From Cyclobacteriaceae bacterium (lineage in GTDB: Bacteria > Bacteroidota > Bacteroidia > Cytophagales > Cyclobacteriaceae), in contig JABFRS010000001.1 in NCBI GenBank assembly GCA_013141055.1, forward strand, positions 2,476,567 through 2,540,566: 64,000 bases of DNA. Reading direction: 5' to 3'. A model generated the notes under the pieces. That model saw nothing but the letters and a program-made list of their open reading frames with translations, had not been told where the DNA came from and made no database searches. Below are positions 1 to 64,000 of the stretch, piece after piece (positions within the stretch are counted from its first letter, which is position 1; every line of letters starts with the position of its first letter). Made by a program: the position numbers and the translations under genes.

Positions 1-1874
1 GTATAAGTAGAATTTGGAAACTCATCTTTCAGATTCTGAGCAAGCACGTCTGCCTTATTGTCTCCACGCTCTTTATGAATGAGGTATAACTTATAGAGGA
101 CTTCAGGTTTAAAGGAAGACTTTGGGAATCGATCTAAAAGTTTTTCGTAGGAATCTTCGGCGTTATCTTTTTCACTTAACTGGAAATAATAAAGATCTCC
201 AAGTTTGAAGTAGGCTTCTTCAATCATGCCATAGGAAATCTTCTTTTGATCATCTGTAACAGGTAACTCGCTGAGGATTTTTGTAAAGGCCTGTTTTGCA
301 GGGGATATCCCTGCTACAACCGGCGCAATAACCTTGGGATCATTACTGACATTAGTACTGGTAACATCATTTGGATTGGTAACGACCGATGAAATGGTAG
401 CGGTTCGCGAGGACCTCCTCCAGTTATCCTCAAGAGGTATTGTGCCCCAAATCCTCTGGAATTCACCCTGCCCGGATGAAACGGCTGATGCATTGCCAAA
501 ATACCAATCGGTAGTGCTTGTGGATTCCGTGAGAAAGAAGCTGCTGCTTTGATTGTTGCCGCCGCTATTATCAGATCTTTTTTTCTTCTTTTTCTTTCCT
601 TCTTCTTTCTTTTCTCGTGCTGCAAAGACAGAATCAATTCGGCTATGGAGCACGGATGAATCAAGAGCGGCCATCATTAATAAACTATCCTGCCATTGAA
701 TGGTTTCTGTATACTTTACAAATTCTCCCAGAACCTCATGACGTTTTTTAATAGCGACATAATTTTCAAACTCCGGAGGCAAAGCGGTGACCGCGCTATC
801 GTAAAATGATTTAGCCAGAGAGAAACGTTTCAGTGAATCAAAGTATAGCTGACCTATGCGGAGATAGGCATTGCCTTGTATTCTTTTATTCTTCCCCGCG
901 TGAGCGGATAGTTTATATTGATCGATTGCCTCAGGAATATTGCCCTGCTTTCTTTCGAATTCGCCAAGTTCAAAATAGATCTTGTCTTTAAATTCCTGGT
1001 TTTTAGTATCGGATAAAAGCTTTGCAAACTGCTTTCGAATGTTTCTTATATTTTTTGAATTGTCAAGACGCGCTACCTGAGCCATGTTAAGGCGGGCATA
1101 AAAATCTATTTCGTAATCTGGATTGGTGGCAAGGCATCTTTGATAATAATTGTACGCTTCAGATCCGAAGCCAAGTTTTTGATAGACCTGACCAATAATA
1201 AAATAAATCCTTCCTTTTCTATCTGCTTTAGTAAGCAGGGAATCTGATTTGGTAAGGTTCCGAAGCATATTATCATAATCGGCACGGACCTGATAGTAAT
1301 AAGCCTTTTCCAGGTAAAGATTTTTTGAATTCGTCTTATTGAGTTTTTCTTTTTCAAGAAATTGAAATGCTTCTTCGGCTTTTGCAAATTCCTCTTGTTC
1401 AGTAAAAGTTCTGATCAAATGAATAAGTGCTACATGACGAAGATTTATGTCATGGCTTTTAGTGTTGACAAATTTGAAAGTTTGGATAGCGTTCTGAAAA
1501 TCGCAGTCATAAAGTCTGGCAAGACCCACCAGCACATAATCATCATCAAGCCATCGGCTATTGGGGTGACGTTGTATCGAGATGGAAGCCATCTTGATAA
1601 TTTCTTCGGTATCTTTTTTATAGCTTTTAGCAAGGGTTGTATCCAGCTTGGGGAAAAGCCTCAAGATCTGATTAGGGTCATCATCAAGACTTTTGAGAAT
1701 AACTTTTTCAACTTCACGTACTTTTTCCTTCGCGTAGAAATATCCGTTGAAGCGCGCCGTTGTATTGTGATAAAAACTTCCGACTACGGTGTTTTGATTG
1801 GATGAGCAGCTCCACCACGTTAATGCGGAAACGAGACAAAAAACCACAATAACCAGACGTCGGATCACCTTCAT
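1..1874 (-). CDS. porW: PorW/SprE-type T9SS lipoprotein with TPR repeats (3' end cut off)
   Basis: The frame is open from an ATG at 1874 to the window edge, giving about 624 N-terminal residues; the C-terminus is missing. The N-terminus has a short hydrophobic segment ending in WWSCSSN, a lipoprotein-type signal, then FYHNTTARFNGYFYA, a segment I associate with the SprE/PorW family. Helical TPR-like repeats follow (about residues 60-400 and 560-624), separated by a Lys-rich, Ser/Asn-rich linker near residue 428. In Bacteroidota this periplasm-facing lipoprotein is needed for type IX secretion and, where present, gliding. It diverges from the M23/bactofilin genes, which fits an envelope role. 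Other TPR lipoproteins are the alternative. Confidence 0.82.
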   Translation of the reverse strand, partial: MKVIRRLVIVVFCLVSALTWWSCSSNQNTVVGSFYHNTTARFNGYFYAKEKVREVEKVILKSLDDDPNQILRLFPKLDTTLAKSYKKDTEEIIKMASISIQRHPNSRWLDDDYVLVGLARLYDCDFQNAIQTFKFVNTKSHDINLRHVALIHLIRTFTEQEEFAKAEEAFQFLEKEKLNKTNSKNLYLEKAYYYQVRADYDNMLRNLTKSDSLLTKADRKGRIYFIIGQVYQKLGFGSEAYNYYQRCLATNPDYEIDFYARLNMAQVARLDNSKNIRNIRKQFAKLLSDTKNQEFKDKIYFELGEFERKQGNIPEAIDQYKLSAHAGKNKRIQGNAYLRIGQLYFDSLKRFSLAKSFYDSAVTALPPEFENYVAIKKRHEVLGEFVKYTETIQWQDSLLMMAALDSSVLHSRIDSVFAAREKKEEGKKKKKKRSDNSGGNNQSSSFFLTESTSTTDWYFGNASAVSSGQGEFQRIWGTIPLEDNWRRSSRTATISSVVTNPNDVTSTNVSNDPKVIAPVVAGISPAKQAFTKILSELPVTDDQKKISYGMIEEAYFKLGDLYYFQLSEKDNAEDSYEKLLDRFPKSSFKPEVLYKLYLIHKERGDNKADVLAQNLKDEFPNSTY

Positions 1875-1936
1875 GAAGGGGTTTGAGCTACAAACGTAAA
1901 AAACAGATTTTCAATATTATAATCGGCCAGAATATC

Positions 1937-1944
1937 TAATTTTG
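1937..1944 (+). promoter_or_regulatory. Bacteroidota -7 element for the M23-bactofilin-atp genes
   Basis: TAATTTTG matches the TAnnTTTG -7 consensus of the Bacteroidota primary sigma factor. It ends 16 nt before the TTG start at 1961. No clear -33 TTTG is seen at the usual distance, so this is a candidate only. Confidence 0.5.
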
Positions 1945-1960
1945 CACATATTTTCCTGAT

Positions 1961-2830
1961 TTGAAACCAAAAAAGACAATATCTGAAAGGCTGACGGCTC
2001 GCTACCAAATGGTGGTCCGAAATGAGGATAACCTGGAAGAGAAATCAAGCTTTGGCTTTACGTATGCCAAATTACTTGTTTTTTCCATCGTAGTATTCAT
2101 AGTTGTCTTTATAGGCAGCCTTTATCTTGCTCAAACCCTTTTAGCAAAATGGTTTGACCCGCGCTATGCACAACGCGAAACCAATAAGAAGCTGGATCAG
2201 TTTGCCCTTAAGGTAGACTCACTTTATCAGGAGATGGACAACAAGGACAAGTTCATCGAAAATTTCAAAAGAGTTCTCAATGGTGAGACAGACAGCACAT
2301 CAAATATTGATCAGGCGACTGCATTGAGAGAACAGGATAAGCCAGTGACATCTGTCAGCAGTGTTCGCCTTGAGCCAACAGATTCACAGTTCAGAAAAGA
2401 TTTTGAACAGTCGGAACTTTCAATGATTTCTCTGACGAGCAGTAAGTATCGTGAACTCAGAGAGACATTTTTCTTTTCACCGATCACAGGTTTTATATCA
2501 GATAAGTATGATGTGAAGAAAGGACATTATGGGGTTGATATTGTTGCCAAGACAAATGAGCCGGTAAAGTGTATCGCAGACGGAACTGTTATTATGTCCT
2601 CATGGACACAAGATGCGGGCTATGTGATAGCGATCCAGCACAGGGGCAACCTGATCTCGGTATTCAAGCACAATGCCGAATTATTGAAAAAAGTTGGTAA
2701 TTTTGTGAACGCAGGTGAAATTATCTCTATTGTTGGCAACAGTGGCGAGATGACTGACGGACCCCACCTTCATTTTGAATTGTGGTACAACGGCAACTCC
2801 CTTAATCCGGAAGAGTTTGTAACATTCTAA
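1961..2830 (+). CDS. Membrane-anchored M23 (LytM) family peptidase
   Basis: A 289-residue protein with a cytoplasmic N-terminus, one membrane segment (about 36-61), a coiled stretch (70-110) and a C-terminal LytM domain (about 170-289). The zinc ligands and catalytic histidines are visible: H189 and D193 in GHYGVD, H237, and H269/H271 in HLHFELW. The expected role is cutting peptidoglycan cross-bridges in the periplasm. The start is TTG, placed because the frame opens just after a -7 element and no ATG precedes the membrane segment at a better position. Pairing with the bactofilin gene 14 nt downstream is a known arrangement for cell-shape hydrolases, so a local wall-remodelling role is inferred. 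Confidence 0.88.
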   Translation: MKPKKTISERLTARYQMVVRNEDNLEEKSSFGFTYAKLLVFSIVVFIVVFIGSLYLAQTLLAKWFDPRYAQRETNKKLDQFALKVDSLYQEMDNKDKFIENFKRVLNGETDSTSNIDQATALREQDKPVTSVSSVRLEPTDSQFRKDFEQSELSMISLTSSKYRELRETFFFSPITGFISDKYDVKKGHYGVDIVAKTNEPVKCIADGTVIMSSWTQDAGYVIAIQHRGNLISVFKHNAELLKKVGNFVNAGEIISIVGNSGEMTDGPHLHFELWYNGNSLNPEEFVTF

Positions 2831-2843
2831 AAAACACAAAGAC

Positions 2844-3269
2844 ATGTTTACTACGAAAGAGGAAAAAAAAGCAGCTGAAGAAATCAGCAATTCCAGTAAT
2901 GTTATTGGAAAGGGAACTGTGATTGAAGGAAATATTGAAACCTTCGGAAACATTCGCATAGAAGGCCGTATCAACGGCAACATTAAGTCAAAGTCAAAAA
3001 TTGCATTGGGCAACTCAAGTCACGTTGACGGAAACATTACTGCACAGAATGTAGATATTGAAGGAACTGTAAAAGGTAAAATTGAAATATCTGAAGTTCT
3101 GGTTTTGAAGGCTACTGCAGTAGTGCACGGTGACATTTCTACAGGTAAGCTTGTGGTTGAACCAGGAGCAGTATTCAACGGAAGTTGCAAAATGGGCGCC
3201 GCTATAAAGGATATAAAGTCAGCAGAGAATGGAGCAGCCTCACACGCCTACAGATCCGAAGCCATCTAA
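2844..3269 (+). CDS. Bactofilin (polymer-forming cytoskeletal protein)
   Basis: A 141-residue protein with the short bactofilin beta-helix core (about 20-120) flanked by charged tails. The repeating pattern of Gly, Ile and Val every five to six residues (IGKGTVIEGNIETFGNIRIE and following rungs) is characteristic. Bactofilins polymerise without nucleotide under the inner membrane and often position peptidoglycan hydrolases; the M23 peptidase gene just upstream is the likely partner. Its 3' end overlaps the next gene by 41 bp in another frame. Family assignment is firm; the specific function is inferred from position. Confidence 0.9.
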   Translation: MFTTKEEKKAAEEISNSSNVIGKGTVIEGNIETFGNIRIEGRINGNIKSKSKIALGNSSHVDGNITAQNVDIEGTVKGKIEISEVLVLKATAVVHGDISTGKLVVEPGAVFNGSCKMGAAIKDIKSAENGAASHAYRSEAI

Positions 3270-3453
3270 TTCTTTCCTCAGGTACGGTAATTTCGCTCTT
3301 CAGCTATTTGGAGGCATGGCCCTTGCAGGTTGGCTTGGCTACAAGCTTGATCAATATCTTGGGTTTGGATTTCCTGTGTTCCTGCTTTCATTCGTTCTGA
3401 TTGTTTTCACGGGAATGCTATATACCATGTATAAGAAACTTAAAAACGACTAG
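3229..3453 (+). CDS. AtpZ/AtpI-family small membrane protein
   Basis: A 74-residue protein with two membrane helices (about 20-40 and 48-68) and the FGGMALAGWLGYKLD segment seen in the AtpZ/AtpI family encoded at the head of F-ATPase operons. Members are thought to help c-ring assembly or carry divalent cations. The ATG at 3229 lies inside the bactofilin gene (41-bp overlap in another frame); no later ATG, GTG or TTG precedes the first helix, which supports this start. The stop codon abuts the next start codon. Identity rests on length, topology and position before atpB. Confidence 0.75.
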   Translation: MEQPHTPTDPKPSNSFLRYGNFALQLFGGMALAGWLGYKLDQYLGFGFPVFLLSFVLIVFTGMLYTMYKKLKND

Positions 3454-3852
3454 TTGCTACGTTTTTCAATCATAGCGGTATTGCTGGCTGCAGTGGTTTT
3501 GCTGGTAGTGGTGGTAGCTTCTGATGCAGGATATTTTGATCTGCCGTCATTTTTCAAAGAGATTGTTATTTTTTTAGGGATTTCCACAATAGGCCTTTAC
3601 AGACTTATCACCAACAGAATAGGATCCAATCCCTCTGACTTTGTCAAAATATACCTTGGTGTGACTGTTTTGAGAATCCTTTTTTTTGGCGGATTTATCT
3701 TCGTGATCATCAAACTTGACCCTGATGGAGCTATTGAAAATACCGTCCTGTTTCTTGTCTGTTATTTCCTTTTTACGATCCTGGAGGTGGGTGTTTTATT
3801 CAGGAAAATAAATGCCCGAAAGTCCTCCCAACATGGGCAAAAAGATCTTTAA
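3454..3852 (+). CDS. Small four-helix membrane protein of the atp operon (unknown)
   Basis: A 132-residue integral membrane protein with about four hydrophobic helices (4-24, 36-54, 66-86, 96-116) and a short charged, Lys/Gln-rich tail. It starts with TTG immediately after the stop of the AtpZ-like gene. Size and place, between AtpZ and atpB, match the small AtpI-like proteins often found there in Bacteroidota, but I see no diagnostic motif. A role in ATP synthase assembly is inferred from position alone. Confidence 0.65.
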   Translation: MLRFSIIAVLLAAVVLLVVVVASDAGYFDLPSFFKEIVIFLGISTIGLYRLITNRIGSNPSDFVKIYLGVTVLRILFFGGFIFVIIKLDPDGAIENTVLFLVCYFLFTILEVGVLFRKINARKSSQHGQKDL

Positions 3853-3878
3853 AGATTTTTTTTTGGCTCATTAATGAA

Positions 3879-3886
3879 TAGTTTTG
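3879..3886 (+). promoter_or_regulatory. Candidate -7 element before atpB
   Basis: TAGTTTTG fits TAnnTTTG and lies 19 nt before the GTG start of atpB. A TTTTGG stands upstream at 3861-3866, but the gap of about 13 nt is shorter than the usual spacing. Confidence 0.4.
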
Positions 3887-3905
3887 CGGTCGATTTAAAA
3901 AGACT

Positions 3906-5015
3906 GTGACGACCTACCCAAAAAAGCCGTTTCCCCTAGTAAAAAGCGCGTTTTTAGCGTGTTTTTTAACCCTTTTTTCAGTGGCATTTTCTCCTGTAAT
4001 CGCACAGGAAGATCACCACTCAGAACAACTCACAGATTCGACTACAGTGGAGTCTTCAGAGTCAGCTGAAAAGGCGCATGGCAAGAGTCTCGACATCAGT
4101 GAAGTGATCATTGAGCACGTTTTGGACAACCACGTTTGGCACTTTTTCAACGGTCATTATGGCACAATTTATCCTCCGGTAATTGTTTATACCAGCGAGC
4201 GCGGTCTTGAAATGTTTTCTTCTAAAAACTTTTTTGACGAACACCACAATCCTGTAGCATATAATGGCTACACCCTTGAGCATGACAAGATTCACCTTGG
4301 AGAAAAGTCTGTTCTTGATCTTTCCATTACAAAGAATGTTTTGATGCTTTTCATCAATGCAACTATTTTGTTGCTGGTGTTTGGCGCGGTAGCCCGATCA
4401 TATAAGAAGAATGCTGGTAAAGCACCGAAAGGCATTCAATCTTTCATTGAGCCGATCGTCTTATTCGTAAAGAATGATATCGTAAAGCCTAACATTGGAC
4501 CAAAGTATGAGAGATATCTTCCTTATTTACTCACCTTGTTCTTCTTTGTCCTTTTTGGAAATCTTTTAGGATTACTTCCGGGAGCGGCTAATCTTTCAGG
4601 CAATATCGCGGTAACACTGGTATTAGCGCTGATCACTTTCGTGATTACCAATGTTAGCGCAAACAAAAACTACTGGATGCATATTCTATGGACACCTGGC
4701 GTGCCATTGCCATTGCGCATTATCATCTTGCCGGTTGAGTTGATAGGGATATTAACCAAGCCATTCTCGCTTACTATTCGTTTGTTTGCTGCAATTACAG
4801 CTGGTCACATCGTATTGTTAAGTCTTGTTGGATTGACTTTCGTATTCAGTAGCTGGTATGTTGGAATCGGAGCATCGTTGTTTGTTTTGTTCATCAGTCT
4901 GATTGAATTGCTGGTAGCAGGAATCCAGGCTTATGTGTTTACGCTTTTCTCTGCCTTATATATAGGAATGGCAGTAGTAGAGCATGGACATGACAATCAG
5001 CATCAACACGATTAA
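3906..5015 (+). CDS. atpB: F0F1 ATP synthase subunit a
   Basis: A 369-residue subunit a, the proton-channel part of F0. The essential arginine is R292 in the helix SLTIRLFAAITAGH, and NLLGLLPG marks an earlier conserved helix. It is about 100 residues longer than the E. coli protein: an N-terminal signal-like segment ending in VIAQ (about residue 34) and an acidic, His-containing periplasmic region come before the first conserved helix, as in other Bacteroidota. The C-terminus is His-rich (EHGHDNQHQHD). The start is GTG. It heads the structural genes atpB-E-F-H-A-G. Confidence 0.95.
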   Translation: MTTYPKKPFPLVKSAFLACFLTLFSVAFSPVIAQEDHHSEQLTDSTTVESSESAEKAHGKSLDISEVIIEHVLDNHVWHFFNGHYGTIYPPVIVYTSERGLEMFSSKNFFDEHHNPVAYNGYTLEHDKIHLGEKSVLDLSITKNVLMLFINATILLLVFGAVARSYKKNAGKAPKGIQSFIEPIVLFVKNDIVKPNIGPKYERYLPYLLTLFFFVLFGNLLGLLPGAANLSGNIAVTLVLALITFVITNVSANKNYWMHILWTPGVPLPLRIIILPVELIGILTKPFSLTIRLFAAITAGHIVLLSLVGLTFVFSSWYVGIGASLFVLFISLIELLVAGIQAYVFTLFSALYIGMAVVEHGHDNQHQHD

Positions 5016-5030
5016 AAAGAATTGAGGTAG

Positions 5031-5354
<324 letters not shown>

Positions 5355-5390
5355 TTTGTTTGAGGTCTAAAGCATCTTAAGCATGAATTT

Positions 5391-5430
5391 GAAACTTGCC
5401 TTAGGCAATGGGCCGGGCAGGTTTCTTTTT
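5391..5430 (+). terminator. Stem-loop with T-run after atpE (attenuator-like)
   Basis: GAAACTTGCC at 5391-5400 pairs with GGCAGGTTTC at 5416-5425 through one G-T wobble, followed by TTTTT. It has the form of an intrinsic terminator but sits inside the atp operon, so partial termination or 3'-end protection of atpE mRNA is inferred. Confidence 0.5.
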
Positions 5431-5476
5431 ACTCTGAATGAATAACTGATCACAGTTGATCTAAAAATATAGAACT

Positions 5477-5971
5477 ATGGAATTCTTAACCCCCGGCTCA
5501 GGCCTTCTCTTCTGGCAGTTTGTTGTTTTTATTGCCTTGGTTTTCCTTTTGGGTAAAATGGCATGGAAACCAATTCTTGCTTCTTTGAAAGAGCGTGAAG
5601 ATTCAATTCAAAATGCACTTGATTCTGCAGAAAGAGCAAAGAATGAGATGGCTTCATTGAAGTCAGATAATGAGAAATTAATGAAGCAGGCCCGTGAAGA
5701 ACGTGATATAATGTTGCGCGAAGCACGTGATGCTGCTAATCGTCTTCATGACCAGGCACAAGCCGATGCCAAGAAGAATGCTGACAAGATCATTGAGGAC
5801 GCAAAAGCAGTTATCAATATTGAAAAGCAAGCAGCATTACGCGACGTGCGCGCGCAGGTAGCGACCTTCTCTCTGGAGATTGCAGAAAAGCTTATGAAGA
5901 AAAATCTTTCTACCGATAAAGCTCAAAAAGAAATGGTAGATGGTTTTATGAATGATTTAAAACTGAACTGA
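5477..5971 (+). CDS. atpF: F0F1 ATP synthase subunit b
   Basis: A 164-residue peripheral-stalk subunit: one N-terminal membrane helix (about 10-28, LLFWQFVVFIALVFLLGKMAW) and a long charged helix rich in Ala, Glu, Lys and Arg (about 35-150) that dimerises. MAWKPI after the membrane helix is the usual b-subunit turn. Length is normal for the family. It follows atpE after 122 nt that hold a terminator-like hairpin and precedes atpH by 12 nt. Confidence 0.95.
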   Translation: MEFLTPGSGLLFWQFVVFIALVFLLGKMAWKPILASLKEREDSIQNALDSAERAKNEMASLKSDNEKLMKQAREERDIMLREARDAANRLHDQAQADAKKNADKIIEDAKAVINIEKQAALRDVRAQVATFSLEIAEKLMKKNLSTDKAQKEMVDGFMNDLKLN

Positions 5972-5983
5972 TAGCAGACTAAC

Positions 5984-6544
5984 ATGGCGGATTTACGCGT
6001 AGCCTCAAGATATGTAAAGTCACTGCTTGGATTGGCAGTGGAGAAAGGTGCTGTAGAAGCCGTGCATCAGGACATGCTTCTGTTTTCAAAGATCTGTGCT
6101 GAGAATCGTGACTTTACTGTCATGCTTCGTAGTCCTGTAATCCGTCACGAAAAGAAGCGTGCTGTTCTGGACAAGATATTTTCAGGAAAGGTGAATCCCT
6201 TAACAATGGCCATCATTGATATTCTTACGAAGAAGAATCGTGAGCCTTTGTTGCCTGCCATCGCTGCAGAATTTCACAATGCTTACAACGAATACAAAGG
6301 CATTGGCAAAGCGTATATCACTACAACAATTCCAATGGATCAGGAATTGCGTGCGAAAATTGAAACTATTGTGAAGAAGCTTAGCGCTCAGAAACAAGTT
6401 GAAATACACGAGAAAGTTGATAAGGATCTGATCGGCGGATTTATCCTTAATGTTGGAGATCGTCAGATTGATGCATCAATCAGAAGCAAACTGAAATCAT
6501 TGAAAATGAAATTCACTGAGAATTTCTATGTGAAAGAATTTTAA
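5984..6544 (+). CDS. atpH: F0F1 ATP synthase subunit delta
   Basis: A 186-residue delta (OSCP) subunit linking the b stalk to the top of F1. The N-terminal six-helix domain begins ASRYVKSLLGLAVEKGA, and the C-terminal part carries VDKDLIGGFILNVGDRQIDASI, the family's conserved end. Length is normal. It sits between atpF and atpA, as in most bacteria, with short gaps that indicate one transcript. Confidence 0.94.
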   Translation: MADLRVASRYVKSLLGLAVEKGAVEAVHQDMLLFSKICAENRDFTVMLRSPVIRHEKKRAVLDKIFSGKVNPLTMAIIDILTKKNREPLLPAIAAEFHNAYNEYKGIGKAYITTTIPMDQELRAKIETIVKKLSAQKQVEIHEKVDKDLIGGFILNVGDRQIDASIRSKLKSLKMKFTENFYVKEF

Positions 6545-6582
6545 TAACGAATAAAGAATAACAACGAATAACGAACTTAATT

Positions 6583-8157
6583 ATGGCAGAGATCAGACCC
6601 GAAGAAGTTTCCGCAATCCTACGCGAGCAATTATCAAGCGCTCGTACAAGCGCAGAGTTGGAAGAAGTCGGCACTGTATTAACAGTAGGTGATGGCGTGG
6701 CCCGCATATATGGACTTACCAAAGCTCAAGCCGGAGAATTGATCCAATTCGAAAACGGATTGCGTGCATTGGTATTGAATCTTGAAGAAGATAACGTTGG
6801 AGCGGTATTACTTGGAGACCCTCAGGGTATCAAGGAAGGTGCTATCGTAAAACGTACTGGTCAGATCGCTTCTGTAAAAGTTGGTGAAGGTGTTTTAGGA
6901 CGTGTTGTAGATACCCTTGCAAAACCAATCGATGGTAAAGGACCTTTGACTGGGGAACTTTATGAAATGCCACTTGAGCGTAAGGCTCCAGGGGTGATTT
7001 TCCGTCAACCAGTAAGTGAACCGCTTCAGACAGGTATCAAGGCGATTGATGCAATGATTCCGATCGGTCGTGGTCAGCGTGAGTTGATCATCGGTGATCG
7101 TCAGACTGGTAAGACTGCCGTTGCAATTGATGCGATCATCAACCAGAAAGAATTTTACGCAGCTGGCAAGCCAGTTTATTGTATTTATGTGGCAATTGGT
7201 CAAAAAGCATCTACAGTTGCTTCAGTGGCTGCAACACTTGAGAAGGCTGGTGCTTTACCATATACTGTCATTGTTTCTGCCTCAGCTTCAGATCCTGCTC
7301 CGATGCAATTCTTTGCACCGTTTACAGGAGCTGCGATTGGCGAGTTTTTCCGTGATACCGGCCGCCCTGCTCTTGTAATCTATGATGACTTATCAAAACA
7401 AGCTGTTTCATACCGTGAAGTTTCATTGTTATTGAGAAGACCTCCTGGTCGTGAGGCGTATCCTGGAGATGTATTCTATCTTCACTCACGTTTGCTGGAG
7501 AGAGCCGCGAAGATCATTGCAAATGATGAGCTGGCTCAGAAGATGAACGATCTTCCTGCAACCATTAAACACCTGGTGAAAGGTGGTGGTTCATTGACTG
7601 CCCTTCCGATCATTGAAACACAAGCGAATGATGTGTCTGCCTATATCCCAACGAATGTTATTTCTATCACAGACGGTCAGATATTCCTTGAAACGAATTT
7701 GTTCAACTCTGGAATTCGTCCTGCGATTAACGTTGGTATCTCGGTATCACGTGTGGGTGGATCTGCGCAGATCAAATCAATGAAGAAGGTTGCCGGAACA
7801 TTGAAGCTGGATCAGGCACAGTTCCGTGAATTGGAAGCTTTTTCAAAATTCGGTTCTGATCTTGATGCATCTACTAAGCTTACGATCGAACGAGGCCGTA
7901 GAAACATGGAAATATTGAAGCAGCCTCAGTACGAACCGGTTCCTGTTGAAGAGCAAGTAGCAATTCTTACAGCTTCAACCCGTGGTTTCCTTGATAAAGT
8001 ACCTGTTGAAAAAGTGAAGGAGTTTGAAAAAGATTTCCTTGGATTGTTGAGAGTTCAGCACAAGAACATCCTTGATAATTTCAAGGCAGGTAAAGTTGAA
8101 GATGCAGATGTTGCGATGATCAAGAAATTAGCATCTGAATTATCTTCTAAATATTAG
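6583..8157 (+). CDS. atpA: F1 ATP synthase subunit alpha
   Basis: A 524-residue alpha subunit, the non-catalytic nucleotide-binding partner of beta in F1. The P-loop GDRQTGKT is at 171-178; [20 protein letters not shown] and the arginine-finger segment VSRVGGSAQ are present. Length is normal. The beta and epsilon genes (atpD, atpC) are not nearby; in many Bacteroidota they form a separate unit, so they are expected elsewhere in the genome. A hairpin follows in the gap before atpG. Confidence 0.97.
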
Positions 8158-8165
8158 AATTGAAA

Positions 8166-8196
8166 ATTGACTAACTGATTTATCGGTTAGTTCAAT
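8166..8196 (+). other. Hairpin between atpA and atpG
   Basis: ATTGACTAACTGA pairs with TCGGTTAGTTCAAT around a 4-nt loop, with one G-T wobble and one bulged base. No strong T-run follows. It ends 12 nt before the atpG start, so it could hold back atpG translation or be an RNA processing site. Confidence 0.4.
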
Positions 8197-8208
8197 CTTA
8201 AAATAAAT

Positions 8209-9090
8209 ATGGCCAGTTTAAAAGAAGTTAAGTCCCGGATCAGTTCAGTGATCAGCACGCAGCAAATCACCAAAGCCATGAAAATGGTTGCGGCGGCCAA
8301 GTTGCGTAAATCACAGGATCGAATTATGCAGATGCGCCCCTTTGCGCAAAAGATGACAGCTATTTTGCAAAATCTATCTTCTGGAAATAATGATGGCGAC
8401 AGCTGGTATAGCGATGTTCGTCAGGAAGAAAAGATCTTAATCGTAACTATCAGTTCTGATCGCGGTTTGTGCGGATCTTTTAACTCAACCGTGTTTAAAG
8501 GAGCGTTGCGTCTTATTCAGGAAAAGTATTCTTCTCAGCAGGCAAAGGGAAATGTTACCATTCTTCCTTTAGGAAAGAAGTCTCTTGATTTTTTCGCGAA
8601 GAGAAAATATCCAACAGCAGCTGAATATGTAAACGTATTTCAGGGATTGTCTTTTGATAAGGTTTCTGTTGTCGGAGACTATCTGATGAACTCCTTCCGT
8701 AAAGGAGAATATGATAAAATTGAAATTGTTTACAATCAGTTTAAGAACGTTGCAACTCAGATTTTGGTAGCAGAGCAATGGTTACCTGTAGTTCCGGTAA
8801 AAAATGCTGCCGGACCACGTCAGGACATTGATTACATCTTCCAGCCAAATCAGGAGGAGATTATGACTGGATTAATTCCTAAGTCATTGAAAGTTCAGCT
8901 TTACAAAGCAGTTCTCGATTCAAATGCTTCTGAAAATGGAGCAAGAATGACGGCGATGGACAAGGCAAATGAAAATGCCGGAGAACTCCTTAAAGACCTC
9001 AAATTGATGTACAATCGTACACGTCAGGCAGCGATTACAAAGGAAATCCTTGAGATTGTTGCGGGAGCAGAGGCGTTAAAGAGCGCATAA
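8209..9090 (+). CDS. atpG: F1 ATP synthase subunit gamma
   Basis: A 293-residue central-stalk subunit. The N-terminal coiled-coil helix is clear (LKEVKSRISSVISTQQITKAMKMVAAAKL), SSDRGLCGSFNS is the conserved domain start, and the C-terminal helix ends RQAAITKEILEIVAGAEAL. It rotates inside the alpha-beta ring. It is the last gene of this atp block and is followed by a strong intrinsic terminator. Confidence 0.96.
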   Translation: MASLKEVKSRISSVISTQQITKAMKMVAAAKLRKSQDRIMQMRPFAQKMTAILQNLSSGNNDGDSWYSDVRQEEKILIVTISSDRGLCGSFNSTVFKGALRLIQEKYSSQQAKGNVTILPLGKKSLDFFAKRKYPTAAEYVNVFQGLSFDKVSVVGDYLMNSFRKGEYDKIEIVYNQFKNVATQILVAEQWLPVVPVKNAAGPRQDIDYIFQPNQEEIMTGLIPKSLKVQLYKAVLDSNASENGARMTAMDKANENAGELLKDLKLMYNRTRQAAITKEILEIVAGAEALKSA

Positions 9091-9110
9091 AGAAAAAATC
9101 GAATAACTTG

Positions 9111-9139
9111 AAGCCCGTCTCAGTGAGATGGGCTTTTTG
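9111..9139 (+). terminator. Intrinsic terminator of the atp operon
   Basis: AAGCCCGTCTC (9111-9121) pairs with GAGATGGGCTT (9125-9135) around a 3-nt loop, with one G-T wobble, followed by a T-run. It lies 20 nt after the atpG stop. Confidence 0.85.
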
Positions 9140-9165
9140 CTTTTAAAGGAATACTACAGGATTGT

Positions 9166-9993
9166 TTGATGAAATCTTTTTTGAATGCTTACAGATTTCT
9201 GAATATCATCAGCATCGATGTGGCATGCGGAGCTGTTGTATGCGCGGCTTTCTTTGCGGATATTTTAATGATAAAACTCAAAACCTATGGATTTGCATCT
9301 TTGGGTATGACGGTATGGATCATTTATACAATTGATCATCTTCTTGATGCAGGAAGACTAAAGAATCAGGCGTCCACAGAGCGTCATAGATTTCATCAAA
9401 AATATTATAAGTTATTAAGCCGGATTGTGATACTGGCAATTTTCATTGATTTATATATGATCTTTCATGTACGAAAAGCAATCTTTGACAAGGGACTGGC
9501 ACTTTCTTTTGTTGTCTTAATCTATTTGTTGTTGCAGAAATGGATAAGTCCATTTAAGGAAGTTGTGGCAGCACTCTTATATACCTGTGGTATTGTGTTG
9601 CCTGCCTTCTCTCTGTATTCAGGCATCTTGCCAGTATCTTCTATTCTTCTGATGATCTCTTTTGCGATTACAGCATTTATCAACCTCATTTTGTTCTCAA
9701 TGTTTGATGTCGATAAAGACATTAGTCATACCCAATCATCAATTGTTATTTTGATTGGTAAAAGGAACACTTCTTTCTTTCTGATGTTTTTATTTTTTGC
9801 CCAGGGAATCCTGTTTTTTTATCTGGCAATGAAGGGAAATAATTTTATGGAAATAATCGTGCTGTTGGTAATGAATGTTGTTTTAATTATTCTATTTGTC
9901 TTTTCTGAACAATTTAAGGGGGGAGACCGATATCGTCTTATTGGCGATGCTATTTTTCTTTTGCCACTTCCATACCTGATTTTAAATGGGTAG
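9166..9993 (+). CDS. UbiA-superfamily-like membrane protein
   Basis: A 275-residue protein with about eight membrane helices. Two Asp-bearing loops sit where prenyltransferases bind metal-diphosphate: TIDHLLDAGR (about 55-64) and MFDVDKDISHTQS (about 179-191). The first departs from the canonical NDxxDxxxD, so this is a divergent member at best and the substrate cannot be named. It overlaps the downstream methyltransferase gene by 8 bp, which suggests the two act on one lipid or aromatic substrate, as in quinone-type pathways. The alternative is an unrelated polytopic protein. Confidence 0.6.
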   Translation: MMKSFLNAYRFLNIISIDVACGAVVCAAFFADILMIKLKTYGFASLGMTVWIIYTIDHLLDAGRLKNQASTERHRFHQKYYKLLSRIVILAIFIDLYMIFHVRKAIFDKGLALSFVVLIYLLLQKWISPFKEVVAALLYTCGIVLPAFSLYSGILPVSSILLMISFAITAFINLILFSMFDVDKDISHTQSSIVILIGKRNTSFFLMFLFFAQGILFFYLAMKGNNFMEIIVLLVMNVVLIILFVFSEQFKGGDRYRLIGDAIFLLPLPYLILNG

Positions 9994-10600
9994 TTCGTTT
10001 GATTTCATCGCTCCTCACTATGACAAGATGGTGAAACTTGTTTTTGGAATGCAAATGCAGAAGGCTCAGCATTTTTTTCTAAGTAAAGTCCGGGATGGAT
10101 CAAAAGTGGTGGTATTGGGGGGAGGCTCAGGATTATGGCTCGATCAGTTTCTTAAAGAACATTCGAAGTGCAAAATTGTCTATATAGAATCAGCCTCACG
10201 AATGCTGGATCTCGCCAGAAAGAAATCACTTGCGGATAGCAGGATTGAATTTCGTTTGGGGACAGAAAACTCCATAACAGAGTTAAATCACTTTGATGCT
10301 GTGATAACTTTTTGTTATCTCGACCTGTTTTCAGATGAAGAACTTGTTAAAATTATTGAGAAGATAAAAGCATCAGTTAGACATGAAAGTGTTTGGCTGG
10401 CAACCGATTTTGTGTCCGATAGACAATGGCATAAGGCAATGCTGAAGCTGATGTATAGCTTTTTTGGGTTAGTATCGAGGCTGAAGAATCAAAAACTACC
10501 TGACTGGAATAGAGCATTAAGAAGTTCAGGTTTGGTAGAGGAGGAAAGAGAGTTTTTCTATGGAGGTTTTATAAAGAGTTCAGTCTATCGGGTGAGGTAA
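9986..10600 (+). CDS. Class I SAM-dependent methyltransferase (UbiE-like)
   Basis: A 204-residue Rossmann methyltransferase. The N-terminus FDFIAPHYDKMVKLVFG resembles the UbiE/COQ5 entry segment, and SAM-binding motif I is VVVLGGGSGLWLD (about 39-51) followed by an acidic residue at the end of strand 2 (YIESA). The start ATG overlaps the upstream UbiA-like gene, implying translational coupling and a shared pathway. The substrate is unknown. Confidence 0.75.
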   Translation: MGSSFDFIAPHYDKMVKLVFGMQMQKAQHFFLSKVRDGSKVVVLGGGSGLWLDQFLKEHSKCKIVYIESASRMLDLARKKSLADSRIEFRLGTENSITELNHFDAVITFCYLDLFSDEELVKIIEKIKASVRHESVWLATDFVSDRQWHKAMLKLMYSFFGLVSRLKNQKLPDWNRALRSSGLVEEEREFFYGGFIKSSVYRVR

Positions 10601-10618
10601 TCACCATCAACGTAATGA

Positions 10619-11104
10619 CTATTTTTCAGATGGATTCTTTTTCTCACTAAGGAGTTTCTTAAGAATTTCCTTTAACCTTTTTTCTTTTGTCTCTTCTTTT
10701 TTTGCTGATACTATCCAGTTAACATACTCTTTTCGATTGGTGTAGGATAGGGTTGAGAAAAATGCGGATGCTTTAGGATTTTTTTTTAAAATACTTTCGA
10801 GCTCTTTTGGCAGCACAACGATTCTTTCTTCAGTATCCTGCTCAATGATGACCTGAATCCTGTCACCAACAGATTTTCCTATTGCTTTTCGAATATCTTT
10901 CCTCACCCCAAGACAATGTCCAAAACCCATGTCCACAATAGAGCCACGATATTCGTATCCATCAAAGGTTGCTTTCACTTTGACCCGCTTCGCAGCAAAT
11001 GCTTTTTGAACATCGAACGGGATTGAAATGAAGGCTGTGTCCATGCTTTTTTCCACATTTTCCAGGACTGCTTGAAAGATGAATTTGGTTTTGTTAGTCT
11101 TCAC
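10619..11104 (-). CDS. YdeI/DUF1905-type protein
   Basis: A 161-residue protein with an N-terminal DUF1905-like beta domain (about 5-95; GSIVDMGFGHCLGVRKDIRK) and a C-terminal YdeI-type helical part (about 98-150) with NRKEYVNWIVSAKKEETKEKR. Homologues are called YdeI/OmpD-associated and are linked in some bacteria to peptide-stress tolerance, but the biochemical role is not known. It is convergent with the methyltransferase gene and stands alone on its strand. Confidence 0.75.
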   Translation of the reverse strand: MKTNKTKFIFQAVLENVEKSMDTAFISIPFDVQKAFAAKRVKVKATFDGYEYRGSIVDMGFGHCLGVRKDIRKAIGKSVGDRIQVIIEQDTEERIVVLPKELESILKKNPKASAFFSTLSYTNRKEYVNWIVSAKKEETKEKRLKEILKKLLSEKKNPSEK

Positions 11105-11147
11105 GTCTGAATTGAGGCTTTTTTAAGAGATATACCGAAGTTAATAA

Positions 11148-11166
11148 GCTCAAAATAATTTTGAGC
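11148..11166. repeat. Perfect 8-bp inverted repeat
   Basis: GCTCAAAA and TTTTGAGC flank a 3-nt centre in the divergent gap between the YdeI-type gene and the histidine kinase gene. Neither side has a terminator T-run, so an operator or RNA hairpin is more likely. Confidence 0.4.
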
Positions 11167-11188
11167 ATTCCCAATCCTTTAATTTGAG

Positions 11189-11222
11189 GGACTTTATTAC
11201 ATGCAAAGCTGTAATAAAGTCC
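11189..11222. promoter_or_regulatory. Perfect 13-bp inverted repeat upstream of the PAS kinase (operator-like)
   Basis: GGACTTTATTACA (11189-11201) and TGTAATAAAGTCC (11210-11222) are exact reverse complements around an 8-nt centre. The repeat ends 30 nt before the kinase ATG and just before a near-consensus -7 element, TATATTTA at 11231-11238. It would overlap the -33 region, which fits a dimeric repressor site. As RNA it would also form a stable hairpin. Confidence 0.6.
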
Positions 11223-11252
11223 ACAAACATTATATTTAGTGTCCATTATTGA

Positions 11253-13076
11253 ATGATCCAAAAAAAGGAAGAAAGCCTGCAGCGTTTAATTGATCACCTT
11301 CCTGTGGTTGTCTTTGAATATACCTTTTTCCCAGACGGGCATCGTGACTTTACATTTATCAGTCCCCGTGCAGAGGTGTTGCTTGGAATAAGTCCCGGGG
11401 TAATTATGAATGGACATCTCTCCATTAGTTCCTTTATTCACCCGACGGATTTAGCTTTTTTTAATGAAAGCATTAATGAAAGTGTTAGTCAACTGAAGGA
11501 GTGGAAATGGGAGGGTAGATGTAAAGGAATCAACGGCTATTTGTGGATTGAAGCTCAGGGATTTCCTATTAAAATGGATGATGGAAGCGTTTCCTACAAT
11601 GGAATATTCTTTGACATTACAGAAAAGAAGAGACTTGAGCAGCAACAACTTGAAACAGAGCAACGATACCGCGATCTTATTGAACAGCTTCCTCTTGGTA
11701 TTGTGATTCACATTAATGGGATCCTGGTATTTGTTAATGCCGCTGCCGCAAAAATGGTAGGAGGTAAACAGGAGGATCTTATTGGGATGAACGCATATGC
11801 GTTTGCTCATCCTGATTCATTTGCCGAAATTAGAGAGCGTGGTGAAAAAGTTCTTCATGGAGAATCCACTCCTCCAATTGAGCAGAAGTATCTTCGTCTC
11901 GACGGTTCCACAATCCATGTTGAAGCTTCAGGGCATCCGTATCAATATCGTGGTGAAAATGCCATACAAATAATTTTCTCTGATATCACAGAGCGTAAAC
12001 GGGCTGAGGCAAGTTTTAAAAAGACAGAAACACTATTCTATCAGCTTTTTCAAAGTACACCTCTCGCTGTAACGCTATTGAATGAAGAGGGAAATGTTGT
12101 TCAGATCAATAAAGGATTTGAAGAAACTTTCGGTTTCAATGTTGAAGAATTGCAGGGAAAAAGTCTCAACCAGTTCATTGTTCCAAGTGATTTGAAGGAA
12201 GAAGGCAATGATCTTAACAATCTTATATCCAGTAATCAGGTAGTTAAGATGGAGACCATCCGTCATAGAAAAGATAAGACGCTGCTATCAGTGATTATCT
12301 ACGGCGTACCAGTTTTACTGCAAGATCAGACAATTGGTATTTTCGGAATGTATGTAGACATCACAGATACCAAGAAAACTGAAGAGGAATTGAAGATCAG
12401 GAATACGGAGCTTGATAATTTTGTTTACAAAGTTTCACATGATCTCAGGGCGCCGCTATCCTCAATTCTTGGCCTCGCAAATCTCGCGACATTGCCAGGG
12501 AATGACGATAATCTTGTTGATTATATAAAGTTGATGCGTCAAAAGGTTGAGCAGTTGGATCATTTTATAAGTGATGTGTTAAGCCATTCAAAAAATCTCA
12601 AGATGGACTTGCTTGTGGAGCAAGTTGATTTTCAGAAAATAATTGATCAGACTTTCAGTGATCTGAACTACCTGAAAGGAGCTGATCTTGTAAAGAAGGA
12701 CATTCATGTTACTTCAAAAGAGTTTTACAGTGACCCATGGAGAGTTGCTGAGATTTTCAGAAATCTGATTTCCAATGCTATCAAGTACAGACGACTTGAT
12801 CATGACCAGACTCATATCGTAATCGACATATCGATGGATGATGAATACTGCAAAATTGTCTTTAAGGATAACGGCATTGGAATTGATAAGGCTAGTCTTG
12901 ATCGGATTTTCGAAATGTTCTATCGGGCAAGTGATCAATCTGAGGGTAGTGGCTTGGGTCTTTACATTGTGCGAAATGCTGTAGAGAAATTGGGAGGAAA
13001 TGTTCGTGTGGAAAGCGAACTTGGAAAGGGCACAACATTTAGAATCCTTTTGCCGAATCAGCGTATAAATAAATAG
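11253..13076 (+). CDS. Multi-PAS sensor histidine kinase (orphan, soluble)
   Basis: A 607-residue kinase with three PAS domains (about 10-128, 135-250, 258-375), a HisKA dimerisation domain with phospho-acceptor H396 in YKVSHDLRAP, and a HATPase domain (about 490-604) with NLISNAIKYR, DNGIGID and GSGLGLYIV boxes. No membrane segment or signal peptide is present, so it senses in the cytoplasm. No response regulator gene is adjacent; its partner must lie elsewhere. A perfect inverted repeat sits over the probable promoter. The ligands of the PAS domains cannot be told from the sequence. Confidence 0.9.
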   Translation: MIQKKEESLQRLIDHLPVVVFEYTFFPDGHRDFTFISPRAEVLLGISPGVIMNGHLSISSFIHPTDLAFFNESINESVSQLKEWKWEGRCKGINGYLWIEAQGFPIKMDDGSVSYNGIFFDITEKKRLEQQQLETEQRYRDLIEQLPLGIVIHINGILVFVNAAAAKMVGGKQEDLIGMNAYAFAHPDSFAEIRERGEKVLHGESTPPIEQKYLRLDGSTIHVEASGHPYQYRGENAIQIIFSDITERKRAEASFKKTETLFYQLFQSTPLAVTLLNEEGNVVQINKGFEETFGFNVEELQGKSLNQFIVPSDLKEEGNDLNNLISSNQVVKMETIRHRKDKTLLSVIIYGVPVLLQDQTIGIFGMYVDITDTKKTEEELKIRNTELDNFVYKVSHDLRAPLSSILGLANLATLPGNDDNLVDYIKLMRQKVEQLDHFISDVLSHSKNLKMDLLVEQVDFQKIIDQTFSDLNYLKGADLVKKDIHVTSKEFYSDPWRVAEIFRNLISNAIKYRRLDHDQTHIVIDISMDDEYCKIVFKDNGIGIDKASLDRIFEMFYRASDQSEGSGLGLYIVRNAVEKLGGNVRVESELGKGTTFRILLPNQRINK

Positions 13077-13090
13077 TACTCAATAGTATC

Positions 13091-14260
13091 ATGCAAATCA
13101 AGGAAGTACAATCATCAGAGGATATAAAGGAGTTTTTGCAATTCCCAGTACGGCTTTATCAAAAAACAGCTCACTGGATCCGGCCTCTGGATAGTGATGT
13201 TGAGTCAGTTTTTGATAAGGAAAGGAATAAAGCCTATCGACATGGGGATTGCATCCGTTGGCTACTGAAAGGTGATAATGGAGAGACGATTGGAAGAGTT
13301 GCTGCTTTTGTTGTTGAGAAAAATGTAAACAAGGGAAATGATCAACCCACTGGTGGAATGGGTTTTTTCGAATGCATTAATGACCAGATGGCTGCTTACC
13401 AGCTTTTTGACCAATGTACATCATGGTTAAAAGCAAAAGGTATGGAAGCAATGGATGGTCCAATCAACTTTGGAAGTCGTGATCGTTGGTGGGGATTGTT
13501 GGTGGATGGATTTGAATATGAACCGAACTATCAATGCAACTATAATTTTCCATACTATCAAAGCTTTTTTGAATCATACGGATTCCAACTTTATTTCAAC
13601 CAGCTCACGTTTGCCCGCAAGGTGATGGAACCACTTTCAGAAAGACTCGACATGAAGGCTAAACTGGTAGCGCGCGACTCCAATTATAGTTTTCGATATA
13701 TTCAGAAAAAAGAGCTTAATAGACTACCGGAATATCTAAGAACAGTTTATAACAAAGCATGGGCCAATCGGGCAGAAAACCCTGAATTAACACCGGCGCA
13801 GTCCGTACTTCTTGTAAAGCAAATGAAGCCTATTATTGATGAGCGCTTACTTTGGTTTGGATTCTATAAGGATGAACCTGTGGCGTTTTTTGTTTCTCTT
13901 CCTGAGATCAATCAGATTTTCAAACATGTCAACGGAAAACTCGACTGGATTGGTAAGATTAAATTTCTTTGGCATAAATTAAATAAGACCAATAACAAAG
14001 CCTTTGGAATCCTATTTGGTGTTGTTCCGGAGCACCAGGGACTAGGTGTTGATGGGGCGTTGATCATGGCCTCGCGCGAATTGTATCAATCGAATAAACT
14101 TCCCTATACGGAATTTGAAATGAACTGGATTGGAGATTTCAATCCTAAAATGATACAGGTAGTTGAGCAGGTGGGTGGTTATGTTTCCAAAAGACACATC
14201 ACCTACAGAAAGCTTTTTGATGCGACCAAGCCATTTAAGAGACATCCAATTCTCAGATAG
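13091..14260 (+). CDS. GNAT-fold acetyltransferase-like protein
   Basis: A 389-residue protein, 14 nt after the kinase gene. The C-terminal half carries an acetyl-CoA-binding type segment FGVVPEHQGLGVDGALIMAS (about 305-324), the R/Q-x-x-G-x-G/A signature of GNAT enzymes. The N-terminal half (IKEFLQFPVRLY, then GRDR-type loop SRDRWWGLLVDGF) matches a conserved group of double-GNAT-like proteins of unknown substrate common in Bacteroidota. A terminator hairpin overlaps its stop codon. Confidence 0.7.
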   Translation: MQIKEVQSSEDIKEFLQFPVRLYQKTAHWIRPLDSDVESVFDKERNKAYRHGDCIRWLLKGDNGETIGRVAAFVVEKNVNKGNDQPTGGMGFFECINDQMAAYQLFDQCTSWLKAKGMEAMDGPINFGSRDRWWGLLVDGFEYEPNYQCNYNFPYYQSFFESYGFQLYFNQLTFARKVMEPLSERLDMKAKLVARDSNYSFRYIQKKELNRLPEYLRTVYNKAWANRAENPELTPAQSVLLVKQMKPIIDERLLWFGFYKDEPVAFFVSLPEINQIFKHVNGKLDWIGKIKFLWHKLNKTNNKAFGILFGVVPEHQGLGVDGALIMASRELYQSNKLPYTEFEMNWIGDFNPKMIQVVEQVGGYVSKRHITYRKLFDATKPFKRHPILR

Positions 14261-14280
14261 AAGGAATTTCTATCTTTTTT
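14255..14280 (+). terminator. Intrinsic terminator after the GNAT-type gene
   Basis: AGATAGAA (14255-14262) and TTCTATCT (14268-14275) form a perfect 8-bp stem with a 5-nt loop and a following T-run. It covers the stop codon of the plus-strand gene and the last codon of coaE on the other strand. Confidence 0.7.
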
Positions 14281-14878
14281 GAAGGGAAATAAAAGTGTCG
14301 TGAAGTTTTAATACTTGTGGGATAACCATCCTTTGATCATCATTGTAGATAATAAAATCTGCCCTTTTTAATTTTTCCTCTTCGGGCCACTGACTGAGCA
14401 TAATTGATTTTATATCTGATTCTGTCCTTTGAGGATCACGAAGTGAAACCCTTTTTAATCTTACATTCTCTGGCGCGGAGACTACGATCATCTTGTCAAC
14501 CGATGTGTAGGAACCTGCTTCATATAGCAATGCCGCTTCCCTGATCAAATAGGGAAATTTTTTATGTTTTTCAGACCAGTTTGAATAATCAATCGCTACC
14601 CGAGGATGAACAAGACTGTTTAATTTCTCCAAGCTATCCTTTTTTCCAAAAGTCAAAGAACTGATATGTCCCCGGTTGAGAGTTCCGTTTTTTTCGTAAG
14701 AAGCTTCTCCGAATTCACTCTTGATCTGCCCAACGAGTACAGGATCAGAAGTCATTAGATTTCTTGCATGACTGTCGGCATCATAAATTGGAACTCCAAG
14801 TGTTTTGAATATCCGGCATACAAGACTTTTTCCTGATCCGATTCCTCCGGTTATGCCAACTTGAAGGGGACGATTCAT
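14270..14878 (-). CDS. coaE: Dephospho-CoA kinase
   Basis: A 202-residue kinase for the last step of coenzyme A synthesis. The P-loop is GITGGIGSGKS (8-18), followed by the family's YDADSHARNL and VHP-type segments (LNSLVHPRVAIDY). Length is typical. It lies 3 nt after the YbbR gene on the same strand, part of a minus-strand housekeeping run of coaE, ybbR-type, yajC. A YbbR-CoaE neighbourhood is common in Bacteroidota. Confidence 0.94.
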   Translation of the reverse strand: MNRPLQVGITGGIGSGKSLVCRIFKTLGVPIYDADSHARNLMTSDPVLVGQIKSEFGEASYEKNGTLNRGHISSLTFGKKDSLEKLNSLVHPRVAIDYSNWSEKHKKFPYLIREAALLYEAGSYTSVDKMIVVSAPENVRLKRVSLRDPQRTESDIKSIMLSQWPEEEKLKRADFIIYNDDQRMVIPQVLKLHDTFISLQKR

Positions 14879-14881
14879 GAT

Positions 14882-15832
14882 TTAGTATTTCTTGACCTTG
14901 ATTGAATCGATATGAGTAAGCACAGCGTATTCAGGGATCTTCCTTATTATTGGCAGAAAGGATTTGGTTTCTCCTTTTTGGATCTCAGATATTTTGTCAG
15001 ATAATTCCGCAAGTAATGGCTCGTTCAAAAAATCCTTTTGATTTTTCTGTGGGACAATAAAACTAACAGCTACACTGTCATTAACTAATTCCGTTCCCCA
15101 GGGTATTTTTGGAGTTTTTAGTTTAAGATATCGCATAACCTCAACCACAGGCCCGACTTCAAACATTACTTCGGCAACGGGTGGATTGCGGCTTATAAGA
15201 TCCTTGTGGCTCACAATCACTTCTGCATTTTCCCTGACATTACCATCAACGCGTGTGGACTGGATTTTTAAAATGATGGTATCACTTAATTTTTCTATCA
15301 GGCTTTTAGGTCCTTCGAGCATGACTGAGTCTGGTAAGATTACCACAGGACCTGAACGACCAAAATTCTTCTTGTAAGAAATTTCACTAAGATCTGCTTT
15401 CAATATTATTTTCCGCTTTGCTGCGGGCTCGATTTTCAAGCGAAGCGTGTCTGTCACGATATAGTTTACATGTAATGATCCGATCTGGCTTGCGACAATG
15501 GGAGAGAGAGTCCCCGCAACGATCTTGCGAGCTTCAGTAGGCCTTTCCAACGTCATAGAAATTGTTGGTACTTTAACCCCCAGACTTTTCCTTAACAAGT
15601 CCCATCCATTCCCGCTGACATTAAGAGCAAGTGATGAGGGTAAAGGATCTACCGCAATATATTTGGAGGCATCGTATTCAAAGTGCAGCGGAAATTTAAG
15701 GTTCGTTGCATAATTTTTATTTAATGCGTTGAATATCCAGAAAATTGCCGCTGCAAAAAGACAAAGTGCCAACGCTTTCCAATTAGTGCGGTCAAACCGC
15801 AGAAGATTGCTGATGGCACGAAAGAAATTCAA
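14882..15832 (-). CDS. YbbR-domain protein (CdaR-like)
   Basis: A 316-residue protein with one N-terminal membrane segment (about 18-38, ALALCLFAAAIFWIFNAL) and an exported part made of YbbR-type beta repeats (about 40-310). In Firmicutes the YbbR protein CdaR controls the cyclic-di-AMP synthase CdaA; no cdaA gene is seen here, so that role is not implied. The start is TTG at 15832, just before the membrane segment. It is co-directional with yajC upstream (27 nt) and coaE downstream. Confidence 0.8.
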   Translation of the reverse strand: MNFFRAISNLLRFDRTNWKALALCLFAAAIFWIFNALNKNYATNLKFPLHFEYDASKYIAVDPLPSSLALNVSGNGWDLLRKSLGVKVPTISMTLERPTEARKIVAGTLSPIVASQIGSLHVNYIVTDTLRLKIEPAAKRKIILKADLSEISYKKNFGRSGPVVILPDSVMLEGPKSLIEKLSDTIILKIQSTRVDGNVRENAEVIVSHKDLISRNPPVAEVMFEVGPVVEVMRYLKLKTPKIPWGTELVNDSVAVSFIVPQKNQKDFLNEPLLAELSDKISEIQKGETKSFLPIIRKIPEYAVLTHIDSIKVKKY

Positions 15833-15859
15833 ATCAGAGGGTCAGTCTCAGGCAGAAAC

Positions 15860-16174
15860 TTATTTGCCTGCAGTCACTGCTTTAGTTGAATCCATAGATA
15901 CAGAAGTCTTGGAAAATTTGATGCGTGCACCACGCTCAAACTCAAGAATGAAGCCGTCATCTTCAATTTCGGCAACACGACCATGAGCACCACCGATTGT
16001 TACAACGAGATCTCCCTTTTTAATTTCTTCAATAAATTTTTTCTGATCCTTTGCTTTCTTCTGTTGAGGGCGGATCATAAAGAAATAGAAAATCACGATC
16101 ATCAAACCGATCATGACATAAAACTGAATCTGGGAACCTGCTGTTTGTGCTTGTAATAGAATATTAAAAATCAT
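15860..16174 (-). CDS. yajC: Preprotein translocase subunit YajC
   Basis: A 104-residue YajC, accessory to SecDF in protein export. One membrane helix (about 13-33) ends in FYFFMIRPQQKKAKDQKKF, the family signature, followed by the small beta domain KKGDLVVTIGGAHGRVAEI. The ATG at 16174 is preferred over an in-frame TTG at 16195 because that TTG is itself part of a TACCTTTG promoter element and MIFNILLQA is the usual YajC N-terminus. Confidence 0.92.
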   Translation of the reverse strand: MIFNILLQAQTAGSQIQFYVMIGLMIVIFYFFMIRPQQKKAKDQKKFIEEIKKGDLVVTIGGAHGRVAEIEDDGFILEFERGARIKFSKTSVSMDSTKAVTAGK

Positions 16175-16192
16175 AGGTATTTTTTTGAAGAC

Positions 16193-16200
16193 CAAAGGTA
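16193..16200 (-). promoter_or_regulatory. -7 element of yajC
   Basis: TACCTTTG on the minus strand matches TAnnTTTG exactly. It ends 18 nt before the ATG at 16174, giving a short leader and ruling out the upstream TTG as start. Confidence 0.6.
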
Positions 16201-16220
16201 TGAATTTGGAGGGAAATGGG

Positions 16221-16252
16221 TAAAAACAAAAATCCCCCGCTTTTGGCGAGGG
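16221..16252 (-). terminator. Intrinsic terminator of the DUF1573 gene
   Basis: On the minus strand CCCTCGC pairs with GCGGGGG around a 5-nt loop (one G-T wobble) and is followed by ATTTTTGTTTTT. It lies 24 nt after the gene's stop. Confidence 0.85.
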
Positions 16253-16275
16253 ACTTAATAATAAGGTTGTTAAAA

Positions 16276-16818
16276 CTACTTCGTTGGACCGTTTTGCTCA
16301 GCCTTTGGAGTCACCATCGCCTTAAAGCGAAGAGTTGTAGTTTTTGGCCATGTATTGGCAGTTACTGTAATGGTTTTATTTTGAATACCAGGTTTTCCAT
16401 TGGTGTCAAACTCAGCAATAACTGAACCTGTGCCACCTACAGGAATTGGAGTTTTTGTCCAGGTAGGAACTGTGCAACCGCATGAAGGTGCAGCACTTTG
16501 AATAATCAAAGGTGCCTCTCCTGTGTTTTTAATTTTGTATGTGTAAGAAACTTTCAATCCTTCATTGATAGTTCCAAAATCATGATCAATTTGTTCAAAT
16601 TGAGCGACAGGAAGCGGTCCTTCTGGCTTCTCTTCTGCAACAGGGGCAGCCTCTGCCACAGGATTTGCAACAGGGTTAGCTGGTGTAGTCTTGTTTGTCT
16701 CTAACTGAGCAAGACGACTTTCAAGCTCCGCAATACGTTTCTCTGCCTTTCTATCAGAGCAGTTGATAAACAATAGCAGTGACGCTGCTATCATTAATAT
16801 GGAAATGCTACGTTTCAT
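16276..16818 (-). CDS. DUF1573 lipoprotein
   Basis: A 180-residue lipoprotein: signal segment ending LLFINCSD (Cys about 20), a short coiled coil (26-45), an Ala/Pro/Val-rich linker (45-75) and a DUF1573 Ig-like domain (about 75-170). The domain markers are FDHDFGTINEG-type (QIDHDFGTINEG), SYTYKIKNTGEAPLII and SAAPSCGCTVP. These domains are found in exported proteins of Bacteroidota and are of unknown function. A good terminator follows, so it is probably transcribed alone. Confidence 0.85.
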   Translation of the reverse strand: MKRSISILMIAASLLLFINCSDRKAEKRIAELESRLAQLETNKTTPANPVANPVAEAAPVAEEKPEGPLPVAQFEQIDHDFGTINEGLKVSYTYKIKNTGEAPLIIQSAAPSCGCTVPTWTKTPIPVGGTGSVIAEFDTNGKPGIQNKTITVTANTWPKTTTLRFKAMVTPKAEQNGPTK

Positions 16819-16891
16819 AACTTGTAATATTTAATCTTGAATTTGTAAAATTATCGAGAAAACTGGTCAGATTCAGATCGTTAACAATACA

Positions 16892-17203
16892 TTAACTTTT
16901 CTTGGTTCCGCGAATCTGCTCAAGTAAATCGTCAACATCCTCCAGCAATCTTTCTGCTTTGCCTTTTGCTTCTGAAACTACTTTTTGACCTTGTGCCTTA
17001 GCTTCTGTGGTAAGTGGTGTTTCTTTTCCGGACACGAGATCATTAATATATTCCTCCAGCATCTTTTTGTATTTATCTAAACGAAAGGAAAGCTTTTCCC
17101 GTGTGTTAGACCCTTTATCCGGTGCATATAAAACTCCCAAAATTGCTCCTGCTGCTGCTCCTGCGAGAAATGCTATTAATGTATTACTGCTTTTTTTACC
17201 CAT
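16892..17203 (-). CDS. YtxH-domain protein
   Basis: A 103-residue protein with an N-terminal Gly/Ala-rich membrane helix (LIAFLAGAAAGAILGVLYAPDKG, about 9-31) followed by a charged helical tail. This is the YtxH family pattern, small membrane-linked proteins connected to general stress in Firmicutes. A consensus -7 element stands 18 nt upstream. The C-terminus contains DDLLEQIRGTKKS; no catalytic motif is seen. Confidence 0.78.
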   Translation of the reverse strand: MGKKSSNTLIAFLAGAAAGAILGVLYAPDKGSNTREKLSFRLDKYKKMLEEYINDLVSGKETPLTTEAKAQGQKVVSEAKGKAERLLEDVDDLLEQIRGTKKS

Positions 17204-17221
17204 GACGAATTACTTAAGGTG

Positions 17222-17229
17222 CAAAGATA
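17222..17229 (-). promoter_or_regulatory. Promoter of the YtxH gene
   Basis: TATCTTTG on the minus strand is an exact TAnnTTTG. A TTG lies 18 nt further upstream, the expected place for the -33 element, making this the best complete promoter in the window. Confidence 0.65.
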
Positions 17230-17283
17230 ATTTATTCAAATGACTCTCAATAGTCCTTTTAAAGGTCGAAAACGAAGGGTTTC

Positions 17284-18417
17284 TTACTTATTATCCATCA
17301 GCCCACGACCGCTTTTCTTGATTTTTCCTGAATCTTTAAGGTCTTTTGAAATAACATCCAGGATACCATTAATGAACTGCCTGCTTTTTGGAGTGCTGTA
17401 TTGTTTAGCCAGCTCGATGTATTCGTTGATCGTCACCTTTACGGGAATATTCGGAAAATCGGTTAACTCCGCTAAAGCCATTTCAAGTATCACACGATCA
17501 GTGAGTGGTAGACGATCCACTTCCCAGTTCTTTGTATTGTTTGCGATCAGTTCTTTATAACTTTTATCAAGTTTTGTGCTTGCTACGAAAAGTTTCTCGA
17601 TGAATATCTTGTCTTCTTCCCAATCCAGCGACAGTTTTTGTATTTCGACCACACCTGATTTTTCCTCAAGAGATTTCAGAGTCTTGTCGACCATACTTTT
17701 CACAATCTCATGATCTTCTGCCCATCGTAAATCCTCTTCTTCAAAGTGTGCATTGATAGCTGTGTCTCCCAGAATAATTTTACGAACCAAATGCTTGACA
17801 AAAGCTTTATGATCACTTAACTCAACAGTAGCAAGATTGGCATACTGAAGGAACTCCTTATCCGGTTTAACACAATCGCGGAACCATCCACGGACAAGAT
17901 CCATTTTCTGATCCCAACCACTTCCATTTTTTAGAGATTCCTTTTTCAGATCGGAATTGTCTTTCAATGCTGAGACTAATGGGTTCGAAGAGAAGTTTTT
18001 GGTTGGAATTTTTTTATCATGAGATGCAATAGAAGCCAGAGCTGGCACCAGATTCAGTACCGAAAGATAAAAGACGTTGATCTTCTCAACCTCCAGTACA
18101 ATATTCTTACGAAAGAAATCGAAGTCTTTCTTTACTAATTTTTGATTGAGAGTAAAAGCTTCATCAATGGCCTGATTGATCCTTGGATCAGAACTTTCCT
18201 TTACTGGCTTTTGCTGGAATTTATTTTCGAATTGCTTAAGTGCTACCGTACGCTGTCCTTTTAAGAGGACTTTATCCTGGACTTTCATGGAGTTGAGGTC
18301 CGGCTGAAAAAACGCATCAATATGCTCGAGGGCAATTTGATAATCAGCTTCTTTGCACTGCTCGTAAGCAAACAGGCTCTGCATGATTTTGATTCGAAGG
18401 GTGCGTCGGTTAAGCAT
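17284..18417 (-). CDS. nusB: Transcription antitermination factor NusB (long form)
   Basis: A 377-residue protein whose last 110 residues form the NusB domain (WEVDRLPLTDRVILEMALAE and VTINEYIELAKQYSTPKSRQF). The N-terminus MLNRRTLRIKIMQSLFAYEQ is the other half of the NusB start, so the fold is split by an insertion of roughly 230 helical residues. Such long NusB proteins are usual in Bacteroidota. The ATG at 18417 is chosen because the frame further upstream would run into the start codon of the divergent ABC transporter gene and encodes nothing conserved. NusB acts with NusE in rRNA antitermination. Confidence 0.9.
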   Translation of the reverse strand: MLNRRTLRIKIMQSLFAYEQCKEADYQIALEHIDAFFQPDLNSMKVQDKVLLKGQRTVALKQFENKFQQKPVKESSDPRINQAIDEAFTLNQKLVKKDFDFFRKNIVLEVEKINVFYLSVLNLVPALASIASHDKKIPTKNFSSNPLVSALKDNSDLKKESLKNGSGWDQKMDLVRGWFRDCVKPDKEFLQYANLATVELSDHKAFVKHLVRKIILGDTAINAHFEEEDLRWAEDHEIVKSMVDKTLKSLEEKSGVVEIQKLSLDWEEDKIFIEKLFVASTKLDKSYKELIANNTKNWEVDRLPLTDRVILEMALAELTDFPNIPVKVTINEYIELAKQYSTPKSRQFINGILDVISKDLKDSGKIKKSGRGLMDNK

Positions 18418-18532
18418 GGCAAGGAACGGTAAAAAAGAACGTCGCAAGTTACATTTTGTAGAGGATAATTGGTTGATTTGAACTAAAATTTGGCGCTCTC
18501 GTTTTAATTCCCCTGGGCCTATTCGGTCATTC

Positions 18533-20320
18533 ATGAAAGAACTTTCTCAGCTCAATAAATACCTGATTCGATATAAATGGCACCTTATCTGGGGACTGGT
18601 GTTTGTCATCATTTCAAACGTTTTTCAGATTGTACCTGCCATTATGGTGCGTCAATCCATAGACCTTGTAATGGGAAATATTCAGATTTACCGGTCATTT
18701 GGTGATTCTGCAGCTCAGGATAAATTCTTTACGGTATTTGCTCAAGGCATTCTGGTTTATGCGGTCCTGATTTTGGCCATGGCTCTTCTGCGGGGCTTGT
18801 TTTTATATTTTGTTCGTCAAACGCTTATTGTTATGAGTCGTCTCGTAGAGTTTGATCTTAAGAACGATATTTTTGAACATTATCAGACTCTTCCTTTAAG
18901 TTTCTACAGGCGCAATAACACCGGAGATCTTATGAACAGGATATCTGAGGATGTTGGACGAGTGCGCATGTATCTCGGACCGAGCATTATGTATGGATTG
19001 CAGTTGTTTACACTTTTTTTCATGCTCATTCCTGTAATGTTTATGATCAGCGTGAAGCTGACTTGGTTTGCGTTGATTCCTCTTCCATTACTATCCTTCA
19101 GCATATATTATGTGAATAACATTATTGAAAAGAGGTCGGAAGAAATTCAAAAAAGCCAGTCAAGATTAAGCACATTCGTACAGGAAGCTTTTTCGGGAAT
19201 CAGAGTTTTAAAATCTTTTACCCGTGAGAAAGAGTCAACCGCAAAGTTTGCAATTGAAAATGAAGAGTATAAAAGACAATCTCTTCGTTTAACAAGAGTT
19301 CAATCTCTTTTTTTTCCATTAATGTTAGGCCTGATTGGTTTAAGCACAATTCTTACCGTGTATGAAGGCAGCATTGAAGTAATCAATGGATCTCTGACAT
19401 TTGGCAACATTGCAGAGTTTATCATCTATGTCAACCTATTAACATGGCCCGTTGCTTCTCTTGGGTGGACCAGCAGTCTTGTTCAACGAGCAGAAGCATC
19501 GCAGAAACGTATTAATGAGTTTTTAAATACGAAAACGGACATTGTGTCTGCCAAAAACATCCATCATCCTATCAATGGTGAAATAAAATTCAACAACATA
19601 TCTTTTGTTTATCCGGATACTGGCGTCAGAGCGATTAAGAATCTCACATTCTCATTGAAGCCTGGAGAGTCTCTTGCAATAATAGGAGGTACGGGTTCCG
19701 GAAAGAGCACAATATCCAATCTTGTTTCGCGACTATACGATGTTACAGATGGAGAAATTACCATTGACAATATTCCCATCAAAGATTTTGACATAACCAA
19801 CCTGAGAAGTCAGATTGGTTATGTACCTCAGGATGTGTTTTTATTCAGTGACACCATCTTTAACAATATTGCTTTCGGTCTCAAATCTCCAGACGAAAGC
19901 AAGGTAGAGCAAGCTGCCAAGGATGCTGATGTATACCATAACATTATGGACTTCCCACTTGGCTTTAATACAAGAGTTGGAGAAAGAGGAATAACCCTGT
20001 CAGGTGGTCAAAAACAGCGAGTTTCAATCGCCAGGGCCATTGTCAGGGAGCCCAAGATATTAATGCTTGACGATGCTCTTTCAGCAGTTGATACAAAAAC
20101 TGAAAATACAATCCTTAACAGTATGAAGAACATCATGCAGGGAAGGACCACAATTATTATTTCACACCGTGTCTCCTCTGCTAAACTTGCAAATAAAATT
20201 ATTGTGTTGAGCGATGGGGAACTGGTGGAAGAAGGCACTCATGAGTCTCTGCTTGGACACAATGGTGTTTATAAGGAATTGTATGAGAAGCAAATGATGA
20301 CGGAAGAGACTGAAAATTAA
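18533..20320 (+). CDS. ABC exporter half, degenerate-site subunit (MdlA-like)
   Basis: A 595-residue half-transporter: six membrane helices (about 15-320) and a nucleotide-binding domain with Walker A GGTGSGKST (384-392), signature LSGGQ (489-493) and Walker B LMLDDALSAVD. The catalytic glutamate is replaced by Asp (D514), the hallmark of the degenerate site in heterodimeric exporters such as MdlA or TM287. The likely partner, with intact Glu but altered signature, is the gene at 21667-23439. The substrate is unknown. The divergent nusB gene lies upstream. Confidence 0.92.
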   Translation: MKELSQLNKYLIRYKWHLIWGLVFVIISNVFQIVPAIMVRQSIDLVMGNIQIYRSFGDSAAQDKFFTVFAQGILVYAVLILAMALLRGLFLYFVRQTLIVMSRLVEFDLKNDIFEHYQTLPLSFYRRNNTGDLMNRISEDVGRVRMYLGPSIMYGLQLFTLFFMLIPVMFMISVKLTWFALIPLPLLSFSIYYVNNIIEKRSEEIQKSQSRLSTFVQEAFSGIRVLKSFTREKESTAKFAIENEEYKRQSLRLTRVQSLFFPLMLGLIGLSTILTVYEGSIEVINGSLTFGNIAEFIIYVNLLTWPVASLGWTSSLVQRAEASQKRINEFLNTKTDIVSAKNIHHPINGEIKFNNISFVYPDTGVRAIKNLTFSLKPGESLAIIGGTGSGKSTISNLVSRLYDVTDGEITIDNIPIKDFDITNLRSQIGYVPQDVFLFSDTIFNNIAFGLKSPDESKVEQAAKDADVYHNIMDFPLGFNTRVGERGITLSGGQKQRVSIARAIVREPKILMLDDALSAVDTKTENTILNSMKNIMQGRTTIIISHRVSSAKLANKIIVLSDGELVEEGTHESLLGHNGVYKELYEKQMMTEETEN

Positions 20321-20872
20321 CTATTGGGTTGATAGCTTCACGTACGTCAGCCGATATGTAATAACGGTGCCACCATCATTCTCCACTCTTACTCCTTCCA
20401 GAATATCAGAGATTTTTTCAGTAGTGAAATTAAAAGAAGTTGACTTGCCTTTGCCTTCCATGTGTTTGTAAACCAGAATGCTTCCTCCTTCTGTTGTATT
20501 GAATTCGCCAATGATAGAATAGCTGGTGAGATTTTCCTTGTCAAGAGATACCTCGATGTATTCTCTTCCGGTTCCTTCAGGGTCGCGAATGATTGCAACT
20601 TTTGCATAATTATCTTTCTGATCCGTAGTTTTTACTTTATCAGCAGATCCCAGAAAGCCTTTTCCTTTTTTAGTTACTGAACCCGATACAGAATAGATTC
20701 CCTCAATGGAATTGAGTTTATCTTTTTTCATGTATCGCCTCATCAATCCCTTAAAATCCAGTTGTTCGTAGGGAGATGATTGATTCACCTTCCTCATATT
20801 TTGCAATCGTTCGATTGAACAACTCTGCATCAGGAGAACTAAACAAATGATTGCTGTGACTTTAGATAACAT
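20321..20872 (-). CDS. Lipoprotein of unknown function
   Basis: A 183-residue protein with a lipoprotein signal (ICLVLLMQSCSIE, Cys about 18) and a mostly beta-strand mature part. I recognise no domain. Its stop codon directly abuts the stop of the convergent ABC exporter gene. It lies 18 nt after the outer-membrane barrel gene on the same strand, so the two may be co-transcribed between the two ABC half-exporter genes; a functional link is only a guess. Confidence 0.65.
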   Translation of the reverse strand: MLSKVTAIICLVLLMQSCSIERLQNMRKVNQSSPYEQLDFKGLMRRYMKKDKLNSIEGIYSVSGSVTKKGKGFLGSADKVKTTDQKDNYAKVAIIRDPEGTGREYIEVSLDKENLTSYSIIGEFNTTEGGSILVYKHMEGKGKSTSFNFTTEKISDILEGVRVENDGGTVITYRLTYVKLSTQ

Positions 20873-20890
20873 GAGGAAAAGATGACGTTA

Positions 20891-21604
20891 TCAGAAAACA
20901 TATCGTAAACCAACGCCGCCCTGAAATCGAGTATATCCAGGATCAATCAAGGCATCGGTAAACATTTCTATCTCAATGAAAGCAGAGATGGGTAATGAAA
21001 AATAGGAATATTCAAAACCAACAACGGCAACGGGTCCATAGGTGAAGCGATTCTCAGTGAACTTTCCGAATCTTCCATCATCTGTATTGAATGCTCGGTC
21101 ATTGAAGTTGTAATCGTATTGAATACTGGTGTTTCTCCACTGCCAGCCGACACCCGCATAAAGCTGAAGTCCCTTAGAAATTTTTTCAGCATCCCACTGA
21201 TACAAAAATTTGGTTTCAACAAACCAATCACTGAGAGCCTTGTGAGTCAGGTAAGCAATACTCTGATCTTTTTTCAATGTATCCGGGAGATAGCCATTAA
21301 ATGCTTCACGATAATAGCGGTTGTAGAGTCCACTGGCGGCCTTGCCTACATCGGCTGCAAATGAAAAATGCTTGGTGGCGTAGAACTTATAAGTAATTGC
21401 AAATGGATCACCGAGTTTAAAGCCGATCCCCTGGTATGGATAGCGACTTTCTTCAAAGATTGGGCAAATAATACGCGCCTTGTTGCCGTGAATTTTGTGC
21501 ACGGTGAAGGTTGAGCTTCTGGGACTTTTTCTGGATTGAGCATAGCAGCTTGCAGCTCCAAAGAGCAACAAAACCATAATCCAGCCGAATTTTGAGCAAC
21601 GCAT
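20891..21604 (-). CDS. Outer-membrane beta-barrel-like protein
   Basis: A 237-residue protein with a signal peptide (IMVLLLFGAASCYAQ) and alternating aromatic beta-strands such as FSFAADVGKA, LQLYAGVGWQWR and YGPVAVVGFEYSYF. It ends GGVGLRYVF, a terminal Phe typical of barrel proteins inserted by BAM. An exact -7 element ends only 5 nt before the ATG, so the transcript may be almost leaderless. A start at the internal Met (21577) is possible but would leave a signal with no basic residue. Function unknown. Confidence 0.65.
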   Translation of the reverse strand: MRCSKFGWIMVLLLFGAASCYAQSRKSPRSSTFTVHKIHGNKARIICPIFEESRYPYQGIGFKLGDPFAITYKFYATKHFSFAADVGKAASGLYNRYYREAFNGYLPDTLKKDQSIAYLTHKALSDWFVETKFLYQWDAEKISKGLQLYAGVGWQWRNTSIQYDYNFNDRAFNTDDGRFGKFTENRFTYGPVAVVGFEYSYFSLPISAFIEIEMFTDALIDPGYTRFQGGVGLRYVF

Positions 21605-21609
21605 TAGAG

Positions 21610-21617
21610 CAAATATA
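21610..21617 (-). promoter_or_regulatory. -7 element of the beta-barrel gene
   Basis: TATATTTG on the minus strand matches TAnnTTTG and a TTG lies about 16 nt further upstream. Only five bases separate it from the ATG at 21604, so transcription would start at or next to the start codon. Confidence 0.55.
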
Positions 21618-21666
21618 ATGGTTTTGCAATAAGCAAGGGTTTTGACGCCAAAAGGGCAGCCAAACG

Positions 21667-23439
21667 TCAGACGACTTCTTTATACTGCATTTTGTGAAGC
21701 TGAGAATAGAAGCCTGCCTGCTCCAAAAGCTCCTCATGCCGTCCGGATTCCTTGATTTCGCCCTTTTCAAGAACAATGATTTTGTCTGCCTTCTGGATAG
21801 TGGAAAGCCTGTGGGCAATGACGATGGAGGTGCGATGACTCATCATTTTGCCGATGGCATCCTGTATCATTTCTTCTGTTTCGGAATCTACAGAAGAAGT
21901 CGCTTCGTCGAGAATGAGAATTTTGGGATCATAGACCATGGCCCGGATAAAAGACAGAAGTTGTCGCTGACCCACTGATAATGTTGAACCACGCTCCATG
22001 ACATTGTAATCAAGTTTGCCAGGCAATCTGTCGATGAACTTCCTCGCCCCAACAAGGTCTGCCGCATGAAGAATCATTTCGTCCGTTACTTCTGTGTTTC
22101 CCAGAGTGATATTGTTTCGGATCGTATCGGAGAATAGAAAAACGTCCTGAAGAACCACACCGATATTTTTTCTCAATGAATTGAGATCATAATTCTTGAT
22201 ATCGACACCATCAATTTTTATAGATCCTCTTTCAATATCATAGAATCTGTTCAAAAGATTGATAATAGAAGATTTGCCTGCACCGGTTGCTCCAACCATA
22301 GCAACGGTTTCTCCCGGTTTGATATCAAGATTGATGTCTTTCAAAACATATTGTGATTCGGTATAGGCAAACCACACATGATCAAATGAAACTTCTCCTT
22401 TCATTACCTCCGGATGGTGCTCACCATTCTTCATAAGGTGTTCCTCACTATCAAGAAGATTAATAATTCGTGAAGAGCTCACAATTCCCATTTGAAGAGT
22501 ATTGTACCGGTCGGCAATCATCCTTATTGGCCGGAAGAACATTTGTATATACATGATGAACGCAGTCAGTGTTCCAATGGTGATTCCCGTTTCTTCAACA
22601 TTTAAAACACTTTTTGATCCATACCACATCACCAATCCAATGCCCATGGCGGCAATGATCTCAGCAACAGGAAAGTAAACTGAATAATAAAGCACAGACT
22701 TCAGGTTAGAATCAAAGTGCTCCTTATTGATCTCTTTGAATTTTTCAAATTCTCTTTTCTCACTTCCAAAGATCTGCACGATGTTCATACCAGTGATGTG
22801 CTCCTGAACGAAAGAATTCAGATTAGACACAGCATTACGAACATCGTTGAATGCAACTTTAATTTTTTCTTTAAAGATATAGGTGGCCAGAAACATCAAT
22901 GGAATACAGGACAGACTTACAAGAGACAGTCTCCAATCCGTCCAGAACATGAAAGCAAGAATGAAAATGATCTGAAGGAGATCGGCCATCATCGCCGCCA
23001 AACCTTCACTGAAAACATCGGCAAGAGTTTCTACATCTGAAATGGTGCGGGTAACCAATCGCCCGATGGGAGTCTTATCAAAAAAACTGATGCGAAGACT
23101 GATGATGTACTCATAAAGTTTTATTCTGATATCCCGAATTATATATTGACCGATCCTTCCTGAAATGTAGGTGTGGATATATTGAAGGATCGATTGAAAT
23201 ACAAGGAGGCCGATGAGAAGTGCAGTAAAATAGATTACCATTTGGTAATTACCTTCTGAGACATAGTCATCCAGAATAAGTTGTGTTAGATAAACCCGAT
23301 AAGGAGAAAGGAATCCAAGAAAAAAAGTAAGGACAATGACAAAGTAGAATCTCCCCTTGTATGGTTTGATAAACTGAAAAATACGTTTCAGTACTGTGAA
23401 GTCTATAATATTACCACTACTGACCTTTTCTTTTTCCAT
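21667..23439 (-). CDS. ABC exporter half, catalytic-site subunit (MdlB-like)
   Basis: A 590-residue half-transporter: six membrane helices (about 30-310), Walker A GATGAGKSS (383-391), Walker B with intact catalytic glutamate (D511-E512) and a non-standard signature LSVGQ (487-491) in place of LSGGQ. MdlB and TM288, which pair with a degenerate partner, share this combination. The gene at 18533-20320 has the complementary defect, so the two are proposed to form one heterodimer despite lying on opposite strands. It precedes nothing on its strand within 60 nt; truA lies just upstream. Confidence 0.92.
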   Translation of the reverse strand: MEKEKVSSGNIIDFTVLKRIFQFIKPYKGRFYFVIVLTFFLGFLSPYRVYLTQLILDDYVSEGNYQMVIYFTALLIGLLVFQSILQYIHTYISGRIGQYIIRDIRIKLYEYIISLRISFFDKTPIGRLVTRTISDVETLADVFSEGLAAMMADLLQIIFILAFMFWTDWRLSLVSLSCIPLMFLATYIFKEKIKVAFNDVRNAVSNLNSFVQEHITGMNIVQIFGSEKREFEKFKEINKEHFDSNLKSVLYYSVYFPVAEIIAAMGIGLVMWYGSKSVLNVEETGITIGTLTAFIMYIQMFFRPIRMIADRYNTLQMGIVSSSRIINLLDSEEHLMKNGEHHPEVMKGEVSFDHVWFAYTESQYVLKDINLDIKPGETVAMVGATGAGKSSIINLLNRFYDIERGSIKIDGVDIKNYDLNSLRKNIGVVLQDVFLFSDTIRNNITLGNTEVTDEMILHAADLVGARKFIDRLPGKLDYNVMERGSTLSVGQRQLLSFIRAMVYDPKILILDEATSSVDSETEEMIQDAIGKMMSHRTSIVIAHRLSTIQKADKIIVLEKGEIKESGRHEELLEQAGFYSQLHKMQYKEVV

Positions 23440-23469
23440 GCTTGCCTTCCTGCCCTCGAAAACGACTAA

Positions 23470-24216
23470 CTATTTAATAAAAATCGATTTAGGATACTTT
23501 ACACTCATCAAAAATAGCCCTTCTGGTGGGGCATTCATTCCTGCTTTTTTGCGGTCTTTGCTTTTCAGGATCTTTTTAAAATCCTCCAGGTTTAGTTTTC
23601 CTGTGCCGACATCAAGCAATGTGCCCACCACAGCACGAACCATTCCTCTCAAAAACCTATTGGCAGTGATGGTAAAAACGAGCAAATCATCCTTTTGATT
23701 CCATTCTGCCAGTTTTACATTGCAAATAAAGTGGTTCACGTCAGTTTTTACTTTGCTGAAACATTCAAAATCATGTTCCCCGGTCAGTAACGCAGCAGCT
23801 TGTTGCAGGGTTGGGATGTCGATAGATTTAAAATAATAAAAGGCGAGTCCTTCACGAAGAGGATCTTTTACTCGCGTAATGTGATACTCATAAGTTCTTT
23901 CAAAAGCATCGTACCGGGCACTGGCTTCAGGTTTTACCTTTTGTACCGAACGTATCGCGATGTCTTTGGGCAAAAAAGAATTCAACCGGATAATCATTTT
24001 ATCAACGTCAAATACTTTTTCAATGTCAGCATGAAAAAATTGTTGTTTACAATGAACACCTGTGTCGGTGCGACCACTTCCGACAATAGAAATCTCATCA
24101 CGAAAAAGCTGACTCATTACCTCTTCAACTCGCTGCTGAACTCCTATAGCATTCAGTTGAGATTGCCATCCGTGATAGTTTGTGCCATTGTATGAGATTT
24201 CAAAGAAGAAGCGCAT
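23470..24216 (-). CDS. truA: tRNA pseudouridine synthase A
   Basis: A 248-residue TruA, which makes pseudouridine at positions 38-40 of tRNA anticodon arms. The catalytic Asp is D51 in GSGRTDTGVH, with the start RFFFEISYNGTNYHGWQ and the conserved FLRGMVRAVVGTLLDVG near residue 205. Length is normal. It is 30 nt upstream of the MdlB-like gene on the same strand, an adjacency that looks like one transcription unit. Confidence 0.94.
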   Translation of the reverse strand: MRFFFEISYNGTNYHGWQSQLNAIGVQQRVEEVMSQLFRDEISIVGSGRTDTGVHCKQQFFHADIEKVFDVDKMIIRLNSFLPKDIAIRSVQKVKPEASARYDAFERTYEYHITRVKDPLREGLAFYYFKSIDIPTLQQAAALLTGEHDFECFSKVKTDVNHFICNVKLAEWNQKDDLLVFTITANRFLRGMVRAVVGTLLDVGTGKLNLEDFKKILKSKDRKKAGMNAPPEGLFLMSVKYPKSIFIK

Positions 24217-24288
24217 AAGAATCAGAAATCAAAATGGTAAACTCGAAGTGAAGAGATAATTATGTTCTCTCAAATTTTGCGCTGATGG

Positions 24289-25494
24289 CTAACTTGTGTA
24301 TTCCGGATTTTCATAAACCACTGCAGCTCCTTGTCCAACACCAATACACATTGTTGCCAGACCGTATTTCACTTTACGTTTCCGCATTTCATGTATAAGA
24401 GTCGCACTAATCCGAACGCCACTGCAACCGAGAGGATGACCAATTGCGATAGCTCCGCCATTAACATTAACGATATCAGGATTTAATCCAAGGTCGTGAA
24501 TCGAAGCAAGAGATTGAGACGCGAATGCTTCGTTCAATTCTACCAAACCAAGATCAGCAACTTTAAGACCGGCTCGTTGTAGTGCTTTTCGAGAAGCAGG
24601 GACAGGACCAATCCCCATGTATGCAGGATCTACTCCGGCGACTGCCATCGAAACCACTTTTGCCAATGGCTTTAAGTTATATTTTTTAACAGCTTCTTCA
24701 CTTGCAATCAGGGATGCGGCTGCGCCATCATTAATGCCAGATGAATTGCCAGCCGTTACAGTTCCGTTTTCAATGAATGCGGGCTTAAGTGTCGCAAGCT
24801 TTTCAAGAGATGTAGTTCTGGGATATTCATCCCGATCAAAAACAACACTGTCTTTATTTTTTTTGAAGGAGACGGAGATAAGTTCTTCCTTAAATTTATT
24901 GGAAGCTTGAGCGGTAAAATATTTTTCCTGAGAATGAAGAGCAAACTGATCTTGCTGTCCGCGAGTGATGTTCCATTTTTTTGCGACGTTCTCAGCTGTT
25001 TCACCCATGCTATAGGGATGATACATTTTCGAAAGAGCAGTGTTCACAAATCGCCAACCCAATGTTGTATCAAAAATTTCTGCTTTGCGCGAATATGCCT
25101 CTTCTGATTTAGGCATTACAAAGGGAGCACGACTCATGCTTTCAACACCACCTGCTATAAAGAGTTCTCCATTTCCGGTCATGATACCGCGCGATGCCTC
25201 CATGATCGCTTGTAAACCCGAAGCACAAAGACGATTGACGGTTACGCCCGCTACGGATACAGGGAGTCCGGCAAGCAGCAAAGCCATTCGGGCGACATTT
25301 CGATTATCTTCTCCTGCCTGATTTGCTGCTCCAAAAACCACATCTTCAATTTGATTGAAATCAATAGAAGGATTTCTCTTCATTAACTCAATAATTGTGA
25401 ACGCTGCGAGGTCATCAGGTCTCACAGAAGCGAGTGATCCGCCATACTTCCCAATGGGAGTTCTAAGAATATCAACAATGTAAGCCGTTTTCAT
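24289..25494 (-). CDS. Thiolase (acetyl-CoA acyltransferase)
   Basis: A 401-residue thiolase. The acyl-carrying Cys is C90 in VNRLCASGLQ, with H353 in AIGHPLGCSG and C383 in TMCIGVGQG completing the active site. It closely fits the FadA/PcaF group that cleaves or makes 3-ketoacyl-CoA; which direction and chain length cannot be told. No other beta-oxidation gene is next to it. It diverges from the DUF4293 gene. Confidence 0.9.
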   Translation of the reverse strand: MKTAYIVDILRTPIGKYGGSLASVRPDDLAAFTIIELMKRNPSIDFNQIEDVVFGAANQAGEDNRNVARMALLLAGLPVSVAGVTVNRLCASGLQAIMEASRGIMTGNGELFIAGGVESMSRAPFVMPKSEEAYSRKAEIFDTTLGWRFVNTALSKMYHPYSMGETAENVAKKWNITRGQQDQFALHSQEKYFTAQASNKFKEELISVSFKKNKDSVVFDRDEYPRTTSLEKLATLKPAFIENGTVTAGNSSGINDGAAASLIASEEAVKKYNLKPLAKVVSMAVAGVDPAYMGIGPVPASRKALQRAGLKVADLGLVELNEAFASQSLASIHDLGLNPDIVNVNGGAIAIGHPLGCSGVRISATLIHEMRKRKVKYGLATMCIGVGQGAAVVYENPEYTS

Positions 25495-25523
25495 AATGGA
25501 GTGCGAACAAAGGCAAAAATTCC

Positions 25524-25531
25524 TACTTTTG
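25524..25531 (+). promoter_or_regulatory. Candidate -7 element before the DUF4293 gene
   Basis: TACTTTTG matches TAnnTTTG and lies 39 nt before the ATG at 25571 in the divergent gap with the thiolase gene. No convincing -33 element is seen. Confidence 0.4.
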
Positions 25532-25570
25532 GCCTTTCGATAAAACGACTCAAGTTAGCTCAACCTATTT

Positions 25571-26035
25571 ATGTGGCAAAGAAAGCAAACAATATTCCTG
25601 ACGGTGACAGTGCTTTGTCTGGTATTATCTATTTTTTTTCCTATTTGGTCGAGTACAGAAGAGGGAGTGGACAAAATGCTTTTCCCGCTTCATTACACCA
25701 TTAAAACCGGAGATGTCCGCAATACAGTATACTTTCCTTACGCAATTGTCTCTATACTTTTAATCGCCGCTGCAACACTGGCAATCTATGAAATAGGAAA
25801 ATTTGAAAACCGTTTGCTTCAACTAAAACTTGCTGCTTTGAATTCGTTGCTGATGGCAGGAGCAATCGGATTTTCAGTTTATTTCATGATCGATCTTATT
25901 AAAGTAAATCAAATAGGAGGAGAGAGAGGATGGGGCTTTTGGCTTCCGGCAGCAGCAATGATCAATAATATGGTTGCCAATCGGTTTATCCGGCAAGATG
26001 AAAAGCTAGTCAGAGATTCAGACCGGTTGCGATAA
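25571..26035 (+). CDS. DUF4293 four-helix membrane protein
   Basis: A 154-residue protein beginning MWQRKQTIFLTV, the usual N-terminus of the Bacteroidota DUF4293 family, with four membrane helices (about 6-24, 50-70, 82-104, 116-136) and a short charged tail. Function is unknown. It is followed by tpx 37 nt downstream on the same strand and may be co-transcribed. Confidence 0.8.
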   Translation: MWQRKQTIFLTVTVLCLVLSIFFPIWSSTEEGVDKMLFPLHYTIKTGDVRNTVYFPYAIVSILLIAAATLAIYEIGKFENRLLQLKLAALNSLLMAGAIGFSVYFMIDLIKVNQIGGERGWGFWLPAAAMINNMVANRFIRQDEKLVRDSDRLR

Positions 26036-26072
26036 CCTCAGCACAGAAGTTCAAACAGAAAACAAATACTAA

Positions 26073-26570
26073 ATGGCTCAAACTAAGCTTGGTGGAAGTA
26101 CAGTTAATACCAATGGAACACTCCCGGTTGCAGGAAGTGCAGCTCCTGATTTTTCATTGACAGGTGTTGACCTCAAAGAGGTAAGTCTTAAAAACTATGA
26201 AGGCAAGAACATTGTAATGAATATCTTCCCAAGTATTGATACAAATGTTTGTGCTGCTTCTGTTCGTGAATTTAATAAGGCTGTTGCTGCTATTGATAAC
26301 ACAATCGTATTAAGCATTTCGAAAGATCTTCCTTTTGCTATGAAACGTTTTTGCGGTGTTGAAGGAATAAATAAAATCGCAATGCTTTCAGATTTTAAAG
26401 CAAAAGGATTTTCAGAATCGTATGGTGTCGAAATGACCGATGGAAGATTAAATGGCCTCTTTGCCAGGGCTGTTGTTGTGATTGCGCCTGACGGCAAAAT
26501 AAAATACTCTGAGCTGGTTTCCTCTATTGACGACGAGCCAGACTATGAAGCAGCACTGGCCGTGCTCTAA
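26073..26570 (+). CDS. tpx: Thiol peroxidase (atypical 2-Cys peroxiredoxin)
   Basis: A 165-residue Tpx that reduces peroxides with thioredoxin. The peroxidatic Cys is C60 in FPSIDTNVC and the resolving Cys is C94 in KRFCGVEG; both are conserved. TKLGGSTVNTNGTLP at the N-terminus is typical. Its stop codon overlaps that of the convergent aminotransferase gene by 4 bp. Confidence 0.95.
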   Translation: MAQTKLGGSTVNTNGTLPVAGSAAPDFSLTGVDLKEVSLKNYEGKNIVMNIFPSIDTNVCAASVREFNKAVAAIDNTIVLSISKDLPFAMKRFCGVEGINKIAMLSDFKAKGFSESYGVEMTDGRLNGLFARAVVVIAPDGKIKYSELVSSIDDEPDYEAALAVL

Positions 26571-27856
26571 GACGCTGCCATTTTTCCAACGGCTTCAATT
26601 AATCTGTCAAGATCTTTGGTAGTTGTATACACATGTGGTGTGACACGGACTGCACTTACATTTTCCCATACAATTGTAGTAGTGTGAATCTGATATTCAC
26701 TGAATAGTTTTGAACCTACTTCTCCCGGCGTCATTCCATCAATGCTGAAAGTTCCAAGGGCGCACGAATATTCTGGCTTAAGAGAGATGTGAACTTTTAC
26801 TCTTGGGTTTTTCAAAACGGCGTTGCACCAATAGGTCTTGAGATAGTGTAGTCTCTCTTGTTTTCTTTTGGCACCAATGGCAAGATGAAAATCAATAGCC
26901 TGTCCGATGGCTTGCTCAGGTGCAAAGGAACGTGTTCCCAATGCTTCAAACTTTCTGATATCTGTTCCTTGGGGCTTATCATTTGGAAATAATGGCCAGG
27001 TCTTTTCAATAAGATTTTTTTTCATGTACATCATACCTGTTCCGAAAGGAGCACAAAGCCATTTGTGCAAGCTGGTGCCGAAGTAATCACAATTGAGATC
27101 TGAAATTTTATAATCCAGATGAGCAAATGAATGAGCTGCATCAACAATGGTAGTGATTCCCCTTTTTCGTGCCTCTGCACAAAGTTTTGCGGCAGGGAGA
27201 ATTTGTCCCGTCCATGTGATAAGATGAGTGATGTGCCAGATTTTTGTTTTGGGAGTGGTCGCATTGATGTATGCTTTAATAACCACATCATCATTGTCAA
27301 CCGGAAGGGACAGATTAATCCAACTGATCTTTACTCCTTCACGAAGTTCGCGTTGTTTCCAGGCATGGATCATGTTGGGATAATCCTGCTTTGTCATTAC
27401 AATCTCATCCCCACGTTTCAAATCGATTCCCCATGTGAAGGTTCCAAGAGCTTCAGTAGTATTTCTGTTAATAGCAATTTCTTCACCCGGCACGCCGGCA
27501 AGATCAGCCAGTTTTCTTCGGAGGGGCTCACGTCCTTTGTCAAGGATTTGCCACATATAATAAGTTGGAGCTTCATTGCTAAGGTGGTAATACCGATCCA
27601 CGGCATCCTGAACCACTTTGGGCTGGGGACTTACTCCTCCATTGTTAAGATTTAATATGTTGGTAGTGACGGTGTAAGCCTGAGCCATTCTTGTCCACAG
27701 TTCTTCATCATCTGCCGCAGCTTCTGGCGAAAGTTCATTAAGAGAAAACAATGCATCGGAAATATCTTCTGCGGCTGCCTGTTGCGCAAAGGATGTTAAT
27801 GAAACAGCACCAGCAATACCCATGGTTTTGCGAAAGAACGATCTGCGGGAGTTCAT
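26567..27856 (-). CDS. Tat-exported class V aminotransferase-like enzyme
   Basis: A 429-residue PLP enzyme with a twin-arginine signal (NSRRSFFRKTMGIAG, cleavage near residue 28). PLP is held by K265 in TSLHKWLCAP with D239 in VDAAHS, the class V pattern shared with isopenicillin-N epimerase and cysteine desulfurases. NRNTTEAL (131-138) is the phosphate-binding turn. Periplasmic location is unusual for a PLP enzyme, but Tat carries folded, cofactor-loaded proteins. Substrate unknown; epimerase-like or lyase activity is possible. Confidence 0.85.
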   Translation of the reverse strand: MNSRRSFFRKTMGIAGAVSLTSFAQQAAAEDISDALFSLNELSPEAAADDEELWTRMAQAYTVTTNILNLNNGGVSPQPKVVQDAVDRYYHLSNEAPTYYMWQILDKGREPLRRKLADLAGVPGEEIAINRNTTEALGTFTWGIDLKRGDEIVMTKQDYPNMIHAWKQRELREGVKISWINLSLPVDNDDVVIKAYINATTPKTKIWHITHLITWTGQILPAAKLCAEARKRGITTIVDAAHSFAHLDYKISDLNCDYFGTSLHKWLCAPFGTGMMYMKKNLIEKTWPLFPNDKPQGTDIRKFEALGTRSFAPEQAIGQAIDFHLAIGAKRKQERLHYLKTYWCNAVLKNPRVKVHISLKPEYSCALGTFSIDGMTPGEVGSKLFSEYQIHTTTIVWENVSAVRVTPHVYTTTKDLDRLIEAVGKMAAS

Positions 27857-27931
27857 AATGAGAAATTAAAATGAACAATGAAGATAGCGAATTGAAGTGA
27901 GATTTTTCTGACGGAAAGTCCATCAGAAAAT

Positions 27932-28327
27932 TTAATCCTCCATGTCTTTTAATTCTATTTCCAGAGCACGTGTGCTGATGTAGATCTCATTTAACGAAAG
28001 TGCGAGAGAGACAAGTAGAAACAATAAGCTCAAAGCAAAAATTGCATATGCCCCTGTTTCATGTTCGAGATAGATGAAAAGCATTGAAAGTACACAAAAG
28101 AAAAAACTGAGAATCCCTGTTGCCTGCATTTGTTTTATGAGGGTGAGCCTTCTGTGGAGATTGACGATCTGCGCCTTTACAAGATGCTTATCTTCAGTGA
28201 GAAGCTTATACTCAGCATGAAGTTTTCGGATGAGAGATGCCAAAGCCAGAAAACGATTTGTATAGGCAAGCATCAATAACGTAATGGCTGGAAAGAGAAG
28301 AGCGGGGGTATTGATGGAGATTTGCAT
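27932..28327 (-). CDS. DUF2721 membrane protein
   Basis: A 131-residue protein with three membrane helices (about 8-28, 64-84, 94-114). The segments RFLALASLIRKLHAEY and LHRRLTLIKQMQATGILSFFFC match the DUF2721 family, of unknown function. It lies 1 nt after the MFS gene on the same strand. Confidence 0.8.
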   Translation of the reverse strand: MQISINTPALLFPAITLLMLAYTNRFLALASLIRKLHAEYKLLTEDKHLVKAQIVNLHRRLTLIKQMQATGILSFFFCVLSMLFIYLEHETGAYAIFALSLLFLLVSLALSLNEIYISTRALEIELKDMED

Positions 28328-28328
28328 A

Positions 28329-29558
28329 TCAATTTACATTTTCCAGTTTTCTGATAGCAGGAGCTTTCCATGCAGTAAGACCCACTACCAATAAAGTCAT
28401 AACTCCTCCAAAGATAACCGATGGTACAACCTTCATAACTCGCGCGGCAATACCTGATTCGAAAGCACCAATTTCATTTGAAGATCCGATAAAGATATTA
28501 TTAACTGCAGAGACACGACCCTTCATGTTTTCGGGAGTTAGGGTTTGTAATAATGTTCCTCTTACAATAACACTAACGCAATCAAAAGCACCACTAATGG
28601 CTAACACTCCCATCGATATCCAAAAATTAGTGGAGACAGCAAATAAGATCATGCATACTCCAAAGCCACCCACTGCGAAGAGTAAGATTTTCCCCATACT
28701 CTTTTTAATAGGATAATGCGTTAGGTAAACCGCTGTCAACACAGCTCCAATGCCAGGTGCTGACCGAAGAAATCCTAATCCCACCTTTCCAACGCCAAGA
28801 ATCTGATCGGCAAAAATGGGAAGCAATGCAATGGCGCCACCAAACAGAACGGCAAACAGATCCAGTGATATGGCGTTAAAAATGATCTTGTTTTGAAAGA
28901 CAAATTTTAATCCTGCTTTGATTTTATCAGCAATACCCTGCTCTTCTGTCATGGGTGGTAAGGGCTTGTTAGGCACCATCATCGCCATCGATAATCCAAT
29001 CAGCATCAAGGCAACATCCATTGAATAGGCAGCACTGATTCCAAAAAAGCCGTAGATCAATCCTCCAATCGGTGGGCCACCGATAGATGCCATTTCCCAT
29101 AAAGTACTGTTCCAGGAAATTGCATTTTGATACAATTCGCGTGGAACCAACTGAGGCATAAAAGAAAATAGTGCAGGTGTAATAAAACCTCTTGCAATAC
29201 CACTTACGAAAATGACCGCATAGATGGGCCATATGCCATAATTCAAAATGAAGCCACCCAGATCAGAAGTGAAACTCAATAGAGCTAAGGAGCAGAGGAA
29301 TAATGTTGCCAATGTGACAACGATGATTTGTTTGCGCTGAATAATATCTGCAAGATGTCCCGCGTACAATGAAACAACGATTGACGGAATGGCTTCTGCA
29401 AGTCCGATCAATCCAAGTGATAAAGGATCTTTGGTGATTTCATATACCTGCCATCCGACAACGACTGCCTGGATGTTAATCGCAAGCGTTACACAAAAAC
29501 GTGCGCTGATGAATAAACGAAAGTCGCGGATATGAAGTGCGGCGTAAGGACTGCTCAT
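28329..29558 (-). CDS. MFS exporter (EntS/MFS_3 type)
   Basis: A 409-residue major facilitator protein with about 12 membrane helices. The conserved loop between helices 2 and 3 reads GHLADIIQRKQII, and the first helix region FRLFISARFCVTLAINIQAVVVGWQVYEIT fits the EntS/multidrug-exporter branch. The substrate is unknown. Its start overlaps the stop of the upstream NadR-like gene by one base (TAATG), so the two are translationally coupled. Confidence 0.87.
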   Translation of the reverse strand: MSSPYAALHIRDFRLFISARFCVTLAINIQAVVVGWQVYEITKDPLSLGLIGLAEAIPSIVVSLYAGHLADIIQRKQIIVVTLATLFLCSLALLSFTSDLGGFILNYGIWPIYAVIFVSGIARGFITPALFSFMPQLVPRELYQNAISWNSTLWEMASIGGPPIGGLIYGFFGISAAYSMDVALMLIGLSMAMMVPNKPLPPMTEEQGIADKIKAGLKFVFQNKIIFNAISLDLFAVLFGGAIALLPIFADQILGVGKVGLGFLRSAPGIGAVLTAVYLTHYPIKKSMGKILLFAVGGFGVCMILFAVSTNFWISMGVLAISGAFDCVSVIVRGTLLQTLTPENMKGRVSAVNNIFIGSSNEIGAFESGIAARVMKVVPSVIFGGVMTLLVVGLTAWKAPAIRKLENVN

Positions 29559-30106
29559 TAACTTGGAACTAAAATTCTTTCAATAGCGTCGGTTGCTTTC
29601 TTTCTCCTTTCTTCACGACTACCCGAAATCTCTACTGTTGGTATTTTTGATTCAACTGCTTCCTTTTTATAAATGTTCCAGAAATATTCCCGCTTATCAG
29701 GATGTTCTCTTTGTGGATCTTCTTCCCAGGGAATGTCAATGTTGGTAAGCAAAAGCAGATCATAATGACGGGATTGCATTGCTTTAAGAATCTCCGGATC
29801 ACATATGCCGAATTTTTCTTCACTCCAGACCTTTATGATGATAAGATTCGTATCACAGATGAGAACACCTTTGGCTGTCTGCATCCACTCATCCTCAACG
29901 CGTAACTGACCGTGAGCAATTTTTGTTAGATCTGATTGATCGTAAGGACGATTAAGTTTGTTGAGATAGGCACGTGCGTATTCAGGTACCCATTCTGTCT
30001 TAAACCTGCCGGCGAGATATTGAGAAAGGTCAGTTTTGCCGGTGCACTCAGGGCCAATAATTGCCACTTTTTTAACGAGATCAGAAGTAGGGTGAGTCGC
30101 CAGCAT
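29558..30106 (-). CDS. NadR/AAA_28-like P-loop kinase
   Basis: A 182-residue P-loop protein: Walker A GPECTGKT (18-25), then WVPEYARAYLNKL and a DTNLIIIKVWSEEKFG segment typical of the ribosylnicotinamide-kinase domain of NadR. Phosphorylation of nicotinamide riboside for NAD salvage is the usual proposal. The nicotinamide riboside transporter gene pnuC, a frequent neighbour in this phylum, is not present here, so the substrate is less certain. Confidence 0.75.
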   Translation of the reverse strand: MLATHPTSDLVKKVAIIGPECTGKTDLSQYLAGRFKTEWVPEYARAYLNKLNRPYDQSDLTKIAHGQLRVEDEWMQTAKGVLICDTNLIIIKVWSEEKFGICDPEILKAMQSRHYDLLLLTNIDIPWEEDPQREHPDKREYFWNIYKKEAVESKIPTVEISGSREERRKKATDAIERILVPS

Positions 30107-30225
30107 TGATGCAAGATACCAGAATTAGCGTCAATTTGACCGGTTTTTGACTGTGACGTTGAATGGCCATTTTATTAAGACGTCAGGTCTCCTTATCTTT
30201 CAGGTCAATTAATTAATTGAATTAA

Positions 30226-31683
30226 GTGAAGCGCAGGAAAGCATTAAAGCAGATTGGTTGGGGTCTTTCGGGAAGTATTTTGCTGCCTTCTTTATTGGAC
30301 GCTTGTGCCAGCAATGATCCAGGGCCGGAAATTAACTACAGCGGAACGGTAGGCGTTATTGGAAGCGGCGCAGCGGGCTTATACGCAGCAGACGTTCTCC
30401 GATCAAAAGGAGTTAAGGTGATTATTTTTGAAGCTCAGGATCAGTTGGGTGGAAGGGTTTGCTCACTTCGCAATCAATCCATTTTACAGCACCCGTATAT
30501 ACCACAACTAAGTTCAGTCTTTCCATTGGAGCTGGGGGCCCAGACAATTGTTGGTTCAAATTCTATTTTGGGAAAAATTTTCAAGGACTACAATTTAACG
30601 TCCATTGAGCTTGCTCCCTCCGATAACACTTTTGTTTTAGGCAATCAGGCCAAGACTGAGGGTGATTGGGGAAATGATGTTGATTTCATAAAAGCTAAAA
30701 ATTTTAAGTCCGATGTTCCTAATAAAGTAGGAAGTGGTCTGACAGTGAATGATGCTGCAGTAAGTTTTGGTGTTGCTCCAAGAGGACTTGGAATGGTAAA
30801 TGGACAGATCAGTAACGCACATGGAGCAAGCAGTACATCCATTGGTATTGGTGTCCTTGCTGAAGACGAAAGACTTTTAGCCACCAGTGGCAATGATCTT
30901 AAGGTACTTCAACTTCGTTCAAATCCTTTACAGGACATTCTGATTTCACGTTTTAGTACTGTTCAGGATCTTGTAAAACTTAGCACCCCGATCTCATCGG
31001 TGAATTATGGAGGTGAGAAAATAACCTTAACAGCAAAAGACAATTCAACTTTTGAAGTCGATAAACTTATCGTTACTGTACCCATCAGTATTTTAAAAAG
31101 TGGTGGTATCTCTTTCGCCCCGGGATTGCCAGGTGATTTTACAGGAGCGCTCGCCAAGTTTTCAATGGGAGCTTCCATTCGTGTTATTCTTGAATTCAAA
31201 AAGAATTTCTGGGGGCCAGCAACTGGATTTGTCTGGGGATCAACGGAAGTGCCTGAATATTTCAGCGCGGGAGTTGGAAGCGAATTTAATCAGACTCTTT
31301 CCATCACAGTGCACGGTGACAAGGCTGCGCAATACTCAGCGATGAGCAATGATGCTATTGTGAATGCCATTATTGCTGATCTTGATTTAATCTACGCCGG
31401 ACAAGGAACTCAGTTTATCCGCAAGGATGTGAATACTGAGAAAAACATTTACATTATTGAAGACTAGACAAAGCGTGAGTACATCAAAGGAGGATTTTCT
31501 TATCCTTTAGCAGGTGCCACAAATGAAGACCGCAAAACACTTTGCAAACCAATTTCTGATAAATTATTCTTTGCTGGCGAAGCGACGGATGTCACTGGTC
31601 AGGCAGGTATGATCAATGGAGCTTTGGCTTCCGCCGAACGCGTAGTGGAAGATGTGGTAAAGTCCATCACAGGTGTAGTTTGA
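30226..31683 (+). pseudogene. FAD-dependent amine oxidase interrupted by an in-frame TAG
   Basis: The frame from the GTG at 30226 encodes a twin-arginine, lipobox-like signal (KRRKALKQIG and LLDACAS), an FAD-binding GSGAAGLYAADVL (46-58) with LGGRV, and an amine-oxidase body, then meets TAG at 31465-31467 after 413 residues. The same frame continues to 31683 with KREYIKGGFSYPLAG and FFAGEATDVTGQAGMINGAL, the family's C-terminal FAD-contact region. The family has Trp at the stop position (EDW before the Tyr/Gly-Gly segment), so a single TGG-to-TAG change explains it. Without the tail the enzyme should not bind FAD properly. A sequencing error or amber readthrough are the alternatives. Confidence 0.85.
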
Positions 31684-31689
31684 TTTTAC

Positions 31690-32304
31690 CTACAACTCTA
31701 GTCCTCTTTTTTTAAGCTCTGTTTTAAGAGTGTCTGCTCCTTTGAAGTGGATGGCGTCTATGCCAATGGCCTTTGCGGCTTCAATATTTTTCAGATTATC
31801 ATCGATGAAGATCGATCGCTCAGGAGAAATGGAATACCGATTTAGGAGAATGTGATAAAATTCAGGGAATGGTTTGCGCGTTTTTTCGACACCACTTACT
31901 ACAATTCCCTCAAACCAATGAAGAAACTCAAAGTTTTCCAGTGCCCAGGGGAAAGTTTCAGCCGACCAGTTTGTTAGAGCGTATAGACGATGACTCTTAC
32001 TTTCTTTAATGGATTTTAAAATTGCCACTGTATCATGAATAGGCCCTCCAATGGTTTCCTTCCACCGATCATACCATGCACGAATAGCATGTTCGTATTG
32101 AGGAAATTGTAAGACAAGCTCTTCAGTAGCTTCCTGAAATGTGCGTCCCGCATCCTGCTTTTCGTTCCACTCATGTGTACAAACATTGTTTAAAAACCAG
32201 GTGACTTCTTCTTCACCTTTCAGAATCTTATTATAGAGATAACGAGGATCCCAATCGATCAGAACGTTTCCGAGATCAAATATGATGGTATCTGCCTTTT
32301 GCAT
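31690..32304 (-). CDS. HAD-superfamily phosphatase (YihX-like)
   Basis: A 204-residue HAD hydrolase. Motif I is IIFDLGNVLIDWD (D10), motif II ALTNWS, and motifs III/IV are ...RKPFPEFY and IFIDDNLKNIEAAK. The FDLGNVL form with Gly two residues after the nucleophile, and the helical cap, match the YihX sugar-phosphatase group. The physiological substrate is not known. It sits 18 nt after a GNAT gene on the same strand. Confidence 0.87.
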   Translation of the reverse strand: MQKADTIIFDLGNVLIDWDPRYLYNKILKGEEEVTWFLNNVCTHEWNEKQDAGRTFQEATEELVLQFPQYEHAIRAWYDRWKETIGGPIHDTVAILKSIKESKSHRLYALTNWSAETFPWALENFEFLHWFEGIVVSGVEKTRKPFPEFYHILLNRYSISPERSIFIDDNLKNIEAAKAIGIDAIHFKGADTLKTELKKRGLEL

Positions 32305-32322
32305 GAATTATGTCTTGAGAAT

Positions 32323-32835
32323 TTATTTTTTTAGTTTGATAAACTGAACACATTTGCCGCCATGAGCTTCGAATTCTTTTTCAAATTGCATTCCAATTTT
32401 TTCAAGGACGTGGATTGAATTACGGTTTTCTTTCATTGCCTTGCCAACTATTTTCTTTAATCCTGACTGATTGAATCCGAAATCAAGACAAGCGCTGGCG
32501 GCTTCTGTTGCGAATCCATTGCCCCAATAGTTTCTTGAGAGACGAAAGCCGATATCAGTTTCTTTATTTTCTCTATTGAAGTTCAAGCCACACCATCCCA
32601 GATACTCAGCCGGATCTTTTGATAGAATGGTCCATCGTCCATAACCATACTTTTTGTATTGATCGTACTCCCGGATGAGATTAGAGGCTTCGTTGATTGT
32701 TTTGAAAGCTTCATCACCAGTGAAGCGAATGACTTCAGGATCGGAATTCAAATCAAACATGAACTTCGCATCTGACGGAAGAAATTCTCTCAGCACCAGG
32801 CGTTGGGTAGTAATGATGACTTTAGGTTCACTCAT
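32323..32835 (-). CDS. GNAT acetyltransferase (RimJ/RimL type)
   Basis: A 170-residue GNAT beginning with RLVLREFLPSDAKFMFDLNSD, the usual RimJ/RimL-like entry, and carrying the acetyl-CoA site RNYWGNGFATEAASACLDF (about 104-122). The target amine is unknown. Its start overlaps the stop of the esterase gene by 8 bp, so it is coupled to that gene and may modify a product of the neighbouring ligase cluster, which is speculative. Confidence 0.85.
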   Translation of the reverse strand: MSEPKVIITTQRLVLREFLPSDAKFMFDLNSDPEVIRFTGDEAFKTINEASNLIREYDQYKKYGYGRWTILSKDPAEYLGWCGLNFNRENKETDIGFRLSRNYWGNGFATEAASACLDFGFNQSGLKKIVGKAMKENRNSIHVLEKIGMQFEKEFEAHGGKCVQFIKLKK

Positions 32836-33685
32836 TGTTTCCGAATGCCCATTTCAGGAATTCAGGCATTGCTTGTGACCAGGTTTCCTGATTATGCTTG
32901 CCGTTCTTGATCTCAAGATATTGAATGTCATGAAAGGGACGATATCCTTTTCGCGTAAGCTCTGTGATAAGGTCCATCGTATCATCAATAGAATCGATGA
33001 CGCCATTTTTGTTTCTGTCACTGTTCTCATCCTGCGTCCCGGTTTGAAACCAGAATTTCATTCCAGGTTTGAATTTTCCTCTTCTTACTTGCAGATGCAT
33101 CAGCCGGTCGCGGTAATCTGAATAAAAAATGCTGCGTGTGTCACGCTTTCTCCACCAGAATGATCCGCTGAAAATTCCAGCCTTGCTGAAAACTTCCGGG
33201 TTATTCCATACGATGTCAATTGCGGATAAGCCGCCCAATGAATATCCCGCCATTGCGTGGGCAGAAAGAGAGGGGTCGATAGGGTATTTATATGTGAGGT
33301 AGGGGATGAGCTCTGTAATTATGTAATCTGAATAGGCTTTTGCCATTTTTCCGCGACCAAAATAATCTGATCTGAATGCTACGCCATATTCCTGCATCCG
33401 ATCCGCAGCCATGACTCCAACCACAATGATTTCCGGAATAATCTTTTCGGCAACCAGCTTCTCCACTGTCGCCTTTACTTTGACTGCATCGCTATCCTGA
33501 CCGTCATTGAGGATCAACAAAGGATACAATTTGCTTTTATCAAGCACCAAAGGAGTCATAATCTCCACCTCGACATTGCGCTGAAGCAATTTCGTGTAGA
33601 TATCGCTAAGCTTTTCAGAACGGTAGGCAAGCGCTGGTTCAGCAATAGCAGATGGATCTTCAGCTTTATTTAGGTCTTCCGGCAT
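32828..33685 (-). CDS. Enterochelin-esterase-like alpha/beta hydrolase
   Basis: A 285-residue putative esterase without a signal peptide. The nucleophile is S149 in GYSLGG and a likely catalytic His lies in GKHNQETW. A loop DRNKNGVIDSIDD (about residues 228-240) has the spacing of an EF-hand calcium site. The fold matches the Fes/esterase-D group that cleaves esters or amides of small peptidic compounds. It diverges from the ligase cluster at 33768-39616 and probably shares its theme. An exact -7 element lies 9 nt upstream. Confidence 0.8.
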   Translation of the reverse strand: MPEDLNKAEDPSAIAEPALAYRSEKLSDIYTKLLQRNVEVEIMTPLVLDKSKLYPLLILNDGQDSDAVKVKATVEKLVAEKIIPEIIVVGVMAADRMQEYGVAFRSDYFGRGKMAKAYSDYIITELIPYLTYKYPIDPSLSAHAMAGYSLGGLSAIDIVWNNPEVFSKAGIFSGSFWWRKRDTRSIFYSDYRDRLMHLQVRRGKFKPGMKFWFQTGTQDENSDRNKNGVIDSIDDTMDLITELTRKGYRPFHDIQYLEIKNGKHNQETWSQAMPEFLKWAFGNNE

Positions 33686-33694
33686 TTATGCTTG

Positions 33695-33702
33695 CAAAAA
33701 TA
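33695..33702 (-). promoter_or_regulatory. -7 element of the esterase-GNAT-HAD genes
   Basis: TATTTTTG on the minus strand matches TAnnTTTG and ends 9 nt before the ATG at 33685, which predicts a leader of only a few bases. Confidence 0.5.
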
Positions 33703-33767
33703 GAACAACGGTGGTTAACTTACCTGACTGATTTTATTAATTATCAGGGTATTTCAAATCAAATCTT

Positions 33768-34475
33768 ATGTACGAACATTATCATCGTTGGTATTCCCCA
33801 AGTCTGAGTCGCGATATTGAAGTGCTTGCGTTTGGGACGCGTGGTTATCCAATCATGTTGTTCCCCACTTCCATGGGACATTTTACAGAGAACAAGGATT
33901 TTAAACTGATTGATAGTGTTGCATGGTTTGTTGAAGAAGGACTTGTGAAAATTTATTGCCCTGATGGAATCGACTCTTCGAGTTGGTACAATAAAAATAT
34001 TCATCCTGCGCAGCGAGTCATTAATCACATGTGGTATGATAATTTTTTACTGACAGAGCTTGTTCCACTCATGCAGCGCGAAACCGGAGTAGGTCGCGTG
34101 GCAACCGCGGGCTGCAGTTTTGGTGGATATCATGCTACCAATTTTGCATTCAGACATCCTGAAGTTGTAAAGTATGTTTTTAATATGGGTGCAGCTTTTG
34201 ATATCAAGGATCAGCTGGATGGATATTATGATGATAATGTGTACTTCAACAATCCTCCCGACTTCATTCCCAACGCACATAATGATTTCTTCCACGATAT
34301 GTTTGTCGTATTAGGTACTGGTACACACGATATGTGCTGGAGCGCGAATGAGAAAATGGCAGAAGTGTTTCGTAATAAAGGCATTCATCACTGGCTTGAT
34401 GTCAGACACAATGCTCCTCACGACTGGCCGGCGTGGAGAGAAATGTTCCCTCACTATTTATCAATGATCCGCTAA
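33768..34475 (+). CDS. Esterase-family alpha/beta hydrolase of the ligase cluster
   Basis: A 235-residue cytoplasmic hydrolase of the putative-esterase type. Nucleophile S117 lies in AGCSFGGYHA and the likely catalytic His is H218 in NAPHDWPAW. It begins directly MYEHYHRWYSPSLSRDIEVL with no signal peptide. It is the first plus-strand gene of a run leading into two ATP-grasp-type genes, a GCS2 ligase and a glutamine amidotransferase; such esterases recur beside amidoligases, so cleavage or release of the cluster's product is inferred. Confidence 0.8.
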   Translation: MYEHYHRWYSPSLSRDIEVLAFGTRGYPIMLFPTSMGHFTENKDFKLIDSVAWFVEEGLVKIYCPDGIDSSSWYNKNIHPAQRVINHMWYDNFLLTELVPLMQRETGVGRVATAGCSFGGYHATNFAFRHPEVVKYVFNMGAAFDIKDQLDGYYDDNVYFNNPPDFIPNAHNDFFHDMFVVLGTGTHDMCWSANEKMAEVFRNKGIHHWLDVRHNAPHDWPAWREMFPHYLSMIR

Positions 34476-34501
34476 GAAATCATTTTTTAAACCTGAGCCA
34501 C

Positions 34502-35431
34502 GTGAAAGGAATTTTTATTAAACTTTTTTCACTTACCCTATTTGTAGCTTCTTCCAATTTCCTGCTGGCATCGGTCAACATCCAAACATCGGTTGACATC
34601 GGAGGTATTAAACAATGGATCAGTATCAAGGGAGCTAACGATAGCGATCCGGTTTTACTTTTTTTGCATGGAGGTCCGGGTAACTCGGTCATGAGTTATG
34701 CAGATAAGTTTACAAATGACTTACAAAAACACTTTATCGTAGTACAATGGGATCAGCGTGAAGCGGGAACCACGGCAAAATTGAATGCCTCCAATCAACC
34801 TTTGACAGTAGCTTTAATGGAGGAAGATGCTCGGGAGCTTGTCGATTATCTGAGATTAAAATTCAGTCGCGATAAAATTTTTCTAATGGGTCACTCGTGG
34901 GGCGGATTTCTGGGTCTTAAACTAGCAGCGGATCATCCCGATCTGTTTGAGGCTTACTTTGCTGTGAGCCCCATGGTATATCAGGACGAAAGCGAACAAC
35001 GCTCCCTTGCATGGATGAAAGAAAAGGGCAAGGGGAATACTCAGGAATTAAAAGAGCTTGCCATGGTTAGGATCCCTTTTCAATCTGTGGGTGATCTTTA
35101 TTATCACCGTAAGTGGTTGGCTGTGGGAATGGGATCGAAAGCACCTTTCAAAGCTTTTGTGGAAAGCTGGGATAAGAAATGGTTGGGATTATTTCTGGAA
35201 GCTTCAAAAGTTAACTTTTTTGAGGTCGCACCTGAAATCAAATGCCCTATATACTTCTTTGTGGGAAAGCGAGATTATCAGACACATTCAGGATTGACAG
35301 AAGAATATTATAAAATGCTGAAAGCAGGAAAAAAGGACTTATTTTGGTTTACTAATTCAGCACATAATCTTAACCTAACCGAATCACGAAAATTCCAACA
35401 GATCGTTATTTCACTGAAGTCAAAAAATTAA
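34502..35431 (+). CDS. Exported alpha/beta hydrolase (proline iminopeptidase-like)
   Basis: A 309-residue hydrolase read from a GTG at 34502. The frame is open further upstream to an ATG inside the previous gene, but GTG places a good signal peptide (IKLFSLTLFVASSNFLLAS) at the N-terminus. Oxyanion motif HGGPG, nucleophile GHSWGG, acid GKRDYQ and a final NSAHNL His give a complete triad of the S33 iminopeptidase type. It lies 26 nt after the esterase and 7 nt before the ATP-grasp gene, so is co-transcribed. An exported aminopeptidase would fit trimming or recycling of a peptide-like product. Confidence 0.8.
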   Translation: MKGIFIKLFSLTLFVASSNFLLASVNIQTSVDIGGIKQWISIKGANDSDPVLLFLHGGPGNSVMSYADKFTNDLQKHFIVVQWDQREAGTTAKLNASNQPLTVALMEEDARELVDYLRLKFSRDKIFLMGHSWGGFLGLKLAADHPDLFEAYFAVSPMVYQDESEQRSLAWMKEKGKGNTQELKELAMVRIPFQSVGDLYYHRKWLAVGMGSKAPFKAFVESWDKKWLGLFLEASKVNFFEVAPEIKCPIYFFVGKRDYQTHSGLTEEYYKMLKAGKKDLFWFTNSAHNLNLTESRKFQQIVISLKSKN

Positions 35432-35438
35432 AACCATC

Positions 35439-36458
35439 ATGAAGAAAATCGGAATATTACACGGCATGGAACGCTCCTTTCCTCAGGCATTTGTTGAGCG
35501 CATTAACAGTCTTAAGATAAAAGGCATTTCGGCTGAGCCCGTTATGATCGACAAAGTTCAACAGGCAGATCCATCAGGATATTCCGTGATTCTGGATCGG
35601 ATTTCTCAGGACGTTCCTTTTTACAGAGCCTATCTTAAGAATGCTGCAATCTCCGGAACGGCCGTTATGAACAATCCTTTCTGGTGGAGCGCTGATGAAA
35701 AGTTTTTTAATAACGCGTTAGCTGTAAAGATCGGAGTACCGGTTCCAAAGACAGTTATCCTCCCTTCACATGAGAAACCTACTGATACCCAGGATGGTTC
35801 TTTCAGCAATTTAAAATTTCCTTTGGGTTGGGATGCAATCTTTGAACATATTGGATGGCCAGCATACATGAAGCCACACTCTGGTGGAGGCTGGAAAAGT
35901 GTTTACAAGCTTAGAGGTCCTGAAGAATTTTTTGAAGCTTACCGCGAGACAGCACAATTGGTAATGATGCTTCAGGAAGAAATTATTTTTGATGATTATT
36001 TCAGATGTTATTGCCTTGGCAGAAAACATGTTCGCATTATGCAATATGAGCCACGCAACCCGCATCACTTAAGATATGTTGTCGAGAAGGGGCCAGCTTC
36101 TGAAAAATTGTTAAAGAAAGTTCATGACTATGTAATGGATCTTAACAATGCATTAGGATATGATTTCAATACAGTTGAAATGGCAGTCCGTGATGGAGTT
36201 CCTTATGCAATTGACTTCTGCAATCCTGCACCCGATGCGGATGTTGCTTCAGTGGGTCAGGAAAATTTTGAATGGGTAGTAGAACATGCCGCGAAGATGG
36301 CTGTTGAGCGCGCACAAGCTCAGAAGGACGGACAGGATAACCTCACCTGGGGAACTTTTGTATCCGATGGTGTTGCAAACTTTTTGAAATCAGGTAAATC
36401 AAAACCGGCTGAGCCAAAAGAGGAAAAACCAGCAGCAAAAAAGTCAACAAAGAAATAA
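35439..36458 (+). CDS. ATP-grasp ligase of the amidoligase cluster
   Basis: A 339-residue ATP-grasp protein. The N-terminal lobe starts MKKIGILHGMERSFPQAFVE; the ATP-binding lobe has WPAYMKPHSGGGWKSVYKL (about 142-160), the acidic patch LQEEIIFDDYFRCY, and the metal-binding end NTVEMAVRDGVPYAIDFCNPAPD (about 232-255), as in RimK and D-Ala ligases. It should join a carboxylate to an amine using ATP. The last 25 residues are Lys/Pro/Ala-rich (PAEPKEEKPAAKKSTKK) and look unstructured. The gene is followed after 25 nt by a GCS2 ligase. Substrates are unknown. Confidence 0.82.
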   Translation: MKKIGILHGMERSFPQAFVERINSLKIKGISAEPVMIDKVQQADPSGYSVILDRISQDVPFYRAYLKNAAISGTAVMNNPFWWSADEKFFNNALAVKIGVPVPKTVILPSHEKPTDTQDGSFSNLKFPLGWDAIFEHIGWPAYMKPHSGGGWKSVYKLRGPEEFFEAYRETAQLVMMLQEEIIFDDYFRCYCLGRKHVRIMQYEPRNPHHLRYVVEKGPASEKLLKKVHDYVMDLNNALGYDFNTVEMAVRDGVPYAIDFCNPAPDADVASVGQENFEWVVEHAAKMAVERAQAQKDGQDNLTWGTFVSDGVANFLKSGKSKPAEPKEEKPAAKKSTKK

Positions 36459-36483
36459 TGTTTGCCAGAAGCATGGCGCGAAT

Positions 36484-37581
36484 ATGGAAAAATTCACTTT
36501 AGGCGTTGAAGAAGAGTATATGGTCATTGATCCCGTTACGCGGGAATTGAAGTCACATGAACATAAAATTGTAGACATCGCTGCGCAGATGCTGGGTGAC
36601 AGTGTAAAAGCTGAAATGCATCAGGCTGTTGTAGAAGTCGGAACAGGCATCTGTAAGGATGTATTTCAGGCTCAAAGCGAGATAAAGATGCTTCGGAAAA
36701 CGGTTGCCGAGATTGCCGGAAGTATCGGATTAAAGATCGGAGCATCCGGAACACATCCCTTCTCACACTGGAGCACGCAACTCATAACGCCTAATCCCCG
36801 CTACGACGAAATTGTAAACGAAATGCAGGAAGCGGCCAGATCTAATCTCATTTTTGGACTGCATGTTCACGTAGGGATAGCTGATAAGAACATGGCTATC
36901 CACATCATGAATACGGTGAGGTACTTTCTTCCTCACATTTATTCTCTTTCTACCAATTCTCCTTTTTGGGAAGGTAGAAATACTGGATTCAAATCTTTCC
37001 GGACAAAAGTATTTGATAAGTTTCCACGCACAGGCCTGCCCGACTATTTTAATGACTGGGATGATTTTAAAAACTATGTTAATCTTCTTATTCGCACCAA
37101 GTGTATAGATAATGCAAAGAAGATCTGGTGGGATGTTCGTGTTCACCCATTCTTTGACACAATCGAGTATCGCATATGCGATGTTCCAATGCATGTCGAG
37201 GAAACCATTGCGATTACAGCTGTGCTTCAGGCATTAACAGTAAAGTTGTATAAACTGCGACTGCAGAACATGAGTTTCATTGTCTACAACAGAGCTCTTA
37301 TCAGTGAAAACAAATGGCGTGCATCCCGCTACGGAATTGACGGCAAGCTCATTGACTTTGGAAAGCAGGCAGAAGTTGATACCCGTCTTTTGATCCTTGA
37401 GCTCCTCGATTTTATTGATGATGTTGTGGATGATCTTGGAAGTCGCCCGGCAATCAATTATGTGCATAAGATCTTGCAGCAAGGAACAGGAGCTGATCGC
37501 CAGTTGCAGGTATTTGAAAAGACCCATAGTCTTGAAAAAGTAGTTGACTACATCACGGACCAGACACTGGCCGGAGTTTAG
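36484..37581 (+). CDS. GCS2-family carboxylate-amine ligase (YbdK-like)
   Basis: A 365-residue member of the glutamate-cysteine ligase type 2 family (YbdK branch). The N-terminus FTLGVEEEYMVIDP holds the first metal-binding glutamates, GLHVHVGI lies near residue 125, and RYGIDGKLIDFG near 282. Family enzymes join the gamma-carboxyl of glutamate or a similar acid to an amine using ATP; YbdK itself has weak glutamate-cysteine ligase activity. Here it lies between an ATP-grasp ligase and a glutamine amidotransferase, so it probably makes one amide bond of a cluster product rather than glutathione. Confidence 0.9.
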   Translation: MEKFTLGVEEEYMVIDPVTRELKSHEHKIVDIAAQMLGDSVKAEMHQAVVEVGTGICKDVFQAQSEIKMLRKTVAEIAGSIGLKIGASGTHPFSHWSTQLITPNPRYDEIVNEMQEAARSNLIFGLHVHVGIADKNMAIHIMNTVRYFLPHIYSLSTNSPFWEGRNTGFKSFRTKVFDKFPRTGLPDYFNDWDDFKNYVNLLIRTKCIDNAKKIWWDVRVHPFFDTIEYRICDVPMHVEETIAITAVLQALTVKLYKLRLQNMSFIVYNRALISENKWRASRYGIDGKLIDFGKQAEVDTRLLILELLDFIDDVVDDLGSRPAINYVHKILQQGTGADRQLQVFEKTHSLEKVVDYITDQTLAGV

Positions 37582-37598
37582 ATTTTATAATTGCGAAT

Positions 37599-38429
37599 AT
37601 GAGTTCAATTAAAATTGCCATTCTGGATTTATATGAAGGAGAGACGAATGAAGGCATGCGTTGCATTCTTCAGTTGGTAGAGCAGTTTAAACACGACTTT
37701 GGTCTCAATCTGACGTATGATGTAATCGATGTCCGCTTAAAAAAAGAAATCGCTGACCTTAGCTACGACGCATATATTTCTTCCGGTGGTCCGGGAAGCC
37801 CATTGGAAAGTGAAGGCTCAGATTGGGAAAGAAATTTTTTTGGATTGATGGATGGAATCCGCAAGCATAATTCTCAAAACCCATTTGACAGAAAGTCCAT
37901 ATTTCTGATTTGTCATTCGCTCCAGATCTATTGCCGCTATTACAACTACGCCCAGGTGAAGAAAAGAAAAGGAGCGGCGTTTGGTGTGATGATGATCAAT
38001 AAAACCAAGTCGGGACGGACAGAGCCTTTATTGAAAAACCTTCCAGATCCTTTCTACGGTGTAGATTCAAGAACGTATCAGATTGTACAGCCCCGTGAAG
38101 AAAAAATTATTTCTGGAGGAGGGCAGATTGTTTGTATAGAGAAAGACAGACCGCATGTGGAATTGGAAAGAGCTGTAATGGCAATTCGTTTTGATGAAGC
38201 TATTTTCGGAGCTCAATTTCATCCTGAGGCTGACTCTGATGGTATGTATAAATATCTGATCACAGAAGAAAAGAAGAGAGATGTGATTGAAAAGCACGGT
38301 GAGAAGAAATACTATCAGATGCTTCAGTATCTCAATGAGCCAGATAAAATCAAATTGACATATAAAACAATCGTTCCTTCTTTTTTAAGAATGGCTCTTA
38401 AGAAAAAAATGAACGCAGTCCTATTATGA
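37599..38429 (+). CDS. Class I glutamine amidotransferase-like protein
   Basis: A 276-residue GATase-1 protein. The triad is present: C105 in LICHSLQ, H208 and E210 in AQFHPEAD, and SSGGPGSP forms the oxyanion strand. The elbow around the Cys lacks the usual Gly on both sides (G-x-C-x-G). A C-terminal extension of about 60 residues (220-276) is not part of the core domain. It should release ammonia from glutamine, or hydrolyse a gamma-glutamyl amide, for the adjacent ligases. Its TGA overlaps the ATG of the next gene (ATGA). Confidence 0.85.
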   Translation: MSSIKIAILDLYEGETNEGMRCILQLVEQFKHDFGLNLTYDVIDVRLKKEIADLSYDAYISSGGPGSPLESEGSDWERNFFGLMDGIRKHNSQNPFDRKSIFLICHSLQIYCRYYNYAQVKKRKGAAFGVMMINKTKSGRTEPLLKNLPDPFYGVDSRTYQIVQPREEKIISGGGQIVCIEKDRPHVELERAVMAIRFDEAIFGAQFHPEADSDGMYKYLITEEKKRDVIEKHGEKKYYQMLQYLNEPDKIKLTYKTIVPSFLRMALKKKMNAVLL

Positions 38430-39616
38430 TTCCAGAAGTTCGGGCAGCTTACAACAAAAGTTTTTCTGAAAGCAAGTATGCTGCTTTTCTTGCCGAACTT
38501 GATGCACTTTATAATTACAAGATCACATTCAGGGTTGCGGAGACTCCATTATTCGTCGGACACGATTTCAAAAAAAAACTTATCCAGGCATCAGATGATA
38601 TTATTGATTTTCTGGTCAGAAAGGATGTAAAGGAACTAACGGCACCAGCGCTTCCTCCTGAACTTAATGTTCCAAACGAAACAGATCATACTCTTTTCCT
38701 CGCGCTTGATTTTGCCGTGGTAAAGTATGGTAATGAACTTGAGCCCAGATTGATTGAGATGCAGGGATTTCCTTCCCTCTATGGATGGCAGGATTTGATT
38801 TCACAGAAATACCGTGAACATTTCGATATTCCTGATCGCTTGCAAAGCCATTTTGGTTTCTCATCAGAGGAGTATCGCGAAAAGATCAGAAAAGTTTTAT
38901 TGAATGGTCATGATTCCGAAAATGTCATTCTCCTTGAGATTGATCCTTTAAAGCAGAACACAGCGATTGATTTTCTTGTTACAAAAGATTTCACCGGCAT
39001 CGAACCTGTACATATAGGTGATGTTATTCGCGAGGGTAGAAAATTATTCTACATAAAGGATGGTAGAAGAATTGCCATTAAAAGAATCTATAACCGTGTG
39101 ATTTTTGATGAGTTGGTAAAACGTCCAGATCTTCAGCTATCATTTAAAATGACAGACGATGTTGATGTGGAGTGGGCAGGTCATCCTAATTGGTTTTACC
39201 GGATCAGTAAGTACACAATGCCGCTGATCAAGAGCAAGTATATTCCGGAGTGTAAATTTTTATCCGATTATAAGGAGTTTCCAAAAGATCTTGAGAATTA
39301 CGTTTTAAAGCCACTTTTTTCATTCTCAGGAAGCGGAGTGATCTTTCATGTTACAGCCGATGATCTTAAAACGATACCTGAAAATCAGAGACATGAGTTT
39401 ATGTTGCAGCGAAAGGTTGAGTATGAACCTGTTTTGCAAGCTCCTGATGGAATGGTTAAGATCGAGATTCGTTTACTATTCATCTGGGAAGATGGACAGC
39501 CCCGACCTCAATTGATAACAAACCTCGCGCGCCTCAGTCGCGGAGAGATGATCGGAGTGAAGTACAATAAGGATAAGACATGGGTAGGCGGATCAGTTGC
39601 ATTTTTTGAAGATTAA
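38426..39616 (+). CDS. Divergent ATP-grasp-like protein of the amidoligase cluster
   Basis: A 396-residue protein. Its second half has ATP-grasp-like marks: ENYVLKPLFSFSGSGVIFHV (about 291-310), a Lys followed by a Gly-rich turn, then HEFMLQRKVEYEPV and a conserved end KIEIRLLFIW with LARLSRGEMIGVKYN that resembles the last strands of ATP-grasp enzymes related to glutathionylspermidine synthase. The first half (VPNETDHTLFLALDFAVVKYG, LIEMQGFPSLYGWQ) is well ordered but unfamiliar. Start overlaps the amidotransferase stop, so both are made together. A second ligase of the same pathway is inferred; the assignment is moderate. Confidence 0.65.
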   Translation: MIPEVRAAYNKSFSESKYAAFLAELDALYNYKITFRVAETPLFVGHDFKKKLIQASDDIIDFLVRKDVKELTAPALPPELNVPNETDHTLFLALDFAVVKYGNELEPRLIEMQGFPSLYGWQDLISQKYREHFDIPDRLQSHFGFSSEEYREKIRKVLLNGHDSENVILLEIDPLKQNTAIDFLVTKDFTGIEPVHIGDVIREGRKLFYIKDGRRIAIKRIYNRVIFDELVKRPDLQLSFKMTDDVDVEWAGHPNWFYRISKYTMPLIKSKYIPECKFLSDYKEFPKDLENYVLKPLFSFSGSGVIFHVTADDLKTIPENQRHEFMLQRKVEYEPVLQAPDGMVKIEIRLLFIWEDGQPRPQLITNLARLSRGEMIGVKYNKDKTWVGGSVAFFED

Positions 39617-39626
39617 ATTTTAATAA

Positions 39627-40190
39627 TTGAAGATTTTTCTGACGGACCAACAGTCCCATTTCAAGGTTCTTTTATCTCAGCTCATTGCAAAAAACGTAAT
39701 GGAATATGAGAAAGGTACTTTGCGTGAAAGTGTTTCAACGATCAGGCTGTCTTCAGCAAAGCGATTAAATGAAGTAGACACAAGTTTCCTTTTTGACTAT
39801 TCTATTTTTCCGGAAACTATTATGACACATCTCTCGCAATGGAAGGATGAGAATAGGAAAATGAGAGAGGGAGATAACATTTTGCAGCAGGTTTACATTC
39901 CTCCAATACCAGGCTTTTCGCAAAAGATAATTTTTGGAGTCAGGATCAATTCAATTATCAATGAGCCTAATCGCATAGGGTTCAGCTACGAAACCCTGGA
40001 AGGTCATGTAGAGAAAGGGGAATCAATGTTTACGATGGAAGAGATAAATGGCAAACTCTTTTTCAAAATTCGTACGTTTTCACGGCCAGGGATTTTTTTA
40101 GCCAGAATATTGGAGCCAATTTTTTCAAAGCCTTATCAGTCTTACTGCACTCAAAAGGCACTTAATAATGTGAGAGATCAGGTAAGATGA
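39627..40190 (+). CDS. DUF1990-like protein
   Basis: A 187-residue protein starting with TTG at 39627. YSIFPETIMTHLSQWK and GFSYETLEGHVEKGESMFTME match the DUF1990 pattern, a family of unknown function related to lipid-binding folds and often near membrane-lipid genes. It follows the ATP-grasp-like gene by 10 nt and precedes a UbiA gene. Whether it belongs to the amidoligase pathway or to the UbiA step is open. Confidence 0.65.
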   Translation: MKIFLTDQQSHFKVLLSQLIAKNVMEYEKGTLRESVSTIRLSSAKRLNEVDTSFLFDYSIFPETIMTHLSQWKDENRKMREGDNILQQVYIPPIPGFSQKIIFGVRINSIINEPNRIGFSYETLEGHVEKGESMFTMEEINGKLFFKIRTFSRPGIFLARILEPIFSKPYQSYCTQKALNNVRDQVR

Positions 40191-40253
40191 TCCTTTACAG
40201 TTTTTTAAAGAAGTAAATTTCCGAATCTTCAAATCTTCAAATTACTTTGCGGA

Positions 40254-41087
40254 ATGTCTCTTTTACGTTCCTTGTTTGTACTCACCCGGTTTTGGAACCT
40301 GATCATCATAGGCCTGGCTCAGTACTTCACAGCGTACTTTCTTATATCCCCAGATTCTTTATTTGACTTCCGACTTCTGCAACTATCAATTTCTACCGTG
40401 TTGATTGCTGCGGCAGGATACATTATCAATGACTATTATGATGTAAAAATTGATCTTATCAACAAGCCTGAGAGAGTTGTGATAGGCAAGTCTATTAAAA
40501 GACGTTATGCTATCTTATTTCATACTATCCTCTCAGTAAGTGGGGTTGCCCTTGGATTTCTTCTTGACTGGAAGATTGGTGTATTGAATTTTTTTTGTGC
40601 TTTTACTCTTTGGCTCTATTCCAATGCCTTGAAAAGATTGCCATTCATTGGCAATTTTACCGTCGGTCTTCTCACTGGTTTATCCATTTTCATCATCAAC
40701 CTTCTATACCCTCCATTGCTGACGCTAACAATCATCTACTCCCTCTTTGCTTTTTTCATCACGCTGGTAAGAGAGATCATTAAAGATCTGGAAGATTTGA
40801 GGGGAGATGATACGTTTGGATGCAAAACTCTTCCGATTGTATGGGGAATACGCAGGACCAAAGTATTTATTTATTTCCTATTGATACTTTTTTCCCTTTT
40901 AGTGCTTGCGCTCAATCAGTGGATTGCCCCCTTGCCACTGCAATTCCTGCTTTGGTCGCTTTTTGTGCCAATGGTAATACTTGCTGGCTGGCTGGTGCGG
41001 GCTGATACCCGAAGAGATTTCTATCAACTAAGTCAATTTTGTAAGATCATCATGATCGCCGGCGTATTGAGCATGGCATTTCTTTAA
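40254..41087 (+). CDS. UbiA-family prenyltransferase
   Basis: A 277-residue membrane prenyltransferase with about eight helices. First Asp-rich motif NDYYDVKID (59-67; N59, D60, D63, D67), second DLEDLRGDDTFGCKTLP (about 175-191). The pattern matches the geranylgeranylglycerol-phosphate synthase and protohaem/chlorophyll-type branch annotated broadly in Bacteroidota, but the acceptor cannot be named. Gap to the DUF1990 gene is 63 nt. PurN follows. Confidence 0.87.
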   Translation: MSLLRSLFVLTRFWNLIIIGLAQYFTAYFLISPDSLFDFRLLQLSISTVLIAAAGYIINDYYDVKIDLINKPERVVIGKSIKRRYAILFHTILSVSGVALGFLLDWKIGVLNFFCAFTLWLYSNALKRLPFIGNFTVGLLTGLSIFIINLLYPPLLTLTIIYSLFAFFITLVREIIKDLEDLRGDDTFGCKTLPIVWGIRRTKVFIYFLLILFSLLVLALNQWIAPLPLQFLLWSLFVPMVILAGWLVRADTRRDFYQLSQFCKIIMIAGVLSMAFL

Positions 41088-41088
41088 T

Positions 41089-41096
41089 TAGGTTTG
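41089..41096 (+). promoter_or_regulatory. -7 element overlapping the UbiA-purN junction
   Basis: TAGGTTTG, an exact TAnnTTTG, ends only 4 nt before the GTG start of purN. Used as a promoter it would give a leaderless purN mRNA. Confidence 0.4.
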
Positions 41097-41100
41097 CGCC

Positions 41101-41676
41101 GTGGAAAGTCCAAAGAAATTTAACATTGCAATTTTTGCTTCGGGTAATGGTACCAATGCCGAAGCGATCATAAAATATTTTTTAGGGAACGAGCAGATAT
41201 CTGTTTGTGCTCTGCTGAGCAATAATCCTTCTGCCAAAGCCTCACAGAGAGCTGAGAATCTCGATGTGCCATCATACATTTTTGATAAGCCTCAGTTTTT
41301 AAATGGCAGTATGATTCTCGATGTTTTAAAGAAAGCGCAGGCAACACATATTGTTCTTGCGGGTTTTCTTTGGCTAATACCGGATTATCTGATTAACACT
41401 TATCCCATTATTAATATTCATCCTTCCCTCTTGCCAAAATTTGGAGGTAAGGGAATGTATGGAAGTAAGATACATCATGCTGTAAAGGAAGCTGGGGAAT
41501 TTATAACTGGAATTACAATTCATGAGGTTAATGGTAATTTCGATGAGGGCAAAATTTTATTTCAGGCTTCCATAGCTATAGAAACAAGCGATTCCATTGA
41601 ACAGATTGGGAACAAAGTCCATGCGCTGGAGTATCAGCATTATCCTGTCGTGATTGAAAACTGGATATTGAAATAA
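41101..41676 (+). CDS. purN: Phosphoribosylglycinamide formyltransferase
   Basis: A 191-residue PurN that transfers formyl from 10-formyl-THF to GAR in purine synthesis. IAIFASGNGTNAEAII binds the phosphate, INIHPSLLPKFGGKGMYG holds the catalytic His, and ITIHEVNGNFDEGKI the catalytic Asp. The start is GTG, 13 nt after the UbiA stop. It is convergent with the SnoaL-type gene. purH lies at 56901-58427, not in an operon with it. Confidence 0.92.
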   Translation: MESPKKFNIAIFASGNGTNAEAIIKYFLGNEQISVCALLSNNPSAKASQRAENLDVPSYIFDKPQFLNGSMILDVLKKAQATHIVLAGFLWLIPDYLINTYPIINIHPSLLPKFGGKGMYGSKIHHAVKEAGEFITGITIHEVNGNFDEGKILFQASIAIETSDSIEQIGNKVHALEYQHYPVVIENWILK

Positions 41677-41681
41677 TTCTG

Positions 41682-42098
41682 TTACTTGGCTAACTCAGCC
41701 ACAACGTCAGAGATGTTACTTATCCCCCAATGCTCTGCATATTTTCCATCCTTTATGCGAATGATATCGATGATGTCGATAACAACCGGTTTTCGCGTGG
41801 GAGCAATTCCAAAGAACTCTCCAAGATGAGTTGCATGAATTTTTTTTCTGGTGGTAACGAGATCTCCTTCTGCAACCTGATCGAGAATTTCAACTTTGAG
41901 ATCGGGGAATCCTGCCCGAAGCATGTGGAACAGAAAATAAATCATACTTTCCGGACCCTGTGGAGTTCCTGGAGGTGCTGAATGATTAATTACTTTTTCT
42001 GAAACAAGTTGATTAAAAGAGCTCATGCTTCCCTTTTCAATCACTTCTTTATTGAAACGAATTACAATTTCTTTTTTTTCCTGAATTGAAGTGCTCAT
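41682..42098 (-). CDS. SnoaL-like protein (ester cyclase/DUF type)
   Basis: A 138-residue small alpha+beta barrel protein of the SnoaL/NTF2-like type: EKKEIVIRFNKEVIEKGSMSSFNQLV, VINHSAPPGTPQGPESM and TRKKIHATHLGEFFGI are the family's segments. The ATG at 42098 is preferred to one 33 nt upstream because MSTSIQEKKE begins the conserved region. Members are isomerases, hydrolases or binding proteins; no specific role can be assigned. Confidence 0.75.
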   Translation of the reverse strand: MSTSIQEKKEIVIRFNKEVIEKGSMSSFNQLVSEKVINHSAPPGTPQGPESMIYFLFHMLRAGFPDLKVEILDQVAEGDLVTTRKKIHATHLGEFFGIAPTRKPVVIDIIDIIRIKDGKYAEHWGISNISDVVAELAK

Positions 42099-42180
42099 GA
42101 TTGATTTGTTTTTCAACAAAACTACCATCAACCTGATTGTCGGAATTAAGGCATTTGATTCAACAAATGTTCCTGAACGT

Positions 42181-43047
42181 TCAATTTTTTGCCTGAAACT
42201 CTTTGGGTGTTAAACCGAAGCTCTGCTTAAACGAGTGTGTAAAACTTGAATGATTCTCATAACCAACTTTAAAAAAGACCTCACTCGGCTTGGCGTGATG
42301 ATGCTGTAACAGGTTCGCTGCAAATTCCATTCGTCTTCCAACCAGCCATTTGCTTGGAGTAGTGCCATAAAGTTTTATAAACCTTCTTTTAAATGTCGAT
42401 AAACTGAGATTGCATAGAAAGGCAAGTTCTTCGATACTGATTGGATTAAGGACGTTTGTTTCCACAACTTTCCTTAGCGTAAGATCATCGTTGCCGTCTT
42501 TTTCCGGTATCTGAAAAGAAAGAATAGTTTCCGGATATTTTTCCAAAAGGTGAAGCATGAGCTCTTCAAATTTCAATAATCGCATTTGCAGAGACATTTG
42601 CTTCCCGCCTTCAGTAGATAATTGCAGTGAGGTGATCAGATTTAGAACGAAAGAATCTTTCTTGAATGAAATATAAGATTCTTGCACAATTTTGATTCTC
42701 TTCCTTATGCGACTGATCTGCTCATTATACTTCACATGAAAATCAGCCAGCACTTTTGTATCAAAGAATATCAGAATGCTGGTGAAAACATCTTGTCCTG
42801 AAAGATCGATGGACGCCAGACAATTTCCTGCAGAAAGAAAATGAAACTCATCATCTTTAATTTTAACCACCTTTTGTGAGAAATGCATGGTTTTCTCACC
42901 TTTCAATACCAGACTGATTGCATTTTTATTAAGGACGCTTCTTCCATTCATTGATCCAACAGTAGCAGAGTAATGGTGAATCAGGATAGGATCCATCAGC
43001 ATTTTATTGCCTGGAAAAATATCGTCCGGAAGATTGATGACTTTCAT
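42181..43047 (-). CDS. AraC-family transcriptional regulator
   Basis: A 288-residue regulator with an N-terminal ligand or dimer domain (about 1-170) and a C-terminal AraC double helix-turn-helix (about 185-286): LAFLCNLSLSTFKRRFIKLYGTTPSKWL and VGYENHSSFTHSFKQSFGLTPKEF. The ligand is unknown. It lies 4 nt after the thioesterase gene on the same strand. Candidate targets are that gene itself or the divergent SBF transporter. Confidence 0.92.
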   Translation of the reverse strand: MKVINLPDDIFPGNKMLMDPILIHHYSATVGSMNGRSVLNKNAISLVLKGEKTMHFSQKVVKIKDDEFHFLSAGNCLASIDLSGQDVFTSILIFFDTKVLADFHVKYNEQISRIRKRIKIVQESYISFKKDSFVLNLITSLQLSTEGGKQMSLQMRLLKFEELMLHLLEKYPETILSFQIPEKDGNDDLTLRKVVETNVLNPISIEELAFLCNLSLSTFKRRFIKLYGTTPSKWLVGRRMEFAANLLQHHHAKPSEVFFKVGYENHSSFTHSFKQSFGLTPKEFQAKN

Positions 43048-43051
43048 TATT

Positions 43052-43501
43052 CTATTTCTCTTTTTTCTCTAACCATATGAAATCTGAAGATTTGGGGAAG
43101 TCTTCAAATATTTTCTGAACATCTGGTGGCGGAACTGTTAGTTTTCGTTTATCGAGATCTATCCAGGCGCCGTCCAAATTTAAAAGAGCTGATAAGGTTC
43201 CATCTTCTTTTAATATCTGGTGCCGGATACTCCATCGTGAAAAATCACGTGTTGCTTTTATCACTTCTAAATCTACAGTAACACGATCTTCAAATTTTAT
43301 TTCTCTTTTGAATACGGCCTCTTCGCGGAAAGCGATCGGGCCAATCCGAAATTCATCCAATTTTGAATTTGTTAATCCATGATTCGAAAAGCATGCAATT
43401 CGTGCCGTTGCTCCATAATCATAGTATACGGAATGACGCAGGTGACGGTTGGGATCAATATCAGACCAGCGTACCTGGATGGGAATTGAAAAGTTTAGCA
43501 T
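43052..43501 (-). CDS. Acyl-CoA thioesterase (4HBT hotdog)
   Basis: A 149-residue hotdog-fold thioesterase. VRWSDIDPNRHLRHSVYYDYG carries the conserved Asp of 4-hydroxybenzoyl-CoA/YbgC-type enzymes. Length is typical. The acyl group is unknown. The downstream AraC gene is in the same unit, which suggests inducible expression. Confidence 0.85.
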   Translation of the reverse strand: MLNFSIPIQVRWSDIDPNRHLRHSVYYDYGATARIACFSNHGLTNSKLDEFRIGPIAFREEAVFKREIKFEDRVTVDLEVIKATRDFSRWSIRHQILKEDGTLSALLNLDGAWIDLDKRKLTVPPPDVQKIFEDFPKSSDFIWLEKKEK

Positions 43502-43579
43502 AACACAATTTCATCCGAAAGTTAAGATTTTATAATGTATCCCGGATTGACTACATTTTCATAACCTAACCTCACCCAA

Positions 43580-44443
43580 ATGGAAAAATCTTCGTTGACC
43601 ACAACGTTAATGCCTATTGCACTCGGCACGATCATGCTGGGATTAGGGCTTTCACTCTCCATTGCTGATTTTAGAAGAGTAACACTCTATCCCAAGGCAA
43701 TTACCATTGCAATGGTTTGCCAGATGATATTGCTTCCAGCCCTGTGTTTTGGATTGGTGATTGTTTTTAAACTGGAACCTGCATTGTGTGTAGGCCTTAT
43801 GCTTCTCTCCGCTTCACCGGGTGGTGCTACCGCCAATCTTTACAGTCATCTTTCGCACGGAGACGTCGCACTGAACATCAGTCTTACCGCAATCAATAGT
43901 GTTCTGACATTATTTACGCTTCCACTGATCGTGAATTTTTCTCTTTCCTATTTTATGAATTCGGATCAATACGTTCCGATGCAGTTTATAAAAATTGTTG
44001 AAGTCTTTGCGGTAGTTCTTTCTCCTGTATTGATAGGAATGCTCATCCGAAGCAAAAAACCTGCATTTGCTGCCAGAATGGATAAACCTGTCAAGATCCT
44101 TTCAGTACTATTCTTATTGCTGGTAATCATCAGCGTAACCTTAAAAGAGAGAAATCAATTGGCTGATATGTTTGCATCACTGGGTTTGCCTGTGCTTTGC
44201 TTCAATCTTCTCAGTATGCTGATGGGATATTATCTACCAATGATATTTAAAGTTGAAAAGAAGCAAGCCATTGCTATTGGATTGGAGATTGGGATTCACA
44301 ACGGAACGCTTGCAATCTACATTGCGCTGAATGTTATCAATAATTCCTCGATGTCCATACCTCCGGCGATCTATAGCCTGATCATGTTCGTGACTGCGGC
44401 TGCTTTTGGATTTTTAGTGAATGTCGGGCGGAAAACGGTTTAG
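43580..44443 (+). CDS. SBF-family transporter (bile acid:Na+ symporter type)
   Basis: A 287-residue protein of about nine membrane helices. LMLLSASPGGATANLYSHLSHGDVALNI (about 74-101) and EIGIHNGTLAIYIALNV (about 234-250) are the two crossover motifs of the SBF/BASS family, with the conserved GG and Asn residues. It would move organic anions with sodium. It is divergent from the thioesterase-AraC pair and convergent with hmgA. Confidence 0.9.
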   Translation: MEKSSLTTTLMPIALGTIMLGLGLSLSIADFRRVTLYPKAITIAMVCQMILLPALCFGLVIVFKLEPALCVGLMLLSASPGGATANLYSHLSHGDVALNISLTAINSVLTLFTLPLIVNFSLSYFMNSDQYVPMQFIKIVEVFAVVLSPVLIGMLIRSKKPAFAARMDKPVKILSVLFLLLVIISVTLKERNQLADMFASLGLPVLCFNLLSMLMGYYLPMIFKVEKKQAIAIGLEIGIHNGTLAIYIALNVINNSSMSIPPAIYSLIMFVTAAAFGFLVNVGRKTV

Positions 44444-44451
44444 TCAGGAAA

Positions 44452-45642
44452 TTATGGTGTGTTCACTTCGTTAAATCCTTCTGCATGATCTGTCCAGCTC
44501 ATCGGATAGTTCTTATCAACAAACTCCTCTGCATCAGTTGTTAGAAACAGTGGATGGAATGTATCCAGCATTACTGCCAGCTCTTTTGTCTCTTTAGCGC
44601 CAATGCTTTTCTCTACTGTTCCAGGATGTGGTCCATGCGGCAATCCGCCAGGATGAAGGGTGAATGATCCGCGTTCAATGCCTCTGCGACTCATGAAATT
44701 TCCCTCTGCATAATACAGAACTTCATCACTGTCGATATTGCTGTGATTGTAAGGCGCAGGAATCGAAAGAGGATGGTAATCAAATAATCTTGGTACGAAA
44801 GAGCAGATCACAAAATTGCGGCCCTGAAACGTCTGATGTACTGGTGGCGGCTGATGAATACGTCCGGTAATCGGTTCAAACTCATGAACGGAAAATGCAT
44901 AAGGCCAGAGAAATCCGTCCCATCCAACGACATCCATGGGACTGTAATCATAGACATACTGATGCAAATGACCCTGCTTTTTGATCTTCATTAAAAATTC
45001 TCCCTTGCTGGTATCCGGAGGTGTTTCGACGGGTGGGCGGATATCTCGTTCACAGTATGGAGAATGTTCTAATAGTTGACCCAATTGATTTCTATATCGC
45101 TTCACAGTTTCAACAGGAGAAGTTGATTCAATGATAAGCAACCGCAAAGGCCCCTCGTTAAATTCAAGTTTATAAATTACAGTGCGTGGAATAACTACAT
45201 AGTCCCCTTGTTTAAACTCAATCCTGCCAAATTGCGAGATCAATGTTCCGCTTCCATCATGAATGAAGAGGACTTCATCACCTTCAGCATTCTTGTAGAA
45301 ATAATCCATCTTCCTGTTCTTTGGTGAACAGATTGCCATTGAACAATCATTGTTCATCAGCAATACTTTTCTTGCATCCAGGTAATCATCACCAGTGACA
45401 CCAACTTTCGAAGTGTTCAAATGTGTTTGACGCAAACCATACTCTTCGAGTTTTTTTGGTCCGTATTTAACAGGATCCTTTAACATTTTGATCCTGGTCG
45501 GAGGATTGATATGATACAGGATTGAATAGATCCCGGAAAATCCTTCTGAGCTTACTACTTCTTCCTTGTAAAGACTTCCGTCAGGCTGACGAAACTGAGT
45601 ATGGCGTTTGGGTGGGATTTTTCCGAGTCGATGGTAATACAT
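44452..45642 (-). CDS. hmgA: Homogentisate 1,2-dioxygenase
   Basis: A 396-residue cupin dioxygenase that opens the homogentisate ring in tyrosine breakdown. The start YYHRLGKIPPKRHTQFRQPDG is typical of the bacterial branch. Iron ligands are likely H300 (PYNHSN), E307 (SDEVLYY) and H336 (LPHGPHPG). Usual partners (hydroxyphenylpyruvate dioxygenase, fumarylacetoacetase) are not in this window, so it stands apart from the rest of the pathway. Confidence 0.88.
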   Translation of the reverse strand: MYYHRLGKIPPKRHTQFRQPDGSLYKEEVVSSEGFSGIYSILYHINPPTRIKMLKDPVKYGPKKLEEYGLRQTHLNTSKVGVTGDDYLDARKVLLMNNDCSMAICSPKNRKMDYFYKNAEGDEVLFIHDGSGTLISQFGRIEFKQGDYVVIPRTVIYKLEFNEGPLRLLIIESTSPVETVKRYRNQLGQLLEHSPYCERDIRPPVETPPDTSKGEFLMKIKKQGHLHQYVYDYSPMDVVGWDGFLWPYAFSVHEFEPITGRIHQPPPVHQTFQGRNFVICSFVPRLFDYHPLSIPAPYNHSNIDSDEVLYYAEGNFMSRRGIERGSFTLHPGGLPHGPHPGTVEKSIGAKETKELAVMLDTFHPLFLTTDAEEFVDKNYPMSWTDHAEGFNEVNTP

Positions 45643-45733
45643 AATTAGACTGAATTAGTATGTGAAGCTACGAAAAACAACATTATCAGCTTGCAAATTA
45701 GCAGCAGGCACTTGTTGTTAAAGCTTCATTACG

Positions 45734-45774
45734 TGCATCAGCAATTCGCAATCACGCCGAAAAGCGCTGATGCA
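45734..45774. repeat. 9-bp inverted repeat in the hmgA-S41 gap
   Basis: TGCATCAGC (45734-45742) and GCTGATGCA (45766-45774) are exact complements around a 23-nt centre, within the 138-bp gap between hmgA and the S41 peptidase. It lies just past the S41 stop codon. Without a T-run it is not a standard terminator; a regulator site for hmgA is possible. Confidence 0.35.
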
Positions 45775-45780
45775 GTCAAA

Positions 45781-47418
45781 TTACATTTTGCTCCTGTTCA
45801 AATCAGGTATCCGATCAAACAGTTTTATTGCCTGCTCAAGAACTTCATTGGATTGATTGTAGATAGGATAGAAACCGTCGTTGCCCCAGATCTTGCGGGC
45901 GATTTGAGCCTTGATGTGGATCTGAAAAGCTCTTCTGTTTTTTGCCATATCCTTATAATCAGGTTTTACCTTGTTCGACTCCCCAACTTTTACAAGTTGC
46001 TGAAGGATTACATCATCAACATTGAAATTCCTGTAATACTTTTCGTAACCCATTTTTGTCAAAGATTCTTTATTCTTATCAGCATAGGTGAAAGTAAATT
46101 CCTGAATGGAGTTTGATCTGTCAAGCTCACTGAGATAGCGACTGTTTAATGTGGTATCGAGAGGAACAAAATAATCCGGCATAATGCCACCGCCACCATA
46201 GACAGTACGACCGTTGAGAGTAGTATATTTCAAAGAGTCGTTGAATTTGATGCTATCCGCATTGAAGAATTCACCGTGACGGTATCGCTTTAGCATGTCT
46301 TTGGAATACTCTTCCATATCCACATAAGGTTTTTGAATCGAACGACCACTCGGTGTATAGTAGCGTGAAATGGTTAATCTTAATTCCGACCCATCGCTCA
46401 AATCAAACGGTGATTGAACAAGTCCCTTGCCGAATGATCTTCTGCCAACGACCAATGCTCTGTCGTTATCTTGCAGGGCTCCGGCAACAATTTCAGAGGC
46501 AGATGCGCTACCTTCATTAACGAGAACGATCAGGTCACCTGTTTCAAAGTCTCCTTTTTTAGTGGACATCGCATCCGAATTGTACCGGGAATCTTTTCCT
46601 TTTGTGAAAACAATTTTTTTACCTTCTGAGAGAAATTCATCGGCGAGATCAATCGCCTGATTCATATATCCACCGGGATTGCCCTGAAGATCCAGCACAA
46701 GTTTCTTCATTCCCTTGCCGCGCAGATTTTCAAGTCCTGCATGAAATTCTTCAAAAGTTGTTTGAGAAAAACGATTGATCTTGATGTATCCTATTTCATT
46801 GTCAATCATATAAGATACATCCATTGAATGTTGAGGAATCTTATCTCGTATGATTGAAAACTTAAGAATCTCTTTTACATTTTTCCTTATAACTTCAAGT
46901 TTTGCTTCTGTTCCTTTCTGCCCCTTCAGCAATTTCATCACCTGTGGATTAGTCAATCCGACATTTGCAATTGCTTTGTCACCAACTTTAATAATCTTAT
47001 CTCCTGGATGTAATCCAACTGCCTCTGACGGGCCGCCGCTCAAAGCAGAGACGACAACAAGTGTATCATGGAAAATGCTGAATTCAATTCCTATCCCTTC
47101 AAAGTTTCCCTGAAGATCCTCATTGGCTTCAACTCTATTGCTGATGGGTATATATGATGAATGAGGATCAAGCTTGTCAAGCATATGTTGAATAGCATCA
47201 TCCACCAGAATGTCGGTCTGGGTCGTGTCGACATATTCATTTTTGATGAGACTCAGCACCTCCCGGAACTTCTGAATGTCCTCTCCGGACGATTTTCCAG
47301 GTACCTGAATAGAGGTAGAATTGATGCTGCTACCGATCAGAACGCCTGCTGCCAAACCAATGCATAAAACCAGTGGAAGGGCGATCTGACGCGGGTTGTT
47401 TTTAACTTCTTCGCTCAT
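45781..47418 (-). CDS. S41 C-terminal-processing peptidase
   Basis: A 545-residue exported protease: N-terminal membrane anchor (about 12-32), PDZ domain (about 105-185; HPGDKIIKVGDKAI), and the S41 catalytic core with S306 in NEGSASASEI and K331 in RRSFGKGLVQ as Ser/Lys dyad. LQGNPGGYMNQA is the conserved substrate-binding strand. A C-terminal helical extension (about 420-545) is common in the phylum. It trims or removes periplasmic proteins from their C-termini. Confidence 0.94.
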   Translation of the reverse strand: MSEEVKNNPRQIALPLVLCIGLAAGVLIGSSINSTSIQVPGKSSGEDIQKFREVLSLIKNEYVDTTQTDILVDDAIQHMLDKLDPHSSYIPISNRVEANEDLQGNFEGIGIEFSIFHDTLVVVSALSGGPSEAVGLHPGDKIIKVGDKAIANVGLTNPQVMKLLKGQKGTEAKLEVIRKNVKEILKFSIIRDKIPQHSMDVSYMIDNEIGYIKINRFSQTTFEEFHAGLENLRGKGMKKLVLDLQGNPGGYMNQAIDLADEFLSEGKKIVFTKGKDSRYNSDAMSTKKGDFETGDLIVLVNEGSASASEIVAGALQDNDRALVVGRRSFGKGLVQSPFDLSDGSELRLTISRYYTPSGRSIQKPYVDMEEYSKDMLKRYRHGEFFNADSIKFNDSLKYTTLNGRTVYGGGGIMPDYFVPLDTTLNSRYLSELDRSNSIQEFTFTYADKNKESLTKMGYEKYYRNFNVDDVILQQLVKVGESNKVKPDYKDMAKNRRAFQIHIKAQIARKIWGNDGFYPIYNQSNEVLEQAIKLFDRIPDLNRSKM

Positions 47419-47531
47419 AGGATTAAACTTCCTTTCTAGAACGTCAAAGATGCGCCAAAGTTCAGATTCGAGGAAACTGGCCCAGAATGAATATTGCAGA
47501 AGGGCGGCCCTATTTTTATATTTACCCTTCC

Positions 47532-48290
47532 ATGGAAAAAACCGGGCTTAGAAATAGGAGAATCGCTGACCTTGTCGAGCAGGACAATGTCAGGGCCTAT
47601 GTGCTGTATTATTTCGGTATACGGTTCTATGAGTATTCCGAAAAGACGCTTGAGGAGGTTTGTCATCTCAGGGGACTGAAACTGGATCATGTGGTCCGCC
47701 AGCTGGAATCGCCTACTCATGCTCTTTCTGAGGAAAGCCTTCCATTGCTTTCATATCCGATCGATCTGATCATCGAATACCTTAAGCACGCACACTTTCT
47801 TTTCATAAAAAGAAAACTTCCCTATATCTCAAGATTAGTGGAAAGCTTTAAAGCAGATCATTCATCCTATGAATCGATTTCAAAAGATCTGAAAACTCTT
47901 TTTCCTCTTTTTGTGGAAGATTTTGTTCATCATATCTATGAAGAAGAGGCCACGCTTTTCAGATACATCAAGTTTTTGGACAAAACGGATAGGGGAAAAT
48001 ATAATCCATCGAAGTTATTCTATATGATGGAACGACATTCTCTTCAGCGCTTTGCTGTTGAGCATGAAGTTCACGATGATGAGATGGAAGGCATTCGTAA
48101 GATCACACAGGATTATAATGTTGACGCTCACACACCACTTCATGTGCGCGTGATTTACACCGAACTCACCGAACTTGAGAAAAGTCTGCAGGTTCATGCA
48201 AGGATTGAGAATGAAATTCTTTTCCCGAAAGCAATGATGCTGGAGAACAAGATCAAGACTTCATTCATGGAGAAGATCAAGTTCAATTGA
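47532..48290 (+). CDS. Hemerythrin-type di-iron protein (Ric/YtfE-like)
   Basis: A 252-residue protein. The first 75 residues form a small helical region ending near the LPLLSYPIDLIIEYLKHAHF segment; the rest is a four-helix bundle with metal-ligand spacing like hemerythrin: KHAHF, FVHHIYEEEATLF, EHEVHDDEME and ENEILFP. This matches the iron-sulfur cluster repair proteins Ric/YtfE, except that the Cys residues of the N-terminal ScdA domain are not conserved. The ATG at 47532 is preferred to one 45 nt upstream. Repair of Fe-S centres after nitric oxide or oxidative stress is inferred. Confidence 0.75.
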   Translation: MEKTGLRNRRIADLVEQDNVRAYVLYYFGIRFYEYSEKTLEEVCHLRGLKLDHVVRQLESPTHALSEESLPLLSYPIDLIIEYLKHAHFLFIKRKLPYISRLVESFKADHSSYESISKDLKTLFPLFVEDFVHHIYEEEATLFRYIKFLDKTDRGKYNPSKLFYMMERHSLQRFAVEHEVHDDEMEGIRKITQDYNVDAHTPLHVRVIYTELTELEKSLQVHARIENEILFPKAMMLENKIKTSFMEKIKFN

Positions 48291-48320
48291 TTGACTCAAT
48301 TCTCTTAATTTAAAATCTTA

Positions 48321-48734
48321 ATGGCAAGGATTCTGGCAATCGATTACGGATTGAAACGTACTGGCATCGCTGTCACGGATGTTAATCGAATCATTGCAAC
48401 CTCACTGGAAACAGTGGAAAGCCCCGGCCTTATAAAATTTCTGGAAGACTATTTTAAAAAGGAAGTCGTTGATCAATTAGTGTTGGGAATGCCTAAACGC
48501 CTTAATAATGAAGATACTGACATGACTCCTCATGTCAGAAAATTAATGGAATTGCTGGCTCAGAAATTTCCAGATAAACCCGTTGCCCTCATTGACGAGA
48601 GATTCACAAGCTCGATCGCACTTCAAACCATGATTGATGGCGGAATGAAAAAAAAGGAACGCAGGGTAAAAGGGAATGTCGATAAGATCAGCGCCACACT
48701 GATCCTCCAGTCCTACATGAACTCCCCAAAATAG
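48321..48734 (+). CDS. ruvX: Holliday junction resolvase-like RuvX (YqgF)
   Basis: A 137-residue RuvX/YqgF nuclease with the RNase-H-like start RILAIDYGLKRTGIAVTD and the later LIDERFTSSIAL Asp/Glu motif. The family acts on pre-16S rRNA ends or branched DNA. Length is typical. It lies 30 nt after the hemerythrin-type gene and 64 nt before def, which has its own promoter. Confidence 0.92.
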   Translation: MARILAIDYGLKRTGIAVTDVNRIIATSLETVESPGLIKFLEDYFKKEVVDQLVLGMPKRLNNEDTDMTPHVRKLMELLAQKFPDKPVALIDERFTSSIALQTMIDGGMKKKERRVKGNVDKISATLILQSYMNSPK

Positions 48735-48768
48735 ATTACGGGCCTTCATCACCTCAACACTTTTTTTC

Positions 48769-48776
48769 TACCTTTG
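48769..48776 (+). promoter_or_regulatory. -7 element of def
   Basis: TACCTTTG matches TAnnTTTG and ends 22 nt before the def ATG, suggesting a leader of roughly 16 nt. Confidence 0.55.
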
Positions 48777-48798
48777 TGACTCATCAGCTCACTGAAAA

Positions 48799-49359
48799 AT
48801 GGTTTACCCCATCGTTATGTACGGAGATCCGGTTTTGCGAAAACGTGCAAAAGAAGTAGAAAAGGGTTCAATGGACATCAAAGCTTTTGCGGCTGACATG
48901 TTTGAAACAATGTACGCGGCTCATGGAATAGGTCTTGCTGCTCCACAAATTGGAAAGAGCATCCGTATTTTCATAGTGGATGGTACAACACTGGAAGATG
49001 TTGACGATGATATGACCGCTTTCAAAAAGATATTTGTAAACCCTGAAATCCTGGAGGAAACAGGTGATGAGTGGCCTTTCGAAGAAGGTTGCCTCAGCAT
49101 TCCCAATATCCGTGAAGATGTTAACCGTCCTGAGAAATTAAAGGTCCGCTATTATGATGAAGAGTGGAATCAAAAGACAGAAGACTATGATGGAATGAAA
49201 GCACGCATCATTCAACATGAATATGATCACCTGAATGGTAAAATGTTTGTTGATTATCTTTCACCTTTGAAGAAACGCATGCTGAAAGGCAAACTCACCA
49301 ACATCAGCAAGGGAGATGTGGATACTGAATACCGCATTCTTGCTCCATTGAAAAAGTAA
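48799..49359 (+). CDS. def: Peptide deformylase
   Basis: A 186-residue metal hydrolase that removes the formyl group from new proteins. All three family motifs are intact: GIGLAAPQIG, EEGCLSIP and QHEYDHLNGKMF, providing the Cys and two His metal ligands and the catalytic Glu. It is convergent with the ferredoxin gene, with only 3 nt between stops. Confidence 0.96.
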   Translation: MVYPIVMYGDPVLRKRAKEVEKGSMDIKAFAADMFETMYAAHGIGLAAPQIGKSIRIFIVDGTTLEDVDDDMTAFKKIFVNPEILEETGDEWPFEEGCLSIPNIREDVNRPEKLKVRYYDEEWNQKTEDYDGMKARIIQHEYDHLNGKMFVDYLSPLKKRMLKGKLTNISKGDVDTEYRILAPLKK

Positions 49360-49362
49360 TTC

Positions 49363-49686
49363 TTACTGTGTGTATTGGATATGACGAAGCTTGGATTCGT
49401 CCGGAACCTGTATAGTAAGATCTCCATTGACGCGCACCTGACAGGCAAGGCGTTCGCCTTCCTTTAAAAGACCTTCTTCTTTATACTTTTTTTCGGCGTG
49501 GGTAATTCCGCTGAGGTTTTCCATGCCTTGCCGAACTGCCATTTTACAGGTGGTGCATCTGCCCTTTCCGCCACATTCGTGCATCCAATCGATATAGTTG
49601 GTTTGGAAGTGATAAAGGGCTGTTTTATTAAGCTCCCGCACTTCTACTTCTTTTTGTCCGAGATTTTCTATGATTATCTTTACCAT
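49363..49686 (-). CDS. 2Fe-2S ferredoxin
   Basis: A 107-residue plant-type/adrenodoxin-like ferredoxin. Cluster ligands are the Cys in CGGKGRCTTCKM (C-x5-C-x2-C) and the later Cys in ERLACQVRV. It carries electrons to an unknown partner. It stands alone between def and a divergent gene of unknown function. Confidence 0.9.
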   Translation of the reverse strand: MVKIIIENLGQKEVEVRELNKTALYHFQTNYIDWMHECGGKGRCTTCKMAVRQGMENLSGITHAEKKYKEEGLLKEGERLACQVRVNGDLTIQVPDESKLRHIQYTQ

Positions 49687-49718
49687 CGTTCAAAAAATAT
49701 TCTTACCCGGATTGCCGC

Positions 49719-50828
49719 ATGGATGAAAAAATCAGTTTAAAGGCCCTGGAGGATTACAGTGACGACTACGCCTCTAAGGTAACAGCTTCTTTCTTTTCTT
49801 CTAAAGAGAAAATCACAGGGGCTGAGATCCTCAAAGTATGCGATGTTCATCAGATCAATCTATTCATCATACGCGAACTTCTCCATGTCTGGAAGCATGA
49901 ACTTCAAAAACTCAGAAGTCCTTTCTTTGATTATTCTGCTCCTCAGGTTGCAGAATCATTATCAAAGTTTCAAAACCTTTTATCAAATCATATTTCAATT
50001 TCAAGAGAAAACTTCCAGCCGTTGCTGAAGAAAGCTGTTCATCAGACTTTGTTTCTCATTCTGGATCCTTATGATTTTTATTCCGAAACCCTGGACAATG
50101 GCCTTGGTGGTCAGTTGAAAATAGAGGATTTAAAGAATGAAGTGAAGTATGTGAAGATCAACAATACACCACTTCAAAATCTGTTGAAGACACTGGATGA
50201 GAAAAAACTCTCCACAATTTCTGGTAACGAAGCATTTGCTTTGCTGGATCGGATCCTGGAGGAAGTAAATTTCACCCCAGAGGAAATTGATGCGTACGTC
50301 ACGAAATTCTCTACCATCACTCCCTTGGATGTTGAAAAGCTTTATGATAAGAAAACCATAACGATTCACACACCGCCTCATGTAAAATCTGACATTCCAA
50401 AGATTGAGCCGGAAAAGAAGGAGATTCCTAAAATAGAGGTGAAACCTGTACAGCCTTCAATAAAAACGGAACCAGTCAAAGTGGAGGCCGTGAAGGAAGC
50501 GCCAAGGAAAGAAGAGATTAAGCCTCAGCAGGTTTCTGCGTCGGCACTAATAGATCAGTTACCTAAAAGCACCCAGACTTCTTTGGTAGAAGACTTTCAG
50601 AAAAGGAAGAAGATCAAGGACATCCTCACGATCAATCAGAAATTCATGTTCACCAAAATTCTTTTTAATGGTGACTTTGAATTATTCTCCGCTGCTGTTG
50701 ACAGACTTGATGAATTGGATAATCTATCCCAGGCTAATTCCTACCTCACAAATAATTATCCAGAGTGGAGCAAAGAAAGTGAGGAATACCAGGAATTTAT
50801 AGAACTGGTGGAAAGACGATTTGCCTGA
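49719..50828 (+). CDS. Conserved protein of unknown function with Pro/Lys/Glu linker
   Basis: A 369-residue protein I cannot place in a named family. It has a helical N-terminal part (about 1-200), a low-complexity linker rich in Lys, Pro, Glu and Val (about 215-280; KPVQPSIKTEPVKVEAV), and a C-terminal helical block (about 295-369; KDILTINQKFMFTKILFNGDFELF) that resembles conserved blocks in other Bacteroidota hypothetical proteins. No signal peptide or membrane helix is seen. It is convergent with rodA, beside the cell-shape operon. Confidence 0.65.
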   Translation: MDEKISLKALEDYSDDYASKVTASFFSSKEKITGAEILKVCDVHQINLFIIRELLHVWKHELQKLRSPFFDYSAPQVAESLSKFQNLLSNHISISRENFQPLLKKAVHQTLFLILDPYDFYSETLDNGLGGQLKIEDLKNEVKYVKINNTPLQNLLKTLDEKKLSTISGNEAFALLDRILEEVNFTPEEIDAYVTKFSTITPLDVEKLYDKKTITIHTPPHVKSDIPKIEPEKKEIPKIEVKPVQPSIKTEPVKVEAVKEAPRKEEIKPQQVSASALIDQLPKSTQTSLVEDFQKRKKIKDILTINQKFMFTKILFNGDFELFSAAVDRLDELDNLSQANSYLTNNYPEWSKESEEYQEFIELVERRFA

Positions 50829-50832
50829 CAGT

Positions 50833-52107
50833 CTAAAGACGCTGAAGCATCTGACCACGATGAGCGTCCAGCTTCAAAAGAATAAATAGCAGGGTTGTAA
50901 ATCCCCATAAGGATGATCCACCGTAACTGAAGAAGGGGAGAGGAATTCCGATAACAGGAAACAATCCAATCGTCATTCCAATATTTACCGCAAAGTGAAA
51001 AAAGAAAATGCTCGCGACACTATATGCATAGACACGGGCGAACCTGCTTTTCTGTCGCTCAGCAATAAAAATGATTCTCATTAAAAGCACAACGAATAGG
51101 GACACTACGATCAGGCTTCCCAGCCAGCCGTGCTCCTCACCAATTGTACAGAAAATAAAATCAGTGCTTTGTTCAGGAACAAAATCAAACTTTGTCTGTG
51201 TCCCTTTTAAAAATCCCTTGCCGAAGAATCCACCGCTTCCAATTGCAATTTTTGATTGAGTGACATTCCACCCATAGCCAAGAGGATCAGCATCGGGATT
51301 GATAAGCGCTTTGACACGATTCTGCTGATGTGGCTTCAATACATCTGTGATCACATAGTCAACACTCTCAATGACACCCATGATCACAATGGCGCCAATC
51401 GTAAGGAGCACAATGCGCTTTAACTTCTTTTTTCCAAAGCCAATTAAAATTGCCAGAATAACAATAATAGCAGCGTGCAAGTAAAGCTGATTCGGAATGA
51501 GAAGCGTAAGAACGAAAATTGTTGCGGCACAGATGCCGACAATCATCAGGAATGGCGACATGCCTTCGCGAAAGAATACCAGAATGAAAGAAGTAAAAAC
51601 TAGTGCTGTTCCGGTGTCTTTTTGCAGCAGGATCAGGAACATCGGTATACCGATCATTCCAAAAAGGAAGGCCTGATTGCGCAAATTGTCCATTCTAAAG
51701 CCAACAGAACCAATGTATTTGGCTACCGCCAGGGTGACGATAAACTTTGCAAACTCTGATGGCTGTACTCCAAATGACCCCACCCCAAGCCATGCTTTAT
51801 TTCCACCAACTTCTTTACCAACGATCGGTACCAGAAAGAGCATGACGACAATAATTCCGTACAAAACGTAAGCAAAAGTTTCATAGAACCTGACATCAAG
51901 AATAACAATGCCGGCGATGATAATGAAAGAAGCAAGAATGAAAAGCAGCTGCCTCCCGGAATTCAGGTCAAGACTGAAAATGGGTTGATGAACCCCTTCA
52001 TCATACACGACTGCATAGATGTTGATCCATCCCAATAACACCAGGGCCATGTAAAGACCAATGGTGGGCCAATCAAGACTACCCGATATGTTATCTTCTC
52101 TTTTCAA
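50833..52107 (-). CDS. rodA: Peptidoglycan glycosyltransferase RodA
   Basis: A 424-residue SEDS polymerase with about ten membrane helices. GGNKAWLGVGSFGVQPSEFAK and the C-terminal IPLPFFSYGGSSLW are the family signatures; the catalytic Asp lies in the large loop (near EHGWLGSL/FVPEQSTDFIF). It polymerises glycan strands with PBP2. The start is TTG and overlaps the mrdA stop (TTGA). It is the last gene of mreB-C-D-mrdA-rodA. Confidence 0.96.
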   Translation of the reverse strand: MKREDNISGSLDWPTIGLYMALVLLGWINIYAVVYDEGVHQPIFSLDLNSGRQLLFILASFIIIAGIVILDVRFYETFAYVLYGIIVVMLFLVPIVGKEVGGNKAWLGVGSFGVQPSEFAKFIVTLAVAKYIGSVGFRMDNLRNQAFLFGMIGIPMFLILLQKDTGTALVFTSFILVFFREGMSPFLMIVGICAATIFVLTLLIPNQLYLHAAIIVILAILIGFGKKKLKRIVLLTIGAIVIMGVIESVDYVITDVLKPHQQNRVKALINPDADPLGYGWNVTQSKIAIGSGGFFGKGFLKGTQTKFDFVPEQSTDFIFCTIGEEHGWLGSLIVVSLFVVLLMRIIFIAERQKSRFARVYAYSVASIFFFHFAVNIGMTIGLFPVIGIPLPFFSYGGSSLWGFTTLLFILLKLDAHRGQMLQRL

Positions 52108-53927
52108 TGTTTAACTACATCAAGAAATTTTCCGGCCTTCACATACTGTTCAATGTTGGGACGTTCAGTGTGACCCAGTAAATATTTTTCAATCATCAGG
52201 GAAGCAATGGAGGCAGCAGCACGACCACCTTGCCCGTTATCCTCAACGTAAACAGAGATTGCGATTTTTGGATTATCACGTGGTGCGAATGCTATGAATA
52301 CACCGTGAGAAGGAAGAGGATCATTTTGTACAGTCCCTGTTTTCCCACAGACAATAATATCCTTGAGCTTTGCGCGAAGTCCTGTTCCTGACTCCACCAC
52401 ATTTTGCATGGCATCAATAGCGATCAGGAAATTAGCAGAATCAATGGTGGTGTAATGACGCTCTGTATATTTTGGAAGAGGCTTGCCTTCTTTACCAATG
52501 GTCTTCACAATGTGCGGAGTGTAGTAAAATCCACGGTTTGCTACTGTTGCCGCAAAGTTTGCCATCTGCAAGGGCACCACAAGATTTTCTCCTTCACCAA
52601 TTGCGATGGAATAAATATTTGAGAATTTCCATGGACGATTATTGTAGGCGCGATCATAATATTCCGGAGTCGGAATGTTTCCATTTTTTTCATTTGGAAG
52701 ATCAATGCCCAAAGGTTTGCCAAAGCCAAAGCTCATGATATGCTTATCCCACTCAGCGAGACCAATGCGTGTATCCTTAAATGGATCGTTGATCTTTCCC
52801 TGATTGAGCATTCTTCTTAAGACATTATGAAAGTATGGGTTGCATGAGTTTGTAATCGCGCCACGAAGGTCTTCATTTGAATGAGCCCCGTGACAACCAA
52901 TGATGGATCGATCACATCGGATTCTGGTTTCGGGAGTAATAACGCCTTCTTGCAGGGCGGTCATTGCCTGAGCAATTTTAAAAATGGATCCTGGTCTGTA
53001 CTGAGCCATTAACGGCCTATTGAATAATGGCTTGAGAGTATCACTGCTGATCAATCTGAAATTAGAACTGTATTCTTTTCCAGTGAGCAGATTTGGGTCG
53101 TAAGATGGTCCTGATACTAATGCAAGAATCTCACCTGAAGAAGGTTCGATTGCGGCCACACTTCCTGCAAGACCTTCCATGAGAAACTCACCATATTGCT
53201 GCAAATCGAGATCGATACCAGTAGTTAAATTTTGCCCTGGTACGGAAAGAGTATCATAAGCGCCATCTTTAAAAGAGCCTTTTACAATACCTTTTACATT
53301 GCGCAATTTGAAGCGTACACCCCTTTTTCCACGCAACTGTTCTTCATAGAACGCCTCAATTCCACTTTGTCCGACATAATCACCCTGACGATAAATTTTG
53401 GTAGCATCATTCTCCAAACGGGTCTTGCTGATCTCACTTACATAACCCAATGCGTTTGCCAATGCTTTTGAAGAATAAGCCCGGGTGGTACGTGCCTGAA
53501 CATAAAATCCAGGGAATTCATCAAGATAATCCTGAACTCTTGCAAAGTCAGTGTTGGAAAGCTGATCGAGAAAGAGAGTTGGCTTGTATCGGGAATATTC
53601 CTTCCTCGCTTTCATCTCCTTAAACTTCTTTTTCAGATCCTCCTGTGACATCTGAAAGACTTCGCAGAATCTTGCAGAGTCAAAATTCTTGACATCTTTT
53701 AAAAGAACATCAAGTTTGTATTCTGGTGTATTATAAACAATCAGCTTTCCGTTACGATCACTGATAAGACCGCGAAAAGGATATTCGACCTGAGGTAAAA
53801 TGGCATTACTATCGGCTAACTCCGCATAACGACTGTCCAGCACCTGAATAAAGAAAAGCTTGACCAGGAATACTACGCTGATCAGCACAATTGCAATTTG
53901 AAAAATTTCTTTTCTTCCTTCGTTCAT
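52104..53927 (-). CDS. mrdA: Penicillin-binding protein 2 (elongasome transpeptidase)
   Basis: A 607-residue class B PBP with an N-terminal membrane anchor (about 8-28), a dimerisation/pedestal region, and a transpeptidase domain with S314-x-x-K317 (GSIFKIA), S361-C-N363 and K529-T-G-T. It cross-links the glycan made by RodA. Its ATG overlaps the mreD stop by the ATGA arrangement. Length is normal for the family. Confidence 0.96.
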   Translation of the reverse strand: MNEGRKEIFQIAIVLISVVFLVKLFFIQVLDSRYAELADSNAILPQVEYPFRGLISDRNGKLIVYNTPEYKLDVLLKDVKNFDSARFCEVFQMSQEDLKKKFKEMKARKEYSRYKPTLFLDQLSNTDFARVQDYLDEFPGFYVQARTTRAYSSKALANALGYVSEISKTRLENDATKIYRQGDYVGQSGIEAFYEEQLRGKRGVRFKLRNVKGIVKGSFKDGAYDTLSVPGQNLTTGIDLDLQQYGEFLMEGLAGSVAAIEPSSGEILALVSGPSYDPNLLTGKEYSSNFRLISSDTLKPLFNRPLMAQYRPGSIFKIAQAMTALQEGVITPETRIRCDRSIIGCHGAHSNEDLRGAITNSCNPYFHNVLRRMLNQGKINDPFKDTRIGLAEWDKHIMSFGFGKPLGIDLPNEKNGNIPTPEYYDRAYNNRPWKFSNIYSIAIGEGENLVVPLQMANFAATVANRGFYYTPHIVKTIGKEGKPLPKYTERHYTTIDSANFLIAIDAMQNVVESGTGLRAKLKDIIVCGKTGTVQNDPLPSHGVFIAFAPRDNPKIAISVYVEDNGQGGRAAASIASLMIEKYLLGHTERPNIEQYVKAGKFLDVVKH

Positions 53928-54436
53928 CGTCTTCTGTCAAAAGAAAAATATTGCAAAAATAAAATAACGATCATGGTGAATGTCACACTCGTGATCACTT
54001 TCAACATCGTGAACCAGAAGATTCCAAATCCACCGGCTTCTGTGAAGAACAATACAAAGTGGTGTACAAATACCAGCGGCACAGAATAAACCATAAACCA
54101 TTGCAGGCCATTCACAGCGAGTGTTGGACCTTCACCCGCATCGTATCCACCCTGAGGAGTGATTGTTCCTAACCAGTAGTTTCTTATGTACGCAATGAAG
54201 ACAAGACTGAAAGCATGTAATCCAAGGCTATCATAAAAGACATCGATCATAAATCCCAGGAAAAACGCAATGCCCATCAGGATCAGCACATTCGTTTCAA
54301 TAGGAAGAAGTAGAATAAAGGCGACGTACAGAAAGCAAAAAGTAGTGTTGAATAAAACCAATTGTTTGAACAACATCACCTGAACCAGCAGGTAAAGGAT
54401 GAAATAAATTCCAACGAAAATTCCAGAGCGGTTCAT
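53924..54436 (-). CDS. mreD: Rod shape-determining protein MreD
   Basis: A 170-residue membrane protein with about five helices. MreD sequences are poorly conserved; identity rests on topology, size (normally 160-180) and place between mreC and mrdA, with ATGA overlaps on both sides. FYDSLGLHAFSLVFIAY is a recognisable segment of the Bacteroidota MreD. Confidence 0.9.
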   Translation of the reverse strand: MNRSGIFVGIYFILYLLVQVMLFKQLVLFNTTFCFLYVAFILLLPIETNVLILMGIAFFLGFMIDVFYDSLGLHAFSLVFIAYIRNYWLGTITPQGGYDAGEGPTLAVNGLQWFMVYSVPLVFVHHFVLFFTEAGGFGIFWFTMLKVITSVTFTMIVILFLQYFSFDRRR

Positions 54437-55263
54437 TTCGGTATTCCTACAGTTGTTTTCTCCAATGAATCAAGTTCTGATTTCAATTGACTCTTGATGA
54501 TCTTCACAAATGATAATCTTCTAAAATCCTGAGCGAGCTCCACGCGGATATCATAAAACAAAGCCTCCTCTTTTAATTTGACCTCACTCACAATTCCAAT
54601 CAATACTCCAGGAGGAAATACTCCGCTATATCCCGAGGTGACAACGGTATCACCAACAACGGGCTGGACGTGTCTTGGCACATAGAGCATGTTTGCAATT
54701 CGTGGATCTGTTCCGTCCCATTGAGTGGTTCCGAAATTCGCAGTGCGTTTAAGAACGCTGGAAACCTGCTCATCAATATTCAGAATAGAGATGAGAACCG
54801 AGAAATGTTCCGACACGGATTTTACCTTCCCAACAGCCCCTGAAATGCTGATAGCGGCCATTCCAGGCTTTATTCCGGAATCTGATCCCCGGTTAATGGT
54901 AATATAGTTTTTGAATTGTGCCACAGAATTATTGATCACCCTTGCACTGACAAAATCATAGCGGACCATCAGGCTATCCGTTTTTACAACGGTGGTTCCA
55001 GTGGGTTGGGCTTGCCTTTCCAACTGGGTTCTTAACTGAGCATTTTCACGCCCCAACTCTTCATTTATTTGACGAAGGGAAAAATATTCACGGGTGCTTT
55101 GAGAGAAACCAAGAAGACCTGCGGCGAGGCGATTGGATGAATTGAAAAATTTTGTGCTCTGGTATTGATTATTCTGAACCAATAACCAGGCACAAAAAAG
55201 TTCTAGGAATAAAAAAGTAAAGAAAGCCCTGTACTCGTAGAAAAAGTTAAGTAATCGCTGCAT
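54433..55263 (-). CDS. mreC: Rod shape-determining protein MreC
   Basis: A 276-residue single-pass protein: membrane helix (about 12-30), coiled coil (about 60-85, INEELGRENAQLRTQLERQ) and the periplasmic double beta-barrel domain with INRGSDSGIKPGMAAI and VTSGYSGVFPPGVLIGIV. It links MreB to PBP2. It overlaps mreD (ATGA) and follows mreB by 4 nt. Confidence 0.95.
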   Translation of the reverse strand: MQRLLNFFYEYRAFFTFLFLELFCAWLLVQNNQYQSTKFFNSSNRLAAGLLGFSQSTREYFSLRQINEELGRENAQLRTQLERQAQPTGTTVVKTDSLMVRYDFVSARVINNSVAQFKNYITINRGSDSGIKPGMAAISISGAVGKVKSVSEHFSVLISILNIDEQVSSVLKRTANFGTTQWDGTDPRIANMLYVPRHVQPVVGDTVVTSGYSGVFPPGVLIGIVSEVKLKEEALFYDIRVELAQDFRRLSFVKIIKSQLKSELDSLEKTTVGIPK

Positions 55264-55267
55264 GAAA

Positions 55268-56293
55268 TCATGTCATCAATACTTTGCGATAATGGTTCAG
55301 ATTCTTCAGAGCGGCTCCTGTGCCACGCACAACAGCACGCAATGGATCATCAGCAACGTGTATCGGCAATTTTGTTTTTAAAGAAAGACGCTTATCCAGA
55401 CCGCGAAGCATCGCACCACCACCGGTGAGATAAATTCCGCGCTCATATATATCAGCAGAAAGTTCAGGAGGTGAAAGCTCGAGTGCTTTCAATACGGCTT
55501 CTTCAAGCTTGGAAATAGATTTATCAAGAGCAAAGGCAACTTCGCTGTAAGAGATTTTAATAGTTTTAGGAATGCCGGTCATAAGATCACGACCACGGAT
55601 TTCATAATCATCCGGACCGTCATCGAGCTCCGTCAATGCCGAACCTACTTCGATCTTCACACGCTCTGCTGTTCTTTCTCCGATAAGCAGATTATGCTGG
55701 CGGCGCATGTAATCCAGAATGTCACGGTTAAAAGTGTCTCCTGCAATACGGATAGACTGATCACAAACAATACCGGAAAGAGCAATGACTGCTATGTCAG
55801 TTGTACCCCCACCGATGTCAACGATCATATTTCCGATCGGTTGTTCAATATCAATACCAATTCCAATAGCTGCAGCGATTGGCTCATGGATCATATATAC
55901 TTCTTTTGCATTTGCATGCTCAGCAGAGTCACGCACAGCACGCTTTTCTACTTCTGTGATAGCAGAGGGGATGCAGATAACCATTCGAAGGGAAGGTGGA
56001 AAAAGGCGACGGCCTGTATCAATCATCTTGATCATGCCACGTAACAGCATCTCTGCAGCATGGAAATCGGCAATAACACCCTCTTTTAAAGGACGAATCG
56101 TTTTAATGTTGTCATGGGTCTTCTCATGCATCTGCATGGCTTCCCGACCGATGGCAAGTACCTTGCCTGTGAGTTTGTCAAGAGCAATGATGGAGGGTTC
56201 GTCCACTACCACTTTGTCTTTATGTATGATTAAGATGTTTGCTGTACCCAGATCAATCGCAATGTCACTGGTGAAGAAATCGAAAAGTCCCAT
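55268..56293 (-). CDS. mreB: Rod shape-determining actin homologue MreB
   Basis: A 341-residue bacterial actin: phosphate 1 loop IAIDLGTANILI, phosphate 2 IVDIGGGTTDIAVI and adenosine motif LTGGGAMLRGLD. It forms membrane-bound filaments that direct RodA/PBP2. A Shine-Dalgarno GGAGG stands 12 nt before the ATG, rare for this phylum. First gene of the five-gene elongasome operon. Upstream is an unusual 607-bp gap. Confidence 0.97.
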   Translation of the reverse strand: MGLFDFFTSDIAIDLGTANILIIHKDKVVVDEPSIIALDKLTGKVLAIGREAMQMHEKTHDNIKTIRPLKEGVIADFHAAEMLLRGMIKMIDTGRRLFPPSLRMVICIPSAITEVEKRAVRDSAEHANAKEVYMIHEPIAAAIGIGIDIEQPIGNMIVDIGGGTTDIAVIALSGIVCDQSIRIAGDTFNRDILDYMRRQHNLLIGERTAERVKIEVGSALTELDDGPDDYEIRGRDLMTGIPKTIKISYSEVAFALDKSISKLEEAVLKALELSPPELSADIYERGIYLTGGGAMLRGLDKRLSLKTKLPIHVADDPLRAVVRGTGAALKNLNHYRKVLMT

Positions 56294-56334
56294 TCGTTAT
56301 AATATCCTCCGTTGAATGCTGTTAAAAATCGCAA

Positions 56335-56342
56335 CAAAATTA
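56335..56342 (-). promoter_or_regulatory. -7 element of the mreB operon
   Basis: TAATTTTG on the minus strand matches TAnnTTTG, 41 nt before the mreB ATG. No strong -33 TTTG is seen. Confidence 0.5.
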
Positions 56343-56664
56343 CGTAAATAATCAGGTGATTTGATGGAGGTTAGGAGCTTTTTCGATATTAGTTTTTTAA
56401 GAGTGATTAAAAGAGATTTTTTAATCCTATTGATCGCCGGAATGACACCGGTTTCGACAGGCTATTCACGAAGTAGAGATAACAAACAAGTATCCTCTTT
56501 TGAGAGATGTTACAAGTTTGAAAGTATTTTGTAAGCCGGTGGATTTCTTATCAGAGTCATCACGGTTTTGTCCCAGGTCAACGATACTTTGGCTTAGGAC
56601 ATCAACCACATGGGTCTCAATAGTCAGTTCAGTGAGATATTTCAGAGTGTTTTCAATGCACTAC

Positions 56665-56763
56665 CAGGTCCATACTAGGTTCTGACTAGGTCTTAACTAG
56701 GTTCTGACTAGGTTCTAACTAGGTCTTAACTAGGTTCTAACTAAGTTCAAACCAGATCCAGCC
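56665..56763. repeat. 11-bp tandem repeat, about nine units
   Basis: Units of exactly 11 bp follow each other without gaps. The consensus is TAGGTTCTGAC or TAGGTTCTAAC; alternate units read TAGGTCTTAAC, and the first and last units (CAGGTCCATAC, TAAGTTCAAAC, CAGATCCAGCC) are degenerate. The central six units from 56676 to 56741 differ at only a few positions. A further related piece, CAGGTTCAGAAC, stands alone at about 56816. The period is close to one DNA turn, so every unit faces the same side of the helix. Confidence 0.85.
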
Positions 56764-56900
56764 TGGGCGATTTAGCTGATTTCAGGCCTGCAAATGTTAT
56801 CGATTATGCCCAAATCAGGTTCAGAACAATGAATGCTAATTCGTGAACCCCTCTACTTATAGGGTGTTTTAAAACACACGGTGAGTTGCCTCCGATCCTA

Positions 56901-58427
56901 TTAATGCTTGAAATGCCTGAAACCAGTGAAGGCCATCGCCATATTATTCTGATCGCAATAGTTAATTGAATCCTGATCCTTGATGGATCCACCTGGCTGA
57001 ATAACGGCCCTTATGCCATGTTTATGGGCTATTTCGACGCAATCCGGGAATGGGAAAAAGGCATCGGAAGCCATCGCTGCACCTTCCAGTGAGAAGCCGA
57101 ATTCCCTGGCTTTTTCGATCGCTTGCTTCAATGCGTCAACGCGACTCGTTTGGCCCACCCCACTGGCCAGCAATTGACCCTCCACCGCCAGGATAATTGT
57201 ATTCGACTTGGTGTGCTTGCAGATCTTACTGGCAAACAGAAGAGCCTTTTCCTCAGAGTCTGTAAGGGACCGTTTTGTGACGACTTTAAGATCTTCCTTG
57301 GAATCTGTTTTCCAGTCATTATCCTGTTGAATTACTCCGTTGAGGAGGCTTTTAACTTGTTTGGTACTTGTAACCGGTTGCTTTTGGGTCAGGAGAATCC
57401 GGTTCTTCTTTGATTTGAGAAGGGCTAGAGCATCTTCTGTATAGGAGGGGGCAATGAGGATCTCAAAAAAGAGTGAGTTAATCGACTCAGCGGCCGCTAA
57501 ATCAATAGTCTTGTTGGCAGCAAGTACGCCGCCAAATGCAGAAATGGTATCAGCGGCGAAAGCTTTCAGGTACGCCTCCTTTATTGAGCTGCCAGTTGCC
57601 ACACCGCAGGCATTTGTATGCTTGATAATTACGAAAGCTGTCTCATCCTTGAACTCCTGAACAAGATTTACGGCAGCATCAACGTCTACAAGATTATTAT
57701 AGGATAACTCTTTTCCATTTAACTGCTCAAACATTGCGTCGAGATCACCATAGAAAACACCTTTCTGATGAGGGTTCTCACCATAGCGAAGTGTTTTGCC
57801 GGTTTGCACACTTGCTTTAAAGCTTGGTATGTTTTGTTCCTGATTAAAGTAATTGAAGATCGCACCGTCGTAGTGAGACGTGACGTCAAATGCCATGGCT
57901 GCGAAATGTTTCCGGTCGCTGAGTTCCGAACTTGCATTCTTTGATTTCAATAGATCAAGAACTTCCGCATACTGATTTCTTGAAGAAACGATCAAGACAT
58001 CATTAAAATTTTTGGCAGCACCACGAATGAGGGCAATTCCACCGATGTCTATCTTTTCAATGATATCATCTTCCGACCCACCTTTTGAAACAGTTTCCTC
58101 AAAGGGATATAAGTCAACAATTACAAGATCAAGTGGCCCAATATTATACTCGGAAGCCTGTTTCACATCAGTGGCATCTTCTCTCCGATATAAAATTCCA
58201 CCGAAAACTGCAGGATGAAGTGTTTTTACCCGACCACCGAAAATGGAAGGATATCCAGTAAGCTTTTCGACAGGAGTAACTTTATGGCCTAACTTTTCAA
58301 TAAAGTCCTGGGTGCCTCCGGTAGAAACAAATTCAACTCCATGCTGAGCCAAAGTCTGAATGATAGGTTCCAGATTGTCTTTATAGAAAACGGAAATCAA
58401 GGCTCTTGTGATTTTGCGGGTAGACAT
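56901..58427 (-). CDS. purH: Bifunctional AICAR formyltransferase / IMP cyclohydrolase
   Basis: A 508-residue PurH that performs the last two steps of IMP synthesis. The N-terminal IMP cyclohydrolase domain (about 1-200) starts TRKITRALISVFYKDNLEPI and has the STGGTQDFIE loop; the C-terminal transformylase domain contains LRYGENPHQKGVFY, VIIKHTNACGVATG and SDAFFPFPDCVEIAHKHGI. Length is normal. It has its own promoter and is followed by the repeat-bearing gap. Confidence 0.96.
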   Translation of the reverse strand: MSTRKITRALISVFYKDNLEPIIQTLAQHGVEFVSTGGTQDFIEKLGHKVTPVEKLTGYPSIFGGRVKTLHPAVFGGILYRREDATDVKQASEYNIGPLDLVIVDLYPFEETVSKGGSEDDIIEKIDIGGIALIRGAAKNFNDVLIVSSRNQYAEVLDLLKSKNASSELSDRKHFAAMAFDVTSHYDGAIFNYFNQEQNIPSFKASVQTGKTLRYGENPHQKGVFYGDLDAMFEQLNGKELSYNNLVDVDAAVNLVQEFKDETAFVIIKHTNACGVATGSSIKEAYLKAFAADTISAFGGVLAANKTIDLAAAESINSLFFEILIAPSYTEDALALLKSKKNRILLTQKQPVTSTKQVKSLLNGVIQQDNDWKTDSKEDLKVVTKRSLTDSEEKALLFASKICKHTKSNTIILAVEGQLLASGVGQTSRVDALKQAIEKAREFGFSLEGAAMASDAFFPFPDCVEIAHKHGIRAVIQPGGSIKDQDSINYCDQNNMAMAFTGFRHFKH

Positions 58428-58444
58428 AGGGAAAAATTAAGGTG

Positions 58445-58452
58445 CAAAACTA
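58445..58452 (-). promoter_or_regulatory. -7 element of purH
   Basis: TAGTTTTG on the minus strand is an exact TAnnTTTG, 17 nt before the purH ATG. Confidence 0.6.
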
Positions 58453-58574
58453 AGAGGATTTCCGGCAGAAGGGATTCATTTCCCTGGCAGATTTCCGTTG
58501 ATTTAATACATCCCATTCCTTGATAATTCAAACGGATGCACTTGTATTACCCGGTAACAGAAATGTATTCAGAT

Positions 58575-59375
58575 TCAATCTTGCTGAATCTCAAACTTAT
58601 CTCCGTCCAGATAAGCCGGAAACTTGTCCCTGTATTCTTTAAGAGCCTTCCCACTTAAGATCTGTGTGTTGATCGTCTCAGCTTCTTCAGCAGAGTAAAG
58701 TGTTTCACCTTTTGGGCCAATGACAGCAGAATGTCCGCTGTAGGGAATTTCTTTTCCATCGCTGCCTATCCGATTTACACCGACAACATAGGATTGATTT
58801 TCTATAGCGCGGGCCCGAAGTAAGGCATCCCACGCAGATACACGGGCTTCCGGCCAGTTGGCAACATAGATCAGAAGATCGTACTCCATTTTATTTTCAC
58901 CCTTGTTCCATGTATTACGGCTCCAGACAGGGAAACGAAGATCATAGCATACCAGCGGACAGATGTTCCATCCTCGCCATTGACCTATGAATTTATTTTT
59001 CCCCGCAGAGTAAACTGTGTTCTCTTCCCCCATACGAAACAGATGCCGCTTGTCATAGGTATTAAAATTTCCGCCGGGTTCCATCCAAAGCAATCGATTA
59101 AAGAAATTTCCATTTTCTTTCACTATAAAGCTTCCAATGATAAGTGCGCCACTTTGATTGGCCATTTGCTTCATCCACTTGAAGGTGTGTTGATTCATGA
59201 CTTCCGCCAATGCTGGTGCATTCATTGAAAATCCTGTTGAGAACATTTCCGGCAGAATGATCACGTCAGTCGATTTCTCAACTTTCCATATCTTCTCTTC
59301 AAACATAGCAAGATTGGCCACTTGGTTTTCCCAGTGAAGAGGTGATTGAATAATGCTTATGGAAAGATCTTTCAT
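58575..59375 (-). CDS. Nitrilase-family omega-amidase (YafV-like)
   Basis: A 266-residue carbon-nitrogen hydrolase with an intact E43-K109-C143 triad (LPEMFSTGF, YDKRHLF, PLVCYDLRFP). The GFSMN after the Glu and the RFPVWSRN after the Cys match the YafV group, which deaminates 2-oxoglutaramate and related omega-amides. It lies 6 nt after a methionine-type aminotransferase; together they carry out the glutamine transaminase/omega-amidase route of methionine salvage. Confidence 0.87.
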   Translation of the reverse strand: MKDLSISIIQSPLHWENQVANLAMFEEKIWKVEKSTDVIILPEMFSTGFSMNAPALAEVMNQHTFKWMKQMANQSGALIIGSFIVKENGNFFNRLLWMEPGGNFNTYDKRHLFRMGEENTVYSAGKNKFIGQWRGWNICPLVCYDLRFPVWSRNTWNKGENKMEYDLLIYVANWPEARVSAWDALLRARAIENQSYVVGVNRIGSDGKEIPYSGHSAVIGPKGETLYSAEEAETINTQILSGKALKEYRDKFPAYLDGDKFEIQQD

Positions 59376-59381
59376 AGTAGT

Positions 59382-60530
59382 TTAAAACTTTCTAAGGATT
59401 TCGCCTGCTCTTTGTAAAGTGCTTTCGCTTTTTGCGAAACAAAACCTGAGAAGATGATGATCGCTTCCGTCCTTATAAAAGGCAGAAATCGGGATGGAAG
59501 CAAGTTTATGCTCACGTGTCATCCATTCAGCCATCATCGTGTCTGATTTATTGGAAATTCCTTTATAAGAGAGTAATTGAAAATAACTGCCATGACAAGG
59601 CAATGGTTTAAATGATGATCCCTTTATCTGCTCAAGAAAAAAATCACGCTTCTTTTGAAAAAACTCTCCGAGGTGTATGTAGTGATCTGGATCTTTCATG
59701 TACTCGGACAATGCCATTTGTACCGGGGTATTAACACTGAAGGTAATGAACTGATGTGCTTTGCGGATTTCTTTTGTCAAAGATTCTGGAGCAACAGTAT
59801 AACCTACCTTCCATCCTGTTGCATGAAAAGTTTTTCCAAACGAAAATACGGCTACACTCTGAGAAGCCAGACCAGGATATCGCAGAACACTTTGATGAAC
59901 AAGTTGATCATAAATAAGCCTTTCGTAAACCTCATCACTCAGAATAATTAAGCCATGCTTAAGGACTATCTCTTCAAGTGTTTTAAGATCACTTTCTTTC
60001 AAAACAGCTCCTGTTGGATTGTGAGGAGTGTTGATCATGATCATTTTCGTCCTGAAATTTATTTTAGACCTGACAACATCCCAGTCAATTGAAAAGTCAG
60101 AAGAATTTAAATTTATCTGAACTGGAATGCCACCATTTAAAACCACTGCAGGAGCATAGGAATCATACGATGGGTCGAACATGATAACTTCATCGTTAGC
60201 GTGAATAAGTGCGGCAATAGTTGAGAACAAAGCTTCGGTTCCGCCAGCGGTGACGATTATTTCAGATTCACCATCAGTGGGACGCTGGTATGTTTTCATC
60301 ACTACTTCTGCGATCACATTCTTGAGAACCGGAAGTCCAGGCATGGGCGCATATTGATTATGACCCGCCAGCATGTTTTGGTGAATAAGATCAATCAGTT
60401 TGGGAGATACCGGAAAATCCGGAAACCCCTGTGACAGGTTGATGGCACCCTCCTCAACAGCCATGCGCGACATAATGGTAAAAATCGAAGTGCCGGTATT
60501 GGGAAGTCGGGATGTTAAGTTGAGGCTCAT
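59382..60530 (-). CDS. Methionine/glutamine-type aminotransferase (YbdL-like)
   Basis: A 382-residue fold-type I aminotransferase. PLP is bound by K233 in SFGKTFHATGWK, with NTPHNPTG (168-175) and SDEVYERL as further PLP-contact segments. INLSQGFPDF at the N-terminus is typical of the YbdL/kynurenine-aminotransferase group that turns methionine oxo-acid into methionine using glutamine. The downstream omega-amidase would draw the reaction forward. A consensus -7 element precedes it. Confidence 0.88.
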   Translation of the reverse strand: MSLNLTSRLPNTGTSIFTIMSRMAVEEGAINLSQGFPDFPVSPKLIDLIHQNMLAGHNQYAPMPGLPVLKNVIAEVVMKTYQRPTDGESEIIVTAGGTEALFSTIAALIHANDEVIMFDPSYDSYAPAVVLNGGIPVQINLNSSDFSIDWDVVRSKINFRTKMIMINTPHNPTGAVLKESDLKTLEEIVLKHGLIILSDEVYERLIYDQLVHQSVLRYPGLASQSVAVFSFGKTFHATGWKVGYTVAPESLTKEIRKAHQFITFSVNTPVQMALSEYMKDPDHYIHLGEFFQKKRDFFLEQIKGSSFKPLPCHGSYFQLLSYKGISNKSDTMMAEWMTREHKLASIPISAFYKDGSDHHLLRFCFAKSESTLQRAGEILRKF

Positions 60531-60544
60531 AAATAATCAGATTT

Positions 60545-60552
60545 CAAAGTTA
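60545..60552 (-). promoter_or_regulatory. -7 element of the aminotransferase-omega-amidase genes
   Basis: TAACTTTG on the minus strand matches TAnnTTTG, 14 nt before the ATG at 60530. Confidence 0.55.
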
Positions 60553-60596
60553 TCGAATCGACGGTAACTATTTCTTCAAGACGATTAACTTGCGGT

Positions 60597-61196
60597 ATGT
60601 TCATCGAACCTCAGTTAGGGAAAAAAGAGCCGGGAGGGCGCGCAGGCTGGATTGAAGTGGTGTGCGGATGCATGTTTTCAGGCAAAACGGAAGAATTGAT
60701 TCGCCGCCTCAATCGGGCTTTGATTGCAAAACAGAGGGTGGAAATATTTAAACCGACGATTGATAAGCGTTACCACGATGAAAAGATTGTTTCTCATTCG
60801 TCCCGTGAGATTCGTTCAACACCTGTGAATTTCGCCAATGATATTTTATTACTGGCAGGAGATTGTGACGTTGTAGGGATTGATGAAGCTCAGTTTTTTG
60901 ATGAGGCCATTATCGATGTTTGTAATCACCTCGCGAATTCCGGAAAGAGAGTCATCGTTGCCGGATTGGATATGGACTTTGAGGGAAGGCCTTTTGGTCC
61001 CATGCCCCAACTTCTGGCGATTGCTGAATTTGTCACCAAAGTACATGCGATCTGTGCTCAGACAGGGGAGCTGGCTTCGTTTTCTTTTCGTCTGGCAGAA
61101 AACAAATCACAGGTTTTACTGGGTGAAAAAGATGCATATGAAGCACGAAGCAGAAAATCTTTTATTGAGGGAATGAATGAAAAAGAGAAAGAGTGA
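60597..61196 (+). CDS. tdk: Thymidine kinase (type II) lacking most zinc cysteines
   Basis: A 199-residue TK1-like kinase: P-loop [22 protein letters not shown] catalytic segment and the lasso-domain end. Of the four Cys that bind structural zinc in most family members, only the first remains (HAICAQTGE); the others are Thr or Ser ([12 protein letters not shown]). Many Bacteroidota enzymes appear similar, so it should still phosphorylate thymidine. It diverges from the aminotransferase gene. Confidence 0.92.
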
Positions 61197-61251
61197 CAAT
61201 CTTTAATCTATTCATCTTTGATCGTTAATCTTTTAGTTTTCAATTTCTGCA

Positions 61252-61917
61252 ATGCTTCATAAAACGCGCGGTGTTGTCTTTCGTCTTACCAAGTACGGTG
61301 AGACTTCTATCATCGTCAGCATCTTTACTGAACTTTTTGGATTACAGAGTTACATTGTCAATAGTGTCCGCACTAAGTCCTCAAAAAATAAGATAGCACT
61401 CTTTCAACCTTTGACTTTGCTGGACCTCGTCGTTTATCATCGCGAGAATGCTGATATTCTTCGCATCAAGGAAGTAAAAGTTCTGTATGCATATCAAACA
61501 ATCCATCATGACATTCGCAAATCTGCTATTGCCATGTTCCTCAATGAATTTTTAAACAGATCCGTTAAAGACCAAAGTCATGCTGAAGAGATATGTGAAT
61601 TTTTAATTCAATCATTGAAAGCGCTGGATGAGATTTCCCAACCTGAAAATTTTCATTTAATATTTCTTATCAGGCTTAGTCGCTTCCTTGGATTTGGTCC
61701 GCAAACCACGGAGGAGGTTTTGGGAGTCTGGCTCTTGAGTAATAAGGAGGAATCTACCTTAAAGGAACTTTTGGTGGCAGAATACGATACTCTGATTCAG
61801 ATGAATTATACCAGTCGTAAGAATCTTTTGGAGGCATTGCTGCGATTTTACAGCACACACATTGATAATTTCGGTGAGATAAAATCGATCCAGGTCCTGA
61901 AAGAAATGTTTAATTGA
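61252..61917 (+). CDS. recO: DNA repair protein RecO
   Basis: A 221-residue RecO with the N-terminal OB fold (LHKTRGVVFRLTKYGETSIIVSIFTE) and a helical C-terminal domain; the zinc-finger Cys found in many RecO proteins are absent, as is usual in this phylum. It helps load RecA on SSB-coated DNA in the RecFOR pathway. Length is near normal. The next gene begins 24 nt downstream. Confidence 0.9.
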   Translation: MLHKTRGVVFRLTKYGETSIIVSIFTELFGLQSYIVNSVRTKSSKNKIALFQPLTLLDLVVYHRENADILRIKEVKVLYAYQTIHHDIRKSAIAMFLNEFLNRSVKDQSHAEEICEFLIQSLKALDEISQPENFHLIFLIRLSRFLGFGPQTTEEVLGVWLLSNKEESTLKELLVAEYDTLIQMNYTSRKNLLEALLRFYSTHIDNFGEIKSIQVLKEMFN

Positions 61918-61941
61918 CATCTTTGTAAAAATTATTGAGCA

Positions 61942-63135
61942 TTGAATCCCTTTTTGACCTCCAGCCGCATTATTGTAACCTGTAAAAAACGCTTGTCCAC
62001 ATATGTGAAGCAGGAGGTGGAGGAGTTGGGATTTACCGTAGAAAGAAGTTTTTCAACGGGTGTGGAGCTCAGAGGAACAATGAATGATTGCATTCGCCTC
62101 AATTTGAATCTGAGATGTGCAAGTCAGGTACTTTACTCTTTGGATAGATTTCGTGCTACAAATCCGGAGGATGTCTATGACAGAATGATCCGCTATCAAT
62201 GGGAAAAACTTATTCCTGAAGATGGTTACATATCGGTTACGAGCAACGTAGACAACTTTACAGTGAATAGTGATCTATTCATGAACGTAAAAGTCAAAGA
62301 TGCGATAGCGGACCGGATCAGAAGAGAAACAAGCAAGCGCCCCGATTCAGGACCAGAGTTAGAACACACTGTGATTAATTTATACTGGAAGGAAGAAGAC
62401 GCAGAAATATTCATTGATACCTCTGGTCATACACTGGCCAAACACGGATATCGTAAAATCCCAGGCAAGGCACCGATGCTGGAAGCGCTGGCAGCGGCAA
62501 CATTAATAGCATCGAAGTGGGATCGCAAAACACCTTTTGTCAATCCGATGTGCGGATCATCAACCATTGCGATTGAAGCATTATTGCTGGCGACCAATCG
62601 TCGTCCAGGATTATATCGTAATAACTATTCATTCATGCATGTGAATGGTTACGATAAGGAAGTTTATGATTCTGAATTCAAAAAAATTGAAGAGCAGATA
62701 ATTGAAGTTCAGGGATTAGAAGTAATTGTAAGTGATTTGAGTGAGGACGCCATTTTCATTTCTAAGATCAATGCAGCAGAGGCGGGTGTGGAACAATTGA
62801 TGAAGTTTTCTGTTTGTGACTTTGAATCAACAGAGGTTCCGGCGGGTCCTGGGGTTATTTATTTTAATCCTGAATATGGCGAGCGCCTTGGTGAGTTCTC
62901 GGAACTTGAAGAGACCTATTCAAGGATAGGTGATTTTCTGAAGAAGAAATGTCAGGGTTATACAGGCTACATTTTTACAGGTAATCTGGATCTTGCAAAG
63001 AAAATCGGACTTCGTGCCTCTAAAAAAATAGAATTTTATACCAGTCAGATTGATTGCAGACTGTTGGAGTATGAACTCTATTCTGGAAGCAAGCGAGAAG
63101 AGCGAGCTCCTCAAAAGGAATACAAGGGAAAATAA
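61942..63135 (+). CDS. THUMP-domain class I RNA methyltransferase (RlmL/YpsC-like)
   Basis: A 397-residue protein with an N-terminal ferredoxin-like/THUMP RNA-binding region (about 1-165) and a SAM methyltransferase domain (about 170-385) with NPMCGSSTIAIEALLLA and the catalytic FNPEYGERLG. The usual NPPYG is NPEYG here, a form I associate with this phylum. It matches the 23S rRNA m2G2445-type methyltransferase group. The start is TTG. Its stop directly abuts the stop of the convergent response regulator gene. Confidence 0.87.
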   Translation: MNPFLTSSRIIVTCKKRLSTYVKQEVEELGFTVERSFSTGVELRGTMNDCIRLNLNLRCASQVLYSLDRFRATNPEDVYDRMIRYQWEKLIPEDGYISVTSNVDNFTVNSDLFMNVKVKDAIADRIRRETSKRPDSGPELEHTVINLYWKEEDAEIFIDTSGHTLAKHGYRKIPGKAPMLEALAAATLIASKWDRKTPFVNPMCGSSTIAIEALLLATNRRPGLYRNNYSFMHVNGYDKEVYDSEFKKIEEQIIEVQGLEVIVSDLSEDAIFISKINAAEAGVEQLMKFSVCDFESTEVPAGPGVIYFNPEYGERLGEFSELEETYSRIGDFLKKKCQGYTGYIFTGNLDLAKKIGLRASKKIEFYTSQIDCRLLEYELYSGSKREERAPQKEYKGK

Positions 63136-63822
63136 TTAACCTTCTTTGATCTCCAGGCGAAATCCTACACCGTGATAATTCGCAATCTCTATGGATGAAT
63201 CCTCTTTGAGGTATTTACGGAGTTTCGAAATAAACACATCAAGACTTCGGCCCATAAAGTAATCGTCTTCGCCCCAAACCGACTTCAGAATGTCCTCACG
63301 TTTAAGCACGCGATCCTTGTGGAGGCAAAGCAATTTTAAAACGTCAGTTTCTTTTTGAGTAAGGGTTTTGGAGCCCTTGTCATGAACGAGTTTGAGATTA
63401 CTATGATCAAAGGTGTATTTACCCAGAGAAAAAACATCTTCGGTGGCAGGAGTGGGAGCGGTTCTTCTAAGGAAAACTTCAACGCGAAGAAAGAGTTCTT
63501 CCATGCTGAAAGGTTTTATAATATAATCGTCACCGCCAGCCTTAAAGCCAGTAATCTTGTCTTCAAGCATAGATTTGGCAGTTACAAAAAGAATCGGGAT
63601 CTGTTGATTTTTCTCCCGGACAGTTTGAGCGAGAGAGAAGCCGTCTTTTTTTGGCATCATTACATCAAATATGCAGAGATCAAAAGCCTTCTGATCAAAA
63701 ACTTTCTGACCCTCTTCTCCATTCACACAGAGTGTAACGTCATACCCCTTCACAGAAAGGTTGTCTTTGATAACAAAACCTAAACCCGGATCATCTTCAA
63801 CCAGGAGAATTCTTGCGCCCAT
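63136..63822 (-). CDS. OmpR-family response regulator
   Basis: A 228-residue regulator: receiver domain (about 1-120) with acidic pocket E9/D10/D11, phospho-acceptor D53 in FDVMMP, T81 and K103 (IIKPF), then a winged-helix DNA-binding domain (about 130-226; LTQKETDVLKLLCLHKDRVLKR and SLDVFISKLRKYL). The kinase gene ends 3 nt upstream, so it is the cognate sensor. Target genes cannot be told from this window. Confidence 0.95.
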   Translation of the reverse strand: MGARILLVEDDPGLGFVIKDNLSVKGYDVTLCVNGEEGQKVFDQKAFDLCIFDVMMPKKDGFSLAQTVREKNQQIPILFVTAKSMLEDKITGFKAGGDDYIIKPFSMEELFLRVEVFLRRTAPTPATEDVFSLGKYTFDHSNLKLVHDKGSKTLTQKETDVLKLLCLHKDRVLKREDILKSVWGEDDYFMGRSLDVFISKLRKYLKEDSSIEIANYHGVGFRLEIKEG

Positions 63823-63825
63823 TTG

Positions 63826-64000
63826 TTATTTATTATTTGGAACAGAAATGGTAAAACAACTGCCTCTTCCAAGTTCACTCTTTAAAGTGATCTTTCCTCC
63901 ATGACCTTCTACAATTAGTTTAACGTAATTTAATCCCAACCCAAATCCTTTTACATCATGGATGTTTCCGGTGGAGACTCTATAGAATCTATGAAAGATT
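63826..64000 (-). CDS. Sensor histidine kinase, C-terminal end only
   Basis: The last 57 codons of a histidine kinase enter from the right edge and end at a TAA at 63826-63828. The visible part is the end of the HATPase domain: [12 protein letters not shown] (F box region), [13 protein letters not shown] (G2 box) and [15 protein letters not shown]. It is 3 nt from the response regulator start, so the two form a two-component pair. Confidence 0.9.

Follow-up and report, generated by a model that had tools for sequence, protein, structure and literature searches.

A conserved set of amide-ligase genes in Bacteroidota that probably makes a small peptide-like compound

The analysed window, a stretch of 64,000 nucleotides from a Cyclobacteriaceae bacterium, carries a gene set that probably makes a small peptide-like compound via glutathione-type ligases. 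We suggest, with a probability of about 0.45, a carrier-free and probably cytosolic pathway to a small gamma-glutamyl-type peptide or peptide amide, resembling glutathione or glutathionylspermidine and formed by the set's own ligases. Families, predicted folds, conservation, gene order and co-occurrence were observed; from these we infer every reaction step.

The initial annotation had described six consecutive plus-strand genes at 33768–39616, with gaps of at most 26 nt and one ATGA overlap, as a cluster for a peptide-like metabolite. All of these ORFs were found as described, and the interpretation is supported in part. The six-gene run stands, while the borders of the set had to be redrawn: the divergent EstA gene, upstream on the minus strand, had been missed, and ABH had been counted as a member (Table 1). 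The mechanical ORF of ABH spans 34433–35431, with a probable GTG start at 34502; with this start, the plus-strand gaps are 26, 7, 25 and 17 nt, followed by the 4-nt ATGA overlap. Families were assigned by Pfam and NCBIfam profile searches against curated cut-offs.

Table 1. Genes of the set and of its immediate surroundings (positions in the window)
Gene	Position	Strand	Assignment
EstA	32828..33685	-	PF00756 esterase (90.7 bits), divergently oriented partner; signal peptide not apparent by eye
EstB	33768..34475	+	Small PF00756-type alpha/beta hydrolase (31.7 bits, cut-off 22); first of the plus-strand run
ABH	34502..35431	+	Alpha/beta hydrolase with N-terminal signal-like stretch; Abhydrolase_1/Hydrolase_4 matches; accessory, non-core
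AG1	35439..36458	+	ATP-grasp ligase, RimK/LysX/ArgX fold (predicted structure)
GCS2	36484..37581	+	YbdK-type carboxylate-amine (gamma-glutamyl-type) ligase; PF04107, E 2e-62
GAT	37599..38429	+	Class I glutamine-amidotransferase-fold protein; Cys105/His208/Glu210, CHSxQ elbow; PF00117 match
AG2	38426..39616	+	Ligase, glutathione synthetase/GspS/YgiC fold (predicted structure); ATGA overlap with GAT

Conservation and co-occurrence of the gene set

The five or six genes tend to come and go together across Bacteroidota. When ORFs of at least 80 aa were compared across 80 homologous loci, the core families reached 79, 72, 66, 56, 45 and 37 loci, with 10 for a second EstA cluster, a recurrence that exceeds chance; outside the core, the next ORF family is found in 28 of the 80 loci and the following one in 10. 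EstB, AG1, GCS2 and GAT are located ahead of AG2 in 42 of the 69 loci with room upstream. Among 58 relatives, AG2 and GAT occur in an identical group of 32 genomes, and AG1 occurs in the same 32, with one fragment and one chance match in addition; GCS2 was detected in 30 of the relatives and EstB in 31. Eight genomes have the set genes on different contigs and still show their co-occurrence. Linkage is the rule in relatives, contrary to the possibility that the orthologues are usually unlinked, and the proposal of a conserved amide-ligase set with neither a carrier protein nor an NRPS among its genes is supported.

AG1 is present in 73 of 198 sampled Bacteroidota genomes, all at least 90% complete, and the set consequently resembles a conserved pathway of wide distribution rather than a natural product peculiar to one strain. 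Together with the near all-or-none occurrence of the set in close relatives, this frequency suggests that the product is probably used by the cells and is no rare antibiotic. In 19 of 71 phylum loci, AG1 has no other core gene within 6.5 kb, which counts against the glutathione-like reading. In the literature covered, which was mostly open-access, no title pointed to experimental work on a gene set like this one.

Ligases and the amidotransferase-fold protein

Profile matches place GCS2 among the YbdK-type GCS2 carboxylate-amine ligases: NF010039 gives 531.6 bits (cut-off 371), TIGR02050 gives 298.3 (cut-off 176.4), and the match among solved structures is YbdK (1r8g, E 2e-50). The gene is found in 67 of the 80 AG2 loci. 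Two genomes (G038 and G057) lack it while keeping the other four genes, and the variant with a circularly permuted ATP-grasp protein (CPAG) has no GCS2 beside AG1; thus, the gamma-glutamyl step would not be universal.

The two ATP-grasp-type proteins of the initial annotation hold at the level of predicted fold, but neither AG1 nor AG2, two of the set's ligases, belongs to a Pfam family at E 0.01. In NCBIfam, AG1 has sub-cut-off RimK/LysX matches only (best E 4e-5), and its 23 bits against the RimK family TIGR00768 are far under the cut-off of 143.4. AG2 has no NCBIfam family at E 0.01, and its profile searched against PDB had YgiC as the best match (E 0.039). AG1, AG2 and CPAG fall into no curated equivalog, which is another point against the glutathione-like reading. 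Predicted structures compared by Foldseek, with VIA as a second look at the Foldseek hits in which a missing family is not thereby excluded, indicate a RimK-type ATP-grasp fold for AG1 and the glutathione synthetase/GspS/YgiC fold for the whole AG2 chain. Catalytic-type residues are conserved at the sequence level, which argues indirectly against the loss of active sites in the ligases. The usual metal-binding motif of the latter fold is E-x-N; at the place judged by eye to be equivalent, AG2 has E111-x-Q113, invariant in 39 sequences, a possible point against the glutathione-like reading. Alignment of the AG2 and CPAG profiles (hhalign) gave a probability of 3% and E 0.015, co-linear over the motifs, and their common descent is a guess.

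GAT matches PF00117 with 34.8 bits (cut-off 22.8), and C105, H208 and E210, assigned here as the Cys-His-Glu set, are invariant in 29 sequences. Class I glutamine amidotransferases usually have the nucleophile elbow C-x-G-x-Q; in GAT, the elbow C105-H106-S107-x-Q109 is invariant and non-canonical, and among solved structures its best matches are homoserine O-succinyltransferases (E 6e-6). GAT occurs in 74 of the 80 AG2 loci. GAT is missing locally from 13 AG2 loci, of which nine lie in genomes that have the gene elsewhere and four in genomes that have none; in two of these four, an M29 aminopeptidase stands at its place. The elbow, the succinyltransferase relatives and this substitution weaken the initial proposal that GAT supplies ammonia. 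The odds are roughly even that GAT is a Cys amidase or gamma-glutamyl hydrolase which trims or recycles the product; feeding ammonia to a ligase is possible, with a smaller probability, and acyl transfer, a minority reading taken from the homoserine succinyltransferase match, is doubtful.

A possible pathway and its alternatives

In the pathway that we propose, GCS2 would use ATP to activate a carboxylate of glutamate or of a comparable acid and form an amide with an amino acid or amine. AG2 would phosphorylate a free carboxylate of the GCS2 product and attach a second amine or amino acid, and the RimK-like AG1 may add a further residue or use it as a cap. GAT, coupled to AG2 by gene overlap, might serve for product trimming or recycling, ammonia feed or acyl transfer, while EstA and EstB could hydrolyse an ester, thioester or acylated form.

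The synthesis of glutathione, homoglutathione and glutathionylspermidine (GshA-type ligase with eukaryotic-type glutathione synthetase, GspS, YgiC/YjfC) likewise pairs a gamma-glutamyl-type ligase with one that has the glutathione synthetase/GspS fold. In GspS, an amidase is coupled to the ligase, which GAT as an amidase-like partner of AG2 would parallel. In contrast to these systems, AG2 has no detectable sequence family link, the set is extended by two esterases and a third ligase of the RimK type, and the bacillithiol pathway is represented in the genome too, by BshC (449.7 bits, cut-off 265.8). BshC makes it less likely that the set replaces a missing main thiol, and the product may be a second thiol. 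Compared with RimK, LysX and ArgX, AG1 differs in its family score and in its location among other ligases. The amidoligase neighbourhoods of Iyer et al. (2009), compared here through their citation in PMC4431377 alone, which involve ATP-grasp, GCS2 and other families, have linked ATP-grasp and COOH-NH2 ligases, as here, and are cited there as predicted to make peptide-like metabolites. According to PMC12506659, YgiC makes no glutathionylspermidine, which counts against the glutathione-like reading.

More tentatively, the product might be a widespread, previously unrecognised glutathione-like gamma-glutamyl metabolite of Bacteroidota that exists beside bacillithiol, is made by three ligases and is balanced by a pairing of ligase and amidase, AG2 working with either GAT or the M29 aminopeptidase, with modules swapped between lineages (GCS2 and AG2 for CPAG). 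If a glutathione-like peptide is indeed made, a major environmental phylum would have a common metabolite not yet described.

The version given by the initial annotation, an amide-capped small compound for which GAT frees ammonia from glutamine and AG2 amidates a carboxylate with it, is unlikely. GAT exceeds the PF00117 cut-off and retains both the Cys-His-Glu residues and a GGPGxP loop; its gene overlaps that of AG2 in the window and is in every case found with AG2 or CPAG in the 71 phylum loci. Its CHSxQ elbow, its closest solved relatives and the AG2-bearing genomes lacking any GAT argue otherwise. We also consider it improbable that a pseudo-peptide is started from a dicarboxylic acid instead of glutamate, as in E-64 synthesis: a GCS2/YbdK-type ligase is present in 30 of the 32 relatives with AG2, and neither an epoxidase nor an ANL ligase is found among the conserved genes. 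The E-64 ligase Cp1B, which has the AG2 fold, takes a dicarboxylic acid and no gamma-glutamyl substrate, a point against the glutathione-like reading; unlike this set, it is fungal, acts with epoxysuccinate and has an ANL-type partner (PMC12568646).

A low probability is given to protein modification, in which AG1 and AG2 would attach residues to a carrier peptide or protein, to be edited or removed by GAT together with peptidases and esterases. The titles of solved entries name ribosomal protein S6 as the target of RimK and the carrier LysW as that of LysX/ArgX, but among the ORFs of at least 80 aa compared, no conserved small protein accompanies the set. Moreover, GCS2 and the glutathione-synthetase fold have small-molecule substrates in known cases. 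Amine breakdown or detoxification through transient gamma-glutamylation, similar to the PuuA/PuuD route for putrescine, seems very unlikely. It would agree with the esterases and peptidases accompanying the ligases and with PuuD being a GAT-fold gamma-glutamyl hydrolase; however, the conserved families include no oxidase or dehydrogenase, two or three ligases are unusual for such a route, and only 2 of 80 loci have a linked counterpart of the amine oxidase gene at 30226.

Esterases and neighbouring genes

EstA is found in 48 of the 80 AG2 loci, in 40 of them in the divergent position, and 97% or more of 30 sequences share its S149, D219 and H264. EstB occurs in 54 of these loci; its S117, D188 and H218 are shared by 97% or more of 44 sequences. 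Of the two alpha/beta hydrolases initially counted, EstB is a conserved member, while the signal-peptide protein ABH is accessory only (homologous loci: 6 of 80 and 1 of 71, always between EstB and AG1). The downstream DUF1990, UbiA-like and PurN-like genes (39627–41676, same direction) were excluded, being present in 2, 1 and 1 of the 80 loci. The class III aminotransferase family (28 of 80 loci, mostly right after AG2) was tentatively taken as lineage-specific gene order because in Runella (L106) it is 5 kb away.

None of the seven proteins matched the PADLOC anti-phage defence models at E 1e-5. Searches of plasmid sequences turned up nothing for AG1 or AG2; for EstB they gave 14 distant relatives (29–33% identity), and tblastn revealed no other core gene on three examined plasmids carrying them. 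On a Peptoclostridium plasmid, an ATP-grasp_4 gene is located before the EstB relative.

Gene order around AG2

An ORF check of the window found the six plus-strand genes at the positions claimed in the initial annotation (table), and the spacing described there is correct provided that the second gene, the accessory alpha/beta hydrolase ABH, starts at GTG 34502. Beyond the divergent EstA, on the same strand, lie an acetyltransferase-like and then a HAD-like gene (named by eye from the sequence). Close behind AG2, and in the same orientation, come DUF1990, UbiA-like and PurN-like genes (39627-41676, plus strand), which may be co-read with it. The genome comprises 4.65 Mb in two contigs; its closest named relatives in the AG2 profile scan, among the matches listed, are Cyclobacteriaceae.

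Genes of the ligase set in the window
Gene	Positions	Strand	Protein	Remark
EstA	32828-33685	-	PF00756 esterase	begins 82 bases from EstB
EstB	33768-34475	+	PF00756 esterase	plus-strand run
ABH	34502-35431	+	alpha/beta hydrolase	GTG start
AG1	35439-36458	+	RimK/LysX/ArgX-fold ATP-grasp ligase	
GCS2	36484-37581	+	YbdK-type carboxylate-amine ligase	
GAT	37599-38429	+	class I glutamine-amidotransferase fold	
AG2	38426-39616	+	glutathione synthetase/GspS/YgiC-fold ligase	

Named genome contigs were scanned with an AG2 profile, and neighbours were sought by tblastn up to 9 kb either side of AG2 in the best 80 of at least 592 relatives. Because these loci represent the closest relatives, the counts are biased to near kin: GAT was found in 74/80, GCS2 in 67, AG1 in 57, EstB in 54 and EstA in 48. 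The genes flanking the set in the window are far rarer in the same 80 (HAD 8, AmOx 2, DUF1990 2; GNAT, UbiA, PurN and NadR 1 each). Forty of the EstA matches occupy the divergent place, and eight weak ones (25-27%) lie downstream of AG2, in seven Flavobacterium loci and L109. For 69 loci the stretch upstream of AG2 spans at least 6.5 kb; in 42 of them EstB, AG1, GCS2 and GAT all precede AG2, and 30 of these 42 have EstA as well. Five of the 69 have GAT only, and four have none of the four genes. Distances for the six proteins correlate with one another (r 0.75-0.92), as shared ancestry alone could produce. In L033 and L068 (G024 / CP058703.1, a single-contig metagenome assembly), GAT is split into three frames by sequencing error or as a pseudogene.

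Co-presence in relatives and across the phylum

Five proteins (AG2, GAT, AG1, GCS2 and EstB) were searched in 58 relatives' genomes, and because some of these are incomplete, the absence of a gene is not always real. AG2 is present in 32 genomes and GAT in those very 32; AG1 occurs in all of them. Beyond these 32, G021 has a 95-residue AG1 fragment at the end of a contig, with EstB present, and G028 has a chance-level AG1 match (E 6e-4). The association of AG1 with AG2 gives p 1.5e-15 in a Fisher test, which ignores shared ancestry. GCS2 was found in 30 genomes and not in G038 and G057, which keep the rest. EstB has strong matches in 31 (the tally of 33 includes two at E 6e-4); it was not found in G014, where AG1 starts 427 bases from a contig end, or in G029, whose AG1 is split between two contigs. 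In G001, G002, G033, G043, G045, G052, G038 and G057 the set is spread over at least two contigs, yet its genes are still co-present. The set occurs in 6 of the 22 genera, and nine congeners of the window's genome showed none of the five genes (one has a chance AG1 match).

AG1 was also used as query (E 0.001) against 198 genomes sampled evenly over the phylum, all with a completeness of at least 90%, and gave matches in 73 genomes and 56/102 genera. The surroundings of 71 were profile-scanned, excluding the window's own genome and one match at E 8e-4. The neighbourhood co-occurrence that the initial annotation proposed to check is borne out: 52/71 loci have, no more than 6.5 kb from AG1, another core gene or the circularly permuted ATP-grasp protein CPAG. 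GCS2 was detected in 37 of the 71 stretches, AG2 in 34, EstB in 33, GAT in 32 and EstA-like esterases, some weak, in 25. Other core genes are missing within 6.5 kb in 19/71 loci; AG1 is alone in 12, and in seven, all of family f41 (L173, L222-L227), a histidine ammonia-lyase gene follows it in the same direction at 8 to ~500 bases, an arrangement seen in 0/64 other loci. Three of these seven lyases were scanned, and those exceed the hutH cut-off. This linkage may reflect lineage-specific gene order or hint at a substrate related to histidine or urocanate. A Peptoclostridium acidaminophilum plasmid (L164) carries an ATP-grasp_4 gene with a remote EstB relative behind it; hutH lies a few genes downstream of this relative in the same orientation. 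An LpxH-type phosphoesterase-like gene (by eye) stands just upstream of AG1 in L182 and L173, from two different families.

In 11/71 AG1 loci CPAG (Pfam CP_ATPgrasp_2) sits after AG1 and before GAT, so that GAT is partnered by AG2 in 21 loci and by CPAG in 11. The profile scan found neither GCS2 nor AG2 at these 11 loci; GCS2 lies elsewhere in four of the genomes, and AG2 was found nowhere in the 11 (a search run without a positive control). After the variant in L175, L231 and L235 come an EstA-like esterase, then an ATP-grasp_4 gene and an opposite-strand Asparaginase_2 gene (isoaspartyl-peptidase-type).

Possible product and the role of GAT

We suggest that the gamma-glutamyl-type, glutathione-synthetase-fold and RimK-like ligases (GCS2, AG2 and AG1) would make, independently of any carrier, a short peptide containing two or three amide bonds; EstA and EstB would act on an acylated form. 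The set probably makes some small amide compound (about 0.75); the gamma-glutamyl version, as stated, we hold at slightly under even odds. Against the latter, GCS2 was not found in some genomes keeping the rest, nor at the CPAG loci, and AG1 occurs without other core genes in part of its loci. Moreover, the E-64 pathway ligase Cp1B, which shares the AG2 fold, acts on a dicarboxylic acid (PMC12568646), and glutathionylspermidine is not a product of YgiC (PMC12506659). The bacillithiol enzyme BshC is above its cut-off in the window's genome, which makes a main-thiol role of the product less likely. Linked amidoligases are an already known kind of gene set, predicted by Iyer et al. 2009 according to the passages citing it in PMC8939145 and PMC4431377, and this exact neighbourhood may already be there; a full-text search for GCS2 together with ATP-grasp listed one paper, on PafA and Dop.

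Local GAT is missing from 13 AG2 loci; it lies elsewhere in nine of these genomes and was not found in four. In two of the four an M29 aminopeptidase, 62% identical between them, lies between GCS2 and AG2. This type was found in 2/14 genomes searched, the other 12 having none (3) or relatives at 27-32% (9); the remaining two GAT-less genomes showed neither GAT nor this type. GspS pairs a synthetase with an amidase, and AG2 coupled to GAT or, apparently, to an aminopeptidase resembles it. The GAT-AG2 coupling and the apparent replacement (the latter seen in two genomes) suit such a pairing better than the ammonia feed by GAT that had been proposed initially.

Three genes are added in Flavobacterium-type loci: an esterase, an M17 aminopeptidase and another ATP-grasp gene, the third. 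This esterase / M17 leucyl aminopeptidase / ATP-grasp block is downstream and reversed in L109, L116 and L127-L132 (known from cluster counts in L127 and L129-L132), and upstream in the same direction in L217 and L218.
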